A stretch of DNA of 64,000 nt, taken from positions 868,001-932,000 of the forward strand of contig NZ_JALPRP010000001.1 in the NCBI RefSeq assembly GCF_023195915.1, in the 5' to 3' direction. Positions within the stretch are counted from its first letter, which is position 1. Every line of letters starts with the position of its first letter. Positions 1 through 64,000 of the stretch are shown piece by piece. The DNA is from Methanoculleus sp. 7T (GTDB lineage: Archaea > Halobacteriota > Methanomicrobia > Methanomicrobiales > Methanoculleaceae). The notes beneath the pieces were generated by a model that worked only from the letters and a program-made list of their open reading frames with translations, was not told where the DNA came from and did not search any database. The position numbers and the translations under genes are program-made.

Positions 1-40
1 CGTCGACGTAGCCGTCGATGATGAGGGCGTCAGAGGTCAT
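1..40 (-). CDS. N-terminal fragment of an unidentified protein, cut by the window edge
   Basis: An ATG at 38-40 on the minus strand opens a frame that reads MTSDALIIDGYVD and runs off the window. It overlaps the 3' end of the mptE-like gene by 11 bases, which is typical of translationally coupled archaeal genes. Thirteen residues are too few to name a product. The hydrophobic strand followed by DGY resembles the start of B12-binding/radical SAM proteins of methanogens, but that is only a guess. Confidence 0.4.
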   Translation of the reverse strand, partial: MTSDALIIDGYVD

Positions 41-653
41 ACCCGATCAGGTGGAGGAGTTCCCCCGCCCAGAAGAGTTTGCCCCGCTTGACCGGGTCGA
101 CGTTCCGGTCGGCGAGGTCGAACCCGATGATCCTGACCGACGCCGCACCGAGGTCGTCGGCGGCAAAGACCGCCCGGTCGCCGTCGGTGAACCCGCCGAA
201 GTTGTGGACATGGGGCAAGGGCGCAGCCTGGGTGGTGGCGACCAGCGGGCCCGGGAGGAGGGGGATCCAGTGGCGGAGGAGCGGGATGTTGTCGCCGTGG
301 GCGTGCACGACCATCACCGTCCCCTGCCGGGAGAGGTCGACGAAGAGATCGGTCGCCCCGTCGAGGTCGGTGAAGACCGCGTCGGGCCGGATACCGTGGT
401 CTGCGAGGACCTCGGCGGCGGCATCGGCGGCGAGCACCGTCCCCTCGACCTGATCGAGTTCGTCGGGGAGCGAGGGAGCGTTCCCGCAGACCGTCACCCC
501 TCTGCCCCGAACGAGCGACTCAAGGAGCCCGAGATCGTCCCGGTCGTCGGCGAGTTCCGCAAGCAGGCGGGCGGCCGCCTCGTCCGCCTCGCGCTCAAAC
601 CCGAAATACTCAAGAATTGCGGTATAGTGAGGTTCCCAGTCCGTAAACCTCAT
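30..653 (-). CDS. mptE: 6-hydroxymethyl-7,8-dihydropterin pyrophosphokinase, MptE-like (DUF115)
   Basis: This 207-residue protein matches the archaeal DUF115/MptE family, which transfers pyrophosphate from ATP to 6-hydroxymethyl-7,8-dihydropterin during tetrahydromethanopterin synthesis in the cytoplasm. Visible family features are the strand VTVCGNAPSLPDEL (about 52-65), the acidic metal-site segment AVFTDLDGATD (about 93-103), VVHAHGDNIPLL (about 114-125), and a C-terminal IIGFDLADR motif. Its length fits the family. The ATG overlaps the stop of the upstream DHH gene by four bases (ATGA), so the two are co-transcribed and probably translationally coupled. It fits a methanogen that uses methanopterin as C1 carrier. 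Confidence 0.85.
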   Translation of the reverse strand: MRFTDWEPHYTAILEYFGFEREADEAAARLLAELADDRDDLGLLESLVRGRGVTVCGNAPSLPDELDQVEGTVLAADAAAEVLADHGIRPDAVFTDLDGATDLFVDLSRQGTVMVVHAHGDNIPLLRHWIPLLPGPLVATTQAAPLPHVHNFGGFTDGDRAVFAADDLGAASVRIIGFDLADRNVDPVKRGKLFWAGELLHLIGYDL

Positions 654-2113
654 TGCTTACCCTCATCATTATCCAGGCCGACGATGTTGGAGAACCGCTT
701 GAGGATCGGGTCGATGATCAGGTCGAGCAGGTCCTCCTTATCCTTCACCATGGTGAAGTAACTGAGCGGTATCATGGCGGCAGCCATCGTGGCGTGCCCG
801 CCCGCCTCGCCGATCTGACCGAACGCCTCGGCCATCACGTTCCCGAGGTGGAGCCTGATATCCTTGTTCCGGCCCGAGATGACGATATTCTGGTCGCTGA
901 TACCGTAGACCAGCGCCGTGTTCACCCCTTCGAGGTGGATCAGGATATCGGCCGCCTGGGGGAGCGCGTCGCGATTCCGGATGTAGCCGACGTTCGAGAA
1001 GAGGTAGCCGCTTCTGATCCGCCGGTTCCGAATGGCGTTCCCGATGATCTCCACGGTCTCCAGCGATATGGAGGGAGACGTGATCTTGTCGAGAAGGTCC
1101 GAGTCGGTCAGAGGGAGGAGGAATGCCGCGTAGTTGAGGTCCTGTGGCGTGACATTCCTCTTGAAGTCCCTCGTGTCCGCCCGGATGCCGTAGAGGAGCG
1201 CGGTGGCTACCGATTTGCTCACAGGGATGTCGAGTTCCATCAGGTACTGGGTCATGATGCTCGCCGTGGCGCCGACCCCGGGCCTGATATCGATGAAATC
1301 GGCGATGGTGGAAGGATGCTCGCCGTTCTTGTGGTGGTCGATGATGATGTTGACCCGAGCGGTCTTGGGGAGTTCGTTGTTCACGCCGGGCGCGGACGAG
1401 TCGACCAGAGCGATGTAGTTGCACTCCTCGAGGATCTGGGGGGTGAGCCGCTCCATCTTGATGTCGAGAAGGTTGATGAACGCCCGGTTCTCCTGGTGCC
1501 CGATATCCCCCCCGTAGACGATGCGGCACGTGAGTTTGTTGTGGCTTGCGTGCCTGGCGATCATCGAGAGCGCCATGGCGCTCGAGATCGAGTCGGGATC
1601 GGGGTTGAGGTGGGTTACGATGCAGAGCGTCCCCTCCCAAGAGGCGAGCATATCGTAGAGCCGCAGGGCCAGCCGTGAGGAATGGAGTTTCCTGATGTGG
1701 TGGATGGCGGTCCTCGCAACCACTTCCTGCGGGTAGAGGACGATATCAGCGCCTTCCTGCTGGAGGAGGTCGACGCTGACCGGGTCGGTGGCGCGTGCGA
1801 TGACGTAGGTCGCCGGGTACCGGGTCTTGACGGCCTTAAGTGCGGCGAGGTTGGCGTCTCTGTCGTTTGCGAGGATAAACGCGACCTCCGGCACAGGCAG
1901 CCCTTCCATGAAGTTCGGGTCGCGGAGATCGCGAACGAGCGCTTCGTATTTCTGGTCCCGGAGATCTTCTACCCTTTTTTCGTCTTTATCGACGATGATG
2001 AGATCTTCGTTCTCTTGCTCGAGTTCCTCCGCAACGTTATAGCCGGTGCTCCCGCAGCCAAGAATAATATATTTAATACGTTCCTTCGAAACGTTCTGGA
2101 CTGCCTCTGGCAT
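650..2113 (-). CDS. TrkA-N (RCK-like) / DHH-DHHA1 phosphoesterase fusion
   Basis: The protein has two parts. The N-terminal Rossmann domain (about 10-130) shows the nucleotide-binding run IILGCGSTGYNVAEEL and an acidic IIVDKDEKR, as in TrkA-N/RCK domains that bind NAD(H) or dinucleotides. The C-terminal part is a DHH phosphoesterase with THLNPDPDSISSAMAL, the IIDHHKNG motif, and a DHHA1-like tail with GGHATMAAAMIP. The family predicts phosphodiester hydrolysis of small nucleotides or cyclic dinucleotides under ligand control; the exact substrate is unknown. I place the start at 2113 (MPEAVQNV) because a TATA-like taataata lies about 27 bases upstream, which would give a leaderless transcript. 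ATGs at 2137 and 2155 are alternatives. It overlaps mptE by four bases. Confidence 0.82.
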   Translation of the reverse strand: MPEAVQNVSKERIKYIILGCGSTGYNVAEELEQENEDLIIVDKDEKRVEDLRDQKYEALVRDLRDPNFMEGLPVPEVAFILANDRDANLAALKAVKTRYPATYVIARATDPVSVDLLQQEGADIVLYPQEVVARTAIHHIRKLHSSRLALRLYDMLASWEGTLCIVTHLNPDPDSISSAMALSMIARHASHNKLTCRIVYGGDIGHQENRAFINLLDIKMERLTPQILEECNYIALVDSSAPGVNNELPKTARVNIIIDHHKNGEHPSTIADFIDIRPGVGATASIMTQYLMELDIPVSKSVATALLYGIRADTRDFKRNVTPQDLNYAAFLLPLTDSDLLDKITSPSISLETVEIIGNAIRNRRIRSGYLFSNVGYIRNRDALPQAADILIHLEGVNTALVYGISDQNIVISGRNKDIRLHLGNVMAEAFGQIGEAGGHATMAAAMIPLSYFTMVKDKEDLLDLIIDPILKRFSNIVGLDNDEGKQ

Positions 2114-2182
2114 GCGTACAATGGTGTAACTTCTCATATTATTAAGGGATTCCATTTCGGCGATTTTCAGGAGGGCCCCGCA

Positions 2183-2192
2183 AGGTTTATAC
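2183..2192 (+). promoter_or_regulatory. TATA-like element upstream of tRNA-Lys
   Basis: The sequence aggtttatac, about 35-44 bases before the tRNA 5' end, fits an archaeal TATA box. A second AT-rich stretch (ctatactatta) lies closer, at about 2204-2214, so the exact box is uncertain. Confidence 0.4.
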
Positions 2193-2226
2193 CCTATCCC
2201 GTGCTATACTATTAGGTCAGATGCAT

Positions 2227-2300
2227 GGGCCTGTAGCTTAGTTCGGCAGAGCGACGGACTCTTAATCCGTAGGCCAAGGGTTCAAATCCCTTCAGGCCCG
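2227..2300 (+). tRNA. tRNA-Lys (anticodon CTT)
   Basis: The cloverleaf can be read directly. Acceptor arms GGGCCTG and CAGGCCC pair over seven bases and are followed by discriminator G. The D arm contains TAGCTTAGTTCGGCAGAGCG. The anticodon stem ACGGA/TCCGT encloses loop CTCTTAA with anticodon CTT at 2261-2263. The T arm AAGGG-TTCAAAT-CCCTT is canonical. There is no intron. The 3' CCA is not encoded. Confidence 0.97.
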
Positions 2301-2669
2301 TCGAACTCCTAATTCTGTGTAATTGTTTGCATCTAGTTTCCATACTGTCATTCCGACGACAGTCGGTCCGGTCTCTGTGCACCCAGAGAGAGTTCTCCGT
2401 TGCGGGAGGGGCGCTCGGCTGTCCGGTCAACCTGCATCAGCCTCCGCCTGCATCGCGATATCATACAGGAGGCCGGATGTTGCGGTTTTGACGGGGTTCT
2501 GGAGGCAAATACATGCCGCTGCTATATAAATCCTGCTCAGGCGGGAGAGTTCTCGCACGAGGCCGGAGATCGGCGGCGCCGAACGGTCTTGCACTCACCC
2601 GCTATGGAGAGAGGATAAAAAGAGAAAGTACGGGGCAAACCGCGCCTCACAGCGCGATCGACCGGGATA
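2301..2669. other. Intergenic region without recognised gene
   Basis: About 370 bases lie between tRNA-Lys and the 3' end of cheW. Short open frames here show no plausible start signals or family features. I see no second RNA gene or repeat. Confidence 0.5.
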
Positions 2670-3161
2670 CTATACCTGCCCTTTCCGGACAAGGTCATCG
2701 AGAATTTTTTTGATGTCTATCCAGAGGATGAGACCGGCCCCCTGCTGGCCCTTCCCATCCGCTCGCTTCCGGTCTTCTTCATCCTTTGCGAGCTTGATGA
2801 TCCCCTTGACGAAGGCATGGACCCCGGAAGAGATGCCTTCGTCCATCAGCTCGATGTCGTCCTCGGCCACCTGAATGACGCTCTGCACATCGTCAACGAT
2901 GATGCCGAGGTTCGACCCTCCGGCGGCCTCGGCGACCAGGACAATGATCTTCTGGTTATCTCCCGATGCACCCGGGATCTGGATCAGCCGTTTCAAGTCG
3001 ATGACGGTGGTGATCTCCCCCCGGAGGTTCATGATCCCGGCGATGTAATCCGGCGCTCGAGGAATGTGGGTGATGGGCATCATCTCCACAATCTCCCGGG
3101 CGAGCTGGATATCCATCGCATAGAGTTCCCGACCCAGCCCGAACTCGACGACGTCGATCAT
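2670..3161 (-). CDS. cheW: CheW-like chemotaxis coupling protein
   Basis: This 163-residue cytoplasmic protein is a single CheW domain, which links chemoreceptors to the histidine kinase CheA. Diagnostic features are the opening strand VVEFGLGRELYAMDI, the segment MPITHIPRAPDYIAGIMNLRGEITTVIDL (about 31-58; the RAPDYIAGIMNLRG core is the CheW hallmark), and LGIIVDDVQSVIQV. The open frame extends 40 codons upstream into the receptor gene, but the ATG at 3161, preceded by GAGG ten bases earlier, gives the family's normal length. It begins ten bases after the receptor's stop, so the pair is an operon. No cheA lies in the window. Confidence 0.92.
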   Translation of the reverse strand: MIDVVEFGLGRELYAMDIQLAREIVEMMPITHIPRAPDYIAGIMNLRGEITTVIDLKRLIQIPGASGDNQKIIVLVAEAAGGSNLGIIVDDVQSVIQVAEDDIELMDEGISSGVHAFVKGIIKLAKDEEDRKRADGKGQQGAGLILWIDIKKILDDLVRKGQV

Positions 3162-3171
3162 GCTCCCGACC

Positions 3172-5016
3172 TCACTGGAACCTGAACGCTGCGACGCGGG
3201 CGCGGAGTTGCTGGGCCATCTGCCGGATCTCGTTTGCGGCGCTGGCGACTTCTTCGGTTGAGGCAGACGACTCTTCGGCAAGCGCGGCGAGGCTCTCCGT
3301 GCCCCTCTCGCTCTCCTGGATCAGGGTGAAGACCTCCTCGACGCTCGTCGTGACCGCATTTGTCGCACCGGCCTGATTCTCGGTCGCCCGAGAGATGTCG
3401 GCGATGCCGCTGACTGACCCGTTGATGTCGACGACCATCTTGTTGAGCGCCTCGATGGTCTTGTTCACGCTCTCGATCCCGCTGAGGATCTCCGTGTGTG
3501 CTCCCCGCATAGCCTCGGCGGTCTTCCCGCTGCTTGCGGTGACGCCGCCGATGACTTCCTCGATCTGTCGGGTCGCGCTCTTCGACTCCCCGGCGAGGTT
3601 CCGGACCTCGCCTGCGACGACCGCAAACCCGCGGCCGTGCTCCCCGGCCCGGGCCGCCTCGATCGCGGCGTTGAGCGCAAGGAGGTTCGTCTGGTTCGCG
3701 ATATCGGTGATCAACTTCACGATGTGGCTGATGTCCTGCATCTTCGCGTTCAGGTTCGTAATCTCCTCGACTGCCTGCTCGGAGATCTGACGGACCGCCT
3801 TCATCTTCGCGCTCGCCTCGTTCCCGAGCCCGACCGCAGACTGTCCGGCCTTTGCGACGTTCATGGAGAGATCGCGGACCTCCTGGGCGGTGCTCGCTAT
3901 CTCCTCCACGGCCGCGGAGAGGTCGCCGATCTCTTTGGTGACCCGGTCGAGCTGCTGGATCTGCCCTTTCGCCCCGTCCGACGTCTTCTGAGCGGTGTTC
4001 GCAACCTGCTGGGATGCGCGGGCGATCTCGTCGGCACCCTTCCCGACATCCACGATGGCGTGTTCGAGGGCGTCTGCCTGCTCGAGGGTCTGTCGGAAGA
4101 ACTCTCCTTGGGACTTTATCGCCGCATTCAGGTCTTTTTTGATCTCTTCCAGCGGATCGTCCGGATAGGTGGGCGCCGGCCGCGTCAGGTCGCCGCCGGC
4201 GATCGCGGCGAGGCTCTCCGCGACCTCTCCGATGCTCTTCTGGAGTTGTCGCTCAAGGGTCCGCTCTTCCGTGATATCATTGTAGACGGTGAGAACGCTC
4301 TCGAGGTCTCCCCTCTTATCGAGGAGCGGGATGTTATAGCGCTTGAGGATGCGGATACCGGAGGGGAACTTGAGCGTAACTTCGTCGTGACTCGGCTGCT
4401 TGCTCCGGATCGTTTCAGTCGCGCCCTGGCCGGTGCCGTCGAGGTCCTTGAAGTCCAGCGCAGAGAGCCGCCGTGCCTGCTCCTCGGTGTAGCCGGTGAC
4501 CTCGTAGAACGCCTTGTTGTACATCGTGATGGACATATCCGGCTTCCAGAGGATGAACGGCATCGGGTTCTCTTGGATGATCGCTACCGCCTGCTGCTGG
4601 AGTACCTGCATCTGCTCCATCTGCTGCTTCTGGTCGGTGATGTCCTTGTAAACCGTCATCACGCCCTCGACGTTGCCGGCCCTATCAGGGAGCGGGACGT
4701 TGTAGCGGACGAACGAGAAGGTGCCGGTCGGGAGGGAAACCGCCAGTTCTCCGGACGTCGTCTGCTTTGTCCGGAAAGCCTCCGCCACTTCCTGGCCGGA
4801 CTGGTCGCCGATGTGGCTGAAGTCCTTGAGCGCCATGGACTCGGCTTTCTGTCTTTCGTAACCGGTAAACTGTAGAAATGCTTTATTCACCGACTTTACG
4901 TGCAGGTCGCGATCCCATATGACGATAGGCATCGGGTTCTCCTGCAGGATGATCTCGGCCTGCCACCTGTTCTCCTCCACCGAGATGGAGTTGCTTGATT
5001 CTTCGCCTGATATCAT
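3172..5016 (-). CDS. Soluble methyl-accepting chemotaxis protein with two PAS domains
   Basis: The 614-residue receptor has no hydrophobic membrane segment, so it senses in the cytoplasm. Two PAS domains of the same subtype come first (about 18-135 and 140-255). Each starts with ENPMP and carries NKAF...TGY and NxPLxDxxG...TVYxDIT motifs. A linker at about 265-300 ([13 protein letters not shown]) resembles a HAMP-type segment. The signalling coiled coil follows, with the conserved hairpin tip [20 protein letters not shown] and [13 protein letters not shown], then the descending helix to the C-terminus. The tip binds CheW and CheA; its partner cheW is ten bases downstream. The signal sensed by the PAS domains cannot be told from sequence. 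Confidence 0.93.
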
Positions 5017-5236
5017 GGTTTACCACCTGTGCGACTTCAAATGCTCTCTGCAGACTCCGGCGGACCGAATACGAGGAAAGACGGGTCCGGCCATCGGCCC
5101 GCATATCGGGTGCCGTGACCCCCTCTTCCTGCAGCAGCTAGGACCCCCAACGTTCGTCGCTAATGCAAGGATATCCCAATATTATGACTTAAAATAACTC
5201 TTATGCCGTGCACGTCTGCTTTGCGTTTTAGAAGTA

Positions 5237-5244
5237 TTTATATA
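5237..5244 (+). promoter_or_regulatory. TATA box of the multi-PAS regulator gene
   Basis: A perfect TTTATATA lies about 32-39 bases before the GTG start at 5276. It predicts a transcript starting only a few bases before, or at, the start codon (near-leaderless). It sits in the 259-base divergent gap between the receptor and the PAS gene. Confidence 0.65.
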
Positions 5245-5275
5245 CAAAATCAGATCTTAATAGACTAAGGTCATC

Positions 5276-8200
5276 GTGGTCGACAGCCGCACAGACTACA
5301 GCGTCTCAAAGATACTTAACGTTCTGAAAGAACACCCAAACGGGTTAAGCATAACCGATATTGCCGCTCAACTCTCAATAAACAGGAATTCAGCCTCTAA
5401 ATACCTCGAGATGTTGCAACGGCAGGGATCGGTCGATATACGCCAGGTCGGCGCGGCAAAGATCTACTGCCCGACCCGGCGCCTCCCGGTCGCGGCAGTC
5501 CGCCGGTTCTGCTCCCCGAACCTGGTCCTCGTCGATCATAACCTCGAGATCCTAGAATTGTCGGATGCGCTCGCGAGCCTCATCAAGACGACACCCGAGG
5601 CCCTCATCGGCAAGCCCGCCCAAACTCTGTTTCGCGGCCCGGATTCATCGGACGATCTTCTCTCTCTGCTCAGAAAGGCACTCCGGGGGGAGGAGAAAGA
5701 CCTCCTCTGGCACCCAGCGGGAGCCAGAGGGCCTACCTGTCACCTCACCCTGATCCCCACCGTGCTCGAGACCGGGCGGCCTGCAGTCTCGCTTGCTCTG
5801 GAGAGACTCCCGATGGAGGACATTCCGAAAGAAGAGCATCTGCTTGAGGCGTTGCGGCAGGAGGCGCTCCAGAAAGACCGAACCGAAGGCGTCGTCCGGG
5901 TCTCGCCGGACGGACGCATCAGGTGGGTCGATGAGGTCTACTGTCGGATAACCGGGAAGAGCAGGGATGACCTCATCGGACGGCCGTTTCAGCCGCCTCT
6001 TGTCACAGGAGGAGGAGCGGGATGGAAGCGGTTTATCCGGAACCTCACCACGGAGAACCCGACGGCGACGGTCGACTGTAGGATGGCCATGCCGGACGGA
6101 GACACCCGCTGGTACCAATGGAGAGGCCGGCTCCTCTGCGACGCTGACGGCAGAATACGCGAGTATCAGTACCTCTGTTCCGCTATCCGCGAACATACGA
6201 CGTCTGAGGAAATTCCATACCGGCAGCAGAGAAGCCGAGAACAGCAGATAAACGACCTAGCAACCGCACTCAGAGAGGCGGAGGCGCGGATCGGGGCGGT
6301 CTTCGACGAGTCCCCCGTCGGGATAGCATTCTGCGGTATGGACGGTGCCTTGGCCCGTGTCAACCGAATGTTTCTCACGGTCTTCGGCGCGCGAGACGGA
6401 GGGATGATTGAAGGGCGGAACGCTTTTGCAGACCTGGAAATTCCGTCGGATATACTGCCCCGCCTGCAGAGCGGAGAGGCGGCCGAATTTAGCATATCCT
6501 ATTCTCGTAAAAGACATCGAGACCACCCTTTCGGCGTAGAAGAGGGGGCGGAGACGGTCTGCCTAGCGGGTGCGGCTTCGCCGGTCTTCTTCAGGGAGGA
6601 AGGCACGCCTTCCGGATTCGTGCTGCAACTCTGTGACGTAACCGGGCGGAAGAAGGCTGAGGCGGCTCTGGTAGAAGTCAAATCGCGCTACCGGAGCCTC
6701 TTCGAGACGTTGGCCGAAGGTGTCGTCTATCTGGGAGCGGACGGCAGAATCATCGACGCAAACCCCTCCGCAGAATACATACTCGGCTGTTCGCTCTCGG
6801 ATATGCTGGGCAGAACCTTTAACGAACTCCGATGGCGGGTTATCCATGAAGACGGCACCGGGTGTTCGGAAGACCTCCTCCCGCACGCGGCGGCTCTGGC
6901 AACCGGCATACCGGCGAGAAAGACCCTCGGCATCTTCAACCCCCGAGAAGGCGGATACCACTGGCTCGACACCCTTACTGTTCCCAGGTTCCGGCCCGGC
7001 GAAGAGAATCCGTTTCAGACTGTCATCATCTTTTGCGACATCACCGAGCGGAAGGCGGCCGAGGAGGCATATCGAGAGAGTGAGAAGCGCTACCGGATAT
7101 TGGTGGAATCGATGCCGGACGTCACCTTCCTGCTCGACCCGGAAGGACACCTGCTCTATGTCAACGCATTCGGAGCGCAGGTGCTGCATCGTCCTATGGA
7201 AGAGATCATCGGAAAGAGTCTCCCGGAACTCTTCCCGAACGGCCAAGGCGCACAGTACCGCCGAAACGTGGCATCGGCGGCGGCCGCCGGCACGATCATA
7301 AACAACATAAGCCGGTTGCAGTTGCCTGACGGCGAGGTCTGGTACGACACCCGGCTTATACCAGTCGGCGCACGGGACGGCACGTGCCGGTACGTAATGG
7401 GCATCGCCCGCGACATCACTGCATGGAAACAGGCGGAAGAGGTCTCTCGGAAGCATGCAGAGCGTTTCAGGAGCATCTTTGAGGAGTCGCCCCTCGGGAT
7501 CGCGGTCTGCGACCCGGAGGGAGGACTGCTCCATGTCAACAGGGCATGCCTTGAACTCTTCGGGATCGCCGACCCGGGTGAGATCCGGAGGATCAATCTC
7601 CCGGAGATCTGCAGAAGAGTCGGAGCCCGCGACATGCAGGCGCTAAAAGATACGGTGACCCCGTTTGAGTGCCTCCTCGACTTTGATCATATTCGCAGCA
7701 GGAGCCTCCTCCCGACAACTAGGACCGGGTCCATCCGGATCGAGGGCGTCGTCAGCCCGCTCCGGTCGGCAGACGGCGGAGCCGCCGACGGCTACCTTCT
7801 CCAGATGTACGACGTCACCAGTCGTGTTCTGGCGGAGGGAGCGCTCCGGGAATCTCATGACTGGCTGGCCGGCATCGCCAGGCATCTGCCCGACGCCATG
7901 TTTGCAATCGACCTGAAGGGAGTTGTCATCACCTGGAACCTGGCGATGGAGGAATTGACCGGGATTCTCGCGGAGGAGGTGCTCGGCAAGGGGAACTATG
8001 AGTATGCTCTCCCGTTTTACGGGGAAAGGATGCCTATGCTCGTAGATAAAGTGCTGAAGCCGGCTGAAGCCCTTCGCAACAGTTACCGTTCCATAGCGTA
8101 TGCCGAGGGTGACGAGATCATCGCAGAGACCGTGATCTCAATCCATAAAGGAGATTCGCCGAGGATATGGTGGGTGAAGGCCGCCCCGCTCTATGACAGC

Positions 8201-8317
8201 CGGGGGGAGGTCGTCGGCGCCGTCGAGTCGATCCGGGACATAACGGAACAGAGGCGGGCCGAGGAAGCCTTAAAGAAGGGAGATGTTTCCCCGAACACAG
8301 CTCTTGGGTCGCTCTGA
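5276..8317 (+). CDS. Winged-helix / seven-PAS-domain sensor without kinase
   Basis: The 1013-residue protein starts with a winged helix-turn-helix (about 8-62; LSITDIAAQLSINRNSASKYL). Roughly seven PAS domains follow, with approximate boundaries 75-180, 190-310, 330-465, 467-595, 596-722, 725-858 and 860-1000. Several end in the typical DITERKAAEEA-type linkers. The protein stops about 15 residues after the last PAS linker, with no histidine kinase, GGDEF or receiver domain. It could be a DNA-binding regulator driven by PAS input, or the remnant of a longer kinase whose 3' end was lost. PAS debris just downstream on both strands (8351-9104 and 9590-9724) makes loss plausible. The start is GTG, chosen from the TATA spacing. 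No membrane segments are visible. Confidence 0.85.
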   Translation: MVDSRTDYSVSKILNVLKEHPNGLSITDIAAQLSINRNSASKYLEMLQRQGSVDIRQVGAAKIYCPTRRLPVAAVRRFCSPNLVLVDHNLEILELSDALASLIKTTPEALIGKPAQTLFRGPDSSDDLLSLLRKALRGEEKDLLWHPAGARGPTCHLTLIPTVLETGRPAVSLALERLPMEDIPKEEHLLEALRQEALQKDRTEGVVRVSPDGRIRWVDEVYCRITGKSRDDLIGRPFQPPLVTGGGAGWKRFIRNLTTENPTATVDCRMAMPDGDTRWYQWRGRLLCDADGRIREYQYLCSAIREHTTSEEIPYRQQRSREQQINDLATALREAEARIGAVFDESPVGIAFCGMDGALARVNRMFLTVFGARDGGMIEGRNAFADLEIPSDILPRLQSGEAAEFSISYSRKRHRDHPFGVEEGAETVCLAGAASPVFFREEGTPSGFVLQLCDVTGRKKAEAALVEVKSRYRSLFETLAEGVVYLGADGRIIDANPSAEYILGCSLSDMLGRTFNELRWRVIHEDGTGCSEDLLPHAAALATGIPARKTLGIFNPREGGYHWLDTLTVPRFRPGEENPFQTVIIFCDITERKAAEEAYRESEKRYRILVESMPDVTFLLDPEGHLLYVNAFGAQVLHRPMEEIIGKSLPELFPNGQGAQYRRNVASAAAAGTIINNISRLQLPDGEVWYDTRLIPVGARDGTCRYVMGIARDITAWKQAEEVSRKHAERFRSIFEESPLGIAVCDPEGGLLHVNRACLELFGIADPGEIRRINLPEICRRVGARDMQALKDTVTPFECLLDFDHIRSRSLLPTTRTGSIRIEGVVSPLRSADGGAADGYLLQMYDVTSRVLAEGALRESHDWLAGIARHLPDAMFAIDLKGVVITWNLAMEELTGILAEEVLGKGNYEYALPFYGERMPMLVDKVLKPAEALRNSYRSIAYAEGDEIIAETVISIHKGDSPRIWWVKAAPLYDSRGEVVGAVESIRDITEQRRAEEALKKGDVSPNTALGSL

Positions 8318-8350
8318 TGCGCTGTCGCACGAGAGCAGTACGCCCCGCCC

Positions 8351-9104
8351 TTACGGAGCGGGATCCCGGTATATCGTCAGTACCTCCACGACGTTCCCGT
8401 CTCCGCCAACAAGAGGAAGGATGGAACGAATCAGGGTGCGGGGTCCCGAGGGGAGGTCGAGCGTGACCTCCTCGTCGATCCTCTCTCGACCGGACCGCAT
8501 CTGCAACGCTCCGGACGGTTCGGTCGAGCGGCTCGAAGTCACGGACGCTCATCGATTCCACCGCCTCTCTTTCATAGCCAGTCATCTGCAGGAACGCCTT
8601 GTCGACCGCCAGAATGTTCATCTCAGGGCTCCAGATGACAATAGGGACGGGATTCCTCAGCGTGGCCTTCCTCTCCCTCAGATCCGCAGTCTGGCCCCCA
8701 TCGGGCGGTCGCTCTCCTCTGCAGGCGTCCCTGACCAATATCAGGGTCGCATCGGAGTCGTCGGTACGAACGGGCACCAAAATGACCTCCGCATCGAAGA
8801 TTGTCCCGTCGGCCCGCCGGCATTGCCATGTGCATTTGCGGGGTCCGTCGTGTATGACACCCAGGATACAAGTATCGATTGATTCCCCAGGCTCGCTTTC
8901 GTCCGGCTGTTCCGGAGACAGGAACCGCGAAATATCCTGCCCGAGGAACTCTTCCCGCCCGGCAACACCGAAGAGTCTTTCAGCAACAGCATTTCCGTCG
9001 ATGCATCTGCCACCTTCAACCAGCAGTGCCGCATCAGGCAGGGTGCGTAGCACTGCATGATACCATGTCTCATCCTCATTCAGCGCAGATCGTCTCACGC
9101 ACAA
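8351..9104 (-). pseudogene. Frameshifted remnant of a PAS-domain sensor or chemoreceptor
   Basis: Reading left from about 9104 (TTG, or GTG six bases later), the frame encodes one PAS domain (TLPDAALLVEGG...VRDACRGE). A second PAS follows, NPVPIVIWSPEMNILAVDKAF...TGYEREAVESMSVRDF, which closely resembles the first PAS of the receptor at 3172-5016. After VADAVRSRE, near 8465-8475, the homology jumps to another frame (IDEEVTLDLPSG...VEVLTIYRD) and ends at a stop at 8351. An indel therefore splits the second PAS, and no output domain follows. A sequencing error could explain the frameshift but not the missing C-terminus. It converges on the multi-PAS gene. Confidence 0.75.
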
Positions 9105-9589
9105 CGCACTTCACATCCTATCCGTTCCCTTGAAAGCAAACGAATGCCCGGGGGCCGATCCGCTATCCCCCTCAATCGAGAGAACTCCCTACAGGCTGCA
9201 TTAGGTAATAATCTTCGAAGGATTGTTTTAAATGTCTTATTTGCCATGCAAAGGCGCCATGCAGTATGCGAAGTATTTATCCGGACCCGCTACGGAGAAG
9301 ATAAAGCCTTTCAGGAGTTTTCTGGCGCCTTCTCGGCGCTTGGGGACGGAGGGAGCGGTCTCTTCGGGCGTCCGGACCCCACCTGCGAACGGACCGGAGC
9401 ACTGCAGCAGAGTCGTTCCATTGTCTGCTCGCGCCCCATCGACCGCAAAGAAGGCAAAAGCAGTACTGTGCACCTCGAAACAACTATCATCCCGTTATGC
9501 GGCCCAAAGATGCTCCCGGGGGTACCGGGTCCAGAGCCTCGACGACCAGAACCGACGGAATTGTTGCCAGACTGCTCGCAACCCCCCAG
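9105..9589. other. Intergenic region, no gene recognised
   Basis: Open frames on both strands here are mutually overlapping and show no family features or convincing start signals. The stretch lies between two PAS remnants and is probably decayed coding DNA. Confidence 0.45.
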
Positions 9590-9724
9590 ACGACTTCATC
9601 CGCAAGATCCCCGATGCGATCTTCGCCGTCGATCGCAAGGGTAAGGTGATATATCTTGGAACCGGCCCATAGAAGAGACGGCCGGCATCAGAGCAGAGGA
9701 TATTCTCGGGCCATATTCCCGATA
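9590..9724 (+). pseudogene. Short PAS-domain remnant with frameshift
   Basis: One frame reads DDFIRKIPDAIFAVDRKGKVIY, and about 20 bases later another frame continues WNRPIEETAGIRAEDILG. Joined, they align with the last PAS of the protein at 5276-8317 (LPDAMFAIDLKGVVITWN...EELTGILAEEVLG). An indel near 9650-9660 and stop codons in both frames show that this is a broken fragment. No start or output domain is present. Confidence 0.65.
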
Positions 9725-9766
9725 GATCCGGAAAAGCCGGCATGAACAAGAGGACACTCGGCCGGA

Positions 9767-10654
9767 TCATCGCCCGATCTTTAAAAGCATCTCTTCGAGC
9801 GTCGGATAGTGCGACTCTATCCGCTCGATCCCGGCGCCGTCGGCCGCGAGTGCCGCGGTCGTCCGGTTCAACTCCTCGATGGAGCGTGCCTCGGCAAGGT
9901 ATCGGCCGTCGTGAGCGGAGTAGCCGACCGATGTGGCGAAGGCCGCGGGGTCGGGAATCCGGAAGAAGATCTGGTAGGTGATCGAGCCGAAGGTCTCTCG
10001 GAGTTCGGACATGGTCCCTTGCGCCACCACCTTGCCTCGGCGCAGGATCAGCACGAGGTCGCAGGCCTCCTCCACCTGAAAGAGGTTGTGGGCCGAGAAG
10101 ATCACTGTCTTGCCCTGATCGCGGAGGCCTTTGACGTAGTCGATCACCGACCGGGAGGTCATGGGGTCGAGGCCCGAGGTGGGCTCGTCGTAGATGAGCA
10201 GTCGCGGGTCGTGCATCAGCGACCGTGCTATGGCGACCTTTCGTTTCATCCCCTTCGAGAGTTCCCCGATCTTCTTGCCGTCCGGCTCAAGCGCGAGCGA
10301 AGAGAGGAGTTCGTCGCGCCGGGCCCTGATGGCGGCCTTCGGCATGCCGTAGATCTCGCCGAAGAACGTGAGGTACGCATCCGTGGTCATCGTCTCATAG
10401 AGCCTCGACTCCTCCGGGAGGTAGCCCAGGTTCTGTTTCAGGTCGAGCGGCCGCCCGACAACGTCGATCCCGTCGATGACGAGCTCCCCCGACGTCGGTG
10501 CGATGAGGCCGGCCATGATCTTTAAGAGCGTCGTTTTGCCGGCCCCGTTATGCCCGATCACCCCGAGTATCCGAGCATCTTCGAGGTCGAAGGTGACCCC
10601 GTCGAGGGCCGGGAAGTCGCCGTAGTGCTTGACGAGAGAGCGCGCCGTAATCAT
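9767..10654 (-). CDS. ABC transporter ATP-binding protein
   Basis: This 295-residue ATPase energises an ABC-2 type exporter. Walker A is GHNGAGKTT (about 34-42), the Q loop region is YLPEESRLYE, the signature is LSKGMKRKVAIARSL, and Walker B is LLIYDEPTSGLD, followed by the H-loop SAHNLF. An extra C-terminal region after about 215 (ITYQIFFRIPDPAAF...) is typical of drug or lipid exporter ATPases. The start at 10654 is fixed by AAGGAGG eight bases upstream; the frame's 82 upstream codons are not coding. The gene is divergent from, and 82 bases away from, the two permease genes that presumably form its membrane part. The substrate is unknown. Confidence 0.93.
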   Translation of the reverse strand: MITARSLVKHYGDFPALDGVTFDLEDARILGVIGHNGAGKTTLLKIMAGLIAPTSGELVIDGIDVVGRPLDLKQNLGYLPEESRLYETMTTDAYLTFFGEIYGMPKAAIRARRDELLSSLALEPDGKKIGELSKGMKRKVAIARSLMHDPRLLIYDEPTSGLDPMTSRSVIDYVKGLRDQGKTVIFSAHNLFQVEEACDLVLILRRGKVVAQGTMSELRETFGSITYQIFFRIPDPAAFATSVGYSAHDGRYLAEARSIEELNRTTAALAADGAGIERIESHYPTLEEMLLKIGR

Positions 10655-10736
10655 CGTATCCTCCTTATGTCGCCGATGGCTACTAATAGGTTGCTGCACA
10701 GAGATATCTTCTCTCTGACGCTCACCTGGGATTACT

Positions 10737-12542
10737 ATGCGTGTGCTCTCCTCCATCCGGACGATCGCCGTCTGGGAGATGAAACGGTCGATGACCACGA
10801 TGGGAAGACACGTCCTGCCGCTCGCGGCGGGACTGCTCGTTCTCCTCGTGCTCGTGACCGCGTTTGCCGCCCAGAGCGGCGTCCATATGCAGGACGGCAT
10901 CTATAACATCGGCATCGACGACCCCGACGTCGCCCGGATCTTCGCCCCCGACAACAGGTTCACCGTCGACCTCGCCGACGGCCCCGCCCTCTGGGCGAAC
11001 CGGTTCGCATACGACATCGTCATCCTGCACGGGGAGGTCTACGCCGCCGACACCGAGAAAGGGCGGGCGGCCTTGAAGTCCCTTACGCGCGACTACGAGG
11101 CGTACGTCTCTTACATCGCCGCCGGCGAGCCCGACCTCTTCGCCGCATACCCGCTCTGGGTCGACCTCCAGTATGTAAAGAGCGAGATCGACTTCGTGGC
11201 CACAGAGAGCGGGCAGCAGGTCGGGGCTCCGATTGACACCCGGGAACCTCCCGTTCCATCCGGCCCGGTCGAGGCGGTGACCCTTCCCCCGTCGACGATG
11301 CCGATCTCGGAGGACGAACTCAGGCAGCGCCTCGCCGAGACGGAGAGCGATCACCCCCTCTCCCGCTACACCGGCATCCTCTCGGGCGACACGGCGACGG
11401 ACCGGTTCAAGACGCCGTCGGAACTCTCCCCGCCGCTCCCCTTCGACTCGGTCATCCTGATCTTCGTCTTCATTTTCCCCCTCTACTTCACCTCCCAGTT
11501 CTTCATGATGAGCGTGATGAACGAGCGTGTGGGAAGGGCGGGGGAGGCTCTCCTCTCAGCCCCGGTTCGGCCGGCCGCGATCGTCGCCGGAAAGGCGCTC
11601 CCCTACTTCGGGCTCATGCTCCTCATCGCGGCCGCCATCACCCTCCTCGCCGGAGCACCGGCGGGGATCCTCCTCCCGCTCATACCGGTCATCCTCTTCT
11701 TCCTCGCAAACGCCCTGATCATCGGGATGGCGGCCCGGAGTTTCAAGGAACTCTCGTTCGTCTCGATCTTCTTCTCGACCCTCGCCACGGCCTATCTCTT
11801 CTTCCCGACGGTCTTTGCGAACACCCACGTCATAAGCATCATCTCGCCCCTCACCCTGGTCGTCCTCCAACTCCAGGGGGACGGGTTCACCGCTGCCGAG
11901 TACGTCTACTCGACCGCACTCTTCTTCGCCACAAGTGTCGTCCTCTTCTACGCCGGCACCGTGAATTTCCGCGAAGAACGCCTCTTCTCGGAAAAACCCC
12001 TCACATCAAGGTTCGCAGACTTCGTCTCGGGCGGGATCGTCCGCGGCCGTCCGTACCTCTCGCTCTTCCTCCTTGCCGGCCTCTCGATACCGTTCGTCTT
12101 CATGGTCCAGATGATGACGCTCGTCCTCTTCTTCAACATCCCGATGCCGCTCTCGCTCATCCTCTTGATCGTCTCGGCGGCGTTCATCGAGGAGTTCGCA
12201 AAATCCGCAGGGCTTTACGCGATCGTGCGGGAGCGCCCGGGGTTCCTGACGCCGAAAAACCTGATCGTCGGGGCGTGCGTCATCGGCCTCGGATTCCTTG
12301 TCGGGGAAAAACTCCTTCTTCTCGCCACGCTCGCCCAGATCGCCGAGTCGGTCTTCGGGAGCGCCCTCTTCCTCTCCCTCCAGGTGCTCTGGATGCCGCT
12401 CCTCCTCCACATCACCGGGGTGCTGATCACCGGCGGTTTCCTCCTGCTCTGGGGGCGCCGTGCTTACGGGCCCGGGCTTATCACGGCGAGCGTGGTGCAC
12501 AGCCTCTATAACCTCCACTTCATCCTGGGAGGGCTCCTATGA
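10737..12542 (+). CDS. ABC-2 type permease fused to a PrsW-like intramembrane protease domain
   Basis: Residues 1-about 420 form an ABC-2 permease: one N-terminal membrane helix (about 25-46), a long extracytoplasmic domain (about 47-235), then a bundle of helices (SVILIFVFIFPLYF onward). The last 160 residues form a second membrane module carrying all the hallmarks of PrsW-type glutamic proteases: EEFAK at 485-489 (EExxK), FLVGE at 520-524 (FxxxE), His558 in a membrane helix, and His588 in VHSLYN. PrsW proteins are normally free-standing, so this is a fusion. The gene runs into the next permease with a four-base ATGA overlap. What the protease module would cut, and whether it is active, cannot be told from sequence. 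Confidence 0.85.
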   Translation: MRVLSSIRTIAVWEMKRSMTTMGRHVLPLAAGLLVLLVLVTAFAAQSGVHMQDGIYNIGIDDPDVARIFAPDNRFTVDLADGPALWANRFAYDIVILHGEVYAADTEKGRAALKSLTRDYEAYVSYIAAGEPDLFAAYPLWVDLQYVKSEIDFVATESGQQVGAPIDTREPPVPSGPVEAVTLPPSTMPISEDELRQRLAETESDHPLSRYTGILSGDTATDRFKTPSELSPPLPFDSVILIFVFIFPLYFTSQFFMMSVMNERVGRAGEALLSAPVRPAAIVAGKALPYFGLMLLIAAAITLLAGAPAGILLPLIPVILFFLANALIIGMAARSFKELSFVSIFFSTLATAYLFFPTVFANTHVISIISPLTLVVLQLQGDGFTAAEYVYSTALFFATSVVLFYAGTVNFREERLFSEKPLTSRFADFVSGGIVRGRPYLSLFLLAGLSIPFVFMVQMMTLVLFFNIPMPLSLILLIVSAAFIEEFAKSAGLYAIVRERPGFLTPKNLIVGACVIGLGFLVGEKLLLLATLAQIAESVFGSALFLSLQVLWMPLLLHITGVLITGGFLLLWGRRAYGPGLITASVVHSLYNLHFILGGLL

Positions 12543-13621
12543 ACGCCCGTCACGTCGCCCTCATCGCGAAGAAGGAACTCCTCGGGCTCTCGGCTGAGAA
12601 GACGATCGTCTTTGCCGTCCTCCTGCAGGTCTTCATCGCGATGTTCTCCTCGTTTTTGATGGTGGGGCTCACCACCATGTACGACCCCGAAGCGCTCGAG
12701 GGCTACTCGACGGTCACCTACGGCGTCGGTTATGCCGGGGCGGACTCAGCCCTCATCGACGAGTTCGCAAAACGGGACGACCTCCTGCTCCATCGGATGG
12801 ATCTAGGCCAGGCGCTCGCGGCGCTCCGCGAACGAAAGATTGCTGCGGTGGTCTATGTTCCGGATACGCCGCCTAACGCAGAGGGGCCGGTCACGGTCAC
12901 GCTCTACCTCATCCAGAACGACCTGCAGTCGAGCGTCATCAATGTCAAGATCAAAGAGGTTCTCCAGGGCTACGAGCGGGAACTCCGGGAGATCCGGGCC
13001 GACCGGATGGTCTCCTTCCCGGTCGAATTGAACTTCCCCGACAAGGGGGGCGCGGAGAACTTCTTTGAGTTCGTCTACGGCCTCCTCATCCCGCTGCTGG
13101 TCTTCCTCCCGGCGATCATCTCGGCGGCCCTGATCATCGACCTCATTACCGAGGAGTACCAGCGGCAGACCCTTGAGACGCTCATCTCGACGCCGGTCAC
13201 CTTCGCGGAGATGGTCTGGGGGAAGATCGCCGCCTGCGAGGTTCTGGTCCCGATCCAGGCCGGAATCTGGCTTCTCCTCCTCGGGGCGAACGGCATCGCG
13301 ATCGGGAACGCCGCCGCGATCATCCTCCACGTCACGGCGGGCGGGCTCTTCCTCATCCTGCTCGGAGCCCTCGTCGCGCTCCACTACCGTGAGCGGACGA
13401 GCGCCCAGTTCATCTTCTCGACGGCGCTCGTCGTGGTCTTCCTCTTCGTCATGGCCGTCCCCTACAACCCCTTAAACCTCATGGCCAGACTGGCGGTGGA
13501 TACCGCCGGGCCCGTCCACTGGCTGATCTTAGCGCTGGTCGCAGGCGCGACGGCGCTCCTCGGGTGGGCCACGACGGCCTATGCCCGGCGGGTCGGGGAA
13601 GGGGCGACGGCGGTCCGGTGA
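12539..13621 (+). CDS. ABC-2 type transporter permease
   Basis: This 360-residue membrane protein has the ABC-2 layout: an N-terminal helix after a basic cytoplasmic start (IVFAVLLQVFIAMF), an extracytoplasmic domain of about 140 residues, and five or so C-terminal helices beginning FVYGLLIPLLVFLPAII. The short cytoplasmic EEYQRQTLETLISTPVTFAEMVWGK, with its TLE-LIS-TP pattern, is characteristic of NatB/ABC-2 permeases. It overlaps the PrsW-fused permease by four bases and is probably its heterodimer partner, driven by the ATPase encoded divergently at 9767-10654. Confidence 0.9.
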   Translation: MNARHVALIAKKELLGLSAEKTIVFAVLLQVFIAMFSSFLMVGLTTMYDPEALEGYSTVTYGVGYAGADSALIDEFAKRDDLLLHRMDLGQALAALRERKIAAVVYVPDTPPNAEGPVTVTLYLIQNDLQSSVINVKIKEVLQGYERELREIRADRMVSFPVELNFPDKGGAENFFEFVYGLLIPLLVFLPAIISAALIIDLITEEYQRQTLETLISTPVTFAEMVWGKIAACEVLVPIQAGIWLLLLGANGIAIGNAAAIILHVTAGGLFLILLGALVALHYRERTSAQFIFSTALVVVFLFVMAVPYNPLNLMARLAVDTAGPVHWLILALVAGATALLGWATTAYARRVGEGATAVR

Positions 13622-13739
13622 GGAGAGCCCGGTCCCCTGCCCTGCAGTCAGTCGACCTCGGAAAGACACTGCATCTCCATTCTGGCGTTGCCAATTCCCA
13701 GATGGCAGAAACGCCATGTTTCATTTTGGTCTGGGTGAA

Positions 13740-14520
13740 CCGCTGATTTTAGTGATATTGCACCCCGGGCACGGATTTCCCGTGGGCTGCGCATCTGGCG
13801 ATGCTCGAACGACGGGCGTGCCGTCCGCCGTACTGCGCATCTGGCGATGCTCGAGCTCCCGCCCTTCAGCCAGTCGCTTATCGCCATGAACTGCCCCCTT
13901 GGGGGCAGGGGCGGGGATTACGGGTACCGCCTTGCAAGAGACAGGGGAGGGGGAAACCCCCTCCCCGTCAGCCCCTCCCCCAAAGGGCGATAAACGCCAC
14001 GGTCCACTGCACGGGGACAAGTCGGGCGGGGGAAGGACCGGGTCCGGGCCATCCCTGCACTCCACCTGTGGCCCCGGTACGGCTTCCCACTGGGCTGCGC
14101 ACCTGGCGGTGCTCGTGCTCCTGCCCGTCGGCCAGTCGCATATCGCCACGCACGGCCCCCGCCCCCGGGGGGGCGGGGAATCGACGCTCCGGCAGGAGCG
14201 GAGTTTGAGCACCGAAGGTGCGAATCGTCGAGCGTAGTGAGCGTGAGAGGACCGAAGGTGCGATTGACGACTTCCCCTTCGGGGAAGGAGTCCGAACACC
14301 GTAGGTGTGAGTCGTCGACCGGCCGAAGGGCGGGAGCGTGAGAAACCCGAAGGGTTTCGAGTGAGGAGGCCGGAGGCCGGGCGGGGAATCGACTGCCGGA
14401 ACGTGCGATGGTTCGTAAGAACCGGAGCTTGAGCACCGAAGGTGCGAGGCAGGAGTTTGAGAAGACCGAAGGTCTTCGAGTGGGGGTTTGCAAGAAGTTT
14501 CCATTGGTGCGGGGAGGGGA
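13740..14520. repeat. Cluster of GC-rich palindromic repeat elements (main copy)
   Basis: Nearly the whole 13622-14602 gap is repeat. It contains two copies of a unit gctgcgcatctggcgatgct / gctgcgcacctggcggtgct (13788 on, 13831 on, 14092 on), each leading through cagtcgc..tatcgcca to a strong C/G hairpin (about 13890-13913 and 14154-14176). A run of small hairpins follows, with cores such as gagcaccgaaggtgcga and aaacccgaagggtttcgag (14200-14500). A block at about 13950-13982 carries a purine-rich motif (reverse strand ggggaggggctgacgggg) that recurs at 42257 and 51247. I see no real open reading frame. Related copies occur at 19787-19885, 34330-34560, 42225-42425 and 51235-51310. Confidence 0.8.
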
Positions 14521-14602
14521 GAACCCCTGCGCCATCTCCCATACTCGGCCTGCTGACATTTATCAGTCAAACCTATGGAAAATAGAGGTTCCCTGCCGGA
14601 GC

Positions 14603-15919
14603 CTATGCCCGAGGCGGGGCGTAGCGGAGGATCAAGTCGGTCGCCGCCCTGATATCCCGCCCCTGTTTCTTCGCTTCAGCGAGGTACGCGGAGTAGACCT
14701 CGTCGGTCACGAGCCGCAGCTGCGGGCGGAACATATCGGCGTGCATCATCAGGTCGAAGCACCGGGCCTCGCTCTCGGTCAGGTCAAGCGGCCGGTACTC
14801 CCCGGTGTGGGGGACGAACGCCGGGTTCTTCTCGCGAGGGGTTCTGACCACAAGGTCGGCAAGCGGCGTCCCGGGGATGGGCTCTGCGCTGCTCACGAAG
14901 ACGTCGTCGAGGCAGAGGTGGGCGATCAGGTCTTTTGTCGCCTCGTAGTCCCGCCCCGTCTCCCCGGGGTAGCCGACGATGAAACTTCCCGCAACCTTGA
15001 GGTTGTGCTCCCGGCACCGCTCCACAGCCTCCTCGACCTCCCGGACGGTCGCTCCCTTGCCCATCAGCCGGAGCACCCGGTCGCTCCCGGACTCGATGCC
15101 GAAGAAGACCCACCCGATGGTATACTGCCGGATGGCGTCCAGAACCTCGTCGGTGATGCAGTCCACGCGGATGTCCGGGGAGGAGACGTTCCGCGGCCCC
15201 ATCACCTCGGCCATCCCGCGGAGGAGGGCGACGAAGGCTTCCGGGTCCATCTTCCCGTCGCGGGAGCCGTAGAGCGACCCGGTCCCCCCCGAGACCGAGA
15301 GCCGCGTTGCCCCGCACGCCGCAAAAGCCTTGACCTCCTCGACGATGCTCGCGAGCGGGCGGCTCCGGACCGCCCGTCCGAAGAACCGTGGGACCTGACA
15401 GAAGGTGCATCCCCCGATGCACCCCCGGTGGGTCTCGATGTAGGCGCTCGCGCCCCGGATGCTCTGGCTCCCGATATCCTCTGGGATCAGGGGGAGTGGC
15501 CGGTCGATCGGCGCCGGGCGAGCGGGGGGCGTCACGACCGCCCGGCCGCCGTCGAGGAAGGCAATGCCGGGGAGGGCCTCCGAGACGCCCTCCTCGACGA
15601 GGCGGACCACCGTCTCCTCGCCCTCGCCGACCACCACCGCGTCGGGGGCGAGCTCCCCAAGCACCATCTCCGGCGCCGCAGAGACCGGTCCCCCCACGTA
15701 GACCGTCCCGCTCCGCTCGCGCTGGGCCCGGATCAGGTCCCGGATCGCGGGGTCGAGGAGGTGCTGGGTCGAGAAGAGGCTCGCAAGCAGGAGTGAGTCG
15801 GCCGGGACGGCGGCGGGTGTCCGGGTTAGGGTCACCCTGTGGCCTGCGTCGCGGAGGACGCCGCCGATCAGCATGGCGCCGTAGGTGTAGATGCCGGGGG
15901 AGAGGATCGTGATGTCCAT
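14603..15919 (-). CDS. B12-binding domain / radical SAM protein, MJ_1487-like family
   Basis: The 438-residue protein has an N-terminal cobalamin-binding-like fold (about 1-135; VYVGGPVSAAPE, ELAPDAVVVGEGE) and a radical SAM core whose cluster motif is CIGGCTFC (about 168-175), followed by QVPRFFGR. SAM-site elements include SVSGGTGSLYG and GIESGSDRVLRLMGKG, then GSFIVGYPGE. The layout and the CxxxCxxCQVP motif match the archaeal TIGR04013-type family, whose reaction is unknown. The ATG follows a TATA-like ctatac by about 25 bases, so the transcript is probably leaderless. Its 3' side abuts the repeat cluster at 13740-14520. Confidence 0.8.
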   Translation of the reverse strand: MDITILSPGIYTYGAMLIGGVLRDAGHRVTLTRTPAAVPADSLLLASLFSTQHLLDPAIRDLIRAQRERSGTVYVGGPVSAAPEMVLGELAPDAVVVGEGEETVVRLVEEGVSEALPGIAFLDGGRAVVTPPARPAPIDRPLPLIPEDIGSQSIRGASAYIETHRGCIGGCTFCQVPRFFGRAVRSRPLASIVEEVKAFAACGATRLSVSGGTGSLYGSRDGKMDPEAFVALLRGMAEVMGPRNVSSPDIRVDCITDEVLDAIRQYTIGWVFFGIESGSDRVLRLMGKGATVREVEEAVERCREHNLKVAGSFIVGYPGETGRDYEATKDLIAHLCLDDVFVSSAEPIPGTPLADLVVRTPREKNPAFVPHTGEYRPLDLTESEARCFDLMMHADMFRPQLRLVTDEVYSAYLAEAKKQGRDIRAATDLILRYAPPRA

Positions 15920-15967
15920 GATAGGGTATCGGCGGAACAGTATAGAAATGGTGGGGCTCTCTCCGGG

Positions 15968-16645
15968 TCACACAGCCTTGGGCTGCTTGGACCGCCGGGC
16001 CTCGGCGACGGTGTGGCGGCCTCGGTCCGATGCGGCGATCAGCCGGAGTTGGAACCGCATGATATCGGCGATGACGGGCGGTGGGTTCCCCCCCAGCACC
16101 TCCTTGACCACGGCGCGAGCCTCCCGGAGCCTCCCCGCCCTGCGGAGCAGGTCCGCGAGGAGCGCCTCGTCGGCACCCTCCTGCACGGCAAGACGATCCC
16201 CCTGCCCCCACGCCCGGCGCAGGAGGTCGGCGGCACGTTTCCGGCAGATCCGAGCCGGCACGTCGTCTTCCTCGTCGTCGCAGACCCAAGCGGCGTGGAG
16301 GGAGGCCCATGCCGCTTGGGCCGGCGCACCGAGGTCCTCTTGGAGGATCGACCAGCAGAGGAAGGTGTTCGCTACCCTCGGAAACCTCCGGGCGTCGAGT
16401 TGCTCCCGGTAGCGCGGGAGTTTCACCACCTCGGCCGCCCCCTCCGGGGATTTGCCCGGGTCCGGTGCGCAGTAGCCGCAGGAAGGGCACCGTTTGACCC
16501 ATGCATAGATAGTAGACCGCAGGGGTTCCGGGGGGCGGGTATCGAGGTCTCGCGATCCGACCGAGCCCGTGGCCTCAGGGATAGTAAACCGGCAGGACTC
16601 GCCGCAGACTGCACAGGTGGTGCTGAGGTAACGAAGATGGGTCAT
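15968..16645 (-). CDS. DUF2225-like zinc-binding helical protein
   Basis: This 225-residue protein carries two CxxC pairs near the N-terminus (CAVCGESC at about 11-18 and CPSCGYCAPD at about 53-62) that form a likely zinc site. A helical, TPR-like remainder follows (FLCWSILQEDLG...AAWASLHAAWVC...LLRRAWGQ). This arrangement resembles the DUF2225 family. The function is unknown. An AT-rich TATA-like aatattatg about 25 bases before the ATG suggests a leaderless transcript. It is transcribed towards the radical SAM gene. Confidence 0.65.
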   Translation of the reverse strand: MTHLRYLSTTCAVCGESCRFTIPEATGSVGSRDLDTRPPEPLRSTIYAWVKRCPSCGYCAPDPGKSPEGAAEVVKLPRYREQLDARRFPRVANTFLCWSILQEDLGAPAQAAWASLHAAWVCDDEEDDVPARICRKRAADLLRRAWGQGDRLAVQEGADEALLADLLRRAGRLREARAVVKEVLGGNPPPVIADIMRFQLRLIAASDRGRHTVAEARRSKQPKAV

Positions 16646-16993
16646 TGATGGCCAGAATTACATAATATTCAATATATACTTTACCCAACATGGAAATGGC
16701 AGAAAGGATGGCCGGCAGGAACCTCTCTACCGGAACGGGTCGTGCGATGCATGACCGAGCCAACTCCCCCGCAGGGCACGCATAGGCCTTATCCCAAGGC
16801 GCCGCACCCCGGAGAGCCGAACTCCGGAGATCACGCTCAAGCCCGGATCTCTGCAACGATAGAGGGCAACGAACTTCCCTGGTTATTCCCGGTTCGCCCC
16901 AACGGGAAACCCTTAAGTATCCTCGATCCTCTACTCCACCTGCCTTGAGGGGGTATCCCCTTCGCAGGCGGAATACATTGGAGGCAGATACAA
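16646..16993. other. Divergent promoter region with leader hairpin
   Basis: This gap of about 350 bases separates the DUF2225-like gene from the first PRC-barrel gene. It holds AT-rich promoter sequence near 16655-16685 for the leftward gene and a TATA-like cttaagtat near 16912 for the rightward one. A nested hairpin lies at 16942-16969 (GCCT/AGGC outside, AGGGG/CCCCT inside), just before the ribosome binding site ggagg at about 16980. No gene is seen. Confidence 0.5.
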
Positions 16994-17800
16994 TTGGCTG
17001 AGAGACAAGCTGGGTCGGTGCTGGAGACCAGGCCGAGACCGGAAGAGACAGCAGGTCTGATGCGCATAAGCGACATCAGGGACGTCAAGGTAAGGAACCC
17101 GGAAGGAGAAGAACTCGGCGACCTCACCGATCTTGCGATCGACCGGGAGAGCGGCTGCATCGCCTATGCCGTACTCTCTTACGGCGGGATCCTCGGGTTC
17201 GGCGAGAAACACTTTGCCGTCCCCTGGGAGGCGGTCCGTAGTCACCCCGGGGAGAGGGTCTTTGTCGTGGATGCGGATAAGCGAACCCTTGATAGCGCTC
17301 CCGGTTTTGCCAGGGATGCGATGCCCCGGGAAGGAGACTGGAGCCTGATCAGGACGCTTCCGCCGCCGAGCGGGGAGAGGGGCCCTCCGCCGTCGCGGGA
17401 GGAGAAGCCGGCCGAGACCAAGTTACCCGGAGCAGAGAGGAACCTCCCGCCGCAACCGGCCGTCCAGACGGTCGCGGGCGGGTGGGGAGGACAACCGACA
17501 AGGCGGCGGACCGAAGAACGGCCGGTCGAGGCGGAGGCACGACCCCGAGAGACCGTCGTGGAGGAGGTCCACGAGGAGCCGGCCAGAGCCAGGGCGGTGC
17601 CGCCGTCTGCACGCCTCTCCGCCGCCGATCTGCAGGTTTACCTCAAGGGGATGGACTATCCTGCAGAAAAACAGGACTTGATCAGCCATGCGCGGGGGCA
17701 AAACGCTCCGGAAGACGTGATCGCGACGCTCGAACAGTTCGGGGAGCGGACCTACCGGTCGGCCGCCGATGTGAGCGTGGAGTTCGGCAGGGTTAAGTGA
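16994..17800 (+). CDS. PRC-barrel / DUF2795 domain protein, first of a tandem pair
   Basis: Residues 23-115 form a PRC-barrel (VKVRNPEGEELGDLTDLAID, YAVLSYGGILGFGEKHFAVPWEAV), a small beta-barrel found in photosynthetic reaction centres and RNA-processing proteins. A proline/charge-rich disordered linker (about 118-200) follows. The C-terminus is a DUF2795 domain (LSAADLQVYLKGMDYPAEKQDLISHARGQNAPEDVI, about 208-243). I chose the TTG at 16994 because ggagg sits nine bases upstream and because the paralog downstream also starts MAE. An ATG at 17060 is an alternative. The protein has no signal peptide. Its role is unknown; stress-related function is only a guess from family distribution. Confidence 0.8.
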   Translation: MAERQAGSVLETRPRPEETAGLMRISDIRDVKVRNPEGEELGDLTDLAIDRESGCIAYAVLSYGGILGFGEKHFAVPWEAVRSHPGERVFVVDADKRTLDSAPGFARDAMPREGDWSLIRTLPPPSGERGPPPSREEKPAETKLPGAERNLPPQPAVQTVAGGWGGQPTRRRTEERPVEAEARPRETVVEEVHEEPARARAVPPSARLSAADLQVYLKGMDYPAEKQDLISHARGQNAPEDVIATLEQFGERTYRSAADVSVEFGRVK

Positions 17801-17918
17801 GGGACGGGTCCCCCGCTGCGGGCGGCCGCAGGGCAAAGCCCTCCCCATCCTTACCCGAACGCTCGTTTTGCGGCTGAAACGCTCTCTCCGGCGTCAGGGT
17901 ACTCAAACCGGGGAAACG

Positions 17919-17972
17919 TTAAATAGTCACAATGCGCATCGCCCGCTCTGCGTGAAGGTGACGTTCACCTTC
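17919..17972 (+). promoter_or_regulatory. Promoter and leader hairpin of the second PRC-barrel gene
   Basis: TTAAATAG at 17919-17926 is a TATA box. About 28 bases on, where transcription should begin, lies a perfect eight-base inverted repeat, GAAGGTGA (17954-17961) and TCACCTTC (17965-17972), with a three-base loop. It could be an operator or an RNA hairpin at the 5' end of the message. The start codon follows 30 bases later. Confidence 0.55.
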
Positions 17973-18001
17973 GATTGCATACTTGGGAGAAGGTGGTTGT
18001 A

Positions 18002-18763
18002 ATGGCCGAAACAGTTCTGGAGCAGCAGATGCGGAGGACGGGAGAGCAGGAGTTCCTCTCGTCCGAGGATATCGTGGGGAAGCGTGTGAAGAACCCGGAA
18101 GGCTACGACCTCGGCGAGATCTCAAGCCTGCGGGTTGGTCTGCCTACGGGAAAAGTGGCATACGCGGTGCTCAGGGCCGGGGGCATGTTCGGCCTCGGGG
18201 CGAAGTTCTTCGCGGTCCCCGTCGAGGCGATGGTCTACCGGCCGGGGGACGACGTCTTTGTGGTGAACATCAGCAAGTATAAGATCGACAACGAGCCCGG
18301 CTTCACGGAGGGAGAGTGGCCTAGGGAAGCGAACTGGAACTTGATCGAGTCGACCCGTCCCATGGGCCCTCCGAGCCAGGAAGAGGCGCGGGCCGTGACC
18401 CGGACGGAGCCCCCGCCCCGCGAGGTCGTCACGACGGAGCGGGTGGAGGTGCGTGAGAAACCCGCCCACGAAGAAATGCCGATAAAGGCGGCAGAAGTGG
18501 AGCATAGGGCCACGGAGGCCCAGCCGATAACAGAGGCCGAACGCCCAGTTGCGGCCGGGGGCCCGTCCTTAAAGCACCTCTCCGCCGCCGACCTGCAGGT
18601 CTACCTCAAGGGAATGAACTACCCGGCGGGAAAACAGGACCTGATCAGCCATGCACGGGAGCAGAACGCCTCTGGGGACGTGATCGCGGCGCTCGAGCAG
18701 TTCAGCGAGAGGACCTATCAGTCAGCCGCCGACGTGAGCGAGGAGTTCGGCAAGATCAAGTAA
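18002..18763 (+). CDS. PRC-barrel / DUF2795 domain protein, second of a tandem pair
   Basis: This 253-residue paralog of the preceding gene has the same order: PRC-barrel (KRVKNPEGYDLGEISSLRVG, YAVLRAGGMFGLGAKFFAVPVEAM), a charged low-complexity linker, and a C-terminal DUF2795 domain that is almost identical to the first copy (LSAADLQVYLKGMNYPAGKQ). The ATG at 18002 has aaggtgg upstream; nine upstream codons in frame are not preceded by a site. The high identity of the C-terminal domains against divergent linkers suggests tandem duplication with selection on both ends. The gene has its own TATA box and leader hairpin. Confidence 0.82.
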   Translation: MAETVLEQQMRRTGEQEFLSSEDIVGKRVKNPEGYDLGEISSLRVGLPTGKVAYAVLRAGGMFGLGAKFFAVPVEAMVYRPGDDVFVVNISKYKIDNEPGFTEGEWPREANWNLIESTRPMGPPSQEEARAVTRTEPPPREVVTTERVEVREKPAHEEMPIKAAEVEHRATEAQPITEAERPVAAGGPSLKHLSAADLQVYLKGMNYPAGKQDLISHAREQNASGDVIAALEQFSERTYQSAADVSEEFGKIK

Positions 18764-18798
18764 CCCTTTTTTGCCGGCGATCCGGTCCTCCCGACCCC

Positions 18799-19977
18799 TC
18801 ACGAAAAGAGTTTGGCCTGAACCGTATCTTGCCCGCCGAACGTGACGTGCCGTCCGGCGGCTTTTCCCTTGATCCCGGCCCGCTTAAGGTCGGCGGGCCC
18901 GGTAAACGGCCTTTCTTTGCGCAGTGCGAGGATTCGATCCGCCCCCTTCGGCCCGATCCCGGGAACCCGGAGGAGGTCGCGGCGGGGGGCGAGATTGACG
19001 TTCACCGGTCCTCGGCAGGCTGCAAGAACCTCTTTCGGGTCGCGGTTTCCAAAGAATCCTTCTTCGTCGAGAGCCGCCCGGAGTTCATCGGCTCGAACGC
19101 CGTAGTCCCGGAGCAGGTAGTCGGCTTGGTACCACCGCCGCGCCCGCCATGCCGGGGTATCGGGGTGCGATGCCAGGGGAGTGCCCGGCAGGGCTCGGAA
19201 CGCGGCAAAATATATCCGGGAGGGGCGGGTCCGGCGGTACTGGTCGGCGACGCAGGAGAGGATCTCCGCATCCGTCTCATCCGCCGCCCCGACCACGATC
19301 TGGGTGGTGTGCCGGTCGGGTTTCTCTTCCGCCACCCAGTCTTGGCGCTTCAGGATATCCTGCCGGTAGTCCTTCACCCCGGCGATACTCCCGAGGCGGT
19401 CGGGGGACGTCGCCTCGAGGTTGATGCTGATCCGGTCCGCCACCAGCGCTGCGTCATGGATATCGGCCCGAGCGGCACCGGGGAGGATCTTGAGGTGGAG
19501 ATAGCCGTCGTAGCCCCGCTTCCGGAGGATCTCCCCGGTCTCCACGATATCGTGCATAACCACATCGACGTCCTGCGGGATCCCGGAACTCAGGAAGAGC
19601 CCGCCGACGAGTCCCTCCCGCCAGAGGCGAAGGTAGGTCCCGGCGAGTTCCTCGGGAGAGAAACTCAGTCGCTCCCGCTGCAGGCGGACGGCGCAGTAGG
19701 CGCAGTCGTAGGAACAGGTCCCGTGGAGGAGGACCTTGAACATCCGCCCGCACCCGCCCGCCCGGGGGTTGTAGGTGATGCAGGGTGCGACTGCCGGAAC
19801 GTGCGATGGTTCTTGTAAGCACCGGAGCTTGAGCACCGCTAGGTGCGAGGCAGGAGCGTGCGAAAACCCTCGGGTTTCGGGTGCGGCCGAGAGGAGCCGG
19901 ATGCACTCCCCCGGGCTGCAGAGGTCGAACCTCCCGGCAGCGGTAAGGCGAGTGAGTTTCTGCTCCTGTATCGACAT
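18799..19977 (-). CDS. Radical SAM protein with C-terminal helix-hairpin-helix, carrying an in-frame repeat insertion
   Basis: The 392-residue protein matches the family annotated as putative DNA modification/repair radical SAM proteins. The cluster motif is CSYDCAYC (Cys88, 92, 95), followed by GLFLSSGIP, GYLHLKILPGA and SINLEATSPDRL. The C-terminus (about 320-375) has helix-hairpin-helix DNA-binding elements (LLRVPGIGPKGADRIL, LKRAGIKGKAA). I use the ATG at 19977 (MSIQEQKL) rather than the frame's far-upstream codon. Residues about 34-64, between LLSAAPE and VAPCITYN, are encoded by a copy of the dispersed palindromic repeat (19787-19885). They do not look like the rest of the protein and are probably an insertion that kept the frame. 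The substrate is unknown. Confidence 0.82.
   Translation of the reverse strand: MSIQEQKLTRLTAAGRFDLCSPGECIRLLSAAPETRGFSHAPASHLAVLKLRCLQEPSHVPAVAPCITYNPRAGGCGRMFKVLLHGTCSYDCAYCAVRLQRERLSFSPEELAGTYLRLWREGLVGGLFLSSGIPQDVDVVMHDIVETGEILRKRGYDGYLHLKILPGAARADIHDAALVADRISINLEATSPDRLGSIAGVKDYRQDILKRQDWVAEEKPDRHTTQIVVGAADETDAEILSCVADQYRRTRPSRIYFAAFRALPGTPLASHPDTPAWRARRWYQADYLLRDYGVRADELRAALDEEGFFGNRDPKEVLAACRGPVNVNLAPRRDLLRVPGIGPKGADRILALRKERPFTGPADLKRAGIKGKAAGRHVTFGGQDTVQAKLFS
19787..19885. repeat. Copy of the dispersed palindromic repeat inside a coding sequence
   Basis: On the plus strand this stretch starts gcgactgccggaacgtgcga, continues through accggagcttgagcaccg and ggtgcgaggcaggag, and ends in a small hairpin aaaaccctcgggttt. 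It matches the intergenic copy at about 14390-14485 nearly base for base over its first 75 or so positions. The second small hairpin differs in sequence but keeps its pairing. It lies wholly inside the radical SAM/HhH gene and is read through without a stop. Confidence 0.85.
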
Positions 19978-20072
19978 GCCGGAAGCATCGGCCCACGGGA
20001 ACAAGAGCCTGCCGCCCGCGGGGCGAAAGTGTCCCCCTATACTGTACCCTAAAACACAATATCCATGCCAAT

Positions 20073-20094
20073 TATATATTGTGAACAATATATA
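20073..20094. promoter_or_regulatory. 22-base palindromic promoter element upstream of ablB
   Basis: TATATATTGT and ACAATATATA form perfect ten-base arms around a two-base centre. The element overlaps the region where a TATA box would sit for the ATG at 20109 and lies in the 131-base divergent gap with the radical SAM gene. It may serve as a TATA element and an operator at once. Confidence 0.55.
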
Positions 20095-20108
20095 GTCTCA
20101 GGAACAGC

Positions 20109-21107
20109 ATGTTCGGTTCCTTACAAGACCACAAAAACAATATCTCCAGTACCGGTGCCGAAGCCGCCTCAACGCGGCATGCGGCAAAGAAAACTCTTTC
20201 TTCCGGACGGCTGCCCGGTCAGGGGGCATATAGCCCTCGAAAAGGCGCCTATGCCGACACTGTCGTGAGACTCGGGAAAAGCCTGATCCACCACGGTCCG
20301 TACAACGACCGAGTCTACCTCTTCCGCCTGAACCCAGCGGACCTTCCCGGGATAACCGGCCGGCTCCTCGCGCTCGCAAAAGACCGAGGCTACTCACGGA
20401 TATTCGCAAGGGTTCCGGCCCCCGCACGGGACCACTTCGTATCGTGCGGCTATACTCCCGGAGCACGCCTCCCGGGGTTGTTCCGCGGGAAGGTGGACGG
20501 CTACTACATGGCAAACTACCTTGACGCGCCTCAGGGCGACCGGGACGGGATCGATGAGGTCCTTACGGTTGCGCAGGAGAAGGCACGGCAGAATGCAGCG
20601 ATTCCGGTGCTCGAGCCCGAATTCACCTGCACTCCCGCCGCACCGACGGATGCCCCGGCGCTTGCGGCAATCTACCGGAACGTCTTTGCGACCTACCCGG
20701 TCCCCATCCATGACCCGCTCTACCTAGCGCGGGAGATGCAGGAGAACCTACGCTGCTTCTGCATCCGCACGGGCGGCCGGATCGCCTCGGTCGCCTCGGC
20801 GGCCGTGGACCCGGACGCACGGTTCGCGGAGATGACCGGTTTTGCGACGCTGCCCGAATATCGGGGCCGAGGATTTGCAGGCTATCTCCTGCGGCGAATG
20901 GAGACAGAGATGCGCTCGCTCGGGGTGAAGACCGTCTTCGCTATCGCCAGGGCCTGTTCGTACCCGGCAAACATCACCTTTGCCAGGACAGGCTACGCTT
21001 ACAGGGGGACGCTTCCCGAAAGCGTCAACATCTGCGGCTCGTTTGAGGACATGAACGTCTGGTGCAAGTCGATCGGCGGCGGAGAAGCAGCCTCCGTGCA
21101 GGGATGA
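20109..21107 (+). CDS. ablB: Putative beta-lysine N-acetyltransferase (AblB)
   Basis: This 332-residue protein matches the AblB family, which acetylates beta-lysine to make the compatible solute N-epsilon-acetyl-beta-lysine in salt-stressed methanogens. The N-terminal half is family-specific (DRVYLFRLNPADLPGITGRL, GYSRIFARVPA, GYTPGARLPGLFRGKVDGYYM). The C-terminal half (about 180-320) is a GNAT domain whose acetyl-CoA site shows FATLPEYRGRGFAGYLLRRM. Its usual partner ablA (lysine 2,3-aminomutase) is not adjacent and not in the window. The short distance from the palindromic promoter at 20073-20094 suggests a leaderless, regulated transcript, perhaps osmotically controlled; that is inference. 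Confidence 0.85.
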   Translation: MFGSLQDHKNNISSTGAEAASTRHAAKKTLSSGRLPGQGAYSPRKGAYADTVVRLGKSLIHHGPYNDRVYLFRLNPADLPGITGRLLALAKDRGYSRIFARVPAPARDHFVSCGYTPGARLPGLFRGKVDGYYMANYLDAPQGDRDGIDEVLTVAQEKARQNAAIPVLEPEFTCTPAAPTDAPALAAIYRNVFATYPVPIHDPLYLAREMQENLRCFCIRTGGRIASVASAAVDPDARFAEMTGFATLPEYRGRGFAGYLLRRMETEMRSLGVKTVFAIARACSYPANITFARTGYAYRGTLPESVNICGSFEDMNVWCKSIGGGEAASVQG

Positions 21108-21289
21108 CGGGGACGACCAGAGTCCGTAAATACCTTTTTTAAGAAACTATACCCCACTTCGGCGCATACTTCCCAATCGGGCGCCTTCGAGGGCGAGGCC
21201 GACCATTGAGGCCCGCTCCTCCGACTCCCTTCTTTCGGAGAAAGGGATATGGCATGCGCCGGACTCTATCGTCACAGGGAGAGAAGAAT

Positions 21290-22501
21290 ATGGTGAGTCG
21301 GTCGGAGTACGATGCCGTCATTGTCGGAGGCGGGCCCGCCGGGAGCACCGCCGCCTACCTGCTCGGGAAGTTCGGACACCGGGTGGCGCTCCTCGAGAAG
21401 CAGAGATATCCCCGGGACAAAGTCTGCGGGGGTTGCCTCAGCCAGAAATCAATCAGATTCCTCGACCGGGTCTTCTGCGCACCGGTCCCGGCCCTCCGAC
21501 GGGAGGGGTTGCTCGACTTTACCGGGACGAGGTACGCGCTCTACATCGAAAGAAGCCGTGCTCTCGCCGGAGACCTTGCGGCGCCGTTCTACTTCACCCA
21601 GCGTGATCGCTACGACGCTTACCTGGCAGGGAGGGCTGCGGAGGCCGGAGCGGAAGTCCACGACGGCGCGGAGGTCGCCGCGATCGACCACGCTCGCCGC
21701 ACCGTCACGACATCGGACGGGGACCGGTATTCTGCTCGGGTCCTCATCGGGGCCGACGGGATCCACAGCCGGGTCAGGCGTTCCCTCCCAAGGTGCGCCT
21801 TCGACCGCGATCGGTGGCGGAACAATCTCGGGTTGGCGCTGGAACTGACGATCCCCCGTGAAGAAGCGCAGGCGTCGGCGAACGGAGACGGGACTATCCG
21901 TCTGGACGATGGCCTCACGACGCCCCACCTCGTCTTTGCCGCCTGCAGGTGGGGCTACGGGTGGGTCTTCCCGAACAGCGAGGCAATCGTCGTCGGCATA
22001 GGCGGGCTGCTCCAGAAGAACCAAAAAGGCCTTCGCGACCGCTTCGGGGAGTTCCTGAACGCCATCGGCCTCTCTGCGTTCGCAGACCGAAAGCCGACCG
22101 GCTTTCCGCTCCCGTTCGGCAACTACATCCCCTCCCCCGCCTACGGAGAAGCGCTCCTCGTCGGGGACGCCGGAGGATTTGCAAGTCCGATCCTCGGCGA
22201 AGGAATATTTTACGCCCACCGGACCGCAGAACTCGCCGCTCATGCCGTCCATCGCCATCTCGCCACCGGTGCGCCGCTCGGAGAGACCTACGCCGCTCTC
22301 CTCCGGCGCCGTCTCATCCCTGAACTGCAGGCGGAGGCGGCGTTGCGGAACTTTCTCTACGGTTGCCTGGACGCCCGGATGCGTATACCCCTCCAGGCCT
22401 TCATGAAGACGACGAGCGCCCGGGTCATCGATGCGGTGCAGGGGTTCCGGTCGTTCCGTGGATTTCGGCGGGACGACGACCTCCATACCGCTGTCTGGTG
22501 A
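21290..22501 (+). CDS. Geranylgeranyl reductase family FAD-dependent oxidoreductase
   Basis: The 403-residue flavoprotein begins with a dinucleotide fold (DAVIVGGGPAGSTAAYLLG, about 7-25). It has the family's KVCGGCLS segment (about 45-52), an RVLIGADGIHSRVRRSL motif, and the second FAD-binding motif LLVGDAGGFASPILGEGI. In archaea, relatives saturate geranylgeranyl chains of ether lipids or quinones, but the family is broad and this copy could act on another substrate. The ATG at 21290 follows agggagag; the frame's earlier ATGs lack a site. It stands alone, 182 bases after ablB. Confidence 0.83.
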   Translation: MVSRSEYDAVIVGGGPAGSTAAYLLGKFGHRVALLEKQRYPRDKVCGGCLSQKSIRFLDRVFCAPVPALRREGLLDFTGTRYALYIERSRALAGDLAAPFYFTQRDRYDAYLAGRAAEAGAEVHDGAEVAAIDHARRTVTTSDGDRYSARVLIGADGIHSRVRRSLPRCAFDRDRWRNNLGLALELTIPREEAQASANGDGTIRLDDGLTTPHLVFAACRWGYGWVFPNSEAIVVGIGGLLQKNQKGLRDRFGEFLNAIGLSAFADRKPTGFPLPFGNYIPSPAYGEALLVGDAGGFASPILGEGIFYAHRTAELAAHAVHRHLATGAPLGETYAALLRRRLIPELQAEAALRNFLYGCLDARMRIPLQAFMKTTSARVIDAVQGFRSFRGFRRDDDLHTAVW

Positions 22502-22555
22502 GGCGCACCTTCGAGGAATAGTTATATCCGCACGTACGCCTAGGCGTCCCGAACC

Positions 22556-24049
22556 GTGAACGCACCCCGTTACCCCTCCCTCTACGAGGTTAACACCCGT
22601 CTCCTGCTCCGGCGCCTCGCCCGGGAGGCGGGCCGCAACCGCATCACGCTCGACGAGATCCCCGACGCCCGGCTCACGAGGCTGGCCGGGTGCGGGTTCG
22701 ACTGGGCCTACTTCATGGGCGTCTGGAAGACCGGGGAGGCCGGGCTCCGGGTCTCCCGCTCAAACGAGCAGTGGCTCGGGGGGTACCGGAGCCTGCTCCC
22801 CGATCTCCGCAGCGAGGATATCTGCGGCTCGGGGTTCGCCGTGACCGACTACTCGCTCCACCCCGATCTCGGCGATCCGGATGCGCTCGGCCGGCTCCGC
22901 GACCGCTTGCACCGGCAGGGGGTTAGGCTAATGCTCGATTTCGTCCCGAACCACACCGCGCTCGACCACCCCTGGGTGCGCGACCACACGGACTACTACA
23001 TCCACGGCACGGAGGATGAGATCGCCAGCCAGCCGCAGAACTTCACGCAGGTGGACCTTCCCGTGGGTCAGGCCGTCCTCGCCCACGGCAAAGACCCCTA
23101 CTTCGACGGCTGGCCCGACACCCTGCAACTCGACTACGGCAACCCGAGGCTGCAGGAGGCGATGATCGGCGAGTTGCGGAGGATAGCGGGACAGTGCGAC
23201 GGGGTTCGGTGCGATATGGCGATGCTCGTCCTCCCAGAGGTCTTCCGGCAGACGTGGGGAAGGGAGACGGAACCCTTCTGGCCCCGTGCGATCCGGGAGG
23301 TCAAGGAGGAGCAGCCGGGGTTCGTCTTCATGGCCGAGGTCTACTGGGACCTCGAATGGGCGCTCCAGCAGCAAGGGTTCGATTACACCTACGACAAGAG
23401 GCTCTACGACCGGCTGCAAAGCAGACAGGCTCGGCCCGTGCGGGAGCACCTCCGGGCGGACCTCGAATATCAGCAAAAGTCGGTCCGGTTCCTCGAGAAC
23501 CATGACGAGCCGAGGGCCGCAGCAACGTTCCCGCCTGACGTCCACCGGGCCGCAGCCGTCATCGCCTACCTCTGCCCGGGCATCCGGTTCTTCTATGAGG
23601 GGCAGGTCGCCGGAAGACGGAAACGAGTCTCAGTCCACCTCTGCCGGGAGCCTGAGGAGCCGGCCGATCCGGCCCTTGAGGAGTTCTACCGGCGGCTCCT
23701 CGGATGCCTGCAACTTGCGGCGTTTCGGGACGGGGGGTGGCGGCTGCTGGAGTGCAACCCCTCCCATGACTCCGTCATCGCCTTTGCTTGGGAGAGGGAG
23801 GGGCGGCGTTACCTCGTTGCCGTCAACTACGCGCCGGACCGGAGCCAATGCCGCGTCCCGCTCCCGTGGACCGATATCGCCGAGAAGTCGGTCCGGCTCC
23901 GGGATATCGTGGGGGCGGCGCAGTGCGACCGGGACGGGGGAACCCTCGTCTCTCCCGGGCTCCTCCTCGATCTGCCGGGATGGGGGTACCATGCCTTTGA
24001 GGTCGCCGCAGGCCGCGACCCGTCAAGCGGGACGGCTCCGGCGCAGTAG
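22556..24049 (+). CDS. GH13 alpha-amylase family glycoside hydrolase
   Basis: This 497-residue cytoplasmic enzyme (no signal peptide) has the GH13 barrel motifs in order: region I DFVPNH (about 126-131), region II with the nucleophile in GVRCDMAML (Asp about 221), region III with the acid/base in FMAEVYWD (Glu about 262), and region IV ENHDEPR (Asp about 312). A small C-terminal beta domain completes it. The family hydrolyses or rearranges alpha-glucans; the unusual N-terminus (YPSLYEVNTRLLLRR) is shared with other archaeal and bacterial single-gene members of unknown specificity. The start is GTG, about 30 bases after a TATA-like gttatatcc. It may act on internal glycogen or a sugar osmolyte. 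Confidence 0.87.
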   Translation: MNAPRYPSLYEVNTRLLLRRLAREAGRNRITLDEIPDARLTRLAGCGFDWAYFMGVWKTGEAGLRVSRSNEQWLGGYRSLLPDLRSEDICGSGFAVTDYSLHPDLGDPDALGRLRDRLHRQGVRLMLDFVPNHTALDHPWVRDHTDYYIHGTEDEIASQPQNFTQVDLPVGQAVLAHGKDPYFDGWPDTLQLDYGNPRLQEAMIGELRRIAGQCDGVRCDMAMLVLPEVFRQTWGRETEPFWPRAIREVKEEQPGFVFMAEVYWDLEWALQQQGFDYTYDKRLYDRLQSRQARPVREHLRADLEYQQKSVRFLENHDEPRAAATFPPDVHRAAAVIAYLCPGIRFFYEGQVAGRRKRVSVHLCREPEEPADPALEEFYRRLLGCLQLAAFRDGGWRLLECNPSHDSVIAFAWEREGRRYLVAVNYAPDRSQCRVPLPWTDIAEKSVRLRDIVGAAQCDRDGGTLVSPGLLLDLPGWGYHAFEVAAGRDPSSGTAPAQ

Positions 24050-24654
24050 GGTTCGAGTGCAACTCTAGAGAGGATATCTCCAAAAAAGGCACGCTTAAGC
24101 ATCGCCTCGCGGAGCGCAGAGAAATCGGGGCAGAGAACCGGAGGCGGCATCCGGTGTGCCCGGCAGCCTGTCTCGGCGGAACCGGCCGTGGTGCAGGCGG
24201 CCGGCTCCGCCGAACGCGGCCTGCGCCGTCCCTGCCGGGCACCTTATCCGGAGGCATTTGACGGATGTTCCTAGTTATCGGAGGTTTTCATCAGGGGTAT
24301 CTGTGCAGTTATCTCTCGCTGATTCCGGCGGTCTGTCTACCGATTCTTGCGTGCTGACGCTCTTCAGGACTTCCCCCGCAACGGCTTCTCGGAGGTGGGA
24401 CTTTGCAGAGCCGGCCGGTACGTGGAGAACCGACCATTGGAAGGATACCCTATGGACACGGAGTCATCGGGCTCTGCGGTTGCGGGGGGACCATCTGCGA
24501 GGAGACTCATCTCTCTCGCCATGATACCGTCTCCTCCCACGCCCATAAATGTGTTGCAACCAAATTGAGGTGCAATAACATCGGCGGGTCCGCGTATCCG
24601 CGCATGCAGGCGGCGTCGGGGAGCACCGGGAGCAAGGGGCGCAGGAATATCCCC
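24050..24654. other. Intergenic region, no gene recognised
   Basis: These 600 bases separate the convergent GH13 and PHP genes. An A-rich tract (ccaaaaaagg, about 24082-24089) may help end transcription of either gene. Open frames on both strands lack family features and start signals. I see no copy of the palindromic repeat here. Confidence 0.45.
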
Positions 24655-25374
24655 TCATCCCACGGTCCTGCGGAACCTGCCGATGCGCTTTGCAGTGGAG
24701 GGAACGGAGGAATCCGCCGGGAGAAAGCATGCGGGTGCGTCTTTCAGGTTCGCAAGGAGGTCCTCCGGCCCCTCGAAGGGGGCGACGGCGACATAGGCCC
24801 CGGCAAGTTCGGTAGGAGTGTGGGCATCCGAACCGGCCGAGACCGGTTTTTTGTGCTCGCGGGCGAACGCACGGGCCTGCACATCAGCTTCCGGCGAGCG
24901 GTTTCGGGCGTTGTAGCCCTCGACGACGTCGATACGGCCGATCGACTCCTGCAGGACCCCTCGGTCTATCGTGCAGAGCCTGTGGGTGCAGAATGGGTGC
25001 GGGACGATGGAGAGGCCGCCTTGGTCGCGTATGCGGTCGAGGGTCTCTGCCGCGGAGAGGCCCGGGGGAATCTTCTCGGTGAGGAACGCCCCGATGATCT
25101 CGCCCTCCCGGGTAGAGATCTCCTCCGCAAGGATGAGCGGGATATCGGGGTTCTGCCTCCGGATCTGCGTATACACCTTCCGCGACCCCTCAATGCTGTT
25201 GTGGTCGCAGACGAGCGGCAGGATGCCCGTCCTCTCCCATGCCCGGAGAATAGCATCCACGCTCACCACCGAGTCGACAGAGTAGTCGGAGTGAACATGC
25301 ATGTCAAGGAGCACGGCCTCCTCGGTCCGGGTCGCGTTCGGTGCGCCGGACGGGATGGTTCTATATCGATTCAT
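24655..25374 (-). CDS. PHP-domain metal-dependent phosphoesterase
   Basis: The 239-residue protein is a single PHP domain. Metal-binding motifs are visible: DMHVHSDYS (HxH, about 24-32), CDHNSIEG (about 56-63), a Glu in LILAEEIST, VPHPF (about 125-129), and SAGSDAHTP near the C-terminus. PHP phosphoesterases hydrolyse phosphate esters such as nucleotides; the substrate here is unknown. Upstream at 25412-25465 is a perfect 12-base inverted repeat that may control it. The gene lies 154 bases downstream of the MerR gene on the same strand. Confidence 0.87.
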   Translation of the reverse strand: MNRYRTIPSGAPNATRTEEAVLLDMHVHSDYSVDSVVSVDAILRAWERTGILPLVCDHNSIEGSRKVYTQIRRQNPDIPLILAEEISTREGEIIGAFLTEKIPPGLSAAETLDRIRDQGGLSIVPHPFCTHRLCTIDRGVLQESIGRIDVVEGYNARNRSPEADVQARAFAREHKKPVSAGSDAHTPTELAGAYVAVAPFEGPEDLLANLKDAPACFLPADSSVPSTAKRIGRFRRTVG

Positions 25375-25411
25375 GAAACGGTCATCCTCACGGGACCGGA
25401 GATCCGGCGTA

Positions 25412-25465
25412 GATCTCTATAGTAGAGCCAACGAATCAACGTTTGTTTTATCCACTATAGAGATC
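25412..25465. promoter_or_regulatory. 12-base inverted repeat between the MerR and PHP genes
   Basis: GATCTCTATAGT (25412-25423) and ACTATAGAGATC (25454-25465) are exact reverse complements separated by 30 bases, putting the arm centres 42 bases apart, about four helical turns. Each arm contains a TATA-like ctatag. It could be a paired operator upstream of the PHP gene, perhaps for the neighbouring MerR protein, or a long hairpin ending the MerR transcript. Confidence 0.6.
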
Positions 25466-25528
25466 GACGATGGCCGGCCGGACACTCGGGAGGACCGGCA
25501 ACCCAGATACTGCAGGAGAGGGGGTTTT

Positions 25529-26383
25529 TCAGGCCGACCGAGGGGCCTCCAGCACCGGAAACAGGACCTCGGTCATCAGCTCGTCTTCCGGCACCTCGTG
25601 AGGGTCGTTGAGATAGAGTTCCCGGGTCGGCCCGGCCGGGATAAGGCGGTGCTCGCCCATGTAGGCGAAGATTCGCTCATAGGCCTTCCCAACCCCGGGA
25701 TAAGGGCCGGTGTAGAGGACCGAGGCGAACCGGCCGCCCGGAAGGTTCCGAACCTCAACTCCGGACGCATCGATGCCGACAGGCCCGACAATGGGTATTG
25801 CGACCTCGATATCTGCGTCGGTCTCCCGGTACTCCTCGTCATGACAGATGAACATGATCGGCCCGGCTATTCTCGCTGTGGGCTGCCGTCCGTCCGCCGG
25901 GTATACGCAATCGCAGAGTTCATGGATCAGTCTCGGGATGGTCTCTTGGTATACACCCTGCTCCCGGCGGCTGAGCACCCGGAGGGCAGGGATCTCCTTG
26001 ATAACAGGTTCGGTGATCGACATATGGAAGCCTCCGTTCAGCGGATCCTGCAACCGCAGGGTCTCCGCAATCACATGCAGCCGTCTAACTTCCTGCTCGG
26101 TTGCAGCGAGACGCTGCGCAAAGAGATCACAAATCACCCCGACATCGCCGCGGCTCCTGGCGTCTAGGATGACCTCAACCTCGGAGAGGCCGAACCCGAG
26201 CCAGAGCAGGTGCCTAATCCGAATGCCCCGCTCAATCTGGGCAAAGGTGTAATACCGATACCCGGTGCAGAGGTCTCTTGCAGCCGGGACGAGGAGCCCA
26301 CGCTCATCGTAGAGACGGAGCGCCTTTAATGAGAGTTGGGTGATCCGCGAGAACGTACCGATTGGAATCTGATCGACCGGCAT
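25529..26383 (-). CDS. MerR-family regulator with GyrI-like ligand-binding domain
   Basis: This 284-residue transcription factor has an N-terminal MerR DNA-binding domain (IGTFSRITQLSLKALRLYDERGLLVPA...GYRYYTFAQIERGIRIRHLLWLGFGLSEVEVIL, about 7-75), a dimerisation coiled coil (about 85-115), and a C-terminal GyrI/BmrR-like effector domain (about 125-284) with EIPALRVLSRRE and GPYPGVGKAYERIFAYM. Such regulators respond to small, often aromatic or cationic molecules. The frame opens 47 codons earlier, but the ATG at 26383 with aggtgg about 12 bases upstream gives the family's normal N-terminus. Possible targets are itself and the PHP gene. Confidence 0.87.
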   Translation of the reverse strand: MPVDQIPIGTFSRITQLSLKALRLYDERGLLVPAARDLCTGYRYYTFAQIERGIRIRHLLWLGFGLSEVEVILDARSRGDVGVICDLFAQRLAATEQEVRRLHVIAETLRLQDPLNGGFHMSITEPVIKEIPALRVLSRREQGVYQETIPRLIHELCDCVYPADGRQPTARIAGPIMFICHDEEYRETDADIEVAIPIVGPVGIDASGVEVRNLPGGRFASVLYTGPYPGVGKAYERIFAYMGEHRLIPAGPTRELYLNDPHEVPEDELMTEVLFPVLEAPRSA

Positions 26384-26517
26384 GGATACAATCCACCTGT
26401 TGGTGCCGCCGGGAAATAGATGGTCGGAGTCTCCCCCCGAGGAGAGTTCGTGCCCGGCCTCACAGTCTTCCGGTTGGGCGCCGTCAGGCGTCAACCTTCC
26501 GGGAGGCCCGGACCCCG

Positions 26518-27348
26518 TCACCACTTCTCGATGAGGGAGAGGAGCATCTTGCGGACCTGCGTGGTCAATTCACAGGAGGGATTGATCTCAAGCGCCTTAT
26601 CGGCGCATGCAAGCGCGTGACGGTACATGCCGAGGTGGTAAAGGACGCTGCACTTCATGCTCCATCCGGCGGCATACCGCGGATCGATCGAGAGCACCCG
26701 GTCGAAACAGGCGAGAGCCTTCCGATACTCGCCGAGCGCATACAGAGCGCCGCCCTTCAGGCTCCAGACCCGGACGCTCCCGGGATCGTCGGCGATGGCC
26801 CGGTCGTAGCAGGCGATGGCCTCCTCATGTTGGTGCCGGAGGAAGTGTGCGTACCCGAGGTCGATCCAGGCCGCCACGAAGTGGGGGTTGATCGAGAGCA
26901 CCCGTTCGTAGCAGGCGACAGCATCGTCCAGCCGGCGCATCGCAACGAAGATGCCGCTCCGGTTATACCATGCGACCGCAGAATCCGGGGCGAGTTCCAG
27001 CGCACGGTCGTAGCAGGCGAGCGCCTCCTCGAGCCGGTTACGGCGCCGGTGCAGCATCCCCCGGGAGACCCAGGCCGGAGCGAAATCCGGATCGATCGAG
27101 AGCGCCTTCTCCCAGCAAGCGAGCGCCTCCTCATCCCTGCCGAGGAGGTCGAGGAAGACGCCCTTGTTGTTCCACATCTTCACGTTGTCCGGATCGCGTT
27201 CGAGCACCCGGTCGAAACTGCCGATCGCCTCATGGTATCGCCCCTGCTGGGCGAGAGAGACCGCCTTTCTGCTCACAGTCGTATCTGTGCCCGGGTTCAC
27301 CTCACCCTCGGGCTCGCTCCTTCCGAAGAGTCTTTCTGTAATACCCAT
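26518..27348 (-). CDS. Tetratricopeptide repeat protein
   Basis: The 276-residue protein has about seven consecutive 34-residue TPR units from residue 25 to near the end. Each shows the pattern A-x-x-x-Y/L-D-R-x-L-x-x-D/N-P (for example SFDRVLERDPDNVKMWNNKG, CYDRALELAPDSAVAWYNR). TPR arrays bind proteins and have no catalytic role. I prefer the second ATG (27348) because the ggggg tract is then nine bases away; the first ATG at 27357 would overlap it. No signal peptide is present. No partner can be named. Confidence 0.88.
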   Translation of the reverse strand: MGITERLFGRSEPEGEVNPGTDTTVSRKAVSLAQQGRYHEAIGSFDRVLERDPDNVKMWNNKGVFLDLLGRDEEALACWEKALSIDPDFAPAWVSRGMLHRRRNRLEEALACYDRALELAPDSAVAWYNRSGIFVAMRRLDDAVACYERVLSINPHFVAAWIDLGYAHFLRHQHEEAIACYDRAIADDPGSVRVWSLKGGALYALGEYRKALACFDRVLSIDPRYAAGWSMKCSVLYHLGMYRHALACADKALEINPSCELTTQVRKMLLSLIEKW

Positions 27349-27462
27349 TCCGGACATCCCCCCGTAGTCACGCTACTGGTAGCGGGCATATGATATAACC
27401 GTTCCCCCGCCCCCGACAACAGCAAGGCGGAGAGAAGAGGTCTTCGGGGGAGAGGGCGGCGC

Positions 27463-27888
27463 TCACTGCCGCCGTGCCGCCGCCATCATCCGTGCCACCC
27501 GCTCGACGCCCCCTTCCCGGCGGAGGGCGGTATGCACCCGGGCGTGGCAGATGCCGCAGAGCACAATGAGGTTTCTCGGGGCGTCGTTTGTCGGGTCAAG
27601 ATCGATGTGATGAACGTGGAGGTCCGTATCACCGCCGCAGACGGCGCATACTCCCCCATCACGGTCGAGAACGGCAGTCCTGACCTCTCTCCAGCCCCGC
27701 AGCCCGTATTTCGCCCGAGCCCGGATAGGGAACCCGAACTCCTCGCAGAAGACGGCGCCGTCCGCTCGGGCTGCGAACGGGCACCTGCAGCAGAGCCGGA
27801 GGAAACCGTTCCGGTCCGGGCGGCCGCCGCAGAGGGGAGCCAGCGTGCGGTCGAACGCGCCGAGGGTGAGCTGCAGATCGGTAGTCAC
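27463..27888 (-). CDS. HNH endonuclease domain protein
   Basis: This 141-residue protein has a cysteine-rich N-terminal half (CCRCPF, FCEEFGFP) and a C-terminal HNH domain: CAVCG (about 81-85), LHVHHIDLDPTNDAPRNLIVLCGICHARVH. The HH-N-H residues and both CxxC pairs are present, so a zinc-stabilised nuclease fold is intact. The start is GTG. It stands alone between the TPR gene and the Clp-fold protease gene. No restriction or mobile partner is visible, so its role is open. Confidence 0.8.
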   Translation of the reverse strand: MTTDLQLTLGAFDRTLAPLCGGRPDRNGFLRLCCRCPFAARADGAVFCEEFGFPIRARAKYGLRGWREVRTAVLDRDGGVCAVCGGDTDLHVHHIDLDPTNDAPRNLIVLCGICHARVHTALRREGGVERVARMMAAARRQ

Positions 27889-27939
27889 GCAGAATGAGCT
27901 TCGCCGGGATGCGGGATAAGCGCTGTGACGCGCCGAGCC

Positions 27940-28779
27940 TCACTTTTTCTCCTCGATTCCCTCCTTACGGTAGGGTACCGGCACGTAGGCGACCGACGGA
28001 CGGCGGGGCATCGCCTGAGGAAAGAGGTCCATCAGTTGGTGGATCCCGGCCGGCATACCGGGGGTGACGGGGAGGCCGAACTCCCGTGCCTGCTCGAGGG
28101 TGATCGGGTAGTCGTGGGTCCACGTCCCCTCCGTGAGCAGGCGTGCCAAGCGGTCGGCCCGCTCGGCGTTCATCCGGTCCCGAAGCAGACCGGCCACGAA
28201 CTCCCGCATCTGGTTCTGGGCTTTTGCCGCGATGTCGACCAGGATGAACGTCGTATCGTCGATCTCCTCCGGAGGCTTCAGGCGCGGAACCCGCAGGATC
28301 GACGCCGCCGGGTACTCGCCGATCCGGGGGTCGACCGGACCGAGCACCGCGTTCTCGTCCATCACCACCTCGTCGGCGGCGAGGCAGAGGAGCGTCCCGC
28401 CCGACATGGCGTAGTGAGGAACAAAAACCGTTACTTTACCCTTATGGCGCCGGAGCGCCATCGCGATCTGCTCCGAGGAGAGGATGAGGCCCCCGGGGGT
28501 GTGGACGACAAAATCGATCGGCATCTCCGGCGGGGTGAGCCTGATCGCCCGGAGGATCTCCTCGGAGTCGTTGATGTCGATGTAGCGGTAGAACGGGATA
28601 CCGAGGAAAGCAACCCGTTCCTGGCGGTGGATGAGGGCGATGACCCGGGTTCGGCGCTCGGCTTCGAGGTTCCGGATCGCCCGCAGGCGGCGGGTCCGGG
28701 TCATCTGCTGCTGGACGACCGGTACCGCGAAGAGGAGGAGGATGGCGGCTACCAGCAGCACGGTCCAGATATCGGGCAT
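27940..28779 (-). CDS. Membrane-anchored SDH/Clp-fold serine protease family protein
   Basis: One N-terminal membrane helix (IWTVLLVAAILLLFAVPVV, about 4-22) anchors a cytoplasmic ClpP/crotonase-like domain. The motif HTPGGLILSSEQIA (about 93-106) and the likely nucleophile serine in HYAMSGGTLLCLAADE (about 122-137) match the archaeal SDH_sah (DUF114) family, related to signal-peptide peptidase A. Lys or Asp partners cannot be assigned with confidence. It probably works in membrane protein turnover. Confidence 0.85.
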   Translation of the reverse strand: MPDIWTVLLVAAILLLFAVPVVQQQMTRTRRLRAIRNLEAERRTRVIALIHRQERVAFLGIPFYRYIDINDSEEILRAIRLTPPEMPIDFVVHTPGGLILSSEQIAMALRRHKGKVTVFVPHYAMSGGTLLCLAADEVVMDENAVLGPVDPRIGEYPAASILRVPRLKPPEEIDDTTFILVDIAAKAQNQMREFVAGLLRDRMNAERADRLARLLTEGTWTHDYPITLEQAREFGLPVTPGMPAGIHQLMDLFPQAMPRRPSVAYVPVPYRKEGIEEKK

Positions 28780-29192
28780 ACCGGCACTAGTAACGCACGC
28801 CGGGTAAAGAAGGTTCGCTAGCGAGCATCATCAGGGGATGATGGACTCGTTGATCGGCCCCTGCCGGACGGCCGTCCTCAAGCGCCGGAAGCCTGACCTC
28901 CGTGCCGTTGAGGAACCGCAGGAGCCGGCCGGACGCTGCCCGACCGGAACTATCCGCCCCACCCTGCGCCCCGCGCGCCTCTCGGTGACCGGGACGGGCA
29001 GCTTGGGGGCCCGTAGGCGGTAAAATCCGAGAATAACTAGAGAAAACTGCAGACTTTGTAATACTATTTTATGCCGCAATAATACGTGGGCGAGTGAAAA
29101 TCACTCGCTCCACCTTCTCCGTCTGATCGGCAGGAATGCTTGCGATCGCAGGATTGTGAGGACGTGCAACTAAAAAGGGGTTATGGAGGGAT
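28780..29192. other. Intergenic region downstream of mcrA, with T-tract terminator
   Basis: On the minus strand, about 15-25 bases after the mcrA stop, the sequence reads CCCCTTTTTAG; such T tracts end archaeal transcripts, so this is a likely mcr terminator (about 29168-29180). Otherwise this 413-base gap holds no recognised gene; a short plus-strand frame at 28838-29023 is arginine/proline-rich and unconvincing. Confidence 0.5.
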
Positions 29193-30899
29193 TTACCTGG
29201 ACGGGATGATGAGCGAACGCTCGCCGGCAGGCATGAACTCGCGGATTGCACCCTTCGCGAACTCGCGGCGGGGCTCCGAGAAGTCGAACTTCAGGGCCGG
29301 GTCGGCGAAGCAGACCTTCACCAGCGGGCTGTAGCAGAACGCGTCGCCGCGTCCGTAGTGGGAACCGCCGACGATTGCGGCGTACTCGCCCTGGTGACCG
29401 ACGTTCATCGCGTAGTTCGGGTAGTTCGGGCCACGGAGTTCTCCCATCAGGCCGCGGTCGGGCTCCATGGAGAGCGAGTTTGCGGACCCGCACTGGTCCT
29501 GGAGGTCGTAGCCGAAGAATCCGAGTCTGGACCATCCGTCCTTGTGCAGGAGCATGGAGAGGTACCAGCCGTTTAAGCCGGCGTTCGAGTTTCCGGTCGC
29601 GATGGCGGTCGTGAGACCGGATGCGGCGGCGATGACACCGGCACGCTGGGACCCGCCGAAGTGATCCTCCATCATGGTCGGGAACTGCTCGTACTGCTCC
29701 ATGGCGTTGAGCGAGACCTCGGTGGCGAGGTCGTTGACGATCTCCTGGGTCGGCTTGACCTTGTCCTTCGAGCTTGGGTTCTTCCAGTCGACCTTGTACT
29801 TGTCCTTGATGTAGTCCATGCCGTAGTAGGTGAACTCATCGAGGATGTTGTCGGTGTAAGCCGCGGTCGCGTACTGGGTGAATCCGACACCGCCGGACAT
29901 GTAGGAGCCGAGCCAGATCTGGTCGTAGAGCATGGTCCCGGCGCCGACAACCTCGAGGGCAGCCTTCGCGGGGTCGTTCGGATACTTCCGGTTCGCCTGG
30001 ACGATATCGGAGAAGAGACCGAACTTGATACCACCGGGCTCGTTGGGGCCACGGGCACGCCGGGCGGGCAGGAGCGAGGCCATCTGGACGACGCCTGCAT
30101 GCTTTGCGGCGAAGGAGAGGTCGGCGACGGCTGCTTCACCGGCGCACATCCGGTAGGCGGCGATGAAGGACATACCGATCTGCATCGCAGACCACCGGGA
30201 GGTCGTTCCACCGTCGCACGTCCGCGAGACCGCGGTCGGGATGTGGATGGCCTGGTACATGCCCTTGCCGACTTCCGCCTTGAGCTCCTCGGCCTGCTTG
30301 GCGGGGAAGAGCTTCTCGATGTTGATCAGGAACTGGGGCTCGATGTCGTCTGCGACTTCATCGTCACCGGTGAAGACCTTGACGTAACAGTCGTCGACGA
30401 GGCCGGGGTGAGTCTCGACCATGTGTTCCTGAACGACGGCTGCGCCGGGCATGGCGTGGTTCAGGATGTGGAGGTACTCGTTGATCGTCTCGGGGGTAAC
30501 TTCCTTTCCGAGCCGCTTCTGCAGGGTCTGGTGAGCGAGGTCCATGCCGACGATGACCGTCCTACGGATATCGTCCCACATCTGCTGCATGGCAGCGTTG
30601 TTGACGAAGTGCAGGTCGTCGCCCTCCACGAAGACGCCGGTGCCGGAGACCTCGTAGGTCATCAGCTGGCGCTGGCCCATCGGGATACCGCCGAGGTGGC
30701 AGCGCTCGGGGTCGTACATGGAGATGCCGCGGTCCATCTCGATGGCCTTGCTGGCCTTCATGAACTCCATCTTACGAGGAGACTGGCGGACACCGTTGAA
30801 CTTGTAGAACTCGGCAGTCTCGGACTCGACGTCCTGTCCCTGGAACTTCTCCTTGAGGGCCTTCAGGAACATCTTCTGGGTTCTCTCAATCTTTGCCAT
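29193..30899 (-). CDS. mcrA: Methyl-coenzyme M reductase, alpha subunit
   Basis: This 568-residue catalytic subunit of MCR releases methane from methyl-CoM and CoB at the nickel cofactor F430. The region that carries modified residues is intact: [25 protein letters not shown] (N-methyl-His and methyl-Arg sites), the [15 protein letters not shown] segment, and [14 protein letters not shown], which holds the thioglycine site. The C-terminus ends in [15 protein letters not shown]. The ATG at 30899 follows GAGGAG. The gene starts five bases after mcrG. It is the last gene of mcrBDGA. Confidence 0.99.
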
Positions 30900-30904
30900 T
30901 GTAA

Positions 30905-31669
30905 TCACTCCTCTTTCGGCATGAAGCCGTATTTCGTCCGCAGCGAGTGGATGCGCTGGACGTATTCGATGTACTCGGTGTCGTCACGGTAGGGAGTCCC
31001 TACGAGTGAGTGGAAGATCGTCGTGTGAGCCTTGAGCCACTTCTCGTCCATGGGCTTGCCGACGGCAACGGCACGGTCGAGCGGCTCGCCGATCTGGTTC
31101 TTGACGTACTTGACGATGCCGTCCTCGCCGAGGACGTTCCTCTGGAGCATATCGAACATCATGCCGTCTTCAGCAAGACGGAGCGAGTGACCGTGCACGG
31201 TCGCACCGCGGATGCCGACGAGAGCCGGGTCGAACATCTCGGTCTCGATGAGTTCCTTTGCGTACTTCTCGAGGTCACGCTCACGGCACTCGACGATCTG
31301 ACGGCCGGAGAGCGTTCCGGGGTCGATAGCGCGGAAGCGGTACATCTCGGTGTAGGTCCGCTGGTAGGGCTGCGAGGGGGCGTTGAACATCGAGTCTGCA
31401 AACTGGATGTAACGGACACGGTCGCCGGCCTTTGCACCCTCGGTGGGCTTGACGATCTTGCGCATGGGGCAGTCGGGCTCCTGCTGCTCGGCAAGCGGCG
31501 GGTGGGCGCTCGGGTATGCCGATCCGGGGGCGCGGTGGCCGAGAATCAGCACGATATCCTCATCAGTTACGGAACGAACCTTCTCAAGCTTCTGGTTGGG
31601 GTTCATCTGCTTGCGCCGGTTCTCGGCGACAATCGATGTCCCGGGACCATACTGGGGCTTGTATGCCAT
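30905..31669 (-). CDS. mcrG: Methyl-coenzyme M reductase, gamma subunit
   Basis: The 254-residue gamma subunit contributes to both active sites of the MCR hexamer. Recognisable stretches are [12 protein letters not shown] at the start, [40 protein letters not shown], and [15 protein letters not shown] use the ATG at 31669 because gaggtga lies eight bases upstream; a GTG twelve bases earlier would overlap that site. It lies 76 bases after mcrD, with no mcrC in between, and five bases before mcrA. Confidence 0.98.
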
Positions 31670-31745
31670 TGTTTTATTCACCTCAAAGTGATTGATATCT
31701 TATCCTTTTCCTGTCTTGAATGAGTTCCAGCCATATTTCCGTGCG

Positions 31746-32216
31746 TCACCGCGGGGTCCGGATGACCACCGGGCCTTCCCTGCTTCTGGGGTCCGCAAGG
31801 CCGATGGACGCGGGATCGCATTGGGGCCCAAACTTCGCGTAGTCCACGAGCGTCGGAGCGGTCTTCATAAACCTGCCCTCTTGGAGCTGGTACGAGAAGT
31901 CCGTGAAGAAACCGTCGCAGAGCGACCGGATATCCTCGATAACGGAGTTGTCCTCGACCTCAAGAATGACCTCGCCCGCCTGAATACGTAGCGCAATCTC
32001 GGCATCGCCGACTTGGATCGCCCTGCGATCGGAGTGCGGGTTCGGGCTCCCCCGTGCCGGGCCGTACGGAACCGTGGCCGGCAGGCCGGGGCCGTGGATC
32101 ATCATCCGGCGGATGCCGCTTGTGCCGGCAAGCATATTGAGCAGGCGCTCTGTCGTCTCAGGTTTGAGCATCCTGAGCGGCACAATCCTGACCTGGGGAA
32201 ATTCGGCTTTCATCAT
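31746..32216 (-). CDS. mcrD: Methyl-coenzyme M reductase operon protein D
   Basis: This 156-residue protein is McrD, encoded in nearly all mcr operons and thought to help assemble or activate MCR. Family features are VRIVPLRMLKPETTERLLNML, GIRRMMIHGPGLPATVPYGPARGSPNPH, and the C-terminal PTLVDYAKFG. Adjacent ATGs at 32216 and 32213 are both possible starts. The frame's earlier codon lies inside mcrB and is excluded. It begins 16 bases after the mcrB stop. Confidence 0.95.
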   Translation of the reverse strand: MMKAEFPQVRIVPLRMLKPETTERLLNMLAGTSGIRRMMIHGPGLPATVPYGPARGSPNPHSDRRAIQVGDAEIALRIQAGEVILEVEDNSVIEDIRSLCDGFFTDFSYQLQEGRFMKTAPTLVDYAKFGPQCDPASIGLADPRSREGPVVIRTPR

Positions 32217-32232
32217 TCGAATCTCTGTTTGT

Positions 32233-33537
32233 TCAGGCTCCGTTTGCGATCTGGTTGATCGGCTTGTTGAACACATCGATCTTACCGTAGGTGTCGGCGA
32301 AGATCTTCGACGTGCTCTCGGGCGAGAACATCTGGGTTCCGGCGTCGAGCGACATTGCAGCGACCACGCACGGGATGGCTACGCCGTTTGCGTGCCGGGT
32401 CACGACGTGGTTGCCGTTGAAGATACCGGGGCCGCCGCCACCGTAGATCGAGTGGCTGAAGAACGAGAACCCGACGGCGGTACCCATGACACGGCCGTAG
32501 TCGGTGCTCGGGAGACCGGTCTCGTGCTCAAGCAGGTCGTTGAAGTACAGGAGCGTCGAGGAGACTGCCTGGGCGAACCGTCCGGCACCACAGTTGACGA
32601 TGGTGGCTGCCATGGTTCCCGCAGCGGCGTAGGCGTTCCAGAGCATGGGGTCCTTCGTGTCGTAGAACTGGAAGTACCCGCCCTTCTTGCCGGGGGTGAT
32701 GACCTTGTCCTCGATGGCACGCTCGACCAGGCTCTGGACGACCGTACCGACGGTTCCGGTCTGGCCGTTTGCCTTGACGAGGTCGTAGACCATGTTGTTC
32801 GCGTTCAGGCCCTGGTAGGCGTAGGCGAGCAGCTGAGCACGCTCGAACGGTCCGACAGCGGATCCCATCTCGAAGATACCGGCGGTCTCAAGCGTGGATG
32901 AGAGTGCGGCGCCCTGCAGGGCGTTCCTGTTGGTCATCATCACGACGTGGTTGACCGGGATGTTCCGGAGCGCGTAGCCGAGACCTTCGTTGTTCTGGGG
33001 GATGTTCAGGATCGACGTGACGAGTGCACCGTTCATGTCCTGGGTGTGCGGGTAGCCGCCCCAGCAGGCCGCCTTGACGGTGGATGCGTTAAAAGCGTCG
33101 ATGTTGAACTGGTCGACGATCGCGTAGGTGGTCGCGGAGGCGACCGAGGTGATCGCGGCATCGTAGGTGGCTGCGTTGATCAGGCGCTTCGCCGGGACCT
33201 TGACGAGCAGGAGCTTGCCGCCGTTGAACTCAAGGATCTCAGTGTCGTCGCCTTCTTCGACCTGGACCATCTCCTTGATCTTGGCAACGATTGCGTCCTT
33301 GTTCTCCATGATGGGGAGGTCCAGTTCTCTTCCCTTGATCTTGCCCTTTCCAAGTTTTCCGGTCTTGAGTGCATCCTGGATGCCCCCAAGGTTCACGTTG
33401 ATTGTTCTCTTGGTCAGGTCGATGATCTTACTTGTGGCCGGGTTTACCAGCGGGCTGATTCTGTCGAGGGAGACGCCGCTCTTGAGCAGCTTCCCGTCAT
33501 CAGAATAGAGATCGATTGTTTCCGAGTATTTAGCCAT
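32233..33537 (-). CDS. mcrB: Methyl-coenzyme M reductase, beta subunit
   Basis: The 434-residue beta subunit is the first gene of the mcr operon. Characteristic segments are DTIDLYSDDGKLL-type start (ETIDLYSDDGKLLKSGV), INVNLGGIQDALKTGK, ACWGGYPHTQDMNGAL, FEMGSAVGPFERAQLLAYAYQGLNANNM, and SIYGGGGPGIFNGNHVVTRHANG, which lies at the active-site channel. The ATG at 33537 follows aaggatg. The divergent control region with the fwd operon begins upstream. Confidence 0.98.
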   Translation of the reverse strand: MAKYSETIDLYSDDGKLLKSGVSLDRISPLVNPATSKIIDLTKRTINVNLGGIQDALKTGKLGKGKIKGRELDLPIMENKDAIVAKIKEMVQVEEGDDTEILEFNGGKLLLVKVPAKRLINAATYDAAITSVASATTYAIVDQFNIDAFNASTVKAACWGGYPHTQDMNGALVTSILNIPQNNEGLGYALRNIPVNHVVMMTNRNALQGAALSSTLETAGIFEMGSAVGPFERAQLLAYAYQGLNANNMVYDLVKANGQTGTVGTVVQSLVERAIEDKVITPGKKGGYFQFYDTKDPMLWNAYAAAGTMAATIVNCGAGRFAQAVSSTLLYFNDLLEHETGLPSTDYGRVMGTAVGFSFFSHSIYGGGGPGIFNGNHVVTRHANGVAIPCVVAAMSLDAGTQMFSPESTSKIFADTYGKIDVFNKPINQIANGA

Positions 33538-33631
33538 AGTATTTCATCCTTTTACCCTTGTTCAATGCATTCCGTTCATGAAAGAGACCGAGCATTCATC
33601 TGCTTCGGTACTCTGAAGGCCGCTACTGCAC

Positions 33632-33677
33632 GTCCCAAAAGGGACTATAAGAGTAGAAGGAGAGTCATTAATAAAAT
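33632..33677 (-). promoter_or_regulatory. mcr promoter region with palindrome
   Basis: On the minus strand a TATA-like TTTTATTAAT (33668-33677) is followed about 25 bases later by a perfect palindrome, GTCCC-AAAA-GGGAC (33632-33645), where transcription should start. A second candidate box, cttatag (33646-33652), sits between. The leader to mcrB would be about 100 bases. The palindrome may be an operator or a 5' RNA hairpin. Confidence 0.5.
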
Positions 33678-33699
33678 TTGCGAATTTAGACCGGCTTTT

Positions 33700-34868
33700 T
33701 TGGCATAAAATGATATCAATATGTATTATATTCCCAATCGGATATTTTAAAATCGAGATTTGACAGTCTAGATGATTAAACGTTGTACTTAAAAAAGAAT
33801 TCCCTTATCCGCACCCCCAAGGCAACGGCCCGGAGAGTCCCGCAGAAGAGCACCTATTAAATAATAAAACAGATAATAGTAATAGCAATAGTTATGATAA
33901 TTTTTTTCGGAACATCCTCAGATGTAACCACATATAGGTTGTACCCCGAGATATATAATCCTACCCAATCCGGGCAAGATTTTCCGGAAGTCAAATCGCC
34001 CGGTCACCATTTTTAGAATGCACCTAATTATTGCCGAAGGTAAAAGACATGGTATTATATATCCCTCGCCACATCCGGCCGCCGGTCCGGATACGCCGTG
34101 GCGGGACCATAGCATGGCATCCGTTATCTCACACTCCCTCCGCGGCCTCCGCGTGAGACCGGATCCGGCCCCCACCGCGGATTGCTTCACGTGAAGGTGC
34201 GAAATTTCCTGCTCCTATTACCTCATTCTTCGAGAACTTCCGCCCCACATCAAAATCTCAAGACGGGACTTCATTGAAACCTCACCTATTCGCTCCGCAA
34301 GGTCGCATCTTGGGGCACTCCCAAATACGGCCTTCTATCGGGTATCGCATCTGGGAAGCGGGGAGGGGAGCATCCCTCACCTAGCGGCGGTCGAACTCCG
34401 GGCGGAACGCCCATCGCACTCGAAGGCCTTCGGCCGCACTCCCTGCAAGCCGCCTCCCCCTATGGGCGATGTTCGCCACGGTCCGCCGCAACGTTGGCGA
34501 CCTATGGGGAAAACCGGGTCCGGTGCCCACCCCATCAAGGGGTGAGGAGGAGCATCAGCGTTAAACAGGGATTCGACAGAGCTTAAGATAGATGGCTTTA
34601 TCGGCAACGGCCCCCCGCCTCCATCTGCGCCGCTGACCCGTACCGGGGCCCTGCGATCCCGGCCGCCACGCCTTCCCGGGCAGGCTCTGCACCCCATTAG
34701 GTTAACCACATATCAAACCGGAAACATTTTGACGGCAATCCAGAACACGCCAAATTCAGCAGATTTTTGATAACCCAACCCGATCGATCACCCGGATAAG
34801 TATAGCTTACTGAATTAACCATTCGGAGTAAATTTAGTCTTCTGACCCTGATTACCAATGCGGAATGG
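33700..34868. other. AT-rich divergent region between mcr and fwd, with repeat copy
   Basis: Bases 33700-34080 and 34720-34890 are much more AT-rich than the rest of the window and hold many TATA-like stretches. In between, about 34330-34560 is a GC-rich copy of the dispersed repeat: it shares gggcgat..cgccacggtcc and accgggtccgg with 13985-14050 and cactcgaaggccttcgg with the reverse of the hairpin at about 14466-14482. Open frames on both strands look spurious. No gene is called. Confidence 0.55.
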
Positions 34869-34876
34869 TTAAATAG
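34869..34876 (+). promoter_or_regulatory. TATA box of the fwd operon
   Basis: TTAAATAG sits at the AT-to-GC transition and predicts a transcript starting near 34900. That leaves a leader of about 280 bases before fwdD, long for this genome, where several other genes appear leaderless. Confidence 0.55.
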
Positions 34877-35066
34877 AAATCATTACAAGTTATGACAAAA
34901 CGATCCGTCCGGTGCTCCGCCCAGAGAGTTTCGTTCCCCTTCAGGTGAGCGGGCCCTCTCCGCATATCAGACGATTTCTGGTAGCGCTCCGCTCCAGTAT
35001 CCGATCGGTAAACCTTCTCCATGCAGGAGGGTCCGGCATACCAGGTACGGAAAGTCTTGGTAGATT

Positions 35067-35158
35067 CTCTCGCAACGCAGGGAGAGGCCCGATCGCGGGC
35101 CGCACTCAGAGCACCGCACTACAGGGCCGGTCCGCCGGGAGGTTAGGGGGACCGGCCC
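35067..35158 (+). promoter_or_regulatory. Structured leader of the fwd operon: three consecutive hairpins
   Basis: Three helices lie in a row. They are CTCTC/GAGAG (35067-35071 and 35082-35086), GGCCCG/CGGGCC with a four-base loop (35086-35101), and a perfect ten-base stem GGGCCGGTCC/GGACCGGCCC (35124-35133 and 35149-35158) with a 15-base loop, ending 24 bases before the fwdD start. The first two share base 35086, so they would compete or stack. No known riboswitch class is recognised; a metal or pterin sensor is speculation. Confidence 0.55.
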
Positions 35159-35182
35159 CACCAACCACGTTGAGGCAAAACC

Positions 35183-35596
35183 ATGGCGAACAAGATTACG
35201 TTGAATCTGATCACCCAGCGCTCCATCGAAGAAGGCGTTGCGATGGAAAAGGGCAAAACGACCCCGGAATACTTTGAGGCCTGCTCGATCATCGAGATGC
35301 ACGACGATGACGTCAAGGCGCTCGGTCTGGTCCCGAACCAGCTCGTACGGGTGACAAGCGAGTGCGGAAGTGTGGTCGTAAAGACCGTCAAGGGACGCCA
35401 GTCGCTCTATCCGGGCCTTGCGTTCATCCCACAGGGCGTCTGGGCGAACCAGGTGGTTCCCCCACGGACCCAGGCAACCGGAGAGCCCCAATACAGCGGC
35501 TTCCCCGTGACGGTCGAGCCGGCGAACGGTGAACGGCGCAAGAGTGCGCTCGAACTCGTTCAAGGTGCCGTCGGGATGTGGAGAGGTGATCAGTAA
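35183..35596 (+). CDS. fwdD: Formylmethanofuran dehydrogenase subunit D (molybdopterin dinucleotide-binding)
   Basis: This 137-residue subunit is the small beta-barrel that closes over the bis-pterin cofactor in formylmethanofuran dehydrogenase. Matching features are LITQRSIEEGVAMEKGK, IEMHDDDVKALGLVPNQLVRVTSECGSVVV, and GLAFIPQGVWANQVVPP. In larger enzymes this domain is the C-terminal part of the catalytic subunit; here it is a separate gene, as is normal for Fwd/Fmd. The ATG follows gagg by eight bases. It overlaps fwdB by one base. Whether the enzyme holds W or Mo cannot be decided from this subunit. Confidence 0.95.
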   Translation: MANKITLNLITQRSIEEGVAMEKGKTTPEYFEACSIIEMHDDDVKALGLVPNQLVRVTSECGSVVVKTVKGRQSLYPGLAFIPQGVWANQVVPPRTQATGEPQYSGFPVTVEPANGERRKSALELVQGAVGMWRGDQ

Positions 35597-36966
35597 TGCC
35601 AAAGAAAATTGAGAACGTCGGATGCCCATACTGCGGCGTCTGCTGTGACGACCTTGTTGTGACCGTCTCTGACGACGGAAAGAAGATCCTCGAGGTGGAG
35701 AATGCCTGTGCCATCGGCAACCAGATCTTCCACCATGCCACAGGGAGCGAGAGGGTCAAACTGCCCCGTCTCCGCCAGCCTGACGGCACCTACAAGGACA
35801 TTTCCTACGATGAGGCAGTCGATTACGCGGCAAAGGTGCTCTACAACGCGAAGAAACCCCTGATCTACGGGTTCGGATCGACCAACTGCGAGGGCATGGC
35901 CGCCGCAGCCAAGGTCGCCGAGAAGGCAGGGGCCGTGCTCGACAACTGTGCGTCGATCTGCCACGGAAGTTCCTTCCTCGCCATATTCGACAACGGCTAC
36001 CCGAGCTGCACCCTCGGCGAGACGAAGAACCGGGCGGACGTCATCGTCTACTGGGGCGCAAACCCGGCTCACGCCCATCCGCGGCACATGTCCCGCTACT
36101 CGATCTTCCCCAGAGGATTCTTCACCGGCAAGGGTCACAAGGGCCGCAAGATCATCGTCGTCGACCCCCGGCACACCGATACCGCCCAGGTGGCGGACAT
36201 CTACCTACAGGTGCAGCAGGGGCACGATTACGAACTCTTCGACGCATTCCGCGCCGTCGTCCGGGGCCACGAGATCCCCGAGGTGGTTGCCGGGATCAAG
36301 CGGGAACAGATCCTCGAGGTTGCCGAGATCATGAAGAAGGCCCGGTTCGGCACCATCTTCTACGGCATGGGGCTCTGCCACTCCGACGGCCGGAACCACA
36401 ACGTGGACATCGCTATCAGCCTGACCCGCGACCTCAACGACTACGCCAAGTGGACGATCATGGCGATGCGGGGCCACTACAACATCACCGGTCCGGGCGC
36501 GGTCTGGTCGTGGCAGTACGGGTTCCCCTACTGTCTGGACCTGACGAAGAAGGATATCGCCCACATGAATCCGGGCGAGACGAGTTCCATCGACCTCGCG
36601 ATGCGAGACGAGGTGGACGCCTTCGTCAACATTGGGACCGACGCCGGCGCCCACTTCCCGATCGAGGCGGTCAAGCACCTCCGGAAGCACCCCTGGATCA
36701 CCATCGACCCGAACATCTGTATGGCAAGCGAGATCTCCGACCTCCACATCCCGGTGGGAATCGTCGGGGTCGAGGTCCCGGGCATCGTCTATCGGATGGA
36801 CAACGTCCCGATCCAGTACCGCAAGGTCATCGACCCGCCCGAAGGCGTCATCAGCGACGAGGAACTCTTCGAGCGGATCCACAAGAGGCTCTGCGAACTG
36901 GAAGCCGAAGAGGCCGCAAAGGGGCACGCGAAGGCTGCGCCGGAAGGCGTCCGCGTGGGGGAGTGA
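35596..36966 (+). CDS. fwdB: Formylmethanofuran dehydrogenase subunit B (catalytic)
   Basis: The 456-residue catalytic subunit reduces CO2 to formate at a W/Mo bis-pterin centre, the first step of methanogenesis. The N-terminal iron-sulfur motif is CPYCGVCCDDL with a fourth cysteine in NACAIG. The metal-ligand region is DNCASICHGSS: a cysteine, not selenocysteine, is encoded at the expected ligand site (no in-frame TGA). Downstream VIYWGANPAHAHPRHM-type and FYGMGLCHSDGRNHN segments match the family. It starts in the fwdD stop (TAATG) and ends three bases before fwdA. Confidence 0.96.
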   Translation: MPKKIENVGCPYCGVCCDDLVVTVSDDGKKILEVENACAIGNQIFHHATGSERVKLPRLRQPDGTYKDISYDEAVDYAAKVLYNAKKPLIYGFGSTNCEGMAAAAKVAEKAGAVLDNCASICHGSSFLAIFDNGYPSCTLGETKNRADVIVYWGANPAHAHPRHMSRYSIFPRGFFTGKGHKGRKIIVVDPRHTDTAQVADIYLQVQQGHDYELFDAFRAVVRGHEIPEVVAGIKREQILEVAEIMKKARFGTIFYGMGLCHSDGRNHNVDIAISLTRDLNDYAKWTIMAMRGHYNITGPGAVWSWQYGFPYCLDLTKKDIAHMNPGETSSIDLAMRDEVDAFVNIGTDAGAHFPIEAVKHLRKHPWITIDPNICMASEISDLHIPVGIVGVEVPGIVYRMDNVPIQYRKVIDPPEGVISDEELFERIHKRLCELEAEEAAKGHAKAAPEGVRVGE

Positions 36967-36969
36967 ACC

Positions 36970-38682
36970 ATGGGCGAACTCTTAATCAAGAACGGATTCG
37001 TCTTCGACCCCCTGCAGGGGATCAAGGGCGACAAGAAGGACATCGCAATCAAGGACGGCAAGATCGTCGAGACGACGGCTCTTAAGAACCCGAAAGTCAT
37101 CGACGCATCCGGCATGACCGTGATGGCGGGCGGCGTGGATATCCACTCCCACGTTGTCGGGCCGAAGGTGAACGTCGGCCGGCTCTTCAGGCCCGAAGAC
37201 AAACTCTTCAAGAGCCCCCACAAATCTCCTACGTGCAACCGTATGGAGATGGGGTTCTCGGTCCCCTCCACGTTCAAGACGGGCTACGACTACGCCCGGA
37301 TGGGCTACGTCTTCGTCAACGAGGCGGCGATGCCGCCGCTCCACTCCCCGCATGTCCACGAGGAGATCCGGGACACCCCGATCATCGACAACGCCGCGAT
37401 GCCGGTCTTCGGCAACAACTGGTTCACCCTCGAATACCTGAAGAACAACGAGATCGAGAACAACGCCGCATACACCGCCTGGCTCCTCCGGGCCACACGC
37501 GGGTTCGGCATCAAGGTCGTGAACCCCGGCGGCTCCGAGGCCTGGGGATGGGGGCTGAACTGCGAGCATATCCATGACCCGGTCCCGTACTTCGACATCA
37601 CCCCGGCGCAGATCATCAAAGGGCTCATCGAGACAAACGAACACCTCGGCCTCCCCCACTCGATGCACCTGCACTGCAACAACCTTGGAAACCCGGGCAA
37701 CTTCACCGATACCCTCGAATCGCTCGCGCTCGCCGAGGGCTACACCCCGAAGAACAACTTCGGCCGGAAGCAGGTGATGCACGTCACACACCTCCAGTTC
37801 AACTCGTATGGCGGCGACTCTTGGAAGAACGTCGAGTCCCGGGCCGACAAGATCATGGACTACGTGAACTCGCACGACAACATCACCGTCGACATGGGCC
37901 AGGTGACGCTCGACGAGACCACGACCATGACCGCAGACGGGCCGTTCGAGCACCACCTCCGGGCCCTCAACAACCTGAAATGGGCGAACACGGATGTGGA
38001 ACTCGAGACCGCCGCGGGCGTCGTCCCCTACATCTACAGCCCGACCGTCAAGGTCTGCACCATCCAGTGGGCCGTCGGCTTGGAACTCGCGCTCTACTCC
38101 AAAGACCTGATGCGGACGTTCATCACCACCGACCACCCGAACGCCGGTCCGTTCACCCGCTACCCGCGCGTCATCACCTGGCTGATGAGCCGTGCGGCGC
38201 GTGACGAGACGATGAAGACGTTCAAGTGGCTTGACCGGACGATCGAGTCCACCACCATCGACAGCATCGACCGCGAACTCACGCTGTATGAGATCGCACA
38301 GATGACCCGTGCCGGGCCTGCTCAGGCGCTCGGCATCAGCAACATCTACGGCGGGCTCGCCCCCGGCATGGATGCCGATGTCGCAGTCTACGCACTCAAC
38401 CCCGAGAATATGCCCTCCGACCCGGCAGCGATCGAGAAGGCCTTCTCCCGGTGCGCTTGGCTTGTTAAGGACGGCGTCGTGACCGTTCAGGACGGCGAGG
38501 TCGTCTCGGAGCCCGCAAAGCGGACCGTCTGGGTCGACGTGAAGGTCCCGGAGAACGCACAGGTGCAGAGGGACATCTACGAGCACTTCCTCAGGCACTA
38601 CAGCGTGAAACTCGACAACTACTCGCTCTTCGAGGAACACCTCCATAACCCGCGGGTGATCGAGGTCGATACGACACAATGA
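36970..38682 (+). CDS. fwdA: Formylmethanofuran dehydrogenase subunit A (amidohydrolase)
   Basis: This 570-residue subunit is a dinuclear zinc amidohydrolase that condenses formate, delivered by tunnel from FwdB, with methanofuran. Metal-site motifs include DIHSHVVGPK (HxH, about 57-66), SMHLHCNNLG, VMHVTHLQFN and TTDHPNAGPF. Other family segments are NRMEMGFSVPSTFKTGYDYARMGY and SNIYGGLAPGMDADVAVY. Its length and ending are normal. The gene is 3 bases after fwdB and 10 bases before the fwdC start. Confidence 0.97.
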   Translation: MGELLIKNGFVFDPLQGIKGDKKDIAIKDGKIVETTALKNPKVIDASGMTVMAGGVDIHSHVVGPKVNVGRLFRPEDKLFKSPHKSPTCNRMEMGFSVPSTFKTGYDYARMGYVFVNEAAMPPLHSPHVHEEIRDTPIIDNAAMPVFGNNWFTLEYLKNNEIENNAAYTAWLLRATRGFGIKVVNPGGSEAWGWGLNCEHIHDPVPYFDITPAQIIKGLIETNEHLGLPHSMHLHCNNLGNPGNFTDTLESLALAEGYTPKNNFGRKQVMHVTHLQFNSYGGDSWKNVESRADKIMDYVNSHDNITVDMGQVTLDETTTMTADGPFEHHLRALNNLKWANTDVELETAAGVVPYIYSPTVKVCTIQWAVGLELALYSKDLMRTFITTDHPNAGPFTRYPRVITWLMSRAARDETMKTFKWLDRTIESTTIDSIDRELTLYEIAQMTRAGPAQALGISNIYGGLAPGMDADVAVYALNPENMPSDPAAIEKAFSRCAWLVKDGVVTVQDGEVVSEPAKRTVWVDVKVPENAQVQRDIYEHFLRHYSVKLDNYSLFEEHLHNPRVIEVDTTQ

Positions 38683-38692
38683 GGTGATAAGC

Positions 38693-39493
38693 ATGAAGAC
38701 AGTAATCCTCACTCTGACCAACCCCCCAGAACTCCTTCTTGAGGGGCAGAACATCACTCCGGACAACTTTGCAGGAAAGAAGGCCGCCGAGATCGCCGCT
38801 CTCGACGTCTGGGAGGGCAAACAGAAGAGCCCGCTCGGAAAATACTTCGCCGTTGAGGGCGAAGGCGGAGCGACGGCGGCCGAGACGAAGATCATCCTCC
38901 GCGGCGACTGCACCCGCGTGAAAAGGATCGGCCAGCAGATGACCGCCGGCGAGATCGTCATCGAAGGCAACGCCGACATGTACATCGGCGGCTGGATGAA
39001 GGGCGGGAAGATCCACGTGAAAGGAAACGTCGACTCGTTCTGCGGCATCGGGATGGAAGGCGGCGAGCTCGTCGTCGACGGAAAAGCCGGACACCACTTG
39101 GGCTCATCCCCCCGCGGCGAGTGGCGCGGCATGCAGGGCGGACTCATCAGGGTCGCCGGAGACGTCGGCAACGATACGGCTACGTTCATCAACGGCGGGA
39201 CGATCATCGTCGGCGGCGATGCCGACATTCACGTCTCCACCCACGGCGAAGGCGGCACTGTCGTCATCAAGGGCAACGCCAAGGGCCGCGTCGGCGGGCA
39301 GATGGTGAAGGGCGACATCTACGTCTACGGGACGATCGAGAACCCGCTCCCAGGATTCAAGATGGTCGGCGAGGTGGAGCAGGAGGTCGACGGTGAGAAG
39401 GCCCGCTTCGCCCACTACATCGGGGACCTCGGCGAACGCCACCCGGTCTCCAAGGGCAAGACGGTGTATGCAAACCTCTACACCAGACTCTAA
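38693..39493 (+). CDS. fwdC: Formylmethanofuran dehydrogenase subunit C (GltS-like beta-helix)
   Basis: The 266-residue subunit is a right-handed beta-helix related to the C-terminal domain of glutamate synthase. It shows repeated turns built on G-x-I-x-x-x-G-x-A (GEIVIEGNADMYIGGWMKGGKIHVKGNVD, GGTIIVGGDADIHVSTHGEGGTVVIKGNAKGRVG). It holds the A and B subunits together. The ATG at 38693 has gaggtga nine bases upstream; a GTG-type start nine bases earlier lacks a site. A T tract (ctaactttttt, about 39490-39500) right after the stop is a likely terminator. Confidence 0.95.
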   Translation: MKTVILTLTNPPELLLEGQNITPDNFAGKKAAEIAALDVWEGKQKSPLGKYFAVEGEGGATAAETKIILRGDCTRVKRIGQQMTAGEIVIEGNADMYIGGWMKGGKIHVKGNVDSFCGIGMEGGELVVDGKAGHHLGSSPRGEWRGMQGGLIRVAGDVGNDTATFINGGTIIVGGDADIHVSTHGEGGTVVIKGNAKGRVGGQMVKGDIYVYGTIENPLPGFKMVGEVEQEVDGEKARFAHYIGDLGERHPVSKGKTVYANLYTRL

Positions 39494-39500
39494 CTTTTTT
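39490..39500 (+). terminator. T-tract terminator after fwdC
   Basis: The sequence ctaactttttt overlaps the fwdC stop codon and provides six consecutive T residues on the coding strand, the usual archaeal intrinsic signal. The next gene has its own promoter-like sequence 35-45 bases further on. Confidence 0.5.
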
Positions 39501-39532
39501 CGGCTCAGACCGAGAGCCCAAAACGGGACAAA

Positions 39533-39557
39533 CGATATACCGGGTAGCGTACCCGGT
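39533..39557 (+). promoter_or_regulatory. TATA-like element and hairpin before the first moeA
   Basis: cgatata (39533-39539) is directly followed by a perfect eight-base stem, ACCGGGTA and TACCCGGT (39539-39546 and 39550-39557), with loop gcg. It lies 24 bases before the preferred ATG at 39581. The stem could be an operator or RNA hairpin. Its place before a molybdopterin gene invites a metal-responsive role, but no evidence shows this. Confidence 0.5.
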
Positions 39558-39580
39558 CGCGCATCCGGGTGGCTGAACCG

Positions 39581-40789
39581 ATGACCCCGTTTCTTCGCCT
39601 TATATCGGTGATCGAGGCCGTCAACCTCATCAACCGGATCTCTCCTCCCATCGGAACAGAGTATGTGCCGCTGACCGAAGCCTACGGTCGGGTTCTTGCC
39701 GATGATATCAGGGCGGATATCGATATCCCGGGCTTCGACCGATCGATCAAGGACGGGTTTGCGGTGAACTCCGCCGATACCCTCCGGGCATCGGAGTCGG
39801 CCCCGGTCCCGCTCACGAGGGTGGGGCGGATCACCATGGGGCGGAACGGGAACTGCATCGCGATCAAGCCCGGCGAATGCGCCTACATCCCGACGGGCGG
39901 CGTCCTCCCGAAGGGAGCGGATGCCGTCGTGATGCTTGAATACTGCCAGGATCTCGGGGAGACGGTCCTCGCGGGCCGGCAGGTCTCGCCTGGGGAGAAC
40001 ATCATCCGTGCGGATGAGGACTACACGCGCGGCGAAGGCGTCCTCACCGCGGGAGAACGCTTGAACGTCCGGGACATCGGCGTGCTTGCGGCTGTCGGGG
40101 CGTCCCGGATAGCGGTGAGGAAGCGGCCGGTCATCGGGATCGTCCCGACCGGCGTCGAACTGGTGCCGCCTGACAAGGTCCCGGAAGCCGGCGACGTCCG
40201 CGACGTCAACTCCTACCTCTGCGGCGCGTTCGTGCAGGAGCGGGGAGGGGTTCCCAGGTATTACGAGATCGTCAGGGACGACCCCGCGGACCTTGAGGCC
40301 GTCCTGACATCGGCGCTCGATGAGTGCGATGCGATCCTGATCACCGGGGGAAGTTCCAAGGACGACCGCGACATCACGGCCGGCGTCATCGGATCGCTCG
40401 GAGAGGTGCTTGCGCACGGGATTGCGCTGGCGCCCGGGAAGCCGACGATCATCGGGAAGATCGGCCATGCGCCGGTCATCGGCATTCCCGGCCACCCGGC
40501 CTCGACGATGGTCGTCCTCGCGGTGCTCGCGGCCCCCCTCCTGCAATCGCTCTCCGGCTGCGTTAGCCGCCGAGAGGCGAAGCAGAAGGCGGTTCTCACC
40601 CGGAACGTCCCCTCGGAGCGGGGGCGGGAAGAGTACGTCAGGGTCAAACTCATCGGGGACGAGGCGGTGCCGCTCTTCGGCAAGTCCGGCCTGTTAAACA
40701 CCCTTGTGGAGAGCGATGGCCTCGTCAGGGTCCTCCAAGGATGCGAGGGGATCGAGGCCGCAAGCGAGGTGGACGTGACGCTATGGTGA
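39581..40789 (+). CDS. moeA: Molybdopterin molybdenumtransferase MoeA, first paralog
   Basis: This 402-residue protein belongs to the MoeA family, which inserts molybdate or tungstate into adenylylated molybdopterin. Domain order is normal: N-terminal domain with FDRSIKDGFAV and IPTGGVLPKGADAVVMLE, central MoaB-like fold (VIGIVPTGVEL, GGSSKDDRDITAGVI), and C-terminal beta domain. The central motif is usually GGxSxGxxD; here it reads GGSSKDDRD, so the second glycine is replaced, which may matter for metal choice. I prefer the ATG at 39581 (ggtgg eight bases before it) to the GTG at 39569. It overlaps the second moeA by seven bases and follows fwdC. Confidence 0.92.
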   Translation: MTPFLRLISVIEAVNLINRISPPIGTEYVPLTEAYGRVLADDIRADIDIPGFDRSIKDGFAVNSADTLRASESAPVPLTRVGRITMGRNGNCIAIKPGECAYIPTGGVLPKGADAVVMLEYCQDLGETVLAGRQVSPGENIIRADEDYTRGEGVLTAGERLNVRDIGVLAAVGASRIAVRKRPVIGIVPTGVELVPPDKVPEAGDVRDVNSYLCGAFVQERGGVPRYYEIVRDDPADLEAVLTSALDECDAILITGGSSKDDRDITAGVIGSLGEVLAHGIALAPGKPTIIGKIGHAPVIGIPGHPASTMVVLAVLAAPLLQSLSGCVSRREAKQKAVLTRNVPSERGREEYVRVKLIGDEAVPLFGKSGLLNTLVESDGLVRVLQGCEGIEAASEVDVTLW

Positions 40790-42048
40790 GGGGACGCCTC
40801 ACGCTAAAACCGTTTGCGGATGTCACAGAGATGGTGCGGGCTACCTTCCCGCGCCCGAACCGGACCGTCCGGGTCCCGGTATCCGGGGCTGTCGGACGGG
40901 TGACGGCGGGGCCCATCTACTCGCCCCTGACGGTGCCGGCAACGGATATCGCCGCAAGAGACGGCTTTGCAACCGTGAGCGGCGAGACCGCCGGTGCAGG
41001 CAACGAGGGCCCCGTCCCGCTCCGGAACCCCTGCCGGGTGAACACAGGGAACGCAATCCCCCCGGGATACGATGCCGTCGTCATGATCGAGGACGTCGTC
41101 GAGGAGGACGGCACGTGGAGCGTCGCCAAGGTCGTGCTGCCCGGGGATCACATCCACCCCGCCGGCACCGAGATCCGGGAGGGCGAGGTGATCCTCCCGG
41201 CCGGACACCAGATACGCCCCTGCGATATCGGGGCGCTCCTCTCGTACGGAATTACCGGAGTCGACGTACGGGCGGTAAAAGTCGGTCTCCTCCCGACGGG
41301 GAGCGAGCTGGTCCCGGCCGGGGAACGTCCGGGCCCGGGAGAGGTGATCGAGAGCAACACCGCAGTTGCGGCGGCATGGCTCGGTGAGGCGGGCGCCGTC
41401 TGCACCCGCTACGGGATCGTCCGCGACGACCCCGAACTGCTCAGGCAGGCGATCGAGAAGGGCGTCGGGGAGAACGACCTGCTTCTGGTCTCCGCCGGGT
41501 CTTCGGCCGGCACCCGGGACTTCACCGCAGGCGTCATCGGCGACCTCGGGGAGGTGCTCGTCCACGGGATCGCGATGAAGCCCGGAAAACCGGCGATCAT
41601 CGGGCGGATCGATAAAAAGCCGGTCATCGGGATACCCGGATACCCGATCGCCGCTATGACGGCCGTGCGGGAGCTCGCCCTTCCCTTGCTTGCAGAATGG
41701 GGGTTTTACGCCCCGCCCCATGAGCGCCTCCGCGCCAGGCTCAGCGGGACGGTCCTGGCCGACCCGGGCTTTGATGAGTTCATCCTCCTCTCGGTCTCTC
41801 GGGCCGGCGACCGCTACATCGCCACCCCTCTGCCCCCGGGAGCCGGGACGCAGATGATGGCCGTGCACTCAAACGCCTATCTGCACGTCCACGCAGGCAC
41901 CGGCAACATCTGCGAGGGGACCGAGGTCGAAGTCCTGCTGACCGGGCCGCGTGCGCTGATCCCCGAGTTCGTCGGGAGATGGGAATCTGTCCCGGAGCGC
42001 CCGGTGCAGGGGGCCGGAACGGCGTTCCCGCTGAAGAACGGCTCGTGA
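40783..42048 (+). CDS. moeA: Molybdopterin molybdenumtransferase MoeA, second paralog
   Basis: The 421-residue second MoeA starts within the last codons of the first (ATGGTGA overlap), so the two are translated together. It keeps DIAARDGFA, TGNAIPPGYDAVVMIEDV, a MoaB-like core with VGLLPTGSELVPAGERPGPGEVIESN and AGSSAGTRDFTAGVI (the glycine lost in paralog one is present here), and PGYPIAAM. The C-terminal beta domain is followed by about 20 extra residues. The paralogs differ clearly, so this is not a recent duplication; one may serve tungsten and the other molybdenum. That split is inference. Confidence 0.92.
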   Translation: MVRGRLTLKPFADVTEMVRATFPRPNRTVRVPVSGAVGRVTAGPIYSPLTVPATDIAARDGFATVSGETAGAGNEGPVPLRNPCRVNTGNAIPPGYDAVVMIEDVVEEDGTWSVAKVVLPGDHIHPAGTEIREGEVILPAGHQIRPCDIGALLSYGITGVDVRAVKVGLLPTGSELVPAGERPGPGEVIESNTAVAAAWLGEAGAVCTRYGIVRDDPELLRQAIEKGVGENDLLLVSAGSSAGTRDFTAGVIGDLGEVLVHGIAMKPGKPAIIGRIDKKPVIGIPGYPIAAMTAVRELALPLLAEWGFYAPPHERLRARLSGTVLADPGFDEFILLSVSRAGDRYIATPLPPGAGTQMMAVHSNAYLHVHAGTGNICEGTEVEVLLTGPRALIPEFVGRWESVPERPVQGAGTAFPLKNGS

Positions 42049-42224
42049 CGGGGCTCTTCGGCCGCTGCTCCCGGCGGTTAACTATTTTCTCATTTTTTTC
42101 GCATGCCTTTGGTTTTTCACGCCCCGGAGACGGCTTTCCATGAGGCAATAGCCCTGGAAAATATGACTCAAGGAACACGGGCTTTACCTGACGATTGAAA
42201 ACGGAGTCTGGAACGTTTCCGCTC

Positions 42225-42425
42225 CTGGACACGGCTTCTCACTGGGTATCGTGCTTGGGGAGGGGCTGACGGGGAGGGGGCTCGCCCCCTCGCAACCTCG
42301 CAGTGCGACGTTCCTCTGGAACGGAGCTCGAGCACCGTTAGGGTATCGCCATGACTGTCCCCGCCCCAGGGGCGGGGAATTGACTGCCGGTAGAAGCGGA
42401 GTTTGAGCACCGCGAGGCTGCGTAG
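42225..42425. repeat. Copy of the dispersed palindromic repeat (in a 396-base gap)
   Basis: Downstream of the second moeA, the stretch contains ggggaggggctgacggggag (42257 on), atcgccatgactg leading to the hairpin ccccgccccaggggcgggg (about 42360-42379), then attgactgccgg, agcggagtttgagcaccg and a small hairpin. The order matches the cluster at 13740-14520. A T-rich stretch (ctatttt..attttttt, about 42081-42098) just before it probably ends moeA transcription. No gene is seen in 42049-42444. Confidence 0.7.
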
Positions 42426-42444
42426 AACGCCCCGGCCGCACCCC

Positions 42445-43182
42445 TCACCCACCGCTCTCACAGGAATCCATCAGAACCCTGATGCGGGCCTCGAGGTCCG
42501 GGAGCCTCTCCTGATACTCCCGCGCAAGCAAGAACGTCCGGACGGCGTCGCCCATCCCCCGGTGGACGTCGAGGAGGTGGCGGTACTCCTCGGGAACCGG
42601 GTACCGGAAATGCCTTGAGGCGACGACGGAGCCGTCGGCGGAGAAGTCGATGAGCCGGGCGAGGCGGTCGAGGGAGAGCACCTGCTTCATACCGAAGCGC
42701 CGCCGGATCTCCCGCTGGAGGTCGACCAGCGTGCGCCCGTCGAGCGAGACGTCCGCGGCGCAGAAGGCCTTCCGCTCCATATGTGCCGCAAAGACGACGA
42801 TCTCCGGGATGTCCCCTGCGGAAAGGACCGACTCCATGAAGACCCGGAGGTCGGCAAACGCATGCTGGGCGGTCTTCGCGGCTGCCGAGACCTCATCGTC
42901 GGGAACCCGGAAGGAGTGGTCGTAGGGCATCCCGTACTCGCCGCGGTCCATATTCGCCACGGTCGTTGCGACGCCGACGGTCTTCCCGCAGGGGTCGGTC
43001 ACCTTCTTCCAGATCTCGACATCGACGTCGTACCGGAACTGCTCTCCGACATAGCGGACGCTGTCGTCTTCCGGCCGGTGGATGACCGCGCCTATCTCGA
43101 TCGGCATCATGACCGCTCGGCAGGTGCCGTAGACATAACCGAACTCGATGTCCAGGTAGGCGCTCTCGCTCTCCCGCTCCAT
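42445..43182 (-). CDS. DnaQ-like (DEDD) exonuclease-fold protein, first paralog
   Basis: The 245-residue protein begins with YLDIEFGYVYG, a D-x-E motif on the first strand as in DEDD exonucleases, followed by MPIEIGAVIHRPE. Further on are VVFAAHMERKAF, LVDLQREIRRRFG, SLDRLARLIDF, and HRGMGDAVRTFLL near the C-terminus, which resembles the H-x4-D motif of the DEDDh class. Overall divergence from known exonucleases is large, so activity is uncertain. A close paralog lies at 52899-53624. The ATG at 43182 is preferred; a GTG at 43197 is possible. A repeat copy lies just after its 3' end. Confidence 0.6.
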   Translation of the reverse strand: MERESESAYLDIEFGYVYGTCRAVMMPIEIGAVIHRPEDDSVRYVGEQFRYDVDVEIWKKVTDPCGKTVGVATTVANMDRGEYGMPYDHSFRVPDDEVSAAAKTAQHAFADLRVFMESVLSAGDIPEIVVFAAHMERKAFCAADVSLDGRTLVDLQREIRRRFGMKQVLSLDRLARLIDFSADGSVVASRHFRYPVPEEYRHLLDVHRGMGDAVRTFLLAREYQERLPDLEARIRVLMDSCESGG

Positions 43183-43326
43183 CGCAGGTTGAACCACAGA
43201 TAGAGATCTCTTCCGCAGACGACGAAAAGATTACCCTGTGCGGGAACCGTCCCGGCAAAGGTTTATCCGACATGATGCAGGCCATTAATACAAGAGCAGC
43301 AGGACACCCCTGCGCCGGACGAAGAC

Positions 43327-44103
43327 ATGAGACTTGCCAACTTCAGGGAGAAACTCCGTATCGGCAGCCTTTTTGGGCATAAACCGCCGGAGCCCCAGGC
43401 GCCCGCCGACCACGACCGAGAGGCCGAGATACACGCGCTCCTCGCCGCCCCCCCGTTCGGGATCACCGACGTCGCCGATGCGACCCTCCCCCTCTACGAC
43501 CGGGCGCTGACCCACCGGTCGTACGTAAACGGCGGCGAGTACCCCACAATGACGGTCGACGACAACGAACGGCTTGAGTTCCTCGGGAACTACGTCCTCG
43601 ACTTCGTCATCGCCGACTACCTCTACGGCGCGTACGACCTCCCGCCCGGAGAGATGAACCGGAGGCTCCAGGTAACCCGAAACACAAAACTCGCCGAGAT
43701 AGTGCGCCGGCAGGGCCTCGGTATCGACGCCGCCGTCAGGAGGAAGGGGCAGGCGCTGACCTACTCCATCGTCGCCGACGCATTCGAAGCCCTGATCGGC
43801 GCCATCTACCTCGACCGCGGCCTCGACGTGGCCCGGGAGGTGGTGCTCGCCATCTTTGAGAACGAGATAGCGGAGTACGACCCCCACCGGAACTACCGGG
43901 GGAGGCTCCAGGAATACGTCGCCCGTGAGAACCTCGGCGGGCTTGCGTATGATTACCGCCAGACCGGCCCGGGGAACAGCCCGGTCTGGGCCGCCCGGGT
44001 CTCCGTCGGAGGGACGCCTCTCGGGGAAGGGAAGGCCCCGACCAAGCAGGGAGCGGCGATGCTCGCGGCGAAAGAGGCGCTCGGCCGTCTCGGGGAGGAG
44101 TGA
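43327..44103 (+). CDS. rnc: Ribonuclease III (bacterial type) with dsRNA-binding domain
   Basis: This 258-residue protein has an RNase III domain (about 40-175) and a C-terminal double-stranded RNA-binding domain (about 185-256; NYRGRLQEYVAREN, TKQGAAMLAAKEALGRL). RNase III is rare in archaea. The signature reads NERLEFLGNYVL (80-91): Asn88 stands where the catalytic, metal-binding Asp (Asp45 in E. coli) is expected. The other acidic residues are kept: Glu81, Glu84, Asp151 and Glu154 in YSIVADAFEALIG. Catalysis may be weakened or lost, leaving RNA binding. An N-terminal extension of about 35 residues precedes the domain. Translation of the next gene begins one base after its stop. Confidence 0.9.
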   Translation: MRLANFREKLRIGSLFGHKPPEPQAPADHDREAEIHALLAAPPFGITDVADATLPLYDRALTHRSYVNGGEYPTMTVDDNERLEFLGNYVLDFVIADYLYGAYDLPPGEMNRRLQVTRNTKLAEIVRRQGLGIDAAVRRKGQALTYSIVADAFEALIGAIYLDRGLDVAREVVLAIFENEIAEYDPHRNYRGRLQEYVARENLGGLAYDYRQTGPGNSPVWAARVSVGGTPLGEGKAPTKQGAAMLAAKEALGRLGEE

Positions 44104-44104
44104 G

Positions 44105-45283
44105 GTGCAGCCGACCGGGCGGGACGCGACCGTCGCCGTCGTCGGGTGCGACGGATACGCGCCTGACGAGGTCGATGCGGCAGTCCGTCGTGCAGTCGAC
44201 CTCCTCGGCGGCATCGAGAAGTTCGTAGCCCCGGGAGAACGGGTGCTCCTCAAACCGAACCTCCTGCAGGGCCAGGAGCCGGAGCGGTGCGTCACGACCC
44301 ACCCCGCGGTCGTCGCTGCCGTCGCCGGGCTTCTTGTGGAGCGCGGGTGTCGGGTCGTCATCGGCGACAGCCCGGGGGCCGGGATCGTCTACAACGAAGC
44401 GAACCTGCGGCGGGCATACGCGCGGTCGGGGTTTGCCGCGGTAGCGGAGGAGACGGGGGTCGCCTTGAACTACGACACCGGCTGCCGGACCGTCGCGTAT
44501 CCCGAGGGCGAGGTGATGAAGCAGTTCTCCATCATCGCCCCGGCCGTGGATGCCGACGCGATCGTGGTCGTCTCCAAGGCAAAGACCCACATGTGGACCC
44601 GGATGACGGGTGCCGCGAAGAACCTCTTCGGGCTCATCCCCGGGCTCGAGAAGCCGGTCTTCCACTTTCGGTTCCGCGACGAGTACGCCTTCGGGAGGAT
44701 GATCGTCGACCTCAACGAGTGCATGAGGCCAAGGCTTCAGGTCGTGGACGCGGTCATGGCGATGGAGGGAGACGGCCCCCAGTCCGGCAGCCCGCGGAAG
44801 GTCGGGGTGATCCTTGCCGGAAGCGACTCTTCGGCCGTGGACACTGTCCTTGCCCGGCTTATCGGCATGGACCCGCTCGAGATCGGGAGCATCAGGAGTG
44901 CAGTCGAGCGCGGCCTTATCGATCCCGCGGCCGTCCGGACGGTCGGCGACAACCCGGCGGACTTCGCGGTTCCCGACTTCAAAAAGCCCTCCACCTACGC
45001 CGGCGGCGGGGCGGGTATCTGGCGGCGTGTGGTTCTCGCCGTCGTCCAGCGGTTCGGAAAGGCCTACGCCCCCCGGCCCGCCGTGATTGCGCAAGCCTGC
45101 ATCGGCTGCGGGAAGTGCGAGCGAATCTGCCCGGTGCATGCAATCACCATCACGGAGGGCAAGGCAACGATTGACCTTGCCCGATGCATTCGGTGCTACT
45201 GCTGCCACGAGATGTGCACCGAGCACGCCGTCGCCCTCTCCCGAGGCCCGGCCGGCAGACTCCTCGCTCGCCTGCTCGGGTGA
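44105..45283 (+). CDS. DUF362 protein with two C-terminal [4Fe-4S] ferredoxin motifs
   Basis: The 392-residue protein has a DUF362 domain (about 10-300; GERVLLKPNLLQGQEPERCVTTHPAVVAAVAGLL, VVIGDSPGAGI, VSKAKTHMWTRMTGAAKNLFGLIPG) and a ferredoxin tail with CIGCGKCERICP and CIRCYCCHEMC. The role is unknown; electron transfer linked to a redox or cofactor reaction is implied by the clusters. The GTG at 44105 begins one base after the RNase III stop, so the genes are coupled; the frame extends back inside rnc but that part is not coding. The second motif has an irregular CxxCxCC pattern. Confidence 0.87.
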   Translation: MQPTGRDATVAVVGCDGYAPDEVDAAVRRAVDLLGGIEKFVAPGERVLLKPNLLQGQEPERCVTTHPAVVAAVAGLLVERGCRVVIGDSPGAGIVYNEANLRRAYARSGFAAVAEETGVALNYDTGCRTVAYPEGEVMKQFSIIAPAVDADAIVVVSKAKTHMWTRMTGAAKNLFGLIPGLEKPVFHFRFRDEYAFGRMIVDLNECMRPRLQVVDAVMAMEGDGPQSGSPRKVGVILAGSDSSAVDTVLARLIGMDPLEIGSIRSAVERGLIDPAAVRTVGDNPADFAVPDFKKPSTYAGGGAGIWRRVVLAVVQRFGKAYAPRPAVIAQACIGCGKCERICPVHAITITEGKATIDLARCIRCYCCHEMCTEHAVALSRGPAGRLLARLLG

Positions 45284-45333
45284 GGACGGCCGGCCGAAAC
45301 GCTCATCTGTGATCGGAAGAAGAGCAGGCGACT

Positions 45334-45699
45334 ATGTCATGCCCGTTCTGCAACCCGGCCCCGGAGGATATCACGGCGAAGAACGACCTCTGCTATGCCC
45401 GCTACGATATCCACCCGGTCAGCCCCGGCCACCTGCTCGTCATCCCGTTCCGGCACGTGGCGAGTTACTTTGATACGACCTACGACGAGCGAATGGCCAT
45501 CGCCCGACTCATCGACGACTGCAAGGCGCTCACCGAGCGTGAGTATCGCCCCGACGGCTACAACATCGGCGTCAACGTCGGGGAAGCCGCAGGACAACTC
45601 GTGATGCACGTCCACGTCCACTTCATACCCCGCTACCGGGGCGATACGGAGCACCAGGGAGGAGGCGTGCGGGGCGTGATACCAGGCAAGCATGAGTGA
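45334..45699 (+). CDS. HIT-family nucleotide hydrolase
   Basis: This 121-residue protein is a histidine-triad hydrolase. It starts CPFCN (zinc-binding in many members), has SPGHLLVIPFRHVASYFD, and carries the triad QLVMHVHVHFIPRYRGD (HxHxH). HIT enzymes cleave nucleoside phosphoramidates or dinucleotides. It lies 50 bases after the DUF362 gene and is probably in the same transcript. Confidence 0.92.
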   Translation: MSCPFCNPAPEDITAKNDLCYARYDIHPVSPGHLLVIPFRHVASYFDTTYDERMAIARLIDDCKALTEREYRPDGYNIGVNVGEAAGQLVMHVHVHFIPRYRGDTEHQGGGVRGVIPGKHE

Positions 45700-45792
45700 C
45701 GCTCCCACAGGCCTTAGCCCGGAAGAACCCCCCATATCGACTCCCGCAAAGCCGCGGAAGTTCGCGAAGAACGGCGGATGGGCGTTGCAGTC

Positions 45793-45814
45793 CCTCTCGC
45801 GGCCTTGCGAGAGG
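45793..45814. other. Hairpin in the HIT-ech gap
   Basis: CCTCTCGC and GCGAGAGG form an eight-base stem with loop ggcctt. The 280-base gap has no gene. It also holds an AT-rich ttaattatgtaa (about 45937-45948), the likely TATA region for ech, and small inverted repeats (CATAG/CTATG at 45954-45958 and 45964-45968) right where ech transcription should start. Confidence 0.45.
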
Positions 45815-45979
45815 CCGTGTCGCGGTTCGGGCGCGAAGGCGCGGTGCTTCGGCCGCCCGGTCCGCCTCACCGCTCCGCGCGGGGCCGGCACCGGATGCCC
45901 GCCGGCCGATCCCCCTAGATGCCTATTTGGAATGATTAATTATGTAAGTAGGGCATAGTTACCCTATGAGGGACAATAG

Positions 45980-47884
45980 TTGCAGACGCTGCTCTTCCTA
46001 ATACTGTTTCCCATCCTCGTCGCGTGTCTTTTATTGTTCGTTAGGCGAACGGCACTGCGTTACGCGGTGGTCGCCCTCTCGGCTCTCGCCATCGGCGGAG
46101 CATCGGTATACCTGCTCATCCAGTACGCGTTCGGGGGCGCGGTCTACTTCGCCGCATCCTCGGAGGCGGCCGATCTCGCCATGGTAGCCATCGAGATGGC
46201 GCTCGCGCTCTTCATCATCTACATGGGCGCAAAGTTCCGGAACTACCTCGCAATCGCGCTGGCCGTCATCCAAGCGGCGCTGATTGTGTATCTTGAGACG
46301 TCGTTTTCGGGGAACCTCCATGCGGCGAACAACCTCTTCATCGATCAGTTCTCCATCATCATGGCCCTGATCATCGGGATCATCGGGAGTCTCATAGCCG
46401 TATACGCGGTCAGGTACATGGAGACGTACCATCATCACCATCCTGAGGTGCGCGACCGGCAGAAGATGTTCTTCTTCGTCATCTTCGCCTTCCTCGCCGC
46501 GATGTTCGGCCTCGTCTTCTCAAACAACCTCCAATGGGTCTTCTTCTTCTGGGAGATCACCACCATCAGCTCATTCCTGCTGATCGGCTACTCGGAGACC
46601 GATGAGGCGACGAGGAACGCCTTCCGCGCCCTGGTGATGAACCTCCTCGGCGGGGTTGCGTTCGTTGCGGCGCTCATCTTCCTTGCCGCGACCGAACCGG
46701 CGAGCGGAGGCATTGAACTGAGTCGAGTGCTCGCCTCGGGCGATGCTGCCGCCGTCCTGATCCCGGCCGTCCTGATCGGGTTTGCCGGCATCACGAAGGC
46801 CGCGCTGATGCCGTTCTCCTCCTGGCTCCTCGGAGCGATGGTGGCCCCGACTCCGGTCTCGGCCCTGCTCCACTCGAGCACCATGGTCAAGGCCGGCGTC
46901 TACATCCTGGTCAGGTTCGCGCCGGTCTTTGCCGGGACCCTCGCCGGGTTCTCCGTCGGCCTCGTCGGCGCCGTGACGTTCGTCGTCGCATCCGCGATAG
47001 CGATATCGCAGAGCAACGCAAAATCGGTCCTCGCCTACTCGACGGTCGCCAACCTCGGGCTGATAGCCGCCTGTGCGGGTGTCGGGACTTACATGCTCGT
47101 CTGGGCGGCGATCCTGCTGATCATCTTCCACGCCGTCGCGAAGTCGCTCCTCTTCCTCGGGACCGGGGCGATCGAGCACCGGATCGGGAGCAGGGATATC
47201 GAGGACATGGAGGGCCTGATCGTCAGGATGCCGAAGATGGCGGCCATGATGTTCATCGGGATCGCAGGCATGTTCCTTGCGCCGTTCGGTATGCTGATCT
47301 CCAAGTGGGCGGCGATCGAGGCGTTCGTGCAGGTCCCCTTCGGCTTGGTCTTCATCGCCATCCTCGCCTACGGGAGCGCCGTCACGGTCTTCTTCTGGGC
47401 GAAGTGGATGGGCAAACTTGTCACGGTCACTCGGGGAGCGGAGCGGGTCGAGAAGGGATTCTTCGAGGAGTCTTGGGCTCCCCTCTACATCATCACCGGC
47501 CTCGTGATAGCGGCCGTCTTCCTCTTCCCGGTCATATCCTCGACGCTGATCGAGCCCTACGTCCTTGCGATCTACGGGGTTACGGCGGGCCTTGCGCAGA
47601 CAAACGTCGCTATCATGCTCCTGATGATGGCCCTGCTCCTAGTCCTCCCGGTCTCGTTCTTCCTCTTCCGGAGGACCGCAAAGCACCTCCCTGCCTACAT
47701 GGGGGGGAGGCCGGCGACGCCTGACCTGCACTTCGCGGGGTCCCTCGGCCTGACCCGGGAAGCCCAGACGCAGAACTACTACCTCACCGACTACTTCGGC
47801 GAGGCGAGGCTCTTCCGCCCCGGAGCAGTGGTCTGCATAGCCCTGATCATCGCATCATGGGTTCTCGCGGGGGTGGCCCTATGA
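45980..47884 (+). CDS. echA: Ech hydrogenase subunit A (NuoL/antiporter-like)
   Basis: This 634-residue membrane protein is the ion-translocating antiporter-like subunit. It has some 15 or more hydrophobic helices and proton-pathway residues in family context: FFFWEITTISSFLLIGY (Glu in helix 5), GFAGITKAALMPFSSWLLGAM, PTPVSALLHSSTMVKAGVYIL, and SVLAYSTVANLGLI. The start is TTG at 45980 with gaggg eight bases upstream. It overlaps echB by four bases (ATGA) and leads the six-gene operon. Confidence 0.93.
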   Translation: MQTLLFLILFPILVACLLLFVRRTALRYAVVALSALAIGGASVYLLIQYAFGGAVYFAASSEAADLAMVAIEMALALFIIYMGAKFRNYLAIALAVIQAALIVYLETSFSGNLHAANNLFIDQFSIIMALIIGIIGSLIAVYAVRYMETYHHHHPEVRDRQKMFFFVIFAFLAAMFGLVFSNNLQWVFFFWEITTISSFLLIGYSETDEATRNAFRALVMNLLGGVAFVAALIFLAATEPASGGIELSRVLASGDAAAVLIPAVLIGFAGITKAALMPFSSWLLGAMVAPTPVSALLHSSTMVKAGVYILVRFAPVFAGTLAGFSVGLVGAVTFVVASAIAISQSNAKSVLAYSTVANLGLIAACAGVGTYMLVWAAILLIIFHAVAKSLLFLGTGAIEHRIGSRDIEDMEGLIVRMPKMAAMMFIGIAGMFLAPFGMLISKWAAIEAFVQVPFGLVFIAILAYGSAVTVFFWAKWMGKLVTVTRGAERVEKGFFEESWAPLYIITGLVIAAVFLFPVISSTLIEPYVLAIYGVTAGLAQTNVAIMLLMMALLLVLPVSFFLFRRTAKHLPAYMGGRPATPDLHFAGSLGLTREAQTQNYYLTDYFGEARLFRPGAVVCIALIIASWVLAGVAL

Positions 47885-48741
47885 ACTGGCTCATCGGCGC
47901 GGTCCTCTTCCTCATCCTCGCGCCCATCGCCGGCGGCCTCATCGCCGGAATCGATCGAAAGATCACCGCGCGGATGCAAGGGAGGGTCGGGCCGCCGCTC
48001 CTGCAGCCCTTCTACGACGTCGGCAAACTCTTCGAGAAGGAGAACGTCGTCGTCGTCACGGCGCAGAACTTCTATGTCCTCGCCTACCTGGTCTTCATCG
48101 CCCTCTCCGGAGCGCTCTTCTTCGCGGGAGGGGACCTGCTCTTGACCGTCTTCGCCTTCACGCTCGCCCACGTCTTCCTGGTGCTCGGGGCCTACGCGGT
48201 CCACTCGCCCTACAGCCATATCGGGGCCGAGCGCGAACTGATCCAGTTGATGGCCTACGAGCCGATGATCATCCTTGCCGCCGTCGGGCTCTACATGGTC
48301 AGCGGGAGCTTCTACGTCGCCGAGATCGCCGCCGTGACCGTGCCTGCGATTCTCTACCTCCCCGGCGTCTTCCTCGGGCTTGCCGTCATCCTGACGATCA
48401 AACTCAGGAAGTCTCCCTTCGACATCTCGACGTCGCACCACGCGCACCAGGAGATCGTCAAGGGCATCACGACAGAGTTCTCGGGCTCGACGCTCGGCCA
48501 GATCGAGATCGCCCACTGGTACGAGAACGTCTTCCTCCTCGGGCTCGTCTACCTCTTCTTCAGTTGGAACCCAATCATCGGGATCATCGCAGTCGCGGTC
48601 ACCTACGTAGCCGAGGTCTTCATCGACAACGTCACCGCACGGGCCCGCTGGCAGGCCGCCCTGAAGAGCGGGTGGCTTGCCGCACTACTCGGCATCGCGA
48701 ACTTGGCGATCCTCTCCTATATGACGATCGGAGGTGTATGA
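47881..48741 (+). CDS. echB: Ech hydrogenase subunit B (NuoH-like)
   Basis: The 286-residue membrane subunit corresponds to NuoH of complex I and joins the hydrogenase module to the membrane. Conserved segments are GLIAGIDRKITARMQGRVGPPLLQPFYDVGKLFEKE (about 20-55), YSHIGAERELIQLMAYEPMII, and SPFDISTSHHAHQEIVKGITTEFSG, which at the membrane surface forms part of the coupling region. It has seven or eight helices. It overlaps both neighbours by four bases. Confidence 0.95.
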   Translation: MNWLIGAVLFLILAPIAGGLIAGIDRKITARMQGRVGPPLLQPFYDVGKLFEKENVVVVTAQNFYVLAYLVFIALSGALFFAGGDLLLTVFAFTLAHVFLVLGAYAVHSPYSHIGAERELIQLMAYEPMIILAAVGLYMVSGSFYVAEIAAVTVPAILYLPGVFLGLAVILTIKLRKSPFDISTSHHAHQEIVKGITTEFSGSTLGQIEIAHWYENVFLLGLVYLFFSWNPIIGIIAVAVTYVAEVFIDNVTARARWQAALKSGWLAALLGIANLAILSYMTIGGV

Positions 48742-49229
48742 GTACCATGGCATTCCTGAAGCGATCACCCTGGATCCTTCACTACGATGCGTCCAGTTGC
48801 AACGGGTGCGACATCGAGGTGCTCGCATGCTTGACGCCGCTCTACGACGTGGAGCGGTTCGGCATTATCAACACTGGAAACCCCAAGCACGCGGATATCC
48901 TGCTGATCACCGGCGGGATCAACGAGTTGAACCGGGCGGTGGTCAGGAACCTCTACGAGCAGATGCCGGAGCCGAAAGTAGTCATTGCGATCGGTGCCTG
49001 CGCCGCGACCGGCGGCATATTCCGGGAGTGCTACAATATCGCGGGAGGCGTCGACAAGGTTATCCCCGTCGACGTCTATGTCCCGGGATGCGCGGCCCGG
49101 CCGGAACAGATCATCGACGGTGTCGTGAAGGCGCTCGGGATCCTCGAGGAGAAGCGCGAGAAGATGGTAGGAGAGGCGCGGATAAAAGAAGACGCGCGAC
49201 ATGCGGCAGAGGCAGGTGAGAGTGCATGA
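48738..49229 (+). CDS. echC: Ech hydrogenase small subunit C (NuoB-like)
   Basis: The 163-residue small subunit carries the proximal [4Fe-4S] cluster. Ligands are visible in CNGCDIEVLACL, IGACAATGG and VPGCAARPEQII. Electrons pass between this cluster and the NiFe site in EchE. The ATG at 48738 overlaps the echB stop. It lacks the long C-terminal extension of classic hydrogenase small subunits, as expected for Ech types. It overlaps echD by four bases. Confidence 0.95.
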   Translation: MSTMAFLKRSPWILHYDASSCNGCDIEVLACLTPLYDVERFGIINTGNPKHADILLITGGINELNRAVVRNLYEQMPEPKVVIAIGACAATGGIFRECYNIAGGVDKVIPVDVYVPGCAARPEQIIDGVVKALGILEEKREKMVGEARIKEDARHAAEAGESA

Positions 49230-49609
49230 CGATAGTCAAAGAAGAGCAGACAATAACCGGCGTCGCGCTGGAGGACCTCGTGCGAGAGGTCGAAGGACTC
49301 CATGCCGACGGCTACCGCCTCGTCCAGATCGGGTGTACGGACGTCGGCGGCGCTTACGAGGTCAACTACTCGTTCGATAAGGGCTACCAGTTCAAGAACC
49401 TCCGCCTGACGGTCGGGCCGGAGACGGAGGTCCCGAGCATATCCGGCATCTACTGGGGGGCGTTCGTCTACGAGAACGAGATGCACGACCTCTTCGGGAT
49501 CCCGGTCGTCGGGATAAACATCGACTTTAAGGGGACGTTCATCAAGACGGCGAAGAAGTATCCGTTCAGCGTCACAAGAAGCGGAGGTGACCGATGCCGA
49601 AACGCATAG
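49226..49609 (+). CDS. echD: Ech hydrogenase subunit D (NuoC-like)
   Basis: This 127-residue hydrophilic subunit matches the NuoC/EchD family; the hallmark is YENEMHDLFGIPVVG (about 83-97). It has no cofactor and helps assemble the peripheral arm. It overlaps echC by four bases and echE by 16. Confidence 0.92.
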   Translation: MTIVKEEQTITGVALEDLVREVEGLHADGYRLVQIGCTDVGGAYEVNYSFDKGYQFKNLRLTVGPETEVPSISGIYWGAFVYENEMHDLFGIPVVGINIDFKGTFIKTAKKYPFSVTRSGGDRCRNA

Positions 49610-50673
49610 TCGTGCCGTTCGGGCCGCAGCACCCGGTGCTGCCGGAGCCGATCCACCTCGACCTCGTCCTTGAGGACGAGTTGGTGGTGGATGTAGTGCC
49701 CTCCATCGGCTACATCCACCGAGGACTTGAACAACTGGTGCAGAAGCGCGAGTACACCGAGTACGTCTATGTGGCTGAGCGGATCTGCGGAATCTGCAGT
49801 TTCATGCACGCGCTCTGCTACTGCCAGGGGATCGAGCATATCATGGATATCGAGGTCCCTGACCGGGCGAGGTATCTCCGGACGATCTGGTCGGAGTGCT
49901 CGCGCCTCCACTCCCACCTCCTCTGGCTCGGGCTCTTTGCTGACGGGATGGGCTTTGAGAACCTCTTCATGCGGTCTTGGCAACTCCGGGAGAGCGTGCT
50001 CGACGTGCTCGAGGATACCACCGGCGGCCGGGTCATCCAGGGCACCTGCAAGGTCGGCGGGGTCAGGCGCGACATCGGGCAGGAGAAACTCGACGAGATG
50101 CACCGGGCGCTGGACCCCTTCGAGGAGCAGTGCCGGGACCTCGGCGACGTCTTCTTAAACGACGAGACGGTGAAGTACCGTCTCCAGGGGCTCGGAGTCC
50201 TCTCGAAGGACGAGGCCTACGCCCTCGGGTCGGCAGGGCCGACCCTCCGGGGAAGCGGGGTCGCGGTGGATCTCCGGGAGACCGGGTATGCCGCCTACGG
50301 AGACCTCGGCTTCAAGCCGGTCGTCGAGACCGCCGGAGACTGCTACGCCAGGTGCGCCGTCCGCGTCCGGGAACTCCACTCCTCCATCGACCTTATCCGG
50401 AGGGCGATCGAGGAGATGCCCGAAGGGCCGCTCGACGTGAAGGTGAAGGGAGCGCCGGACGGCGAGTACTTCTCCCGCGTGGAGCAGCCGCGGGGCGAGG
50501 TCGTCCACTACCTGCGGGGCGACGGCACCAAGCACCTCGCCCGTGCCCGTATCAGGACACCGACGCTTGCAAACATCCCGGCGCTTGTAAAGATGCTTCC
50601 GGGCGCCCAACTCGCCGATGTCCCGGTCGTCGTCCTCTCGATCGACCCCTGCATCAGCTGCACGGAGAGGTGA
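49594..50673 (+). CDS. echE: Ech hydrogenase large subunit E ([NiFe] catalytic)
   Basis: The 359-residue large subunit has both nickel-binding CxxC pairs: RICGIC (Cys65, Cys68) and DPCISC (Cys353, Cys356) at the C-terminus. This separates it from NuoD-type proteins, in which the ligands are lost, and shows that the complex is a true hydrogenase. The protein ends three residues after the last cysteine (TER), so no long peptide needs removal after nickel insertion. Other features: PFGPQHPVLPEP and IGYIHRGLEQL. Confidence 0.97.
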   Translation: MPKRIVVPFGPQHPVLPEPIHLDLVLEDELVVDVVPSIGYIHRGLEQLVQKREYTEYVYVAERICGICSFMHALCYCQGIEHIMDIEVPDRARYLRTIWSECSRLHSHLLWLGLFADGMGFENLFMRSWQLRESVLDVLEDTTGGRVIQGTCKVGGVRRDIGQEKLDEMHRALDPFEEQCRDLGDVFLNDETVKYRLQGLGVLSKDEAYALGSAGPTLRGSGVAVDLRETGYAAYGDLGFKPVVETAGDCYARCAVRVRELHSSIDLIRRAIEEMPEGPLDVKVKGAPDGEYFSRVEQPRGEVVHYLRGDGTKHLARARIRTPTLANIPALVKMLPGAQLADVPVVVLSIDPCISCTER

Positions 50674-50680
50674 AGGCGGA

Positions 50681-51073
50681 ATGGGACTCTTTGAGATGAC
50701 AAAAACCGTCCTCCGGAACCTTGTGAGAGGCCCGGTCACCCGGCGGTATCCGGCGGTGCCGGCACGGACGAGCCCCCTCACCCGGGGGCACGTCGTCTTC
50801 GACCCGGCCACATGCCGCTCCTGCGGCCTCTGTTCGCGCCGGTGCCCGTGCGAGGCGATCCGAATCGAGAAGGAGGCGAAGGTCTGGGAGATCGACCGTA
50901 TGCGGTGCGTCGCCTGCGGCGACTGCGTCGAGGGCTGCCCGTTCGGGAGCATCACGATGGAGCAAGACTACCTCCCGCCGGTGGTTGAGCATGTGGTGGA
51001 GCGCCACACGATCACCTACGTAAAGCCCGAGAAGCCCGCGAAGAAACCGACCGAAGAGAGCGCGGGCGCGTGA
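50681..51073 (+). CDS. echF: Ech hydrogenase ferredoxin subunit F (NuoI-like)
   Basis: This 130-residue iron-sulfur subunit has two [4Fe-4S] motifs, CRSCGLCSRRCP and CVACGDCVEGCP, that link EchC to soluble ferredoxin. The complex oxidises H2 with ferredoxin reduction driven by ion gradient, or runs in reverse. The ATG at 50681 has aaggcgga upstream; the frame's earlier part lies inside echE. It is the last gene of the operon. Confidence 0.95.
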   Translation: MGLFEMTKTVLRNLVRGPVTRRYPAVPARTSPLTRGHVVFDPATCRSCGLCSRRCPCEAIRIEKEAKVWEIDRMRCVACGDCVEGCPFGSITMEQDYLPPVVEHVVERHTITYVKPEKPAKKPTEESAGA

Positions 51074-51439
51074 AGAAGGGAGCCGGGGCCCCTAAATCCT
51101 CGGCGGGATCTTTTTTCCTTGAGAATGATCGACAAGAGCGTTAGCGGTCGGCGTGGATTTGGGCACTGTCATCCAGGTTACGGTTACCCAGAGAACCGAA
51201 GCTGTAAGAGAACCCAGTACACTGGACCATGGTGGCTATCGCCACGGGGGAGGGGCTGACGGGGAGGGGGTGGGGGCCGCTCCCCCTCCCCTGTCCCCAC
51301 CCCCAACAAGATACCCGGTGGAAAACCGTGGATGGGCATGGGTGACCAGCGAGAATTCAAAACCGCTGAGGTACGAGGGAGTTAGATGCGTGCCCAGAAG
51401 ACAAGGACCATCCTGTTCCGCCGCCCGCCCCTCACCCCC
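51074..51439. repeat. Intergenic region with a partial copy of the dispersed repeat
   Basis: After a T-rich stretch (atcttttttcctt, about 51107-51119) that may end the ech transcript, the region 51235-51310 carries tggctatcgccacgg and ggggaggggctgacggggag as at 42257, followed by complementary ccccctcccc. The small-hairpin part near 51355-51385 (aaccgctgaggtacgag) is degraded. No gene is seen. Confidence 0.6.
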
Positions 51440-52810
51440 TCACTTCCGCACCATCGGGTGGACCATATGGATGATGTCGTAGGCGTTGCTCGGGTAGGCC
51501 CACGGGATCGCGTCCAGCGTGAGATCGTCTACCGTCATCCCATGCTTGATCGCGAGAGCGAAGATATTGATCACCTCCTCTACGTGATGTCCGATGAGGT
51601 GGGCCCCGAGGATCCTGCGGGAGCCGCTCTCGATCAGGAGTTTGTAGCCTGAATGCCTCTGGCCGATGCTCCGGTTCGTGAACCGGCCTGATAGGTCGCC
51701 GGTGTGGACGACGTAGGATATCCCCTTCGCCTTCGCCGCCTCTTCCGTGAGCCCGACGGATGCGATGGGCGGCGTCGTGAAGACGGCGCTCGGGACGACG
51801 GAGTAATCCGTGGTCTTGGTGTTGCCGTTTAGGATGTTGTCGACGACGATATGGGCGTCCCTCACCGCCACCGGCGTCAACTGCGGACTTCCTGCGTTTG
51901 CGTCCCCGGCCACGTAGACGGCCGGGTTTGAGACGCTCTGGAGGTAATCGTTGACGACAATCCCCCGACGGTCGACCTCGACCCCTCCGGCCGCAAGGTC
52001 GAGCCCCTCGATCGCAGGGACCCTCCCGGCGCCGTGGACGACCATATCGGCCTCGATGGTCTGCTCCGCTCCCTCCCTCCCGGCCCGTACCAAAAAACCG
52101 GCGGTGCCCTTCTCGACCGAGCAAAGCGGCATGTTCACCTGCACATCGATCCCGATCTCTCTCGACGCCAGCACCATCCGGTCGACGATATCGGGATCGA
52201 ACCCCCGAAGCACCCTTCCGCTCCGCTGGAGAATGGTCGCCCTCGACCCGGCCCTGGCGGCTACATGGGCGAACTCGAACGATATGTAGCCTCCGCCGAT
52301 GAAGACGATCCGGTCCGGGAGGGTCTCGAGGTAGAAGAAATCGTCGCTCGGGGTCACGAGGTCCGCACCCGGGACGTCAAGCGGCCGGGGGTGCGCACCT
52401 ACGGCGATGACGATGTGCCGGGCCGTGAGCAAGTCGCCGCCGATCGCCACCCGGTTCGGACCGGTGAACCGGGCAAACCCCCGGTAGGTATGGATGCCCT
52501 TCTTCCGGAAATTCTCCTCCTTCCGCCGGGGGATAGGGTCGGTGAATGAGTGGACGAACGCGACCAGCCGCGGCCAGTCGATCGATATCTCTCCCCTGAT
52601 GCCGTTCCCCTGCTGATCGCGGATACGCGCCGCCACCTCCGCGGCGCCGGCGAGCACCTTCTTCGGGACGCACCCCCGGAGAGCGCACGTCCCCCCGTAA
52701 ACCCGGCTATCGGTGATCGCCACGTCCATACCGGCATCTCTGCAGTGCCAGGCGATATCGGAACCTGCAACCCCGGTCCCGATGACGATGAGATCGTACT
52801 CCCGCTCCAT
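51440..52810 (-). CDS. Pyridine nucleotide-disulfide oxidoreductase
   Basis: This 456-residue flavoprotein belongs to the glutathione reductase/dihydrolipoamide dehydrogenase family. The FAD fold IVIGTGVAGSDIAWHC is followed by the redox disulfide GGTCALRGCVPKK (about 39-51). The NAD(P) fold is VFIGGGYISFEFAHV, and VYVAGDANAG is the second FAD motif. The C-terminal dimer interface reads AYPSNAYD where glutathione and lipoamide enzymes have HPT, so the usual catalytic histidine is missing and the substrate is probably different. The ATG at 52810 has ggag upstream. It stands alone. Confidence 0.9.
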   Translation of the reverse strand: MEREYDLIVIGTGVAGSDIAWHCRDAGMDVAITDSRVYGGTCALRGCVPKKVLAGAAEVAARIRDQQGNGIRGEISIDWPRLVAFVHSFTDPIPRRKEENFRKKGIHTYRGFARFTGPNRVAIGGDLLTARHIVIAVGAHPRPLDVPGADLVTPSDDFFYLETLPDRIVFIGGGYISFEFAHVAARAGSRATILQRSGRVLRGFDPDIVDRMVLASREIGIDVQVNMPLCSVEKGTAGFLVRAGREGAEQTIEADMVVHGAGRVPAIEGLDLAAGGVEVDRRGIVVNDYLQSVSNPAVYVAGDANAGSPQLTPVAVRDAHIVVDNILNGNTKTTDYSVVPSAVFTTPPIASVGLTEEAAKAKGISYVVHTGDLSGRFTNRSIGQRHSGYKLLIESGSRRILGAHLIGHHVEEVINIFALAIKHGMTVDDLTLDAIPWAYPSNAYDIIHMVHPMVRK

Positions 52811-52898
52811 AGTGAGGCTCCGATTGCCACGGAGCGCCATAAAGGTTTACCCGGACGAGAAGGGCCGGAGAAACGAGCGAGTACGGGGCTTCGGCCCG

Positions 52899-53624
52899 TC
52901 AGGCCGCGACACCCTCTCCCCGCGCGGGAGCGGGTTCGGGTTGCAGGAATTCATGCGCACGGGCCTCGAACGCCTCGCTCGCCTCCGCAACCTCCCGGGA
53001 GAGGAGGAATATCCGAGCGGCGTCGCCCAGAGCGCGGTGCGGCTTGATATAGCGCCGGAGGTTCGGAGGAACAGGGTAGGAGAAGTGTGCGGACCGGATC
53101 CGAGACCGGGCCGTCGAAAAACCGATGATGGTCGAGACCCGGTCGAGCGAGAGGTGGTCCTTCATACCGAGAAGCCGCTTCACCTCGCGCTGGAGGTCGA
53201 TCCGGTCGAACTTCTCAGTCTCCACGCCCGCCTGCTCGAACGCCATCATCTCCATCCCGTCGGCGAAGAAGGCAAGGGTGGAGATATCCGCATCGTCGCA
53301 GAGCCGCTGCATGAAGAGACCGAGGTCCGCAAACGCCGACCGGGCCACCTCCCGTGCGGCCTGCACCCGGTATCCCGGGAGACGGTAACCCCGCAGGAAC
53401 GGTTTCCGATACTCGCCGCGCCCCAGGTTCGCAACCGTCGCGGTCACCCCGAGCGTTTTACCCCGGGCATCGGTCACGTTTTTCCAGAGCTCCAGATCGA
53501 TGTCGTAACGGAACGTCTCTCCGAGGTACCGTAGCCGGTCCTCTTCCGGGTTGTGGAGCACCACCCCGATCTCGACCGGCATGACGACGGCACGGCGGGT
53601 GCCGTAGACGTGGCCGAACTCCAT
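52899..53624 (-). CDS. DnaQ-like (DEDD) exonuclease-fold protein, second paralog
   Basis: The 241-residue product aligns along its length with the protein at 42445-43182 (FGHVYGTRRAVVMPVEIGVVLHNPEEDRLRYLGE, LQREVKRLLGMKDHLSLDRVSTIIGFS, HRALGDAARIFLL). The only standard start is the ATG at 53624, which begins MEFGHVYG. The codons just before it read A-Y-I-D in frame, matching A-Y-L-D of paralog one, so the conserved D of the D-x-E pair lies outside the predicted protein. No ATG, GTG or TTG lies between it and the upstream in-frame stop. Either a non-standard start or an N-terminal frameshift is implied. Confidence 0.58.
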   Translation of the reverse strand: MEFGHVYGTRRAVVMPVEIGVVLHNPEEDRLRYLGETFRYDIDLELWKNVTDARGKTLGVTATVANLGRGEYRKPFLRGYRLPGYRVQAAREVARSAFADLGLFMQRLCDDADISTLAFFADGMEMMAFEQAGVETEKFDRIDLQREVKRLLGMKDHLSLDRVSTIIGFSTARSRIRSAHFSYPVPPNLRRYIKPHRALGDAARIFLLSREVAEASEAFEARAHEFLQPEPAPARGEGVAA

Positions 53625-54059
53625 ATCGATGTAGGCCGTGACGTCAGGAACCGCGCATCACCCCTGCACCGCAGCAGTCTCCGGGCATGTACTTCATATC
53701 CAGGTTCGGATCACTACGAGAAAAACATGCCCGTGATACGGCACCCGCCTAGGGTTCCAGAAGAATGCACTCTCGCTCGCGCCGGTGCACGAGGCCCTGC
53801 CGGCCGCGTTCCCGGCGATCGGCAGGGGCCGTAGGGCTCTCCTCTCGGATGGGCGGCCCGGATGGCGAACCCGGGAGGTCTGCAACGCCTGCCGGTAGGC
53901 CGGGGCCGTGGAGGACCGAACGGATCCTTCAGCCACGCTCAAGCGTCCGATACTTCCTGCTGCCCCGAAGCGGCATCGGCGCGGGGGTCAGGCACCCGGC
54001 GGATCTCGCACCCACACTCTAATATAAATCCCGGTGCACTGTGCCGTCGTGGATGGATA
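53625..54059. other. Intergenic region with promoter for the secreted protein
   Basis: The gap of 435 bases separates divergent genes. taatataaat (about 54020-54029) about 30-40 bases before the start at 54060 is a good TATA element. Just upstream of the left gene lies a possible short frame (ATG CGC GGT TCC, then stop) that may be the former start of the DnaQ-like paralog. No other gene is recognised. Confidence 0.5.
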
Positions 54060-54608
54060 ATGGCAACAGACAGACGATGGTATGCACTTCTCATGCTGCT
54101 CACAGCACTGGCCTTCGGCGGCATCATCGCCGCTGCAGAGAACGTCTCCGGAGAGCAGCCTCTCACCGAGATGCCGGGGGTGGTCGCCCGGGGAGATCCC
54201 GTGACGATCTCCGGCATCGCTACCGGGAACCCGGATTCGGTCTACGTCTGGGTCTTCGGCCAGAATTACCGGCTCCTGAGCGAGCCCGTGAACGTCGGAA
54301 GCGACGGCGCCTACCGCTACACGCTGGAGCGGAGCGAGACTGCGGATCTCTCCCCGGGCCGCTACTTTGTGATCGTGCAGCACCCGATGGGCAACGGCAA
54401 ACAAGACGTGCGGGTCGTATCGGACAGCACGATATCGGTCCCCGGAGGGACGACGGTCGATCTTAACGGCCTCCCCGCCGATGAGGCGGCAGCTGCGCTT
54501 CTGGATGCGCTGAACTCCCCGAACAGCGATGACACCTATGTCATGGTCAGTTTCATGATCGAGAACCCCTGGATCCGGATCAGCGGGGTCAGGAGCACAG
54601 GAGATTGA
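54060..54608 (+). CDS. Secreted or cell-surface beta-sandwich protein
   Basis: This 182-residue protein has an N-terminal signal peptide (RRWYALLMLLTALAFGGIIAAAE) and a beta-rich domain (about 38-115; ARGDPVTISGIATGNPDSVYVWVFG..., GRYFVIVQHPMGNGKQDV) of the type repeated in larger surface-layer-like proteins of Methanomicrobiales. The tail (DEAAAALLDALNSPNSDDTYVMVSFMIE) is family-typical too. No C-terminal anchor is seen. The frame opens 66 codons earlier; the ATG at 54060 is set by the signal peptide and TATA spacing. Function unknown. Confidence 0.75.
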   Translation: MATDRRWYALLMLLTALAFGGIIAAAENVSGEQPLTEMPGVVARGDPVTISGIATGNPDSVYVWVFGQNYRLLSEPVNVGSDGAYRYTLERSETADLSPGRYFVIVQHPMGNGKQDVRVVSDSTISVPGGTTVDLNGLPADEAAAALLDALNSPNSDDTYVMVSFMIENPWIRISGVRSTGD

Positions 54609-54649
54609 ATGATGCCGATGAACCGGGGCGTTCCCGAAGTGAGAACGCC

Positions 54650-55399
54650 CTACCACCCGTAGATGTCGCGGGTGACTCGGTGCGGCTCGAACCCACCGCG
54701 GTGGAAGACCCGGACCTCGACCTCCGCGCCTTTCCGGAAGTCCCGCATCAGGAGGTCGTAGGTCCTGCGGACGTAGCGGAGCCCCTCCCGCTCGAAGAGA
54801 TCCCGGAGGGATCTCCGGAACCTGATCTCCTGGTCGAGGAACGCCGCCTCGTACGCCCGGGTCTCGCGGGCGATCCGGGCGCACTCGGTATCGTCGATCG
54901 GGGTGTTGTAGCACCCGTGCTCGTTTAAGCCTCCGATCTGCCGCCAGTCGACGACGCCCTTCTCGTCGGCCTCCCGGTGGAGCATGTAGGGGTAGACCCG
55001 GCAGATGGAGAACCGCCGGTCGTAGACGCTGCACCTGCCGTCTTCGAGGAAGACGCAAGACCCGTCCGATTTTGTCCGGAGGGCGTAGCCGGAGACATAG
55101 AACCTCCCCTGCTGGTCGCAGGCGTCGTAGTCTGGCGCCGGGACGACGGCGTCCGGACGGAACGAGCGGACTCGGTCGGTATCCTCCTCCAGTAGAAAGA
55201 CATGGCCGTTGAACTCCCGGGTGCAGCAACGGCCGCAGCAGTCGCAGGAGAACCCCACATCCCGGATGATGTCGACGAACTCCTCCTCCGGAAACCGGAG
55301 AAGATCGGCGAGTTCCTGCTCGAGGGCATCTATCTGTTCGTCAAAAGAAAGCGTTGCGACGGCCTCCACGTGAAGGGTCCGGCAGGATTGTGCCGGCAC
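54650..55399 (-). CDS. YkgJ-type cysteine cluster protein
   Basis: The 249-residue protein carries the metal-binding pattern CDCCGRCC (about 53-60) followed by DGSCVFLEDGRCSVYDRRFSICRVYPY and a further cysteine in GCYNTP, as in the YkgJ/CxxCxxCC family, thought to bind zinc or an iron-sulfur cluster. I place the start at the GTG at 55399, since gagg lies six bases upstream. The frame opens further upstream and another GTG is at 55369. Its 5' side is divergent from the CaCA antiporter. Function unknown. Confidence 0.8.
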   Translation of the reverse strand: MPAQSCRTLHVEAVATLSFDEQIDALEQELADLLRFPEEEFVDIIRDVGFSCDCCGRCCTREFNGHVFLLEEDTDRVRSFRPDAVVPAPDYDACDQQGRFYVSGYALRTKSDGSCVFLEDGRCSVYDRRFSICRVYPYMLHREADEKGVVDWRQIGGLNEHGCYNTPIDDTECARIARETRAYEAAFLDQEIRFRRSLRDLFEREGLRYVRRTYDLLMRDFRKGAEVEVRVFHRGGFEPHRVTRDIYGW

Positions 55400-55532
55400 T
55401 GTTATCCTCAAGGTGTTGAACGCAAAGGGGGATATGCTCTTCGGCAATAACTGCACACTCCGGACGATCACCGACTCAAAAACGTATTATCAGATTCCCG
55501 CCCAACGGTTATCAACACGCTCGAGGCATCCT

Positions 55533-56468
55533 GTGATACTGACCATTATCATTTTCATCATCGGCATCGCGCTCCTCGTCAAGGGGGCCGACCTCTTCGT
55601 AGGCGGCGGGAGCGGTCTTGCCCTCCGCCATAGCATCTCCCCGGCCCTGATCGGGTTTACGGTCATCGCGTTCGGCACCTCCCTCCCGGAGTTGGTCGTC
55701 AGCACGAACGCCGCGACCACGGGAAACACGGCCATCGCACTCGGAAACGTCCTCGGGAGCAACATCGCAAACATCGCCCTCATCCTGGCCCTCTGCACCC
55801 TCATCAGGCCCGATATGATCGCCGCATCGGGCACGTCGCGCCCGGCGCTCGTCCGGCATACCGCGATGATGCTTCTCGCGACGGCGGCGTTCGCCCTGCT
55901 CGCCGCATGGGGCACGCTCGGTGCCGTTGCCGGTGCGGTGCTCATCATCCTCTTCGGCGTCATCCTCGCGGTCCTCTGGAGGGAGCGGCAGGAAGAGGGC
56001 GCGGTCCATATCAGATCCCATGGGTGGGCCGACGCCCTCTACATCGGCCTCGGGCTCGCCGCAGTCATCATCGGAGCCCGGCTGGTCGTCGAGAGCGCCG
56101 TTACGATCGCTGAGGGGTTCGGGATCCCCGCCTTCGTGATCGGCCTCTCGGTCGTCGCCATCGGCACGTCGCTCCCTGAACTTGCGACCTCGCTCGTGGC
56201 GGCCGTCAGAAACGAAGGTGCCATCTCGGTCGGCAACATACTCGGGAGCAACATCTTCAACCTCCTCCTGGTCCTCGGGGTAAGCCTCCTCCTTGCCCCG
56301 GTCGTTATCGGATCGTGGACCGACATCGTCGCCGTCGTCCTCTTCTCGGCCGCGATCCTCCCCCTGCTCTTTGCCCGTCCATCCGTCGTCCGGGGCTGGT
56401 CGGCCCTCCTGCTCGTCGGCTACGCCGCCTACATCGCTTGGATCTTTGCGGCGGCGCCGCCCGTGTGA
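55533..56468 (+). CDS. CaCA-family sodium/calcium antiporter
   Basis: This 311-residue membrane protein has ten or so helices in two inverted halves. Each half carries the ion-binding alpha repeat: GTSLPELVVSTNAA with GNVLGSNIANI, and GTSLPELATSLVAA with GNILGSNIFNL. This is the signature of K-independent YrbG-like Na+/Ca2+ exchangers. The GTG at 55533 with gagg six bases upstream gives a normal N-terminus (MILTIIIFIIGIALLVKGADLFV). The upstream 40 codons of the frame lie in the promoter region. Confidence 0.92.
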   Translation: MILTIIIFIIGIALLVKGADLFVGGGSGLALRHSISPALIGFTVIAFGTSLPELVVSTNAATTGNTAIALGNVLGSNIANIALILALCTLIRPDMIAASGTSRPALVRHTAMMLLATAAFALLAAWGTLGAVAGAVLIILFGVILAVLWRERQEEGAVHIRSHGWADALYIGLGLAAVIIGARLVVESAVTIAEGFGIPAFVIGLSVVAIGTSLPELATSLVAAVRNEGAISVGNILGSNIFNLLLVLGVSLLLAPVVIGSWTDIVAVVLFSAAILPLLFARPSVVRGWSALLLVGYAAYIAWIFAAAPPV

Positions 56469-56560
56469 GGGACTTCGGCGTAAGACTTCGAAAATCTTCG
56501 TAGGTTACGCAAAGATGATACATCGGCGCGTGTATCTCCCTTCATCAGAAGGTGAGCGGG

Positions 56561-58501
56561 ATGGGAAACTGGAAACCGGCAACGGCGGTCGCCCTCGGGT
56601 GTCTGGTGATCGCCGCGATCATCGGGACCGCCCTTGCGTCTGAAGATGCAGGTACGGAGACCTACGGGGATTTACGCAAGTTTGCATCGAAGGAGGAACT
56701 CAAGGAATTCTTAAAGGAGCAGGGAGGGTGGAACGACGGCAGGTATCCCCCGGTTCCGGGGGGCACCGGGCAGGAGAGCGCAGTGAAGGCTCCGACTGCC
56801 GCGCCGACGGCCGCGGCGCCGTCGGCCGCACGGGACTACTCTACAACGAACGTGCAGGTAGAGGGCGTAGATGAAGCCGACTTCGTGAAGAACGACGGGA
56901 AGTACATCTACATCATCTCAGGGGAGACCCTCGCGATCGTCGAGGCGTTCCCGGCAACGGCCGCAGAGATCGTCTCCGAGACCAGGATCAGCGGACGCCC
57001 GAAGGCGCTCTTCCTCGCCGGCGACCGCCTGGTGGTCTTTGCCGTCGCGGAAGAGGAGGAGATGACCACCCCGGAGGGGAGCGTAACACCGGTCCCGGTC
57101 TGGCGTACGGTGACGCACGCTTACGTCTACGCGGTCGGCGACCGGGAAAACCCGAAATTGGTGCGGGACGTAGCCTTCACCGGCGACTACTACGACGCGA
57201 GGATGGTCGGGGACTACGTCTACACCCTCACGCGGGAGTCTCCCGTCTGGGTGCGGGACGACGTCGTCCTCCCTGAGGTGAGGGCGGGAGACGCGCCGCC
57301 CCTCCGGCCCGACATCTACCACCCGGTAAGTCCCATGCAGAACTACGTCTTCTACACCGCAAGCGCCATCTCAGTCCGGAAGGATACAAGCGCGCCCGAT
57401 GCCGAGACGTTCCTCCTCGGCTACGACACCACGCTCTTTGCGTCGCAGGAGAACCTCTATATCGGCTACCGGAACACGGGGCCGGCCTACTCCGGCCCAA
57501 CGGCCGGGACGACGGCCGACCCCGCCAATATCCGTGACCGGACGATCATTCATCGGTTTGCGATCAAGCGGGGGCAGATCGATTACCAGGCGATGGGCGA
57601 GGTTCCCGGACACCTCTTGAACCAGTTCTCGCTCGACGAGTATGCGGGCAACCTCAGGGTCGCGACGACCGTCGAGGGCTGGACACGGGAGAGTTCCTTC
57701 CAGTACAACAACGTCTACGTCCTCGACCCTTCGATGAAGACCATCGGGACGCTCGAGCACATCGCGCCCGACGAGCGGATATACGCTGCTCGGTTCGCCG
57801 GCGACCGGCTCTACCTCGTGACGTTCAAGCGGATCGACCCGCTCTTCGTCATCGACCTCTCTGACCCGAAACACCCCGGCATTCTTGGGGAACTGAAGAT
57901 CCCGGGCTACTCAGACTACCTCCATCCCTATGATGCCGACCATATCATCGGTATCGGGAAGGAGACGAACGAGAACGGGTGGGGCGGCGTCTCGGTAGGG
58001 GGCCTTAAACTCGCCCTCTTCGACGTCTCGGACGTGAACAACCCAAGAGCGGTCGACACCGTCGTGATCGGCGAAGCGGGGACCGACTCCGAGGCGCTCC
58101 GCGACCACAAGGCCTTCCTCTTTGCGGAGGAGAAAGGCCTCCTCGTCATCCCGGTGAGCGAGATAAAGAGGGTCGAGAACCCCTCGTCGAGGTACCCCGG
58201 CTCCTACGGCACCACGACCCGGCAGGGGGCCTACGTCTACTCGGTGAACCCTGAGGACGGGTTCACTCTCGCGGGCACGGTCGTCCATGGAGAGAAGGGC
58301 CCCTCCTACGGCTGGAACTCGCCCGACGCGGTGCGGCGGTCGCTCTTCATGGACAACACCCTCTACACAGTCTCGAAGCGGAGCATCGTCATGACCGATC
58401 TTGCCGACGGCAGCCGGGAGAGCGAGGTCTTCCTCCCCTACCGGGAGGAGGCCTACCCGCCCCCGTACCGGATCGCGGGGCCTACGACCGGCGCTTCCTG
58501 A
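56561..58501 (+). CDS. Secreted beta-propeller domain protein
   Basis: The 646-residue protein has a signal-like N-terminal helix (TAVALGCLVIAAIIGTALAS), a short Ala/Pro-rich linker with TAAPTAAAPSAA, and then a beta-propeller domain (PF09826-like) from about 95 to the end. Repeated blade strands include VQVEGVDEADFVKNDGKYIYIISG (family hallmark), AGDRLVVFAV, GDYVYTLTRE, GDRLYLVTFKRIDPLFVIDLSDPKHPGILGELKIPGYSDYLHPYDADHIIGIG, and DNTLYTVSKRSIVMTDL. Such proteins are extracellular; function unknown. The ATG at 56561 has aaggtgag upstream. Its 3' end overlaps the P-type ATPase gene convergently by 20 bases. Confidence 0.85.
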   Translation: MGNWKPATAVALGCLVIAAIIGTALASEDAGTETYGDLRKFASKEELKEFLKEQGGWNDGRYPPVPGGTGQESAVKAPTAAPTAAAPSAARDYSTTNVQVEGVDEADFVKNDGKYIYIISGETLAIVEAFPATAAEIVSETRISGRPKALFLAGDRLVVFAVAEEEEMTTPEGSVTPVPVWRTVTHAYVYAVGDRENPKLVRDVAFTGDYYDARMVGDYVYTLTRESPVWVRDDVVLPEVRAGDAPPLRPDIYHPVSPMQNYVFYTASAISVRKDTSAPDAETFLLGYDTTLFASQENLYIGYRNTGPAYSGPTAGTTADPANIRDRTIIHRFAIKRGQIDYQAMGEVPGHLLNQFSLDEYAGNLRVATTVEGWTRESSFQYNNVYVLDPSMKTIGTLEHIAPDERIYAARFAGDRLYLVTFKRIDPLFVIDLSDPKHPGILGELKIPGYSDYLHPYDADHIIGIGKETNENGWGGVSVGGLKLALFDVSDVNNPRAVDTVVIGEAGTDSEALRDHKAFLFAEEKGLLVIPVSEIKRVENPSSRYPGSYGTTTRQGAYVYSVNPEDGFTLAGTVVHGEKGPSYGWNSPDAVRRSLFMDNTLYTVSKRSIVMTDLADGSRESEVFLPYREEAYPPPYRIAGPTTGAS

Positions 58502-61019
58502 CCGCCTTCTCTACCTCCATCACGACGACAACCAGGGAGGCGAGGGCAAGCAGCGAGAGCCATTCGACCGGTGAGACCGGTTGCAACCGGAGCACGTCCT
58601 GGAGGAACGGTACGTAGAGCGCCAGAATGTGTATGCCCTGCGCGGCAACGACGCCGGCGATCAGGAAGTAGTTGCGGCTTATCGGGACACGAAACGCGGA
58701 TAGGTACTCCGACCGGCAGTTGAAGACATGGAAGTTCTCAAGGAGAACCATCAGCAGGACGACCAGGTTCCGTGCCGCGAATTCATCCCAACCGTTTTCA
58801 AGAAGCCAGTACCATGCGCCGAGCGCGACCAGCGCGATGACCGCACCGGAGAGGAGCGTCTCTTCTATCATCAACCGGTCGAAGATCCCCTCTTCGGGTC
58901 TGCGCGGCGGCCGGTCCATGACGCCGGGGTCTCCCCCCTCAAACGCCAGCGCCACGCCTTGGATGCCGTTCGTAACCAGGTTCAGCCAGAGGAGTTGGAC
59001 CGCGATGAGAGGAAGCGGCAGACCAACTATGAGGGCGACCAGGAAGAGGAGAACTTCCGCCAGCCCGGTCGAGACCAGGAGGTAGACAACCTTCCTGACG
59101 TTGTCGTAGGCGTACCGGCCCTCCTCGATTCCGGCGACGATCGAGGCGAAGTCGTCGTCGGCGACGATCAGCGACGCCGTATCTTTGGCGACGTCGGTCC
59201 CTGAGCCCATCGCCACCCCGATATTCGCGCTCCGGAGCGCCGGCGCGTCGTTGACTCCGTCCCCGGTGACTGCAACAAACGCGCCGATCTCCCGGTAAGC
59301 CTCGACGATCCGGAGTTTCTGCAGCGGCGTCACCCGGGCGAAGACACGGGCCCGGCGCACCCGGTCGATAAATTCCGACAGCGTCTCCGTCTCTGCATCC
59401 CCTAACTGTGTGCCGGTGACGACCTCGTTGGGCGAATCTGCAATCTCAAGTTCCCGTGCGATGGCAAGAGCCGTTGCGGGATGGTCCCCGGTCACCATCA
59501 CCACGTCGACCCCGGCGCGGCGGCACTGCCGCACGGCACCCGGAACATCGGGCCGGATCGGGTCCATGAACCCGACCAGGCCGAGGATCTCGAGGGCGGG
59601 CACCTCGGGATCCTCAACGGAGACCGGCTCCTCCACCCGACCGTGAGCCACGGCAAGCACCCGGTAGCCCCGGGAGGTCAGTCCGTCGAGAGCCCGCAGC
59701 ACACGGTCGCGGTCGAGAGACGAGCCTTCACCCTGCCCCCCGGCCATGGTGCGGCAGAACGGAAGGACCGTCTCGACGGCCCCCTTGACCGCCACCCGGA
59801 CCGCCCCGTCAGCTCGGTACCAGACGGCGGCGTACCGCTGCTCCGACTCAAAGGGGATCTCGGCAACGGTTGTCACGCCTTCCCGGATGGCAGCGGGATC
59901 AAGCCCCGACTTGTAAGTGAGCGCGAGAAACGCCACGTCGATCGCATCACCCCGGTGCGTCCAGACCCCCTCGCCGGTCCGTTCCAGGGCGGCCTCGTTG
60001 GTGATTGTTGCGGCCCGGGTGAGGTCCTCCAACCGACGGCGGGCCGACCCGGAGACCGCGGCGCCGTCCTCGGTGAGGATATCTCCTTCACCGGCGTACC
60101 CGGCTCCCGTGACCGAGAACTCCTCACCCGTGGGCAGGACAACGACCCGGGCGGTCTGCTGGTTCACGGTGAGGGTACCGGTCTTATCGCTCGCGATCAG
60201 CGTGCAACTCCCAAGGCTCTCCACGGCGGCGAGAAACCGGACAATGACGTTCCGCCCGGCCATCCTCGACGTTGCGATCGAGAGAGCAACGGTCAAGGCG
60301 ACCGGCAGCCCCTCCGGGATCGCCGATACCGCAAGGGCGACGGCGAGGAAGAAGACCTCGACCGGCGGCATCCCCTGGCCGAGGACGATGATCGCAAGCA
60401 GTCCTGCGGCGGCAAGGACAGCTATGCTGATCTTCCGCGAGAAGTCTTCCATGCGGATGACGAGCGGGGGCCGGCCCGTCTCCGATGCCATGACCGTCTC
60501 GGCGATCTGCCCGATCTCGGTGTTTCGGCCGGTTGAGACCACAATCCCCGTGCCCCGGCCGCTCATGACGGTGCTGCCGGCATAGAGCATGCTCCGACGG
60601 TCGCCCGGGGGCAGGGAGACATCGACGGGGTCGGGGTTCTTCCCGACTGCGTGAGACTCGCCGGTCAGGAGGGATTCGTCGACGGTGAGCGACCGTGCCT
60701 GAAGGATACGGATATCGGCGGGGGTGCGATCGCCCGACTCCAAGGTCACGCGGTCGCCGGGAACCAGTTCTTCAGCCGGGATGGTCGCATCAAGGCCGTC
60801 CCGCACCACCCGCGCATACGACTTGAGCATCTGTTGCAGGGCTGCGGCGCTCCTCTCCGCCTTCGTCTCCTGAAACGTTCCTATGACGGCGTTGATCAGG
60901 ATGACGATGAAGATAAAGACCGCGTCGGTGAGATCGGCAAAAAGGACGGATATAATCCCGGCCGCAAGGAGGACATAGATGAGCGGGTTCATGAACTGGC
61001 GAAGAAACACCTCAAACAC
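58482..61019 (-). CDS. Cation-transporting P-type ATPase (Ca2+-ATPase-like)
   Basis: From the first usable start (GTG 61019) the protein has 845 residues and ten or so helices. Motifs: TGES (about 117-120, actuator), AIPEGLPVAL in the fourth helix (as in P2A calcium pumps), phosphorylation site SDKTGTLTVN, TGDHPATALAIA, and GDGVNDAPALRSANIGVAMG. In-frame codons upstream of 61019 encode LSVEETARRREVFGENTLPQ, the conserved end of the N-terminal actuator region, but no start codon lies between there and an in-frame stop near 61125. The gene is thus 5'-truncated or frameshifted, or has an unusual start. A TATA-like atttatag lies at about 61138-61145. Confidence 0.87.
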   Translation of the reverse strand: MFEVFLRQFMNPLIYVLLAAGIISVLFADLTDAVFIFIVILINAVIGTFQETKAERSAAALQQMLKSYARVVRDGLDATIPAEELVPGDRVTLESGDRTPADIRILQARSLTVDESLLTGESHAVGKNPDPVDVSLPPGDRRSMLYAGSTVMSGRGTGIVVSTGRNTEIGQIAETVMASETGRPPLVIRMEDFSRKISIAVLAAAGLLAIIVLGQGMPPVEVFFLAVALAVSAIPEGLPVALTVALSIATSRMAGRNVIVRFLAAVESLGSCTLIASDKTGTLTVNQQTARVVVLPTGEEFSVTGAGYAGEGDILTEDGAAVSGSARRRLEDLTRAATITNEAALERTGEGVWTHRGDAIDVAFLALTYKSGLDPAAIREGVTTVAEIPFESEQRYAAVWYRADGAVRVAVKGAVETVLPFCRTMAGGQGEGSSLDRDRVLRALDGLTSRGYRVLAVAHGRVEEPVSVEDPEVPALEILGLVGFMDPIRPDVPGAVRQCRRAGVDVVMVTGDHPATALAIARELEIADSPNEVVTGTQLGDAETETLSEFIDRVRRARVFARVTPLQKLRIVEAYREIGAFVAVTGDGVNDAPALRSANIGVAMGSGTDVAKDTASLIVADDDFASIVAGIEEGRYAYDNVRKVVYLLVSTGLAEVLLFLVALIVGLPLPLIAVQLLWLNLVTNGIQGVALAFEGGDPGVMDRPPRRPEEGIFDRLMIEETLLSGAVIALVALGAWYWLLENGWDEFAARNLVVLLMVLLENFHVFNCRSEYLSAFRVPISRNYFLIAGVVAAQGIHILALYVPFLQDVLRLQPVSPVEWLSLLALASLVVVVMEVEKAVRKRRS

Positions 61020-61187
61020 TGTCGGAGGCTGTTTCTGCGGAAGGGTGTTCTCTCCGAAGACCTCCCGCCGGCGGGCTGTCTCTTCAACGGAAAGGCCGCC
61101 GGCCGGCGGCGGTGCGGGCGGATGTCAGGTTATCCGCCTATAAATATCTGCAGGCGTCCGAACACACCATGGTCCCCTTCCGGCGGG

Positions 61188-61523
61188 TCAGGCGTGGATC
61201 ATCGTCAGCATCATCTTGAAGCGGGTGACGGCATGGACCGCGTGGGGTTTGTTTGCCGGCATGATGATGAGGTCGCCGGTTTTCATCGGGTACTCGGTGC
61301 CCGTGATGGTGATGAGCGCCTCCCCGTCGATGACCTGGAGGATGGCGTCGTAGGGCGCGGTATGCTCGGAGAGGCCTTCGCCCGCATCGAAGGCGAAGAC
61401 CGTGATCGTGCCCGACTTCGTGTAGACGAGCATCCGGCTGACGATCGAGCCCGGCTGGTAGGCGACGAGGTCGCGCGGGTCGATGACCTGTTCGGTGAGG
61501 TTCTCTTTTTTTGCTTCAGGCAT
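61188..61523 (-). CDS. Small cupin-domain protein
   Basis: This 111-residue protein is a single cupin barrel with GEGLSEHTAPYDAILQVIDGEA (motif 1, one His) and PMKTGDLIIMPANKPHAVHA (motif 2). Small cupins bind a metal or small ligand; no reaction can be assigned. The frame begins 40 codons earlier, but the ATG at 61523 gives the family's normal size. It is divergent from the radical SAM gene at 61709. Confidence 0.87.
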   Translation of the reverse strand: MPEAKKENLTEQVIDPRDLVAYQPGSIVSRMLVYTKSGTITVFAFDAGEGLSEHTAPYDAILQVIDGEALITITGTEYPMKTGDLIIMPANKPHAVHAVTRFKMMLTMIHA

Positions 61524-61708
61524 ATGTGCCGGTTTCCCCTGCAGGTTCTTCTGCTTTGCGTCCGGGAATGGATTTGAGGGAGCGGGATATATGAGACGAC
61601 ACCCTTCCCCGCGATCCCCCTGCCGAGCGCCCGGAAAGCCCACCGCGGTGAGGGGTCCCGATCCTCACCTTTTTTTCGCCCCGTCGCCGACATGATAAGG
61701 GATCTTTT

Positions 61709-62827
61709 GTGTACTATCACCTCATCCTGACCGACAACTGCAACCTCTGCTGCACCTACTGCCGGGGGAAGGCGTTCACCGTCGAACCCCCGGAACTGCC
61801 CGATATCGCCGTCGACGAGGACCTCCCGGTGGACCTCGATATCGATCTCGCCGACCTCTACCGGTTCCTCGCAAAGGACCCCGGCGCCGTGCTGACCCTC
61901 TACGGCGGGGAACCCCTGCTCGCCATGGACCTCGTCCGCGAGGTCGTCCGCAACGCCCCGGTATCGGCGCTGATCCTCCACACCAACGGCACGCTCCTCA
62001 ACCGCCTCGAGCCCGCGGTCGCAAACCGCTTCGACACGATCCTGGTCTCCATCGATGGTCCCGAGGGGCTCACCGACGCCCACCGCGGTGAGGGGACGTT
62101 TGAGCGGATCACCACAAACCTCCGCAGCCTCGCGGCAGGCGGTTTTGCCGGCGAGGTGATCGCCCGGATGACGGTGACCGAGGATACCGATATCGTGGAG
62201 GCCGTCCGCTACCTCACGGAGAACGACCGGTTCTCATTCCCGGCCGTCCACTGGCAGATGGACGCAAACTTCTGGAACGACTACCGGATGCGGGACTACG
62301 CCGCGTGGGTGGAGGAGAGTTACAATCCAGGCATCAGGTCGCTCGCTGAGTTCTGGGTGGAGACGATGCGGGCGGAGGGGAGGGTGCTCCGGTGGTATCC
62401 CTTCATGGACCCGATGCAGGACATGCTCCTCGCTCGGCCGAGCATGCTCAGGTGCGGGTGCGGCCACGCGAACTACAGCGTCATGACCGACGGGCATATC
62501 GCGCCCTGCCCCATCATGGTCGGCATGAAGGACTACTACGTCGGGCAGATCAAGACCGCCGACCCGCTCCGCCTTCCGGTGACGGCCGTGGGGAGCCCCT
62601 GCACGGAGTGCGGCATCCTCGACTTCTGCGGCGGCCGGTGCCTCTACTCAAACATCACCCGCCCCTGGCCCGAAGAAGGGCGGCGGGTCGTCTGCGGGAC
62701 GGTGGAGAACCTCCGCCAGGCACTCTCGGCGGCGCTCCCCGAGGTCCGGGAACTCCTCAGGGAAGGGACAATCCGGATGGAAGACTTCGACCACCGGAAG
62801 TACAACAGCTGCGAGATTATACCGTGA
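61709..62827 (+). CDS. Radical SAM/SPASM protein, AF_0577-like putative peptide-modifying enzyme
   Basis: The 372-residue enzyme has the radical SAM motif CNLCCTYC (about 11-18), then LTLYGGEPLL, ILHTNGTLL and TILVSIDGPEGLTDAHRGEGTF. The C-terminal SPASM-type auxiliary-cluster region carries LRCGCGH, IAPCPIMVGM, CTECGILDFCGGRC and VVCGT, and the end reads YNSCEIIP. This is the layout of the archaeal TIGR04084 type, proposed to modify peptides or proteins; the target is unknown. No short precursor-like gene is seen beside it. The start is GTG at 61709. Confidence 0.82.
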   Translation: MYYHLILTDNCNLCCTYCRGKAFTVEPPELPDIAVDEDLPVDLDIDLADLYRFLAKDPGAVLTLYGGEPLLAMDLVREVVRNAPVSALILHTNGTLLNRLEPAVANRFDTILVSIDGPEGLTDAHRGEGTFERITTNLRSLAAGGFAGEVIARMTVTEDTDIVEAVRYLTENDRFSFPAVHWQMDANFWNDYRMRDYAAWVEESYNPGIRSLAEFWVETMRAEGRVLRWYPFMDPMQDMLLARPSMLRCGCGHANYSVMTDGHIAPCPIMVGMKDYYVGQIKTADPLRLPVTAVGSPCTECGILDFCGGRCLYSNITRPWPEEGRRVVCGTVENLRQALSAALPEVRELLREGTIRMEDFDHRKYNSCEIIP

Positions 62828-62853
62828 TGGAGAGGGGCCGGGGAAGACCGGCC

Positions 62854-63639
62854 CTACTCCTCCCCGAGCCCAGCCAGGAGTTCCTGAGCGCCCTCCACCA
62901 TGGCACGGGCGGCTTTCACCTTCGCCTTCACGACGGCGTGGTTGCCGTCCTCAAGCGCCGTCTCCGCCTCTTGGTAGAGGCTCTCGGCACGGTCCGTCCG
63001 TGCTCTCGGCTTCCTGACGTCCAGCCCCTCGACAGCCGCAAGTTCGACCTCCTCTTGGACGGCAAGGAGGTCCCCGTAGAGTTCCTCCAAGAGTTCGCGC
63101 AACTCTTCGGTCCGGGCCTCGTCCTCCTCCCGCTTCTGCCTGCCGCGCTCGCGGAGCGCCTCCCGGGCCTCCTCCTGCCCTGCAAGGATCGCCTGGAGTT
63201 CGTCCTCGACGTCCTTGACCGCCTCCGCAAGCACCTCGGCAAACGCGGTCCGTTCCTCGCGGGAGGACTCATAGCCTTCGTACGCTCCGTATGCGCCGCC
63301 GGCCGCCGCACCGCCGATGACGTCGCCGATGTCCCGCTCGCCCCTGAGGATGCCGCCGATGAGACCACCGAGACCGGCCCCGGTGACGGCTCCCGCGAGC
63401 CCTTTCTTGATCTCTTTTCGCTCCCGGTCGACGGTATAACTCACCCGGACGTTCTCTTGGTCGATAACGACCTCCATCTTCCCCTGCTCACCGATGTGCC
63501 GGATATCCATCCTCGATGTCGTCTCTCCGACATCCTGGTGCATAATCTCCGTGCCCCTGAGTGCGAGGTGCGACATCAGCCGCTCCACGAAATCTTGGTA
63601 GAGAGAGGAGACTCCCTGACCGTAATAGATAAACGCCAT
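62854..63639 (-). CDS. Hypothetical protein with glycine-zipper and coiled coil
   Basis: Three parts are visible in the 261-residue protein: an N-terminal alpha/beta region (YYGQGVSSLYQDFVERLMSHLALRG, VVIDQENVRVSYTVDRERKEIKK), a glycine-rich hydrophobic segment (GLAGAVTGAGLGGLIGGIL...GGAAAGGAYGAYEG, about 81-121) that may insert into or lie on membranes, and a long charged coiled coil (about 125-205), followed by a final helical pair. I do not recognise the family. The ATG at 63639 is preceded by ggagg. Confidence 0.72.
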   Translation of the reverse strand: MAFIYYGQGVSSLYQDFVERLMSHLALRGTEIMHQDVGETTSRMDIRHIGEQGKMEVVIDQENVRVSYTVDRERKEIKKGLAGAVTGAGLGGLIGGILRGERDIGDVIGGAAAGGAYGAYEGYESSREERTAFAEVLAEAVKDVEDELQAILAGQEEAREALRERGRQKREEDEARTEELRELLEELYGDLLAVQEEVELAAVEGLDVRKPRARTDRAESLYQEAETALEDGNHAVVKAKVKAARAMVEGAQELLAGLGEE

Positions 63640-63798
63640 ACGTACCTCCGTTCTGCCGTTCGATAATAAAGGCTCCGGCATCATAGGATAAAAACCTTTT
63701 CAGGCGTGATTTTCTTGAAAAATGACCTAAACTAAAAACCGCTTGTCGGGAGAGAGCAACATTCATCCGGCCGGAAGGACGAACACTTTCCAGATACC

Positions 63799-63963
63799 AT
63801 GACGAAAATCGGGCTCATCCTCTGCAGAATCGGGCTCCACCGCTGGGGCAGGAAGCGGGGCTACGACGAGTACTCGTCAAACGTCATCGAGTGGGAGCAG
63901 CGGTGCGAGCGGTGCGGAACGAGGAAGCGGTGGGTCGAGGTGAAGCGGGACCGCAGGCGCTGA
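63799..63963 (+). CDS. Small zinc-ribbon-like protein (54 residues)
   Basis: A 54-residue frame with ATG at 63799 reads LCRIGLHRWGRKRGYDEYS near the start and QRCERCGTRKRW in the second half. The Cys-x4-His plus CxxCG spacing resembles the small DUF1660-type zinc proteins. The protein is very basic (ending KRDRRR), so it might touch nucleic acid. Codon use matches the neighbours. Confidence 0.6.
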   Translation: MTKIGLILCRIGLHRWGRKRGYDEYSSNVIEWEQRCERCGTRKRWVEVKRDRRR

Positions 63964-64000
63964 CGGCTCAAACGCCGCCTGCGGCACCGGCATCCCGAAC

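Follow-up and report, generated by a model that had tools for sequence, protein, structure and literature searches.

REP and BIME sequences are strand-asymmetric hairpins that are scattered between genes and moved by RAYT (Y1) transposases. The element described here is likewise a strand-asymmetric hairpin sequence dispersed between genes; unlike the REP/RAYT system, its genome lacks PF01797, and the Y1 family occurs mostly in relatives that are poor in repeats. Enterobacterial small mobile sequences of the RU/ERIC type are mainly intergenic and MITE-like, contain open frames, and occasionally become parts of proteins (PMC2759123). The present element shares with them the mainly intergenic units, the open frames and the occasional capture into proteins, whereas it is archaeal and consists of a hairpin chain with a three-way junction. 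Rickettsia palindromic elements (RPEs; Ogata et al. 2000, 2002) are short palindromic repeats that occur between genes and also in frame within genes, to which they add a peptide segment, and nearly half of the 44 RPEs of R. conorii sit in genes (PMC10969869). Both contexts were observed here, with an intergenic copy at position 14,390 and a coding copy at position 19,787 of the window, the whole 64,000-nucleotide stretch of Methanoculleus sp. 7T DNA that was analysed. In contrast to RPEs, which occupy many unrelated host genes, only one of 56 checked clusters of the repeat was coding, and repeated insertion concerns a single codon in one gene. The host is moreover an archaeon, and the comparison with RPEs is one of description. 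The element works in an RPE-like manner at one site, without the RPE feature of many host genes. No archaeal counterpart of a gene-captured palindromic repeat, and no report on Methanoculleus repeats, was found in the literature searched, most subscription journals lying outside its coverage.

The features of the locus are as follows.

18,802 to 19,977, minus strand: radical SAM plus helix-hairpin-helix (HhH) gene encoding 392 amino acids (Pfam and TIGR03916 matches).
19,783 to 19,878, minus strand: in-frame insert of 96 bp, corresponding to residues 34-65, ETRGFSHAPASHLAVLKLRCLQEPSHVPAVAP (alignment to the empty ortholog L036).
19,788 to 19,886, plus strand (the GA strand, on which the element is structured and which is antisense to the gene): copy of the repeat element inside the gene (alignment and folding).
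14,386 to 14,490, plus strand: full dispersed copy with a three-way junction and one hairpin, intergenic (alignment and folding).
14,190 to 14,495, plus strand: array of related hairpin modules, 306 bp, intergenic (68 genome matches).
42,319 to 42,443, strand not given: additional short stretches that match these modules (search within the window).

The host protein matched PF04055 (Radical_SAM, E = 6e-9) and PF12836 (HHH_3, E = 1e-6) in Pfam. Its nearest named family was TIGR03916 (rSAM_link_UDG), with about 193.5 bits against a cut-off of 343.5, and by this score the protein, which misses the family cut-off, appears to be only a distant relative. An ortholog search with the host gene gave matches in 48 relatives. 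The gene was intact, with its domains preserved and a dN/dS of 0.11-0.17 (about 0.12); it is therefore under purifying selection and is not a pseudogene, the alternative that had been set against the original prediction. The closest solved structures were radical SAM enzymes, e.g., HydE and biotin synthase. AlphaFold modelling of the window protein with 46 sequences gave a mean pLDDT of 82.7 and a confident core, and the pLDDT fell below 50 only at residues 32-62, a predicted disordered loop, and at the C-terminus. Beta strands were modelled at residues 25-28 and 66-69, on either side of this low-confidence loop, which suggests that the insert probably lengthens a beta-hairpin turn and would leave the radical SAM core untouched.

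Compared with the empty ortholog L036, the window gene contained exactly 96 additional bases (32 codons), and the frame remained open; the insertion and its reading frame are thus observed directly. The original prediction had placed a repeat in frame inside this gene at about residues 34-64. The in-frame insertion was borne out, and the range was corrected to residues 34-65. Within the window, BLAST aligned the gene copy to the intergenic sequence at 14,390-14,455 over 69 bp with 92.8% identity (E = 3e-23), and a gapped local alignment of the two copies spanned 99 columns. Its best match in the 2.6-Mb genome was 14,390-14,485 (84% over 99 bp, E = 1e-22), followed by C2:167615-167720 (79%, E = 1e-18). 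Relative to the 14,390 copy, it carries changes of +2 and +1 bases in two loops, which cancel modulo 3. A fortuitous match or an assembly error finds no support beyond the GC-rich, low-diversity sequence and is scarcely credible in view of this genome-wide E value, the 2-Mb contig, and a similar insert in the independent genome G007. The window insert was 84-88% like the dispersed copies versus 77% like the in-gene insert of G007. Identical copies of a 7-bp direct repeat, CGCACCC, flank the 96-bp insert, whereas the empty site of L036, which reads GGCCGCACCCTGC, has a single copy; because of this repeat, the placement of the insert is ambiguous by 7 bp. In 19 of 26 element copies TCGCAC was present at the corresponding edge, and the 7-bp repeat may therefore represent the element's own sequence plus microhomology instead of a target-site duplication.

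The element unit is about 90 bp long and forms a hairpin chain with a three-way junction. Three dispersed copies folded into a three-way junction and one hairpin with z scores of -3.2 to -4.0, whereas the fold of the gene copy was decayed (z = -0.9). The closing stem covaries: at least 5 pairs were formed in 48% of 21 copies versus 12% when the arms were swapped between copies. GA was present on both flanks of 139 of 1969 hairpins (stems of 5-9 bp, strand opposite the host gene) in source sequences partly picked for containing the element, and no flank pair was commoner than GA/GA and its mirror image, TC/TC. The hairpin loops were mostly GNA or GNNA. The GA/GA hairpins were also considered as k-turns, which is not claimed here because no closing C stem was visible by eye. 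Frames were open in 58 of 84 cases on the TC strand and in 26 of 84 on the GA strand, a bias that would explain the single orientation of the coding inserts seen. Rfam covariance models gave no match at E <= 1 over positions 13,800-20,200, and a known structured RNA family was ruled out on this basis. A Y1 transposase was rejected as the mover of the repeat because PF01797 had no match in the window genome or in any of the 15 insert-bearing genomes. The Methanoculleus genome G020 has eighteen Y1 transposase matches and no repeat matches, the opposite of what Y1-driven movement would lead one to expect. Three overlapping matches of 130 bp to the array query, each offset by 92 bp, were found at G004:C1:262755-263068 and represent a head-to-tail tandem of units. 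Elsewhere in the same genome, a putative cofG, so recognised by eye, has an element array immediately upstream (L237, G004:C2:704306-704497), which extends the frame of this gene beyond its likely start.

A search of the species' own genome gave 80 matches in 57 clusters. A simple codon-score gene test with a strict threshold missed the window gene itself and was replaced by another test, by which one of the 56 checked clusters, that in the window gene, was clearly coding; one other cluster was marked by the test, its coding score being negative on one side. In addition, no further credible coding copy emerged when six genomes were searched in translation. These results indicate that colonisation of genes is not a general property of the family. 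Accordingly, the parallel with RPEs drawn in the original prediction holds for an in-frame repeat in a live gene but not for a gene-colonising family, and the further coding copies for which a genome search had been proposed did not come to light in these clusters or genomes.

The segment was absent from 15 of the 30 full Methanoculleus orthologs, which read straight through the site (e.g., LLSAAPCITYN), as well as from Methanoregula, G035 (another genus of the same family), and G059 (same order). The ortholog alignment proposed as a check on the insertion thus gave a gap in 15 congeners and in these three relatives, and no sequence with the same 30 residues and without the repeat was seen among the orthologs examined. 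With the site directly observed to be empty in 15 congeners and in all outgroups examined, this distribution indicates that its ancestral state is empty.

The other 15 of the 30 orthologs, including the window gene, had an insert of 24 to 54 residues at this codon, with borders and orientation common to all insert alleles. The best local scores against the element, compared with the shuffled maximum, were 117 versus 35 for the window, 98 versus 31 for G007, and 57 versus 35 for G004. Judged by this likeness, the window and G007 inserts are clearly element-derived and the G004 insert is partly so. The G030 insert keeps element-like parts, judged by eye. It is also the longest (L053, G030:C1:183351-184589), with 54 residues at the same site and extra module-like sequence. 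The inserts of the large clade gave single-sequence scores near the shuffled background and a consensus p of 0.19 versus codon shuffles, so that their origin from the element is unproven. Since different inserts occur at the same codon in related species, the site seems to have received inserts on more than one occasion in the genus.

The gene tree, for which the insert was left out, rejected a common clade of all insert bearers (p-AU = 1.5e-69; 9e-4 without the window), and the window nested in it with the empty G029, G034 and G022. An independent EF-2 tree also rejected a single insert clade (p-AU = 3e-10) and grouped the window species with five empty species (support 100/99). That the insert bearers do not form one clade is therefore directly observed, and a separate insertion in the window lineage is the most economical reading. 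A single old insertion in the common ancestor of Methanoculleus, with many precise losses and with the window copy refreshed by intergenic gene conversion, would account for the shared borders and orientation and for the empty G025 within the insert clade, which looks like a precise loss. However, it calls for some six or more losses, each restoring the ancestral length exactly, the window flanks keep the residues of their own lineage (SAAP and CITYN), and both 7-bp repeat copies match the empty sister L036; we consider it unlikely. Passage of an insert allele between species by homologous recombination, followed by reshaping, would also fit the identical borders, and G016 is placed differently by the gene tree and the EF-2 tree. 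The residues beside the window insert are, however, those of its own clade, so that any transferred tract would have been nearly insert-only, and such a transfer seems quite improbable. Insert-bearing genomes were richer in repeat matches (Mann-Whitney p = 2e-4), a comparison that is not phylogenetically valid because the supported branches offer only some three independent pairs; repeat abundance was therefore dropped as a predictor of the insert.

In ten species of the large clade, the length of the segment was constant and its EILPVPL core was conserved. The dN/dS of this segment was 0.51 (bootstrap 0.26-1.02; 3% of resamples reach 1) versus 0.15 for the rest of the gene, and by these values it has persisted under weak constraint. 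The constant length, the core and the dN/dS would be in line with an adaptive new part of the enzyme. On the other hand, the constraint is three to four times weaker than in the rest of the gene, the window segment is predicted to be disordered, the sequences vary among lineages, and half of the species do without the segment; an adaptive role is thus very doubtful. G025 is nested within the large insert clade and its site is empty, which suggests a precise loss of the segment. Its genome is nearly repeat-free (4 matches) among repeat-rich ones, with an empty site in the host gene (L052, G025:C318), as if the repeats had been lost genome-wide.

Taken together, it is probable that one dispersed-repeat unit entered the gene in the lineage of this species and that the same codon was entered at least one more time within Methanoculleus. 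A hairpin-repeat unit of about 90 bp would have been copied into the beta-hairpin turn of the radical SAM/HhH gene, joining at the sequence CGCACCC (GGGTGCG), which is similar to the TCGCAC/GTGCGA linker of the element itself, and the route of entry may have been microhomology or target duplication. The mostly stop-free strand of the insert is the coding strand and, 96 bp being a multiple of three, the gene stayed open. It thereby gained, before the radical SAM core, a disordered loop of 32 residues, which the enzyme appears to tolerate, and lineages would afterwards keep, reshape or lose the segment. We raise only tentatively a broader possibility, namely that a previously undescribed class of archaeal structured mobile repeats, in which hairpins with GA/GA flanks and GNA loops form chains and a three-way junction covaries, has a preferred coding site at which it integrates time and again via the GTGCG linker, and that one clade maintains the segment as part of the enzyme.

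From bacteria it is already known that palindromic repeats can be captured in frame and become segments of proteins, and the present locus is a clear archaeal case. With an ancestral state that is empty and an inserted copy that still matches its intergenic relatives at 93% over 69 bp, it provides a young example of raw repeat DNA turned into protein. Because old, young, shortened and lost states are found at one codon across 30 species, the fate of such segments is directly testable.
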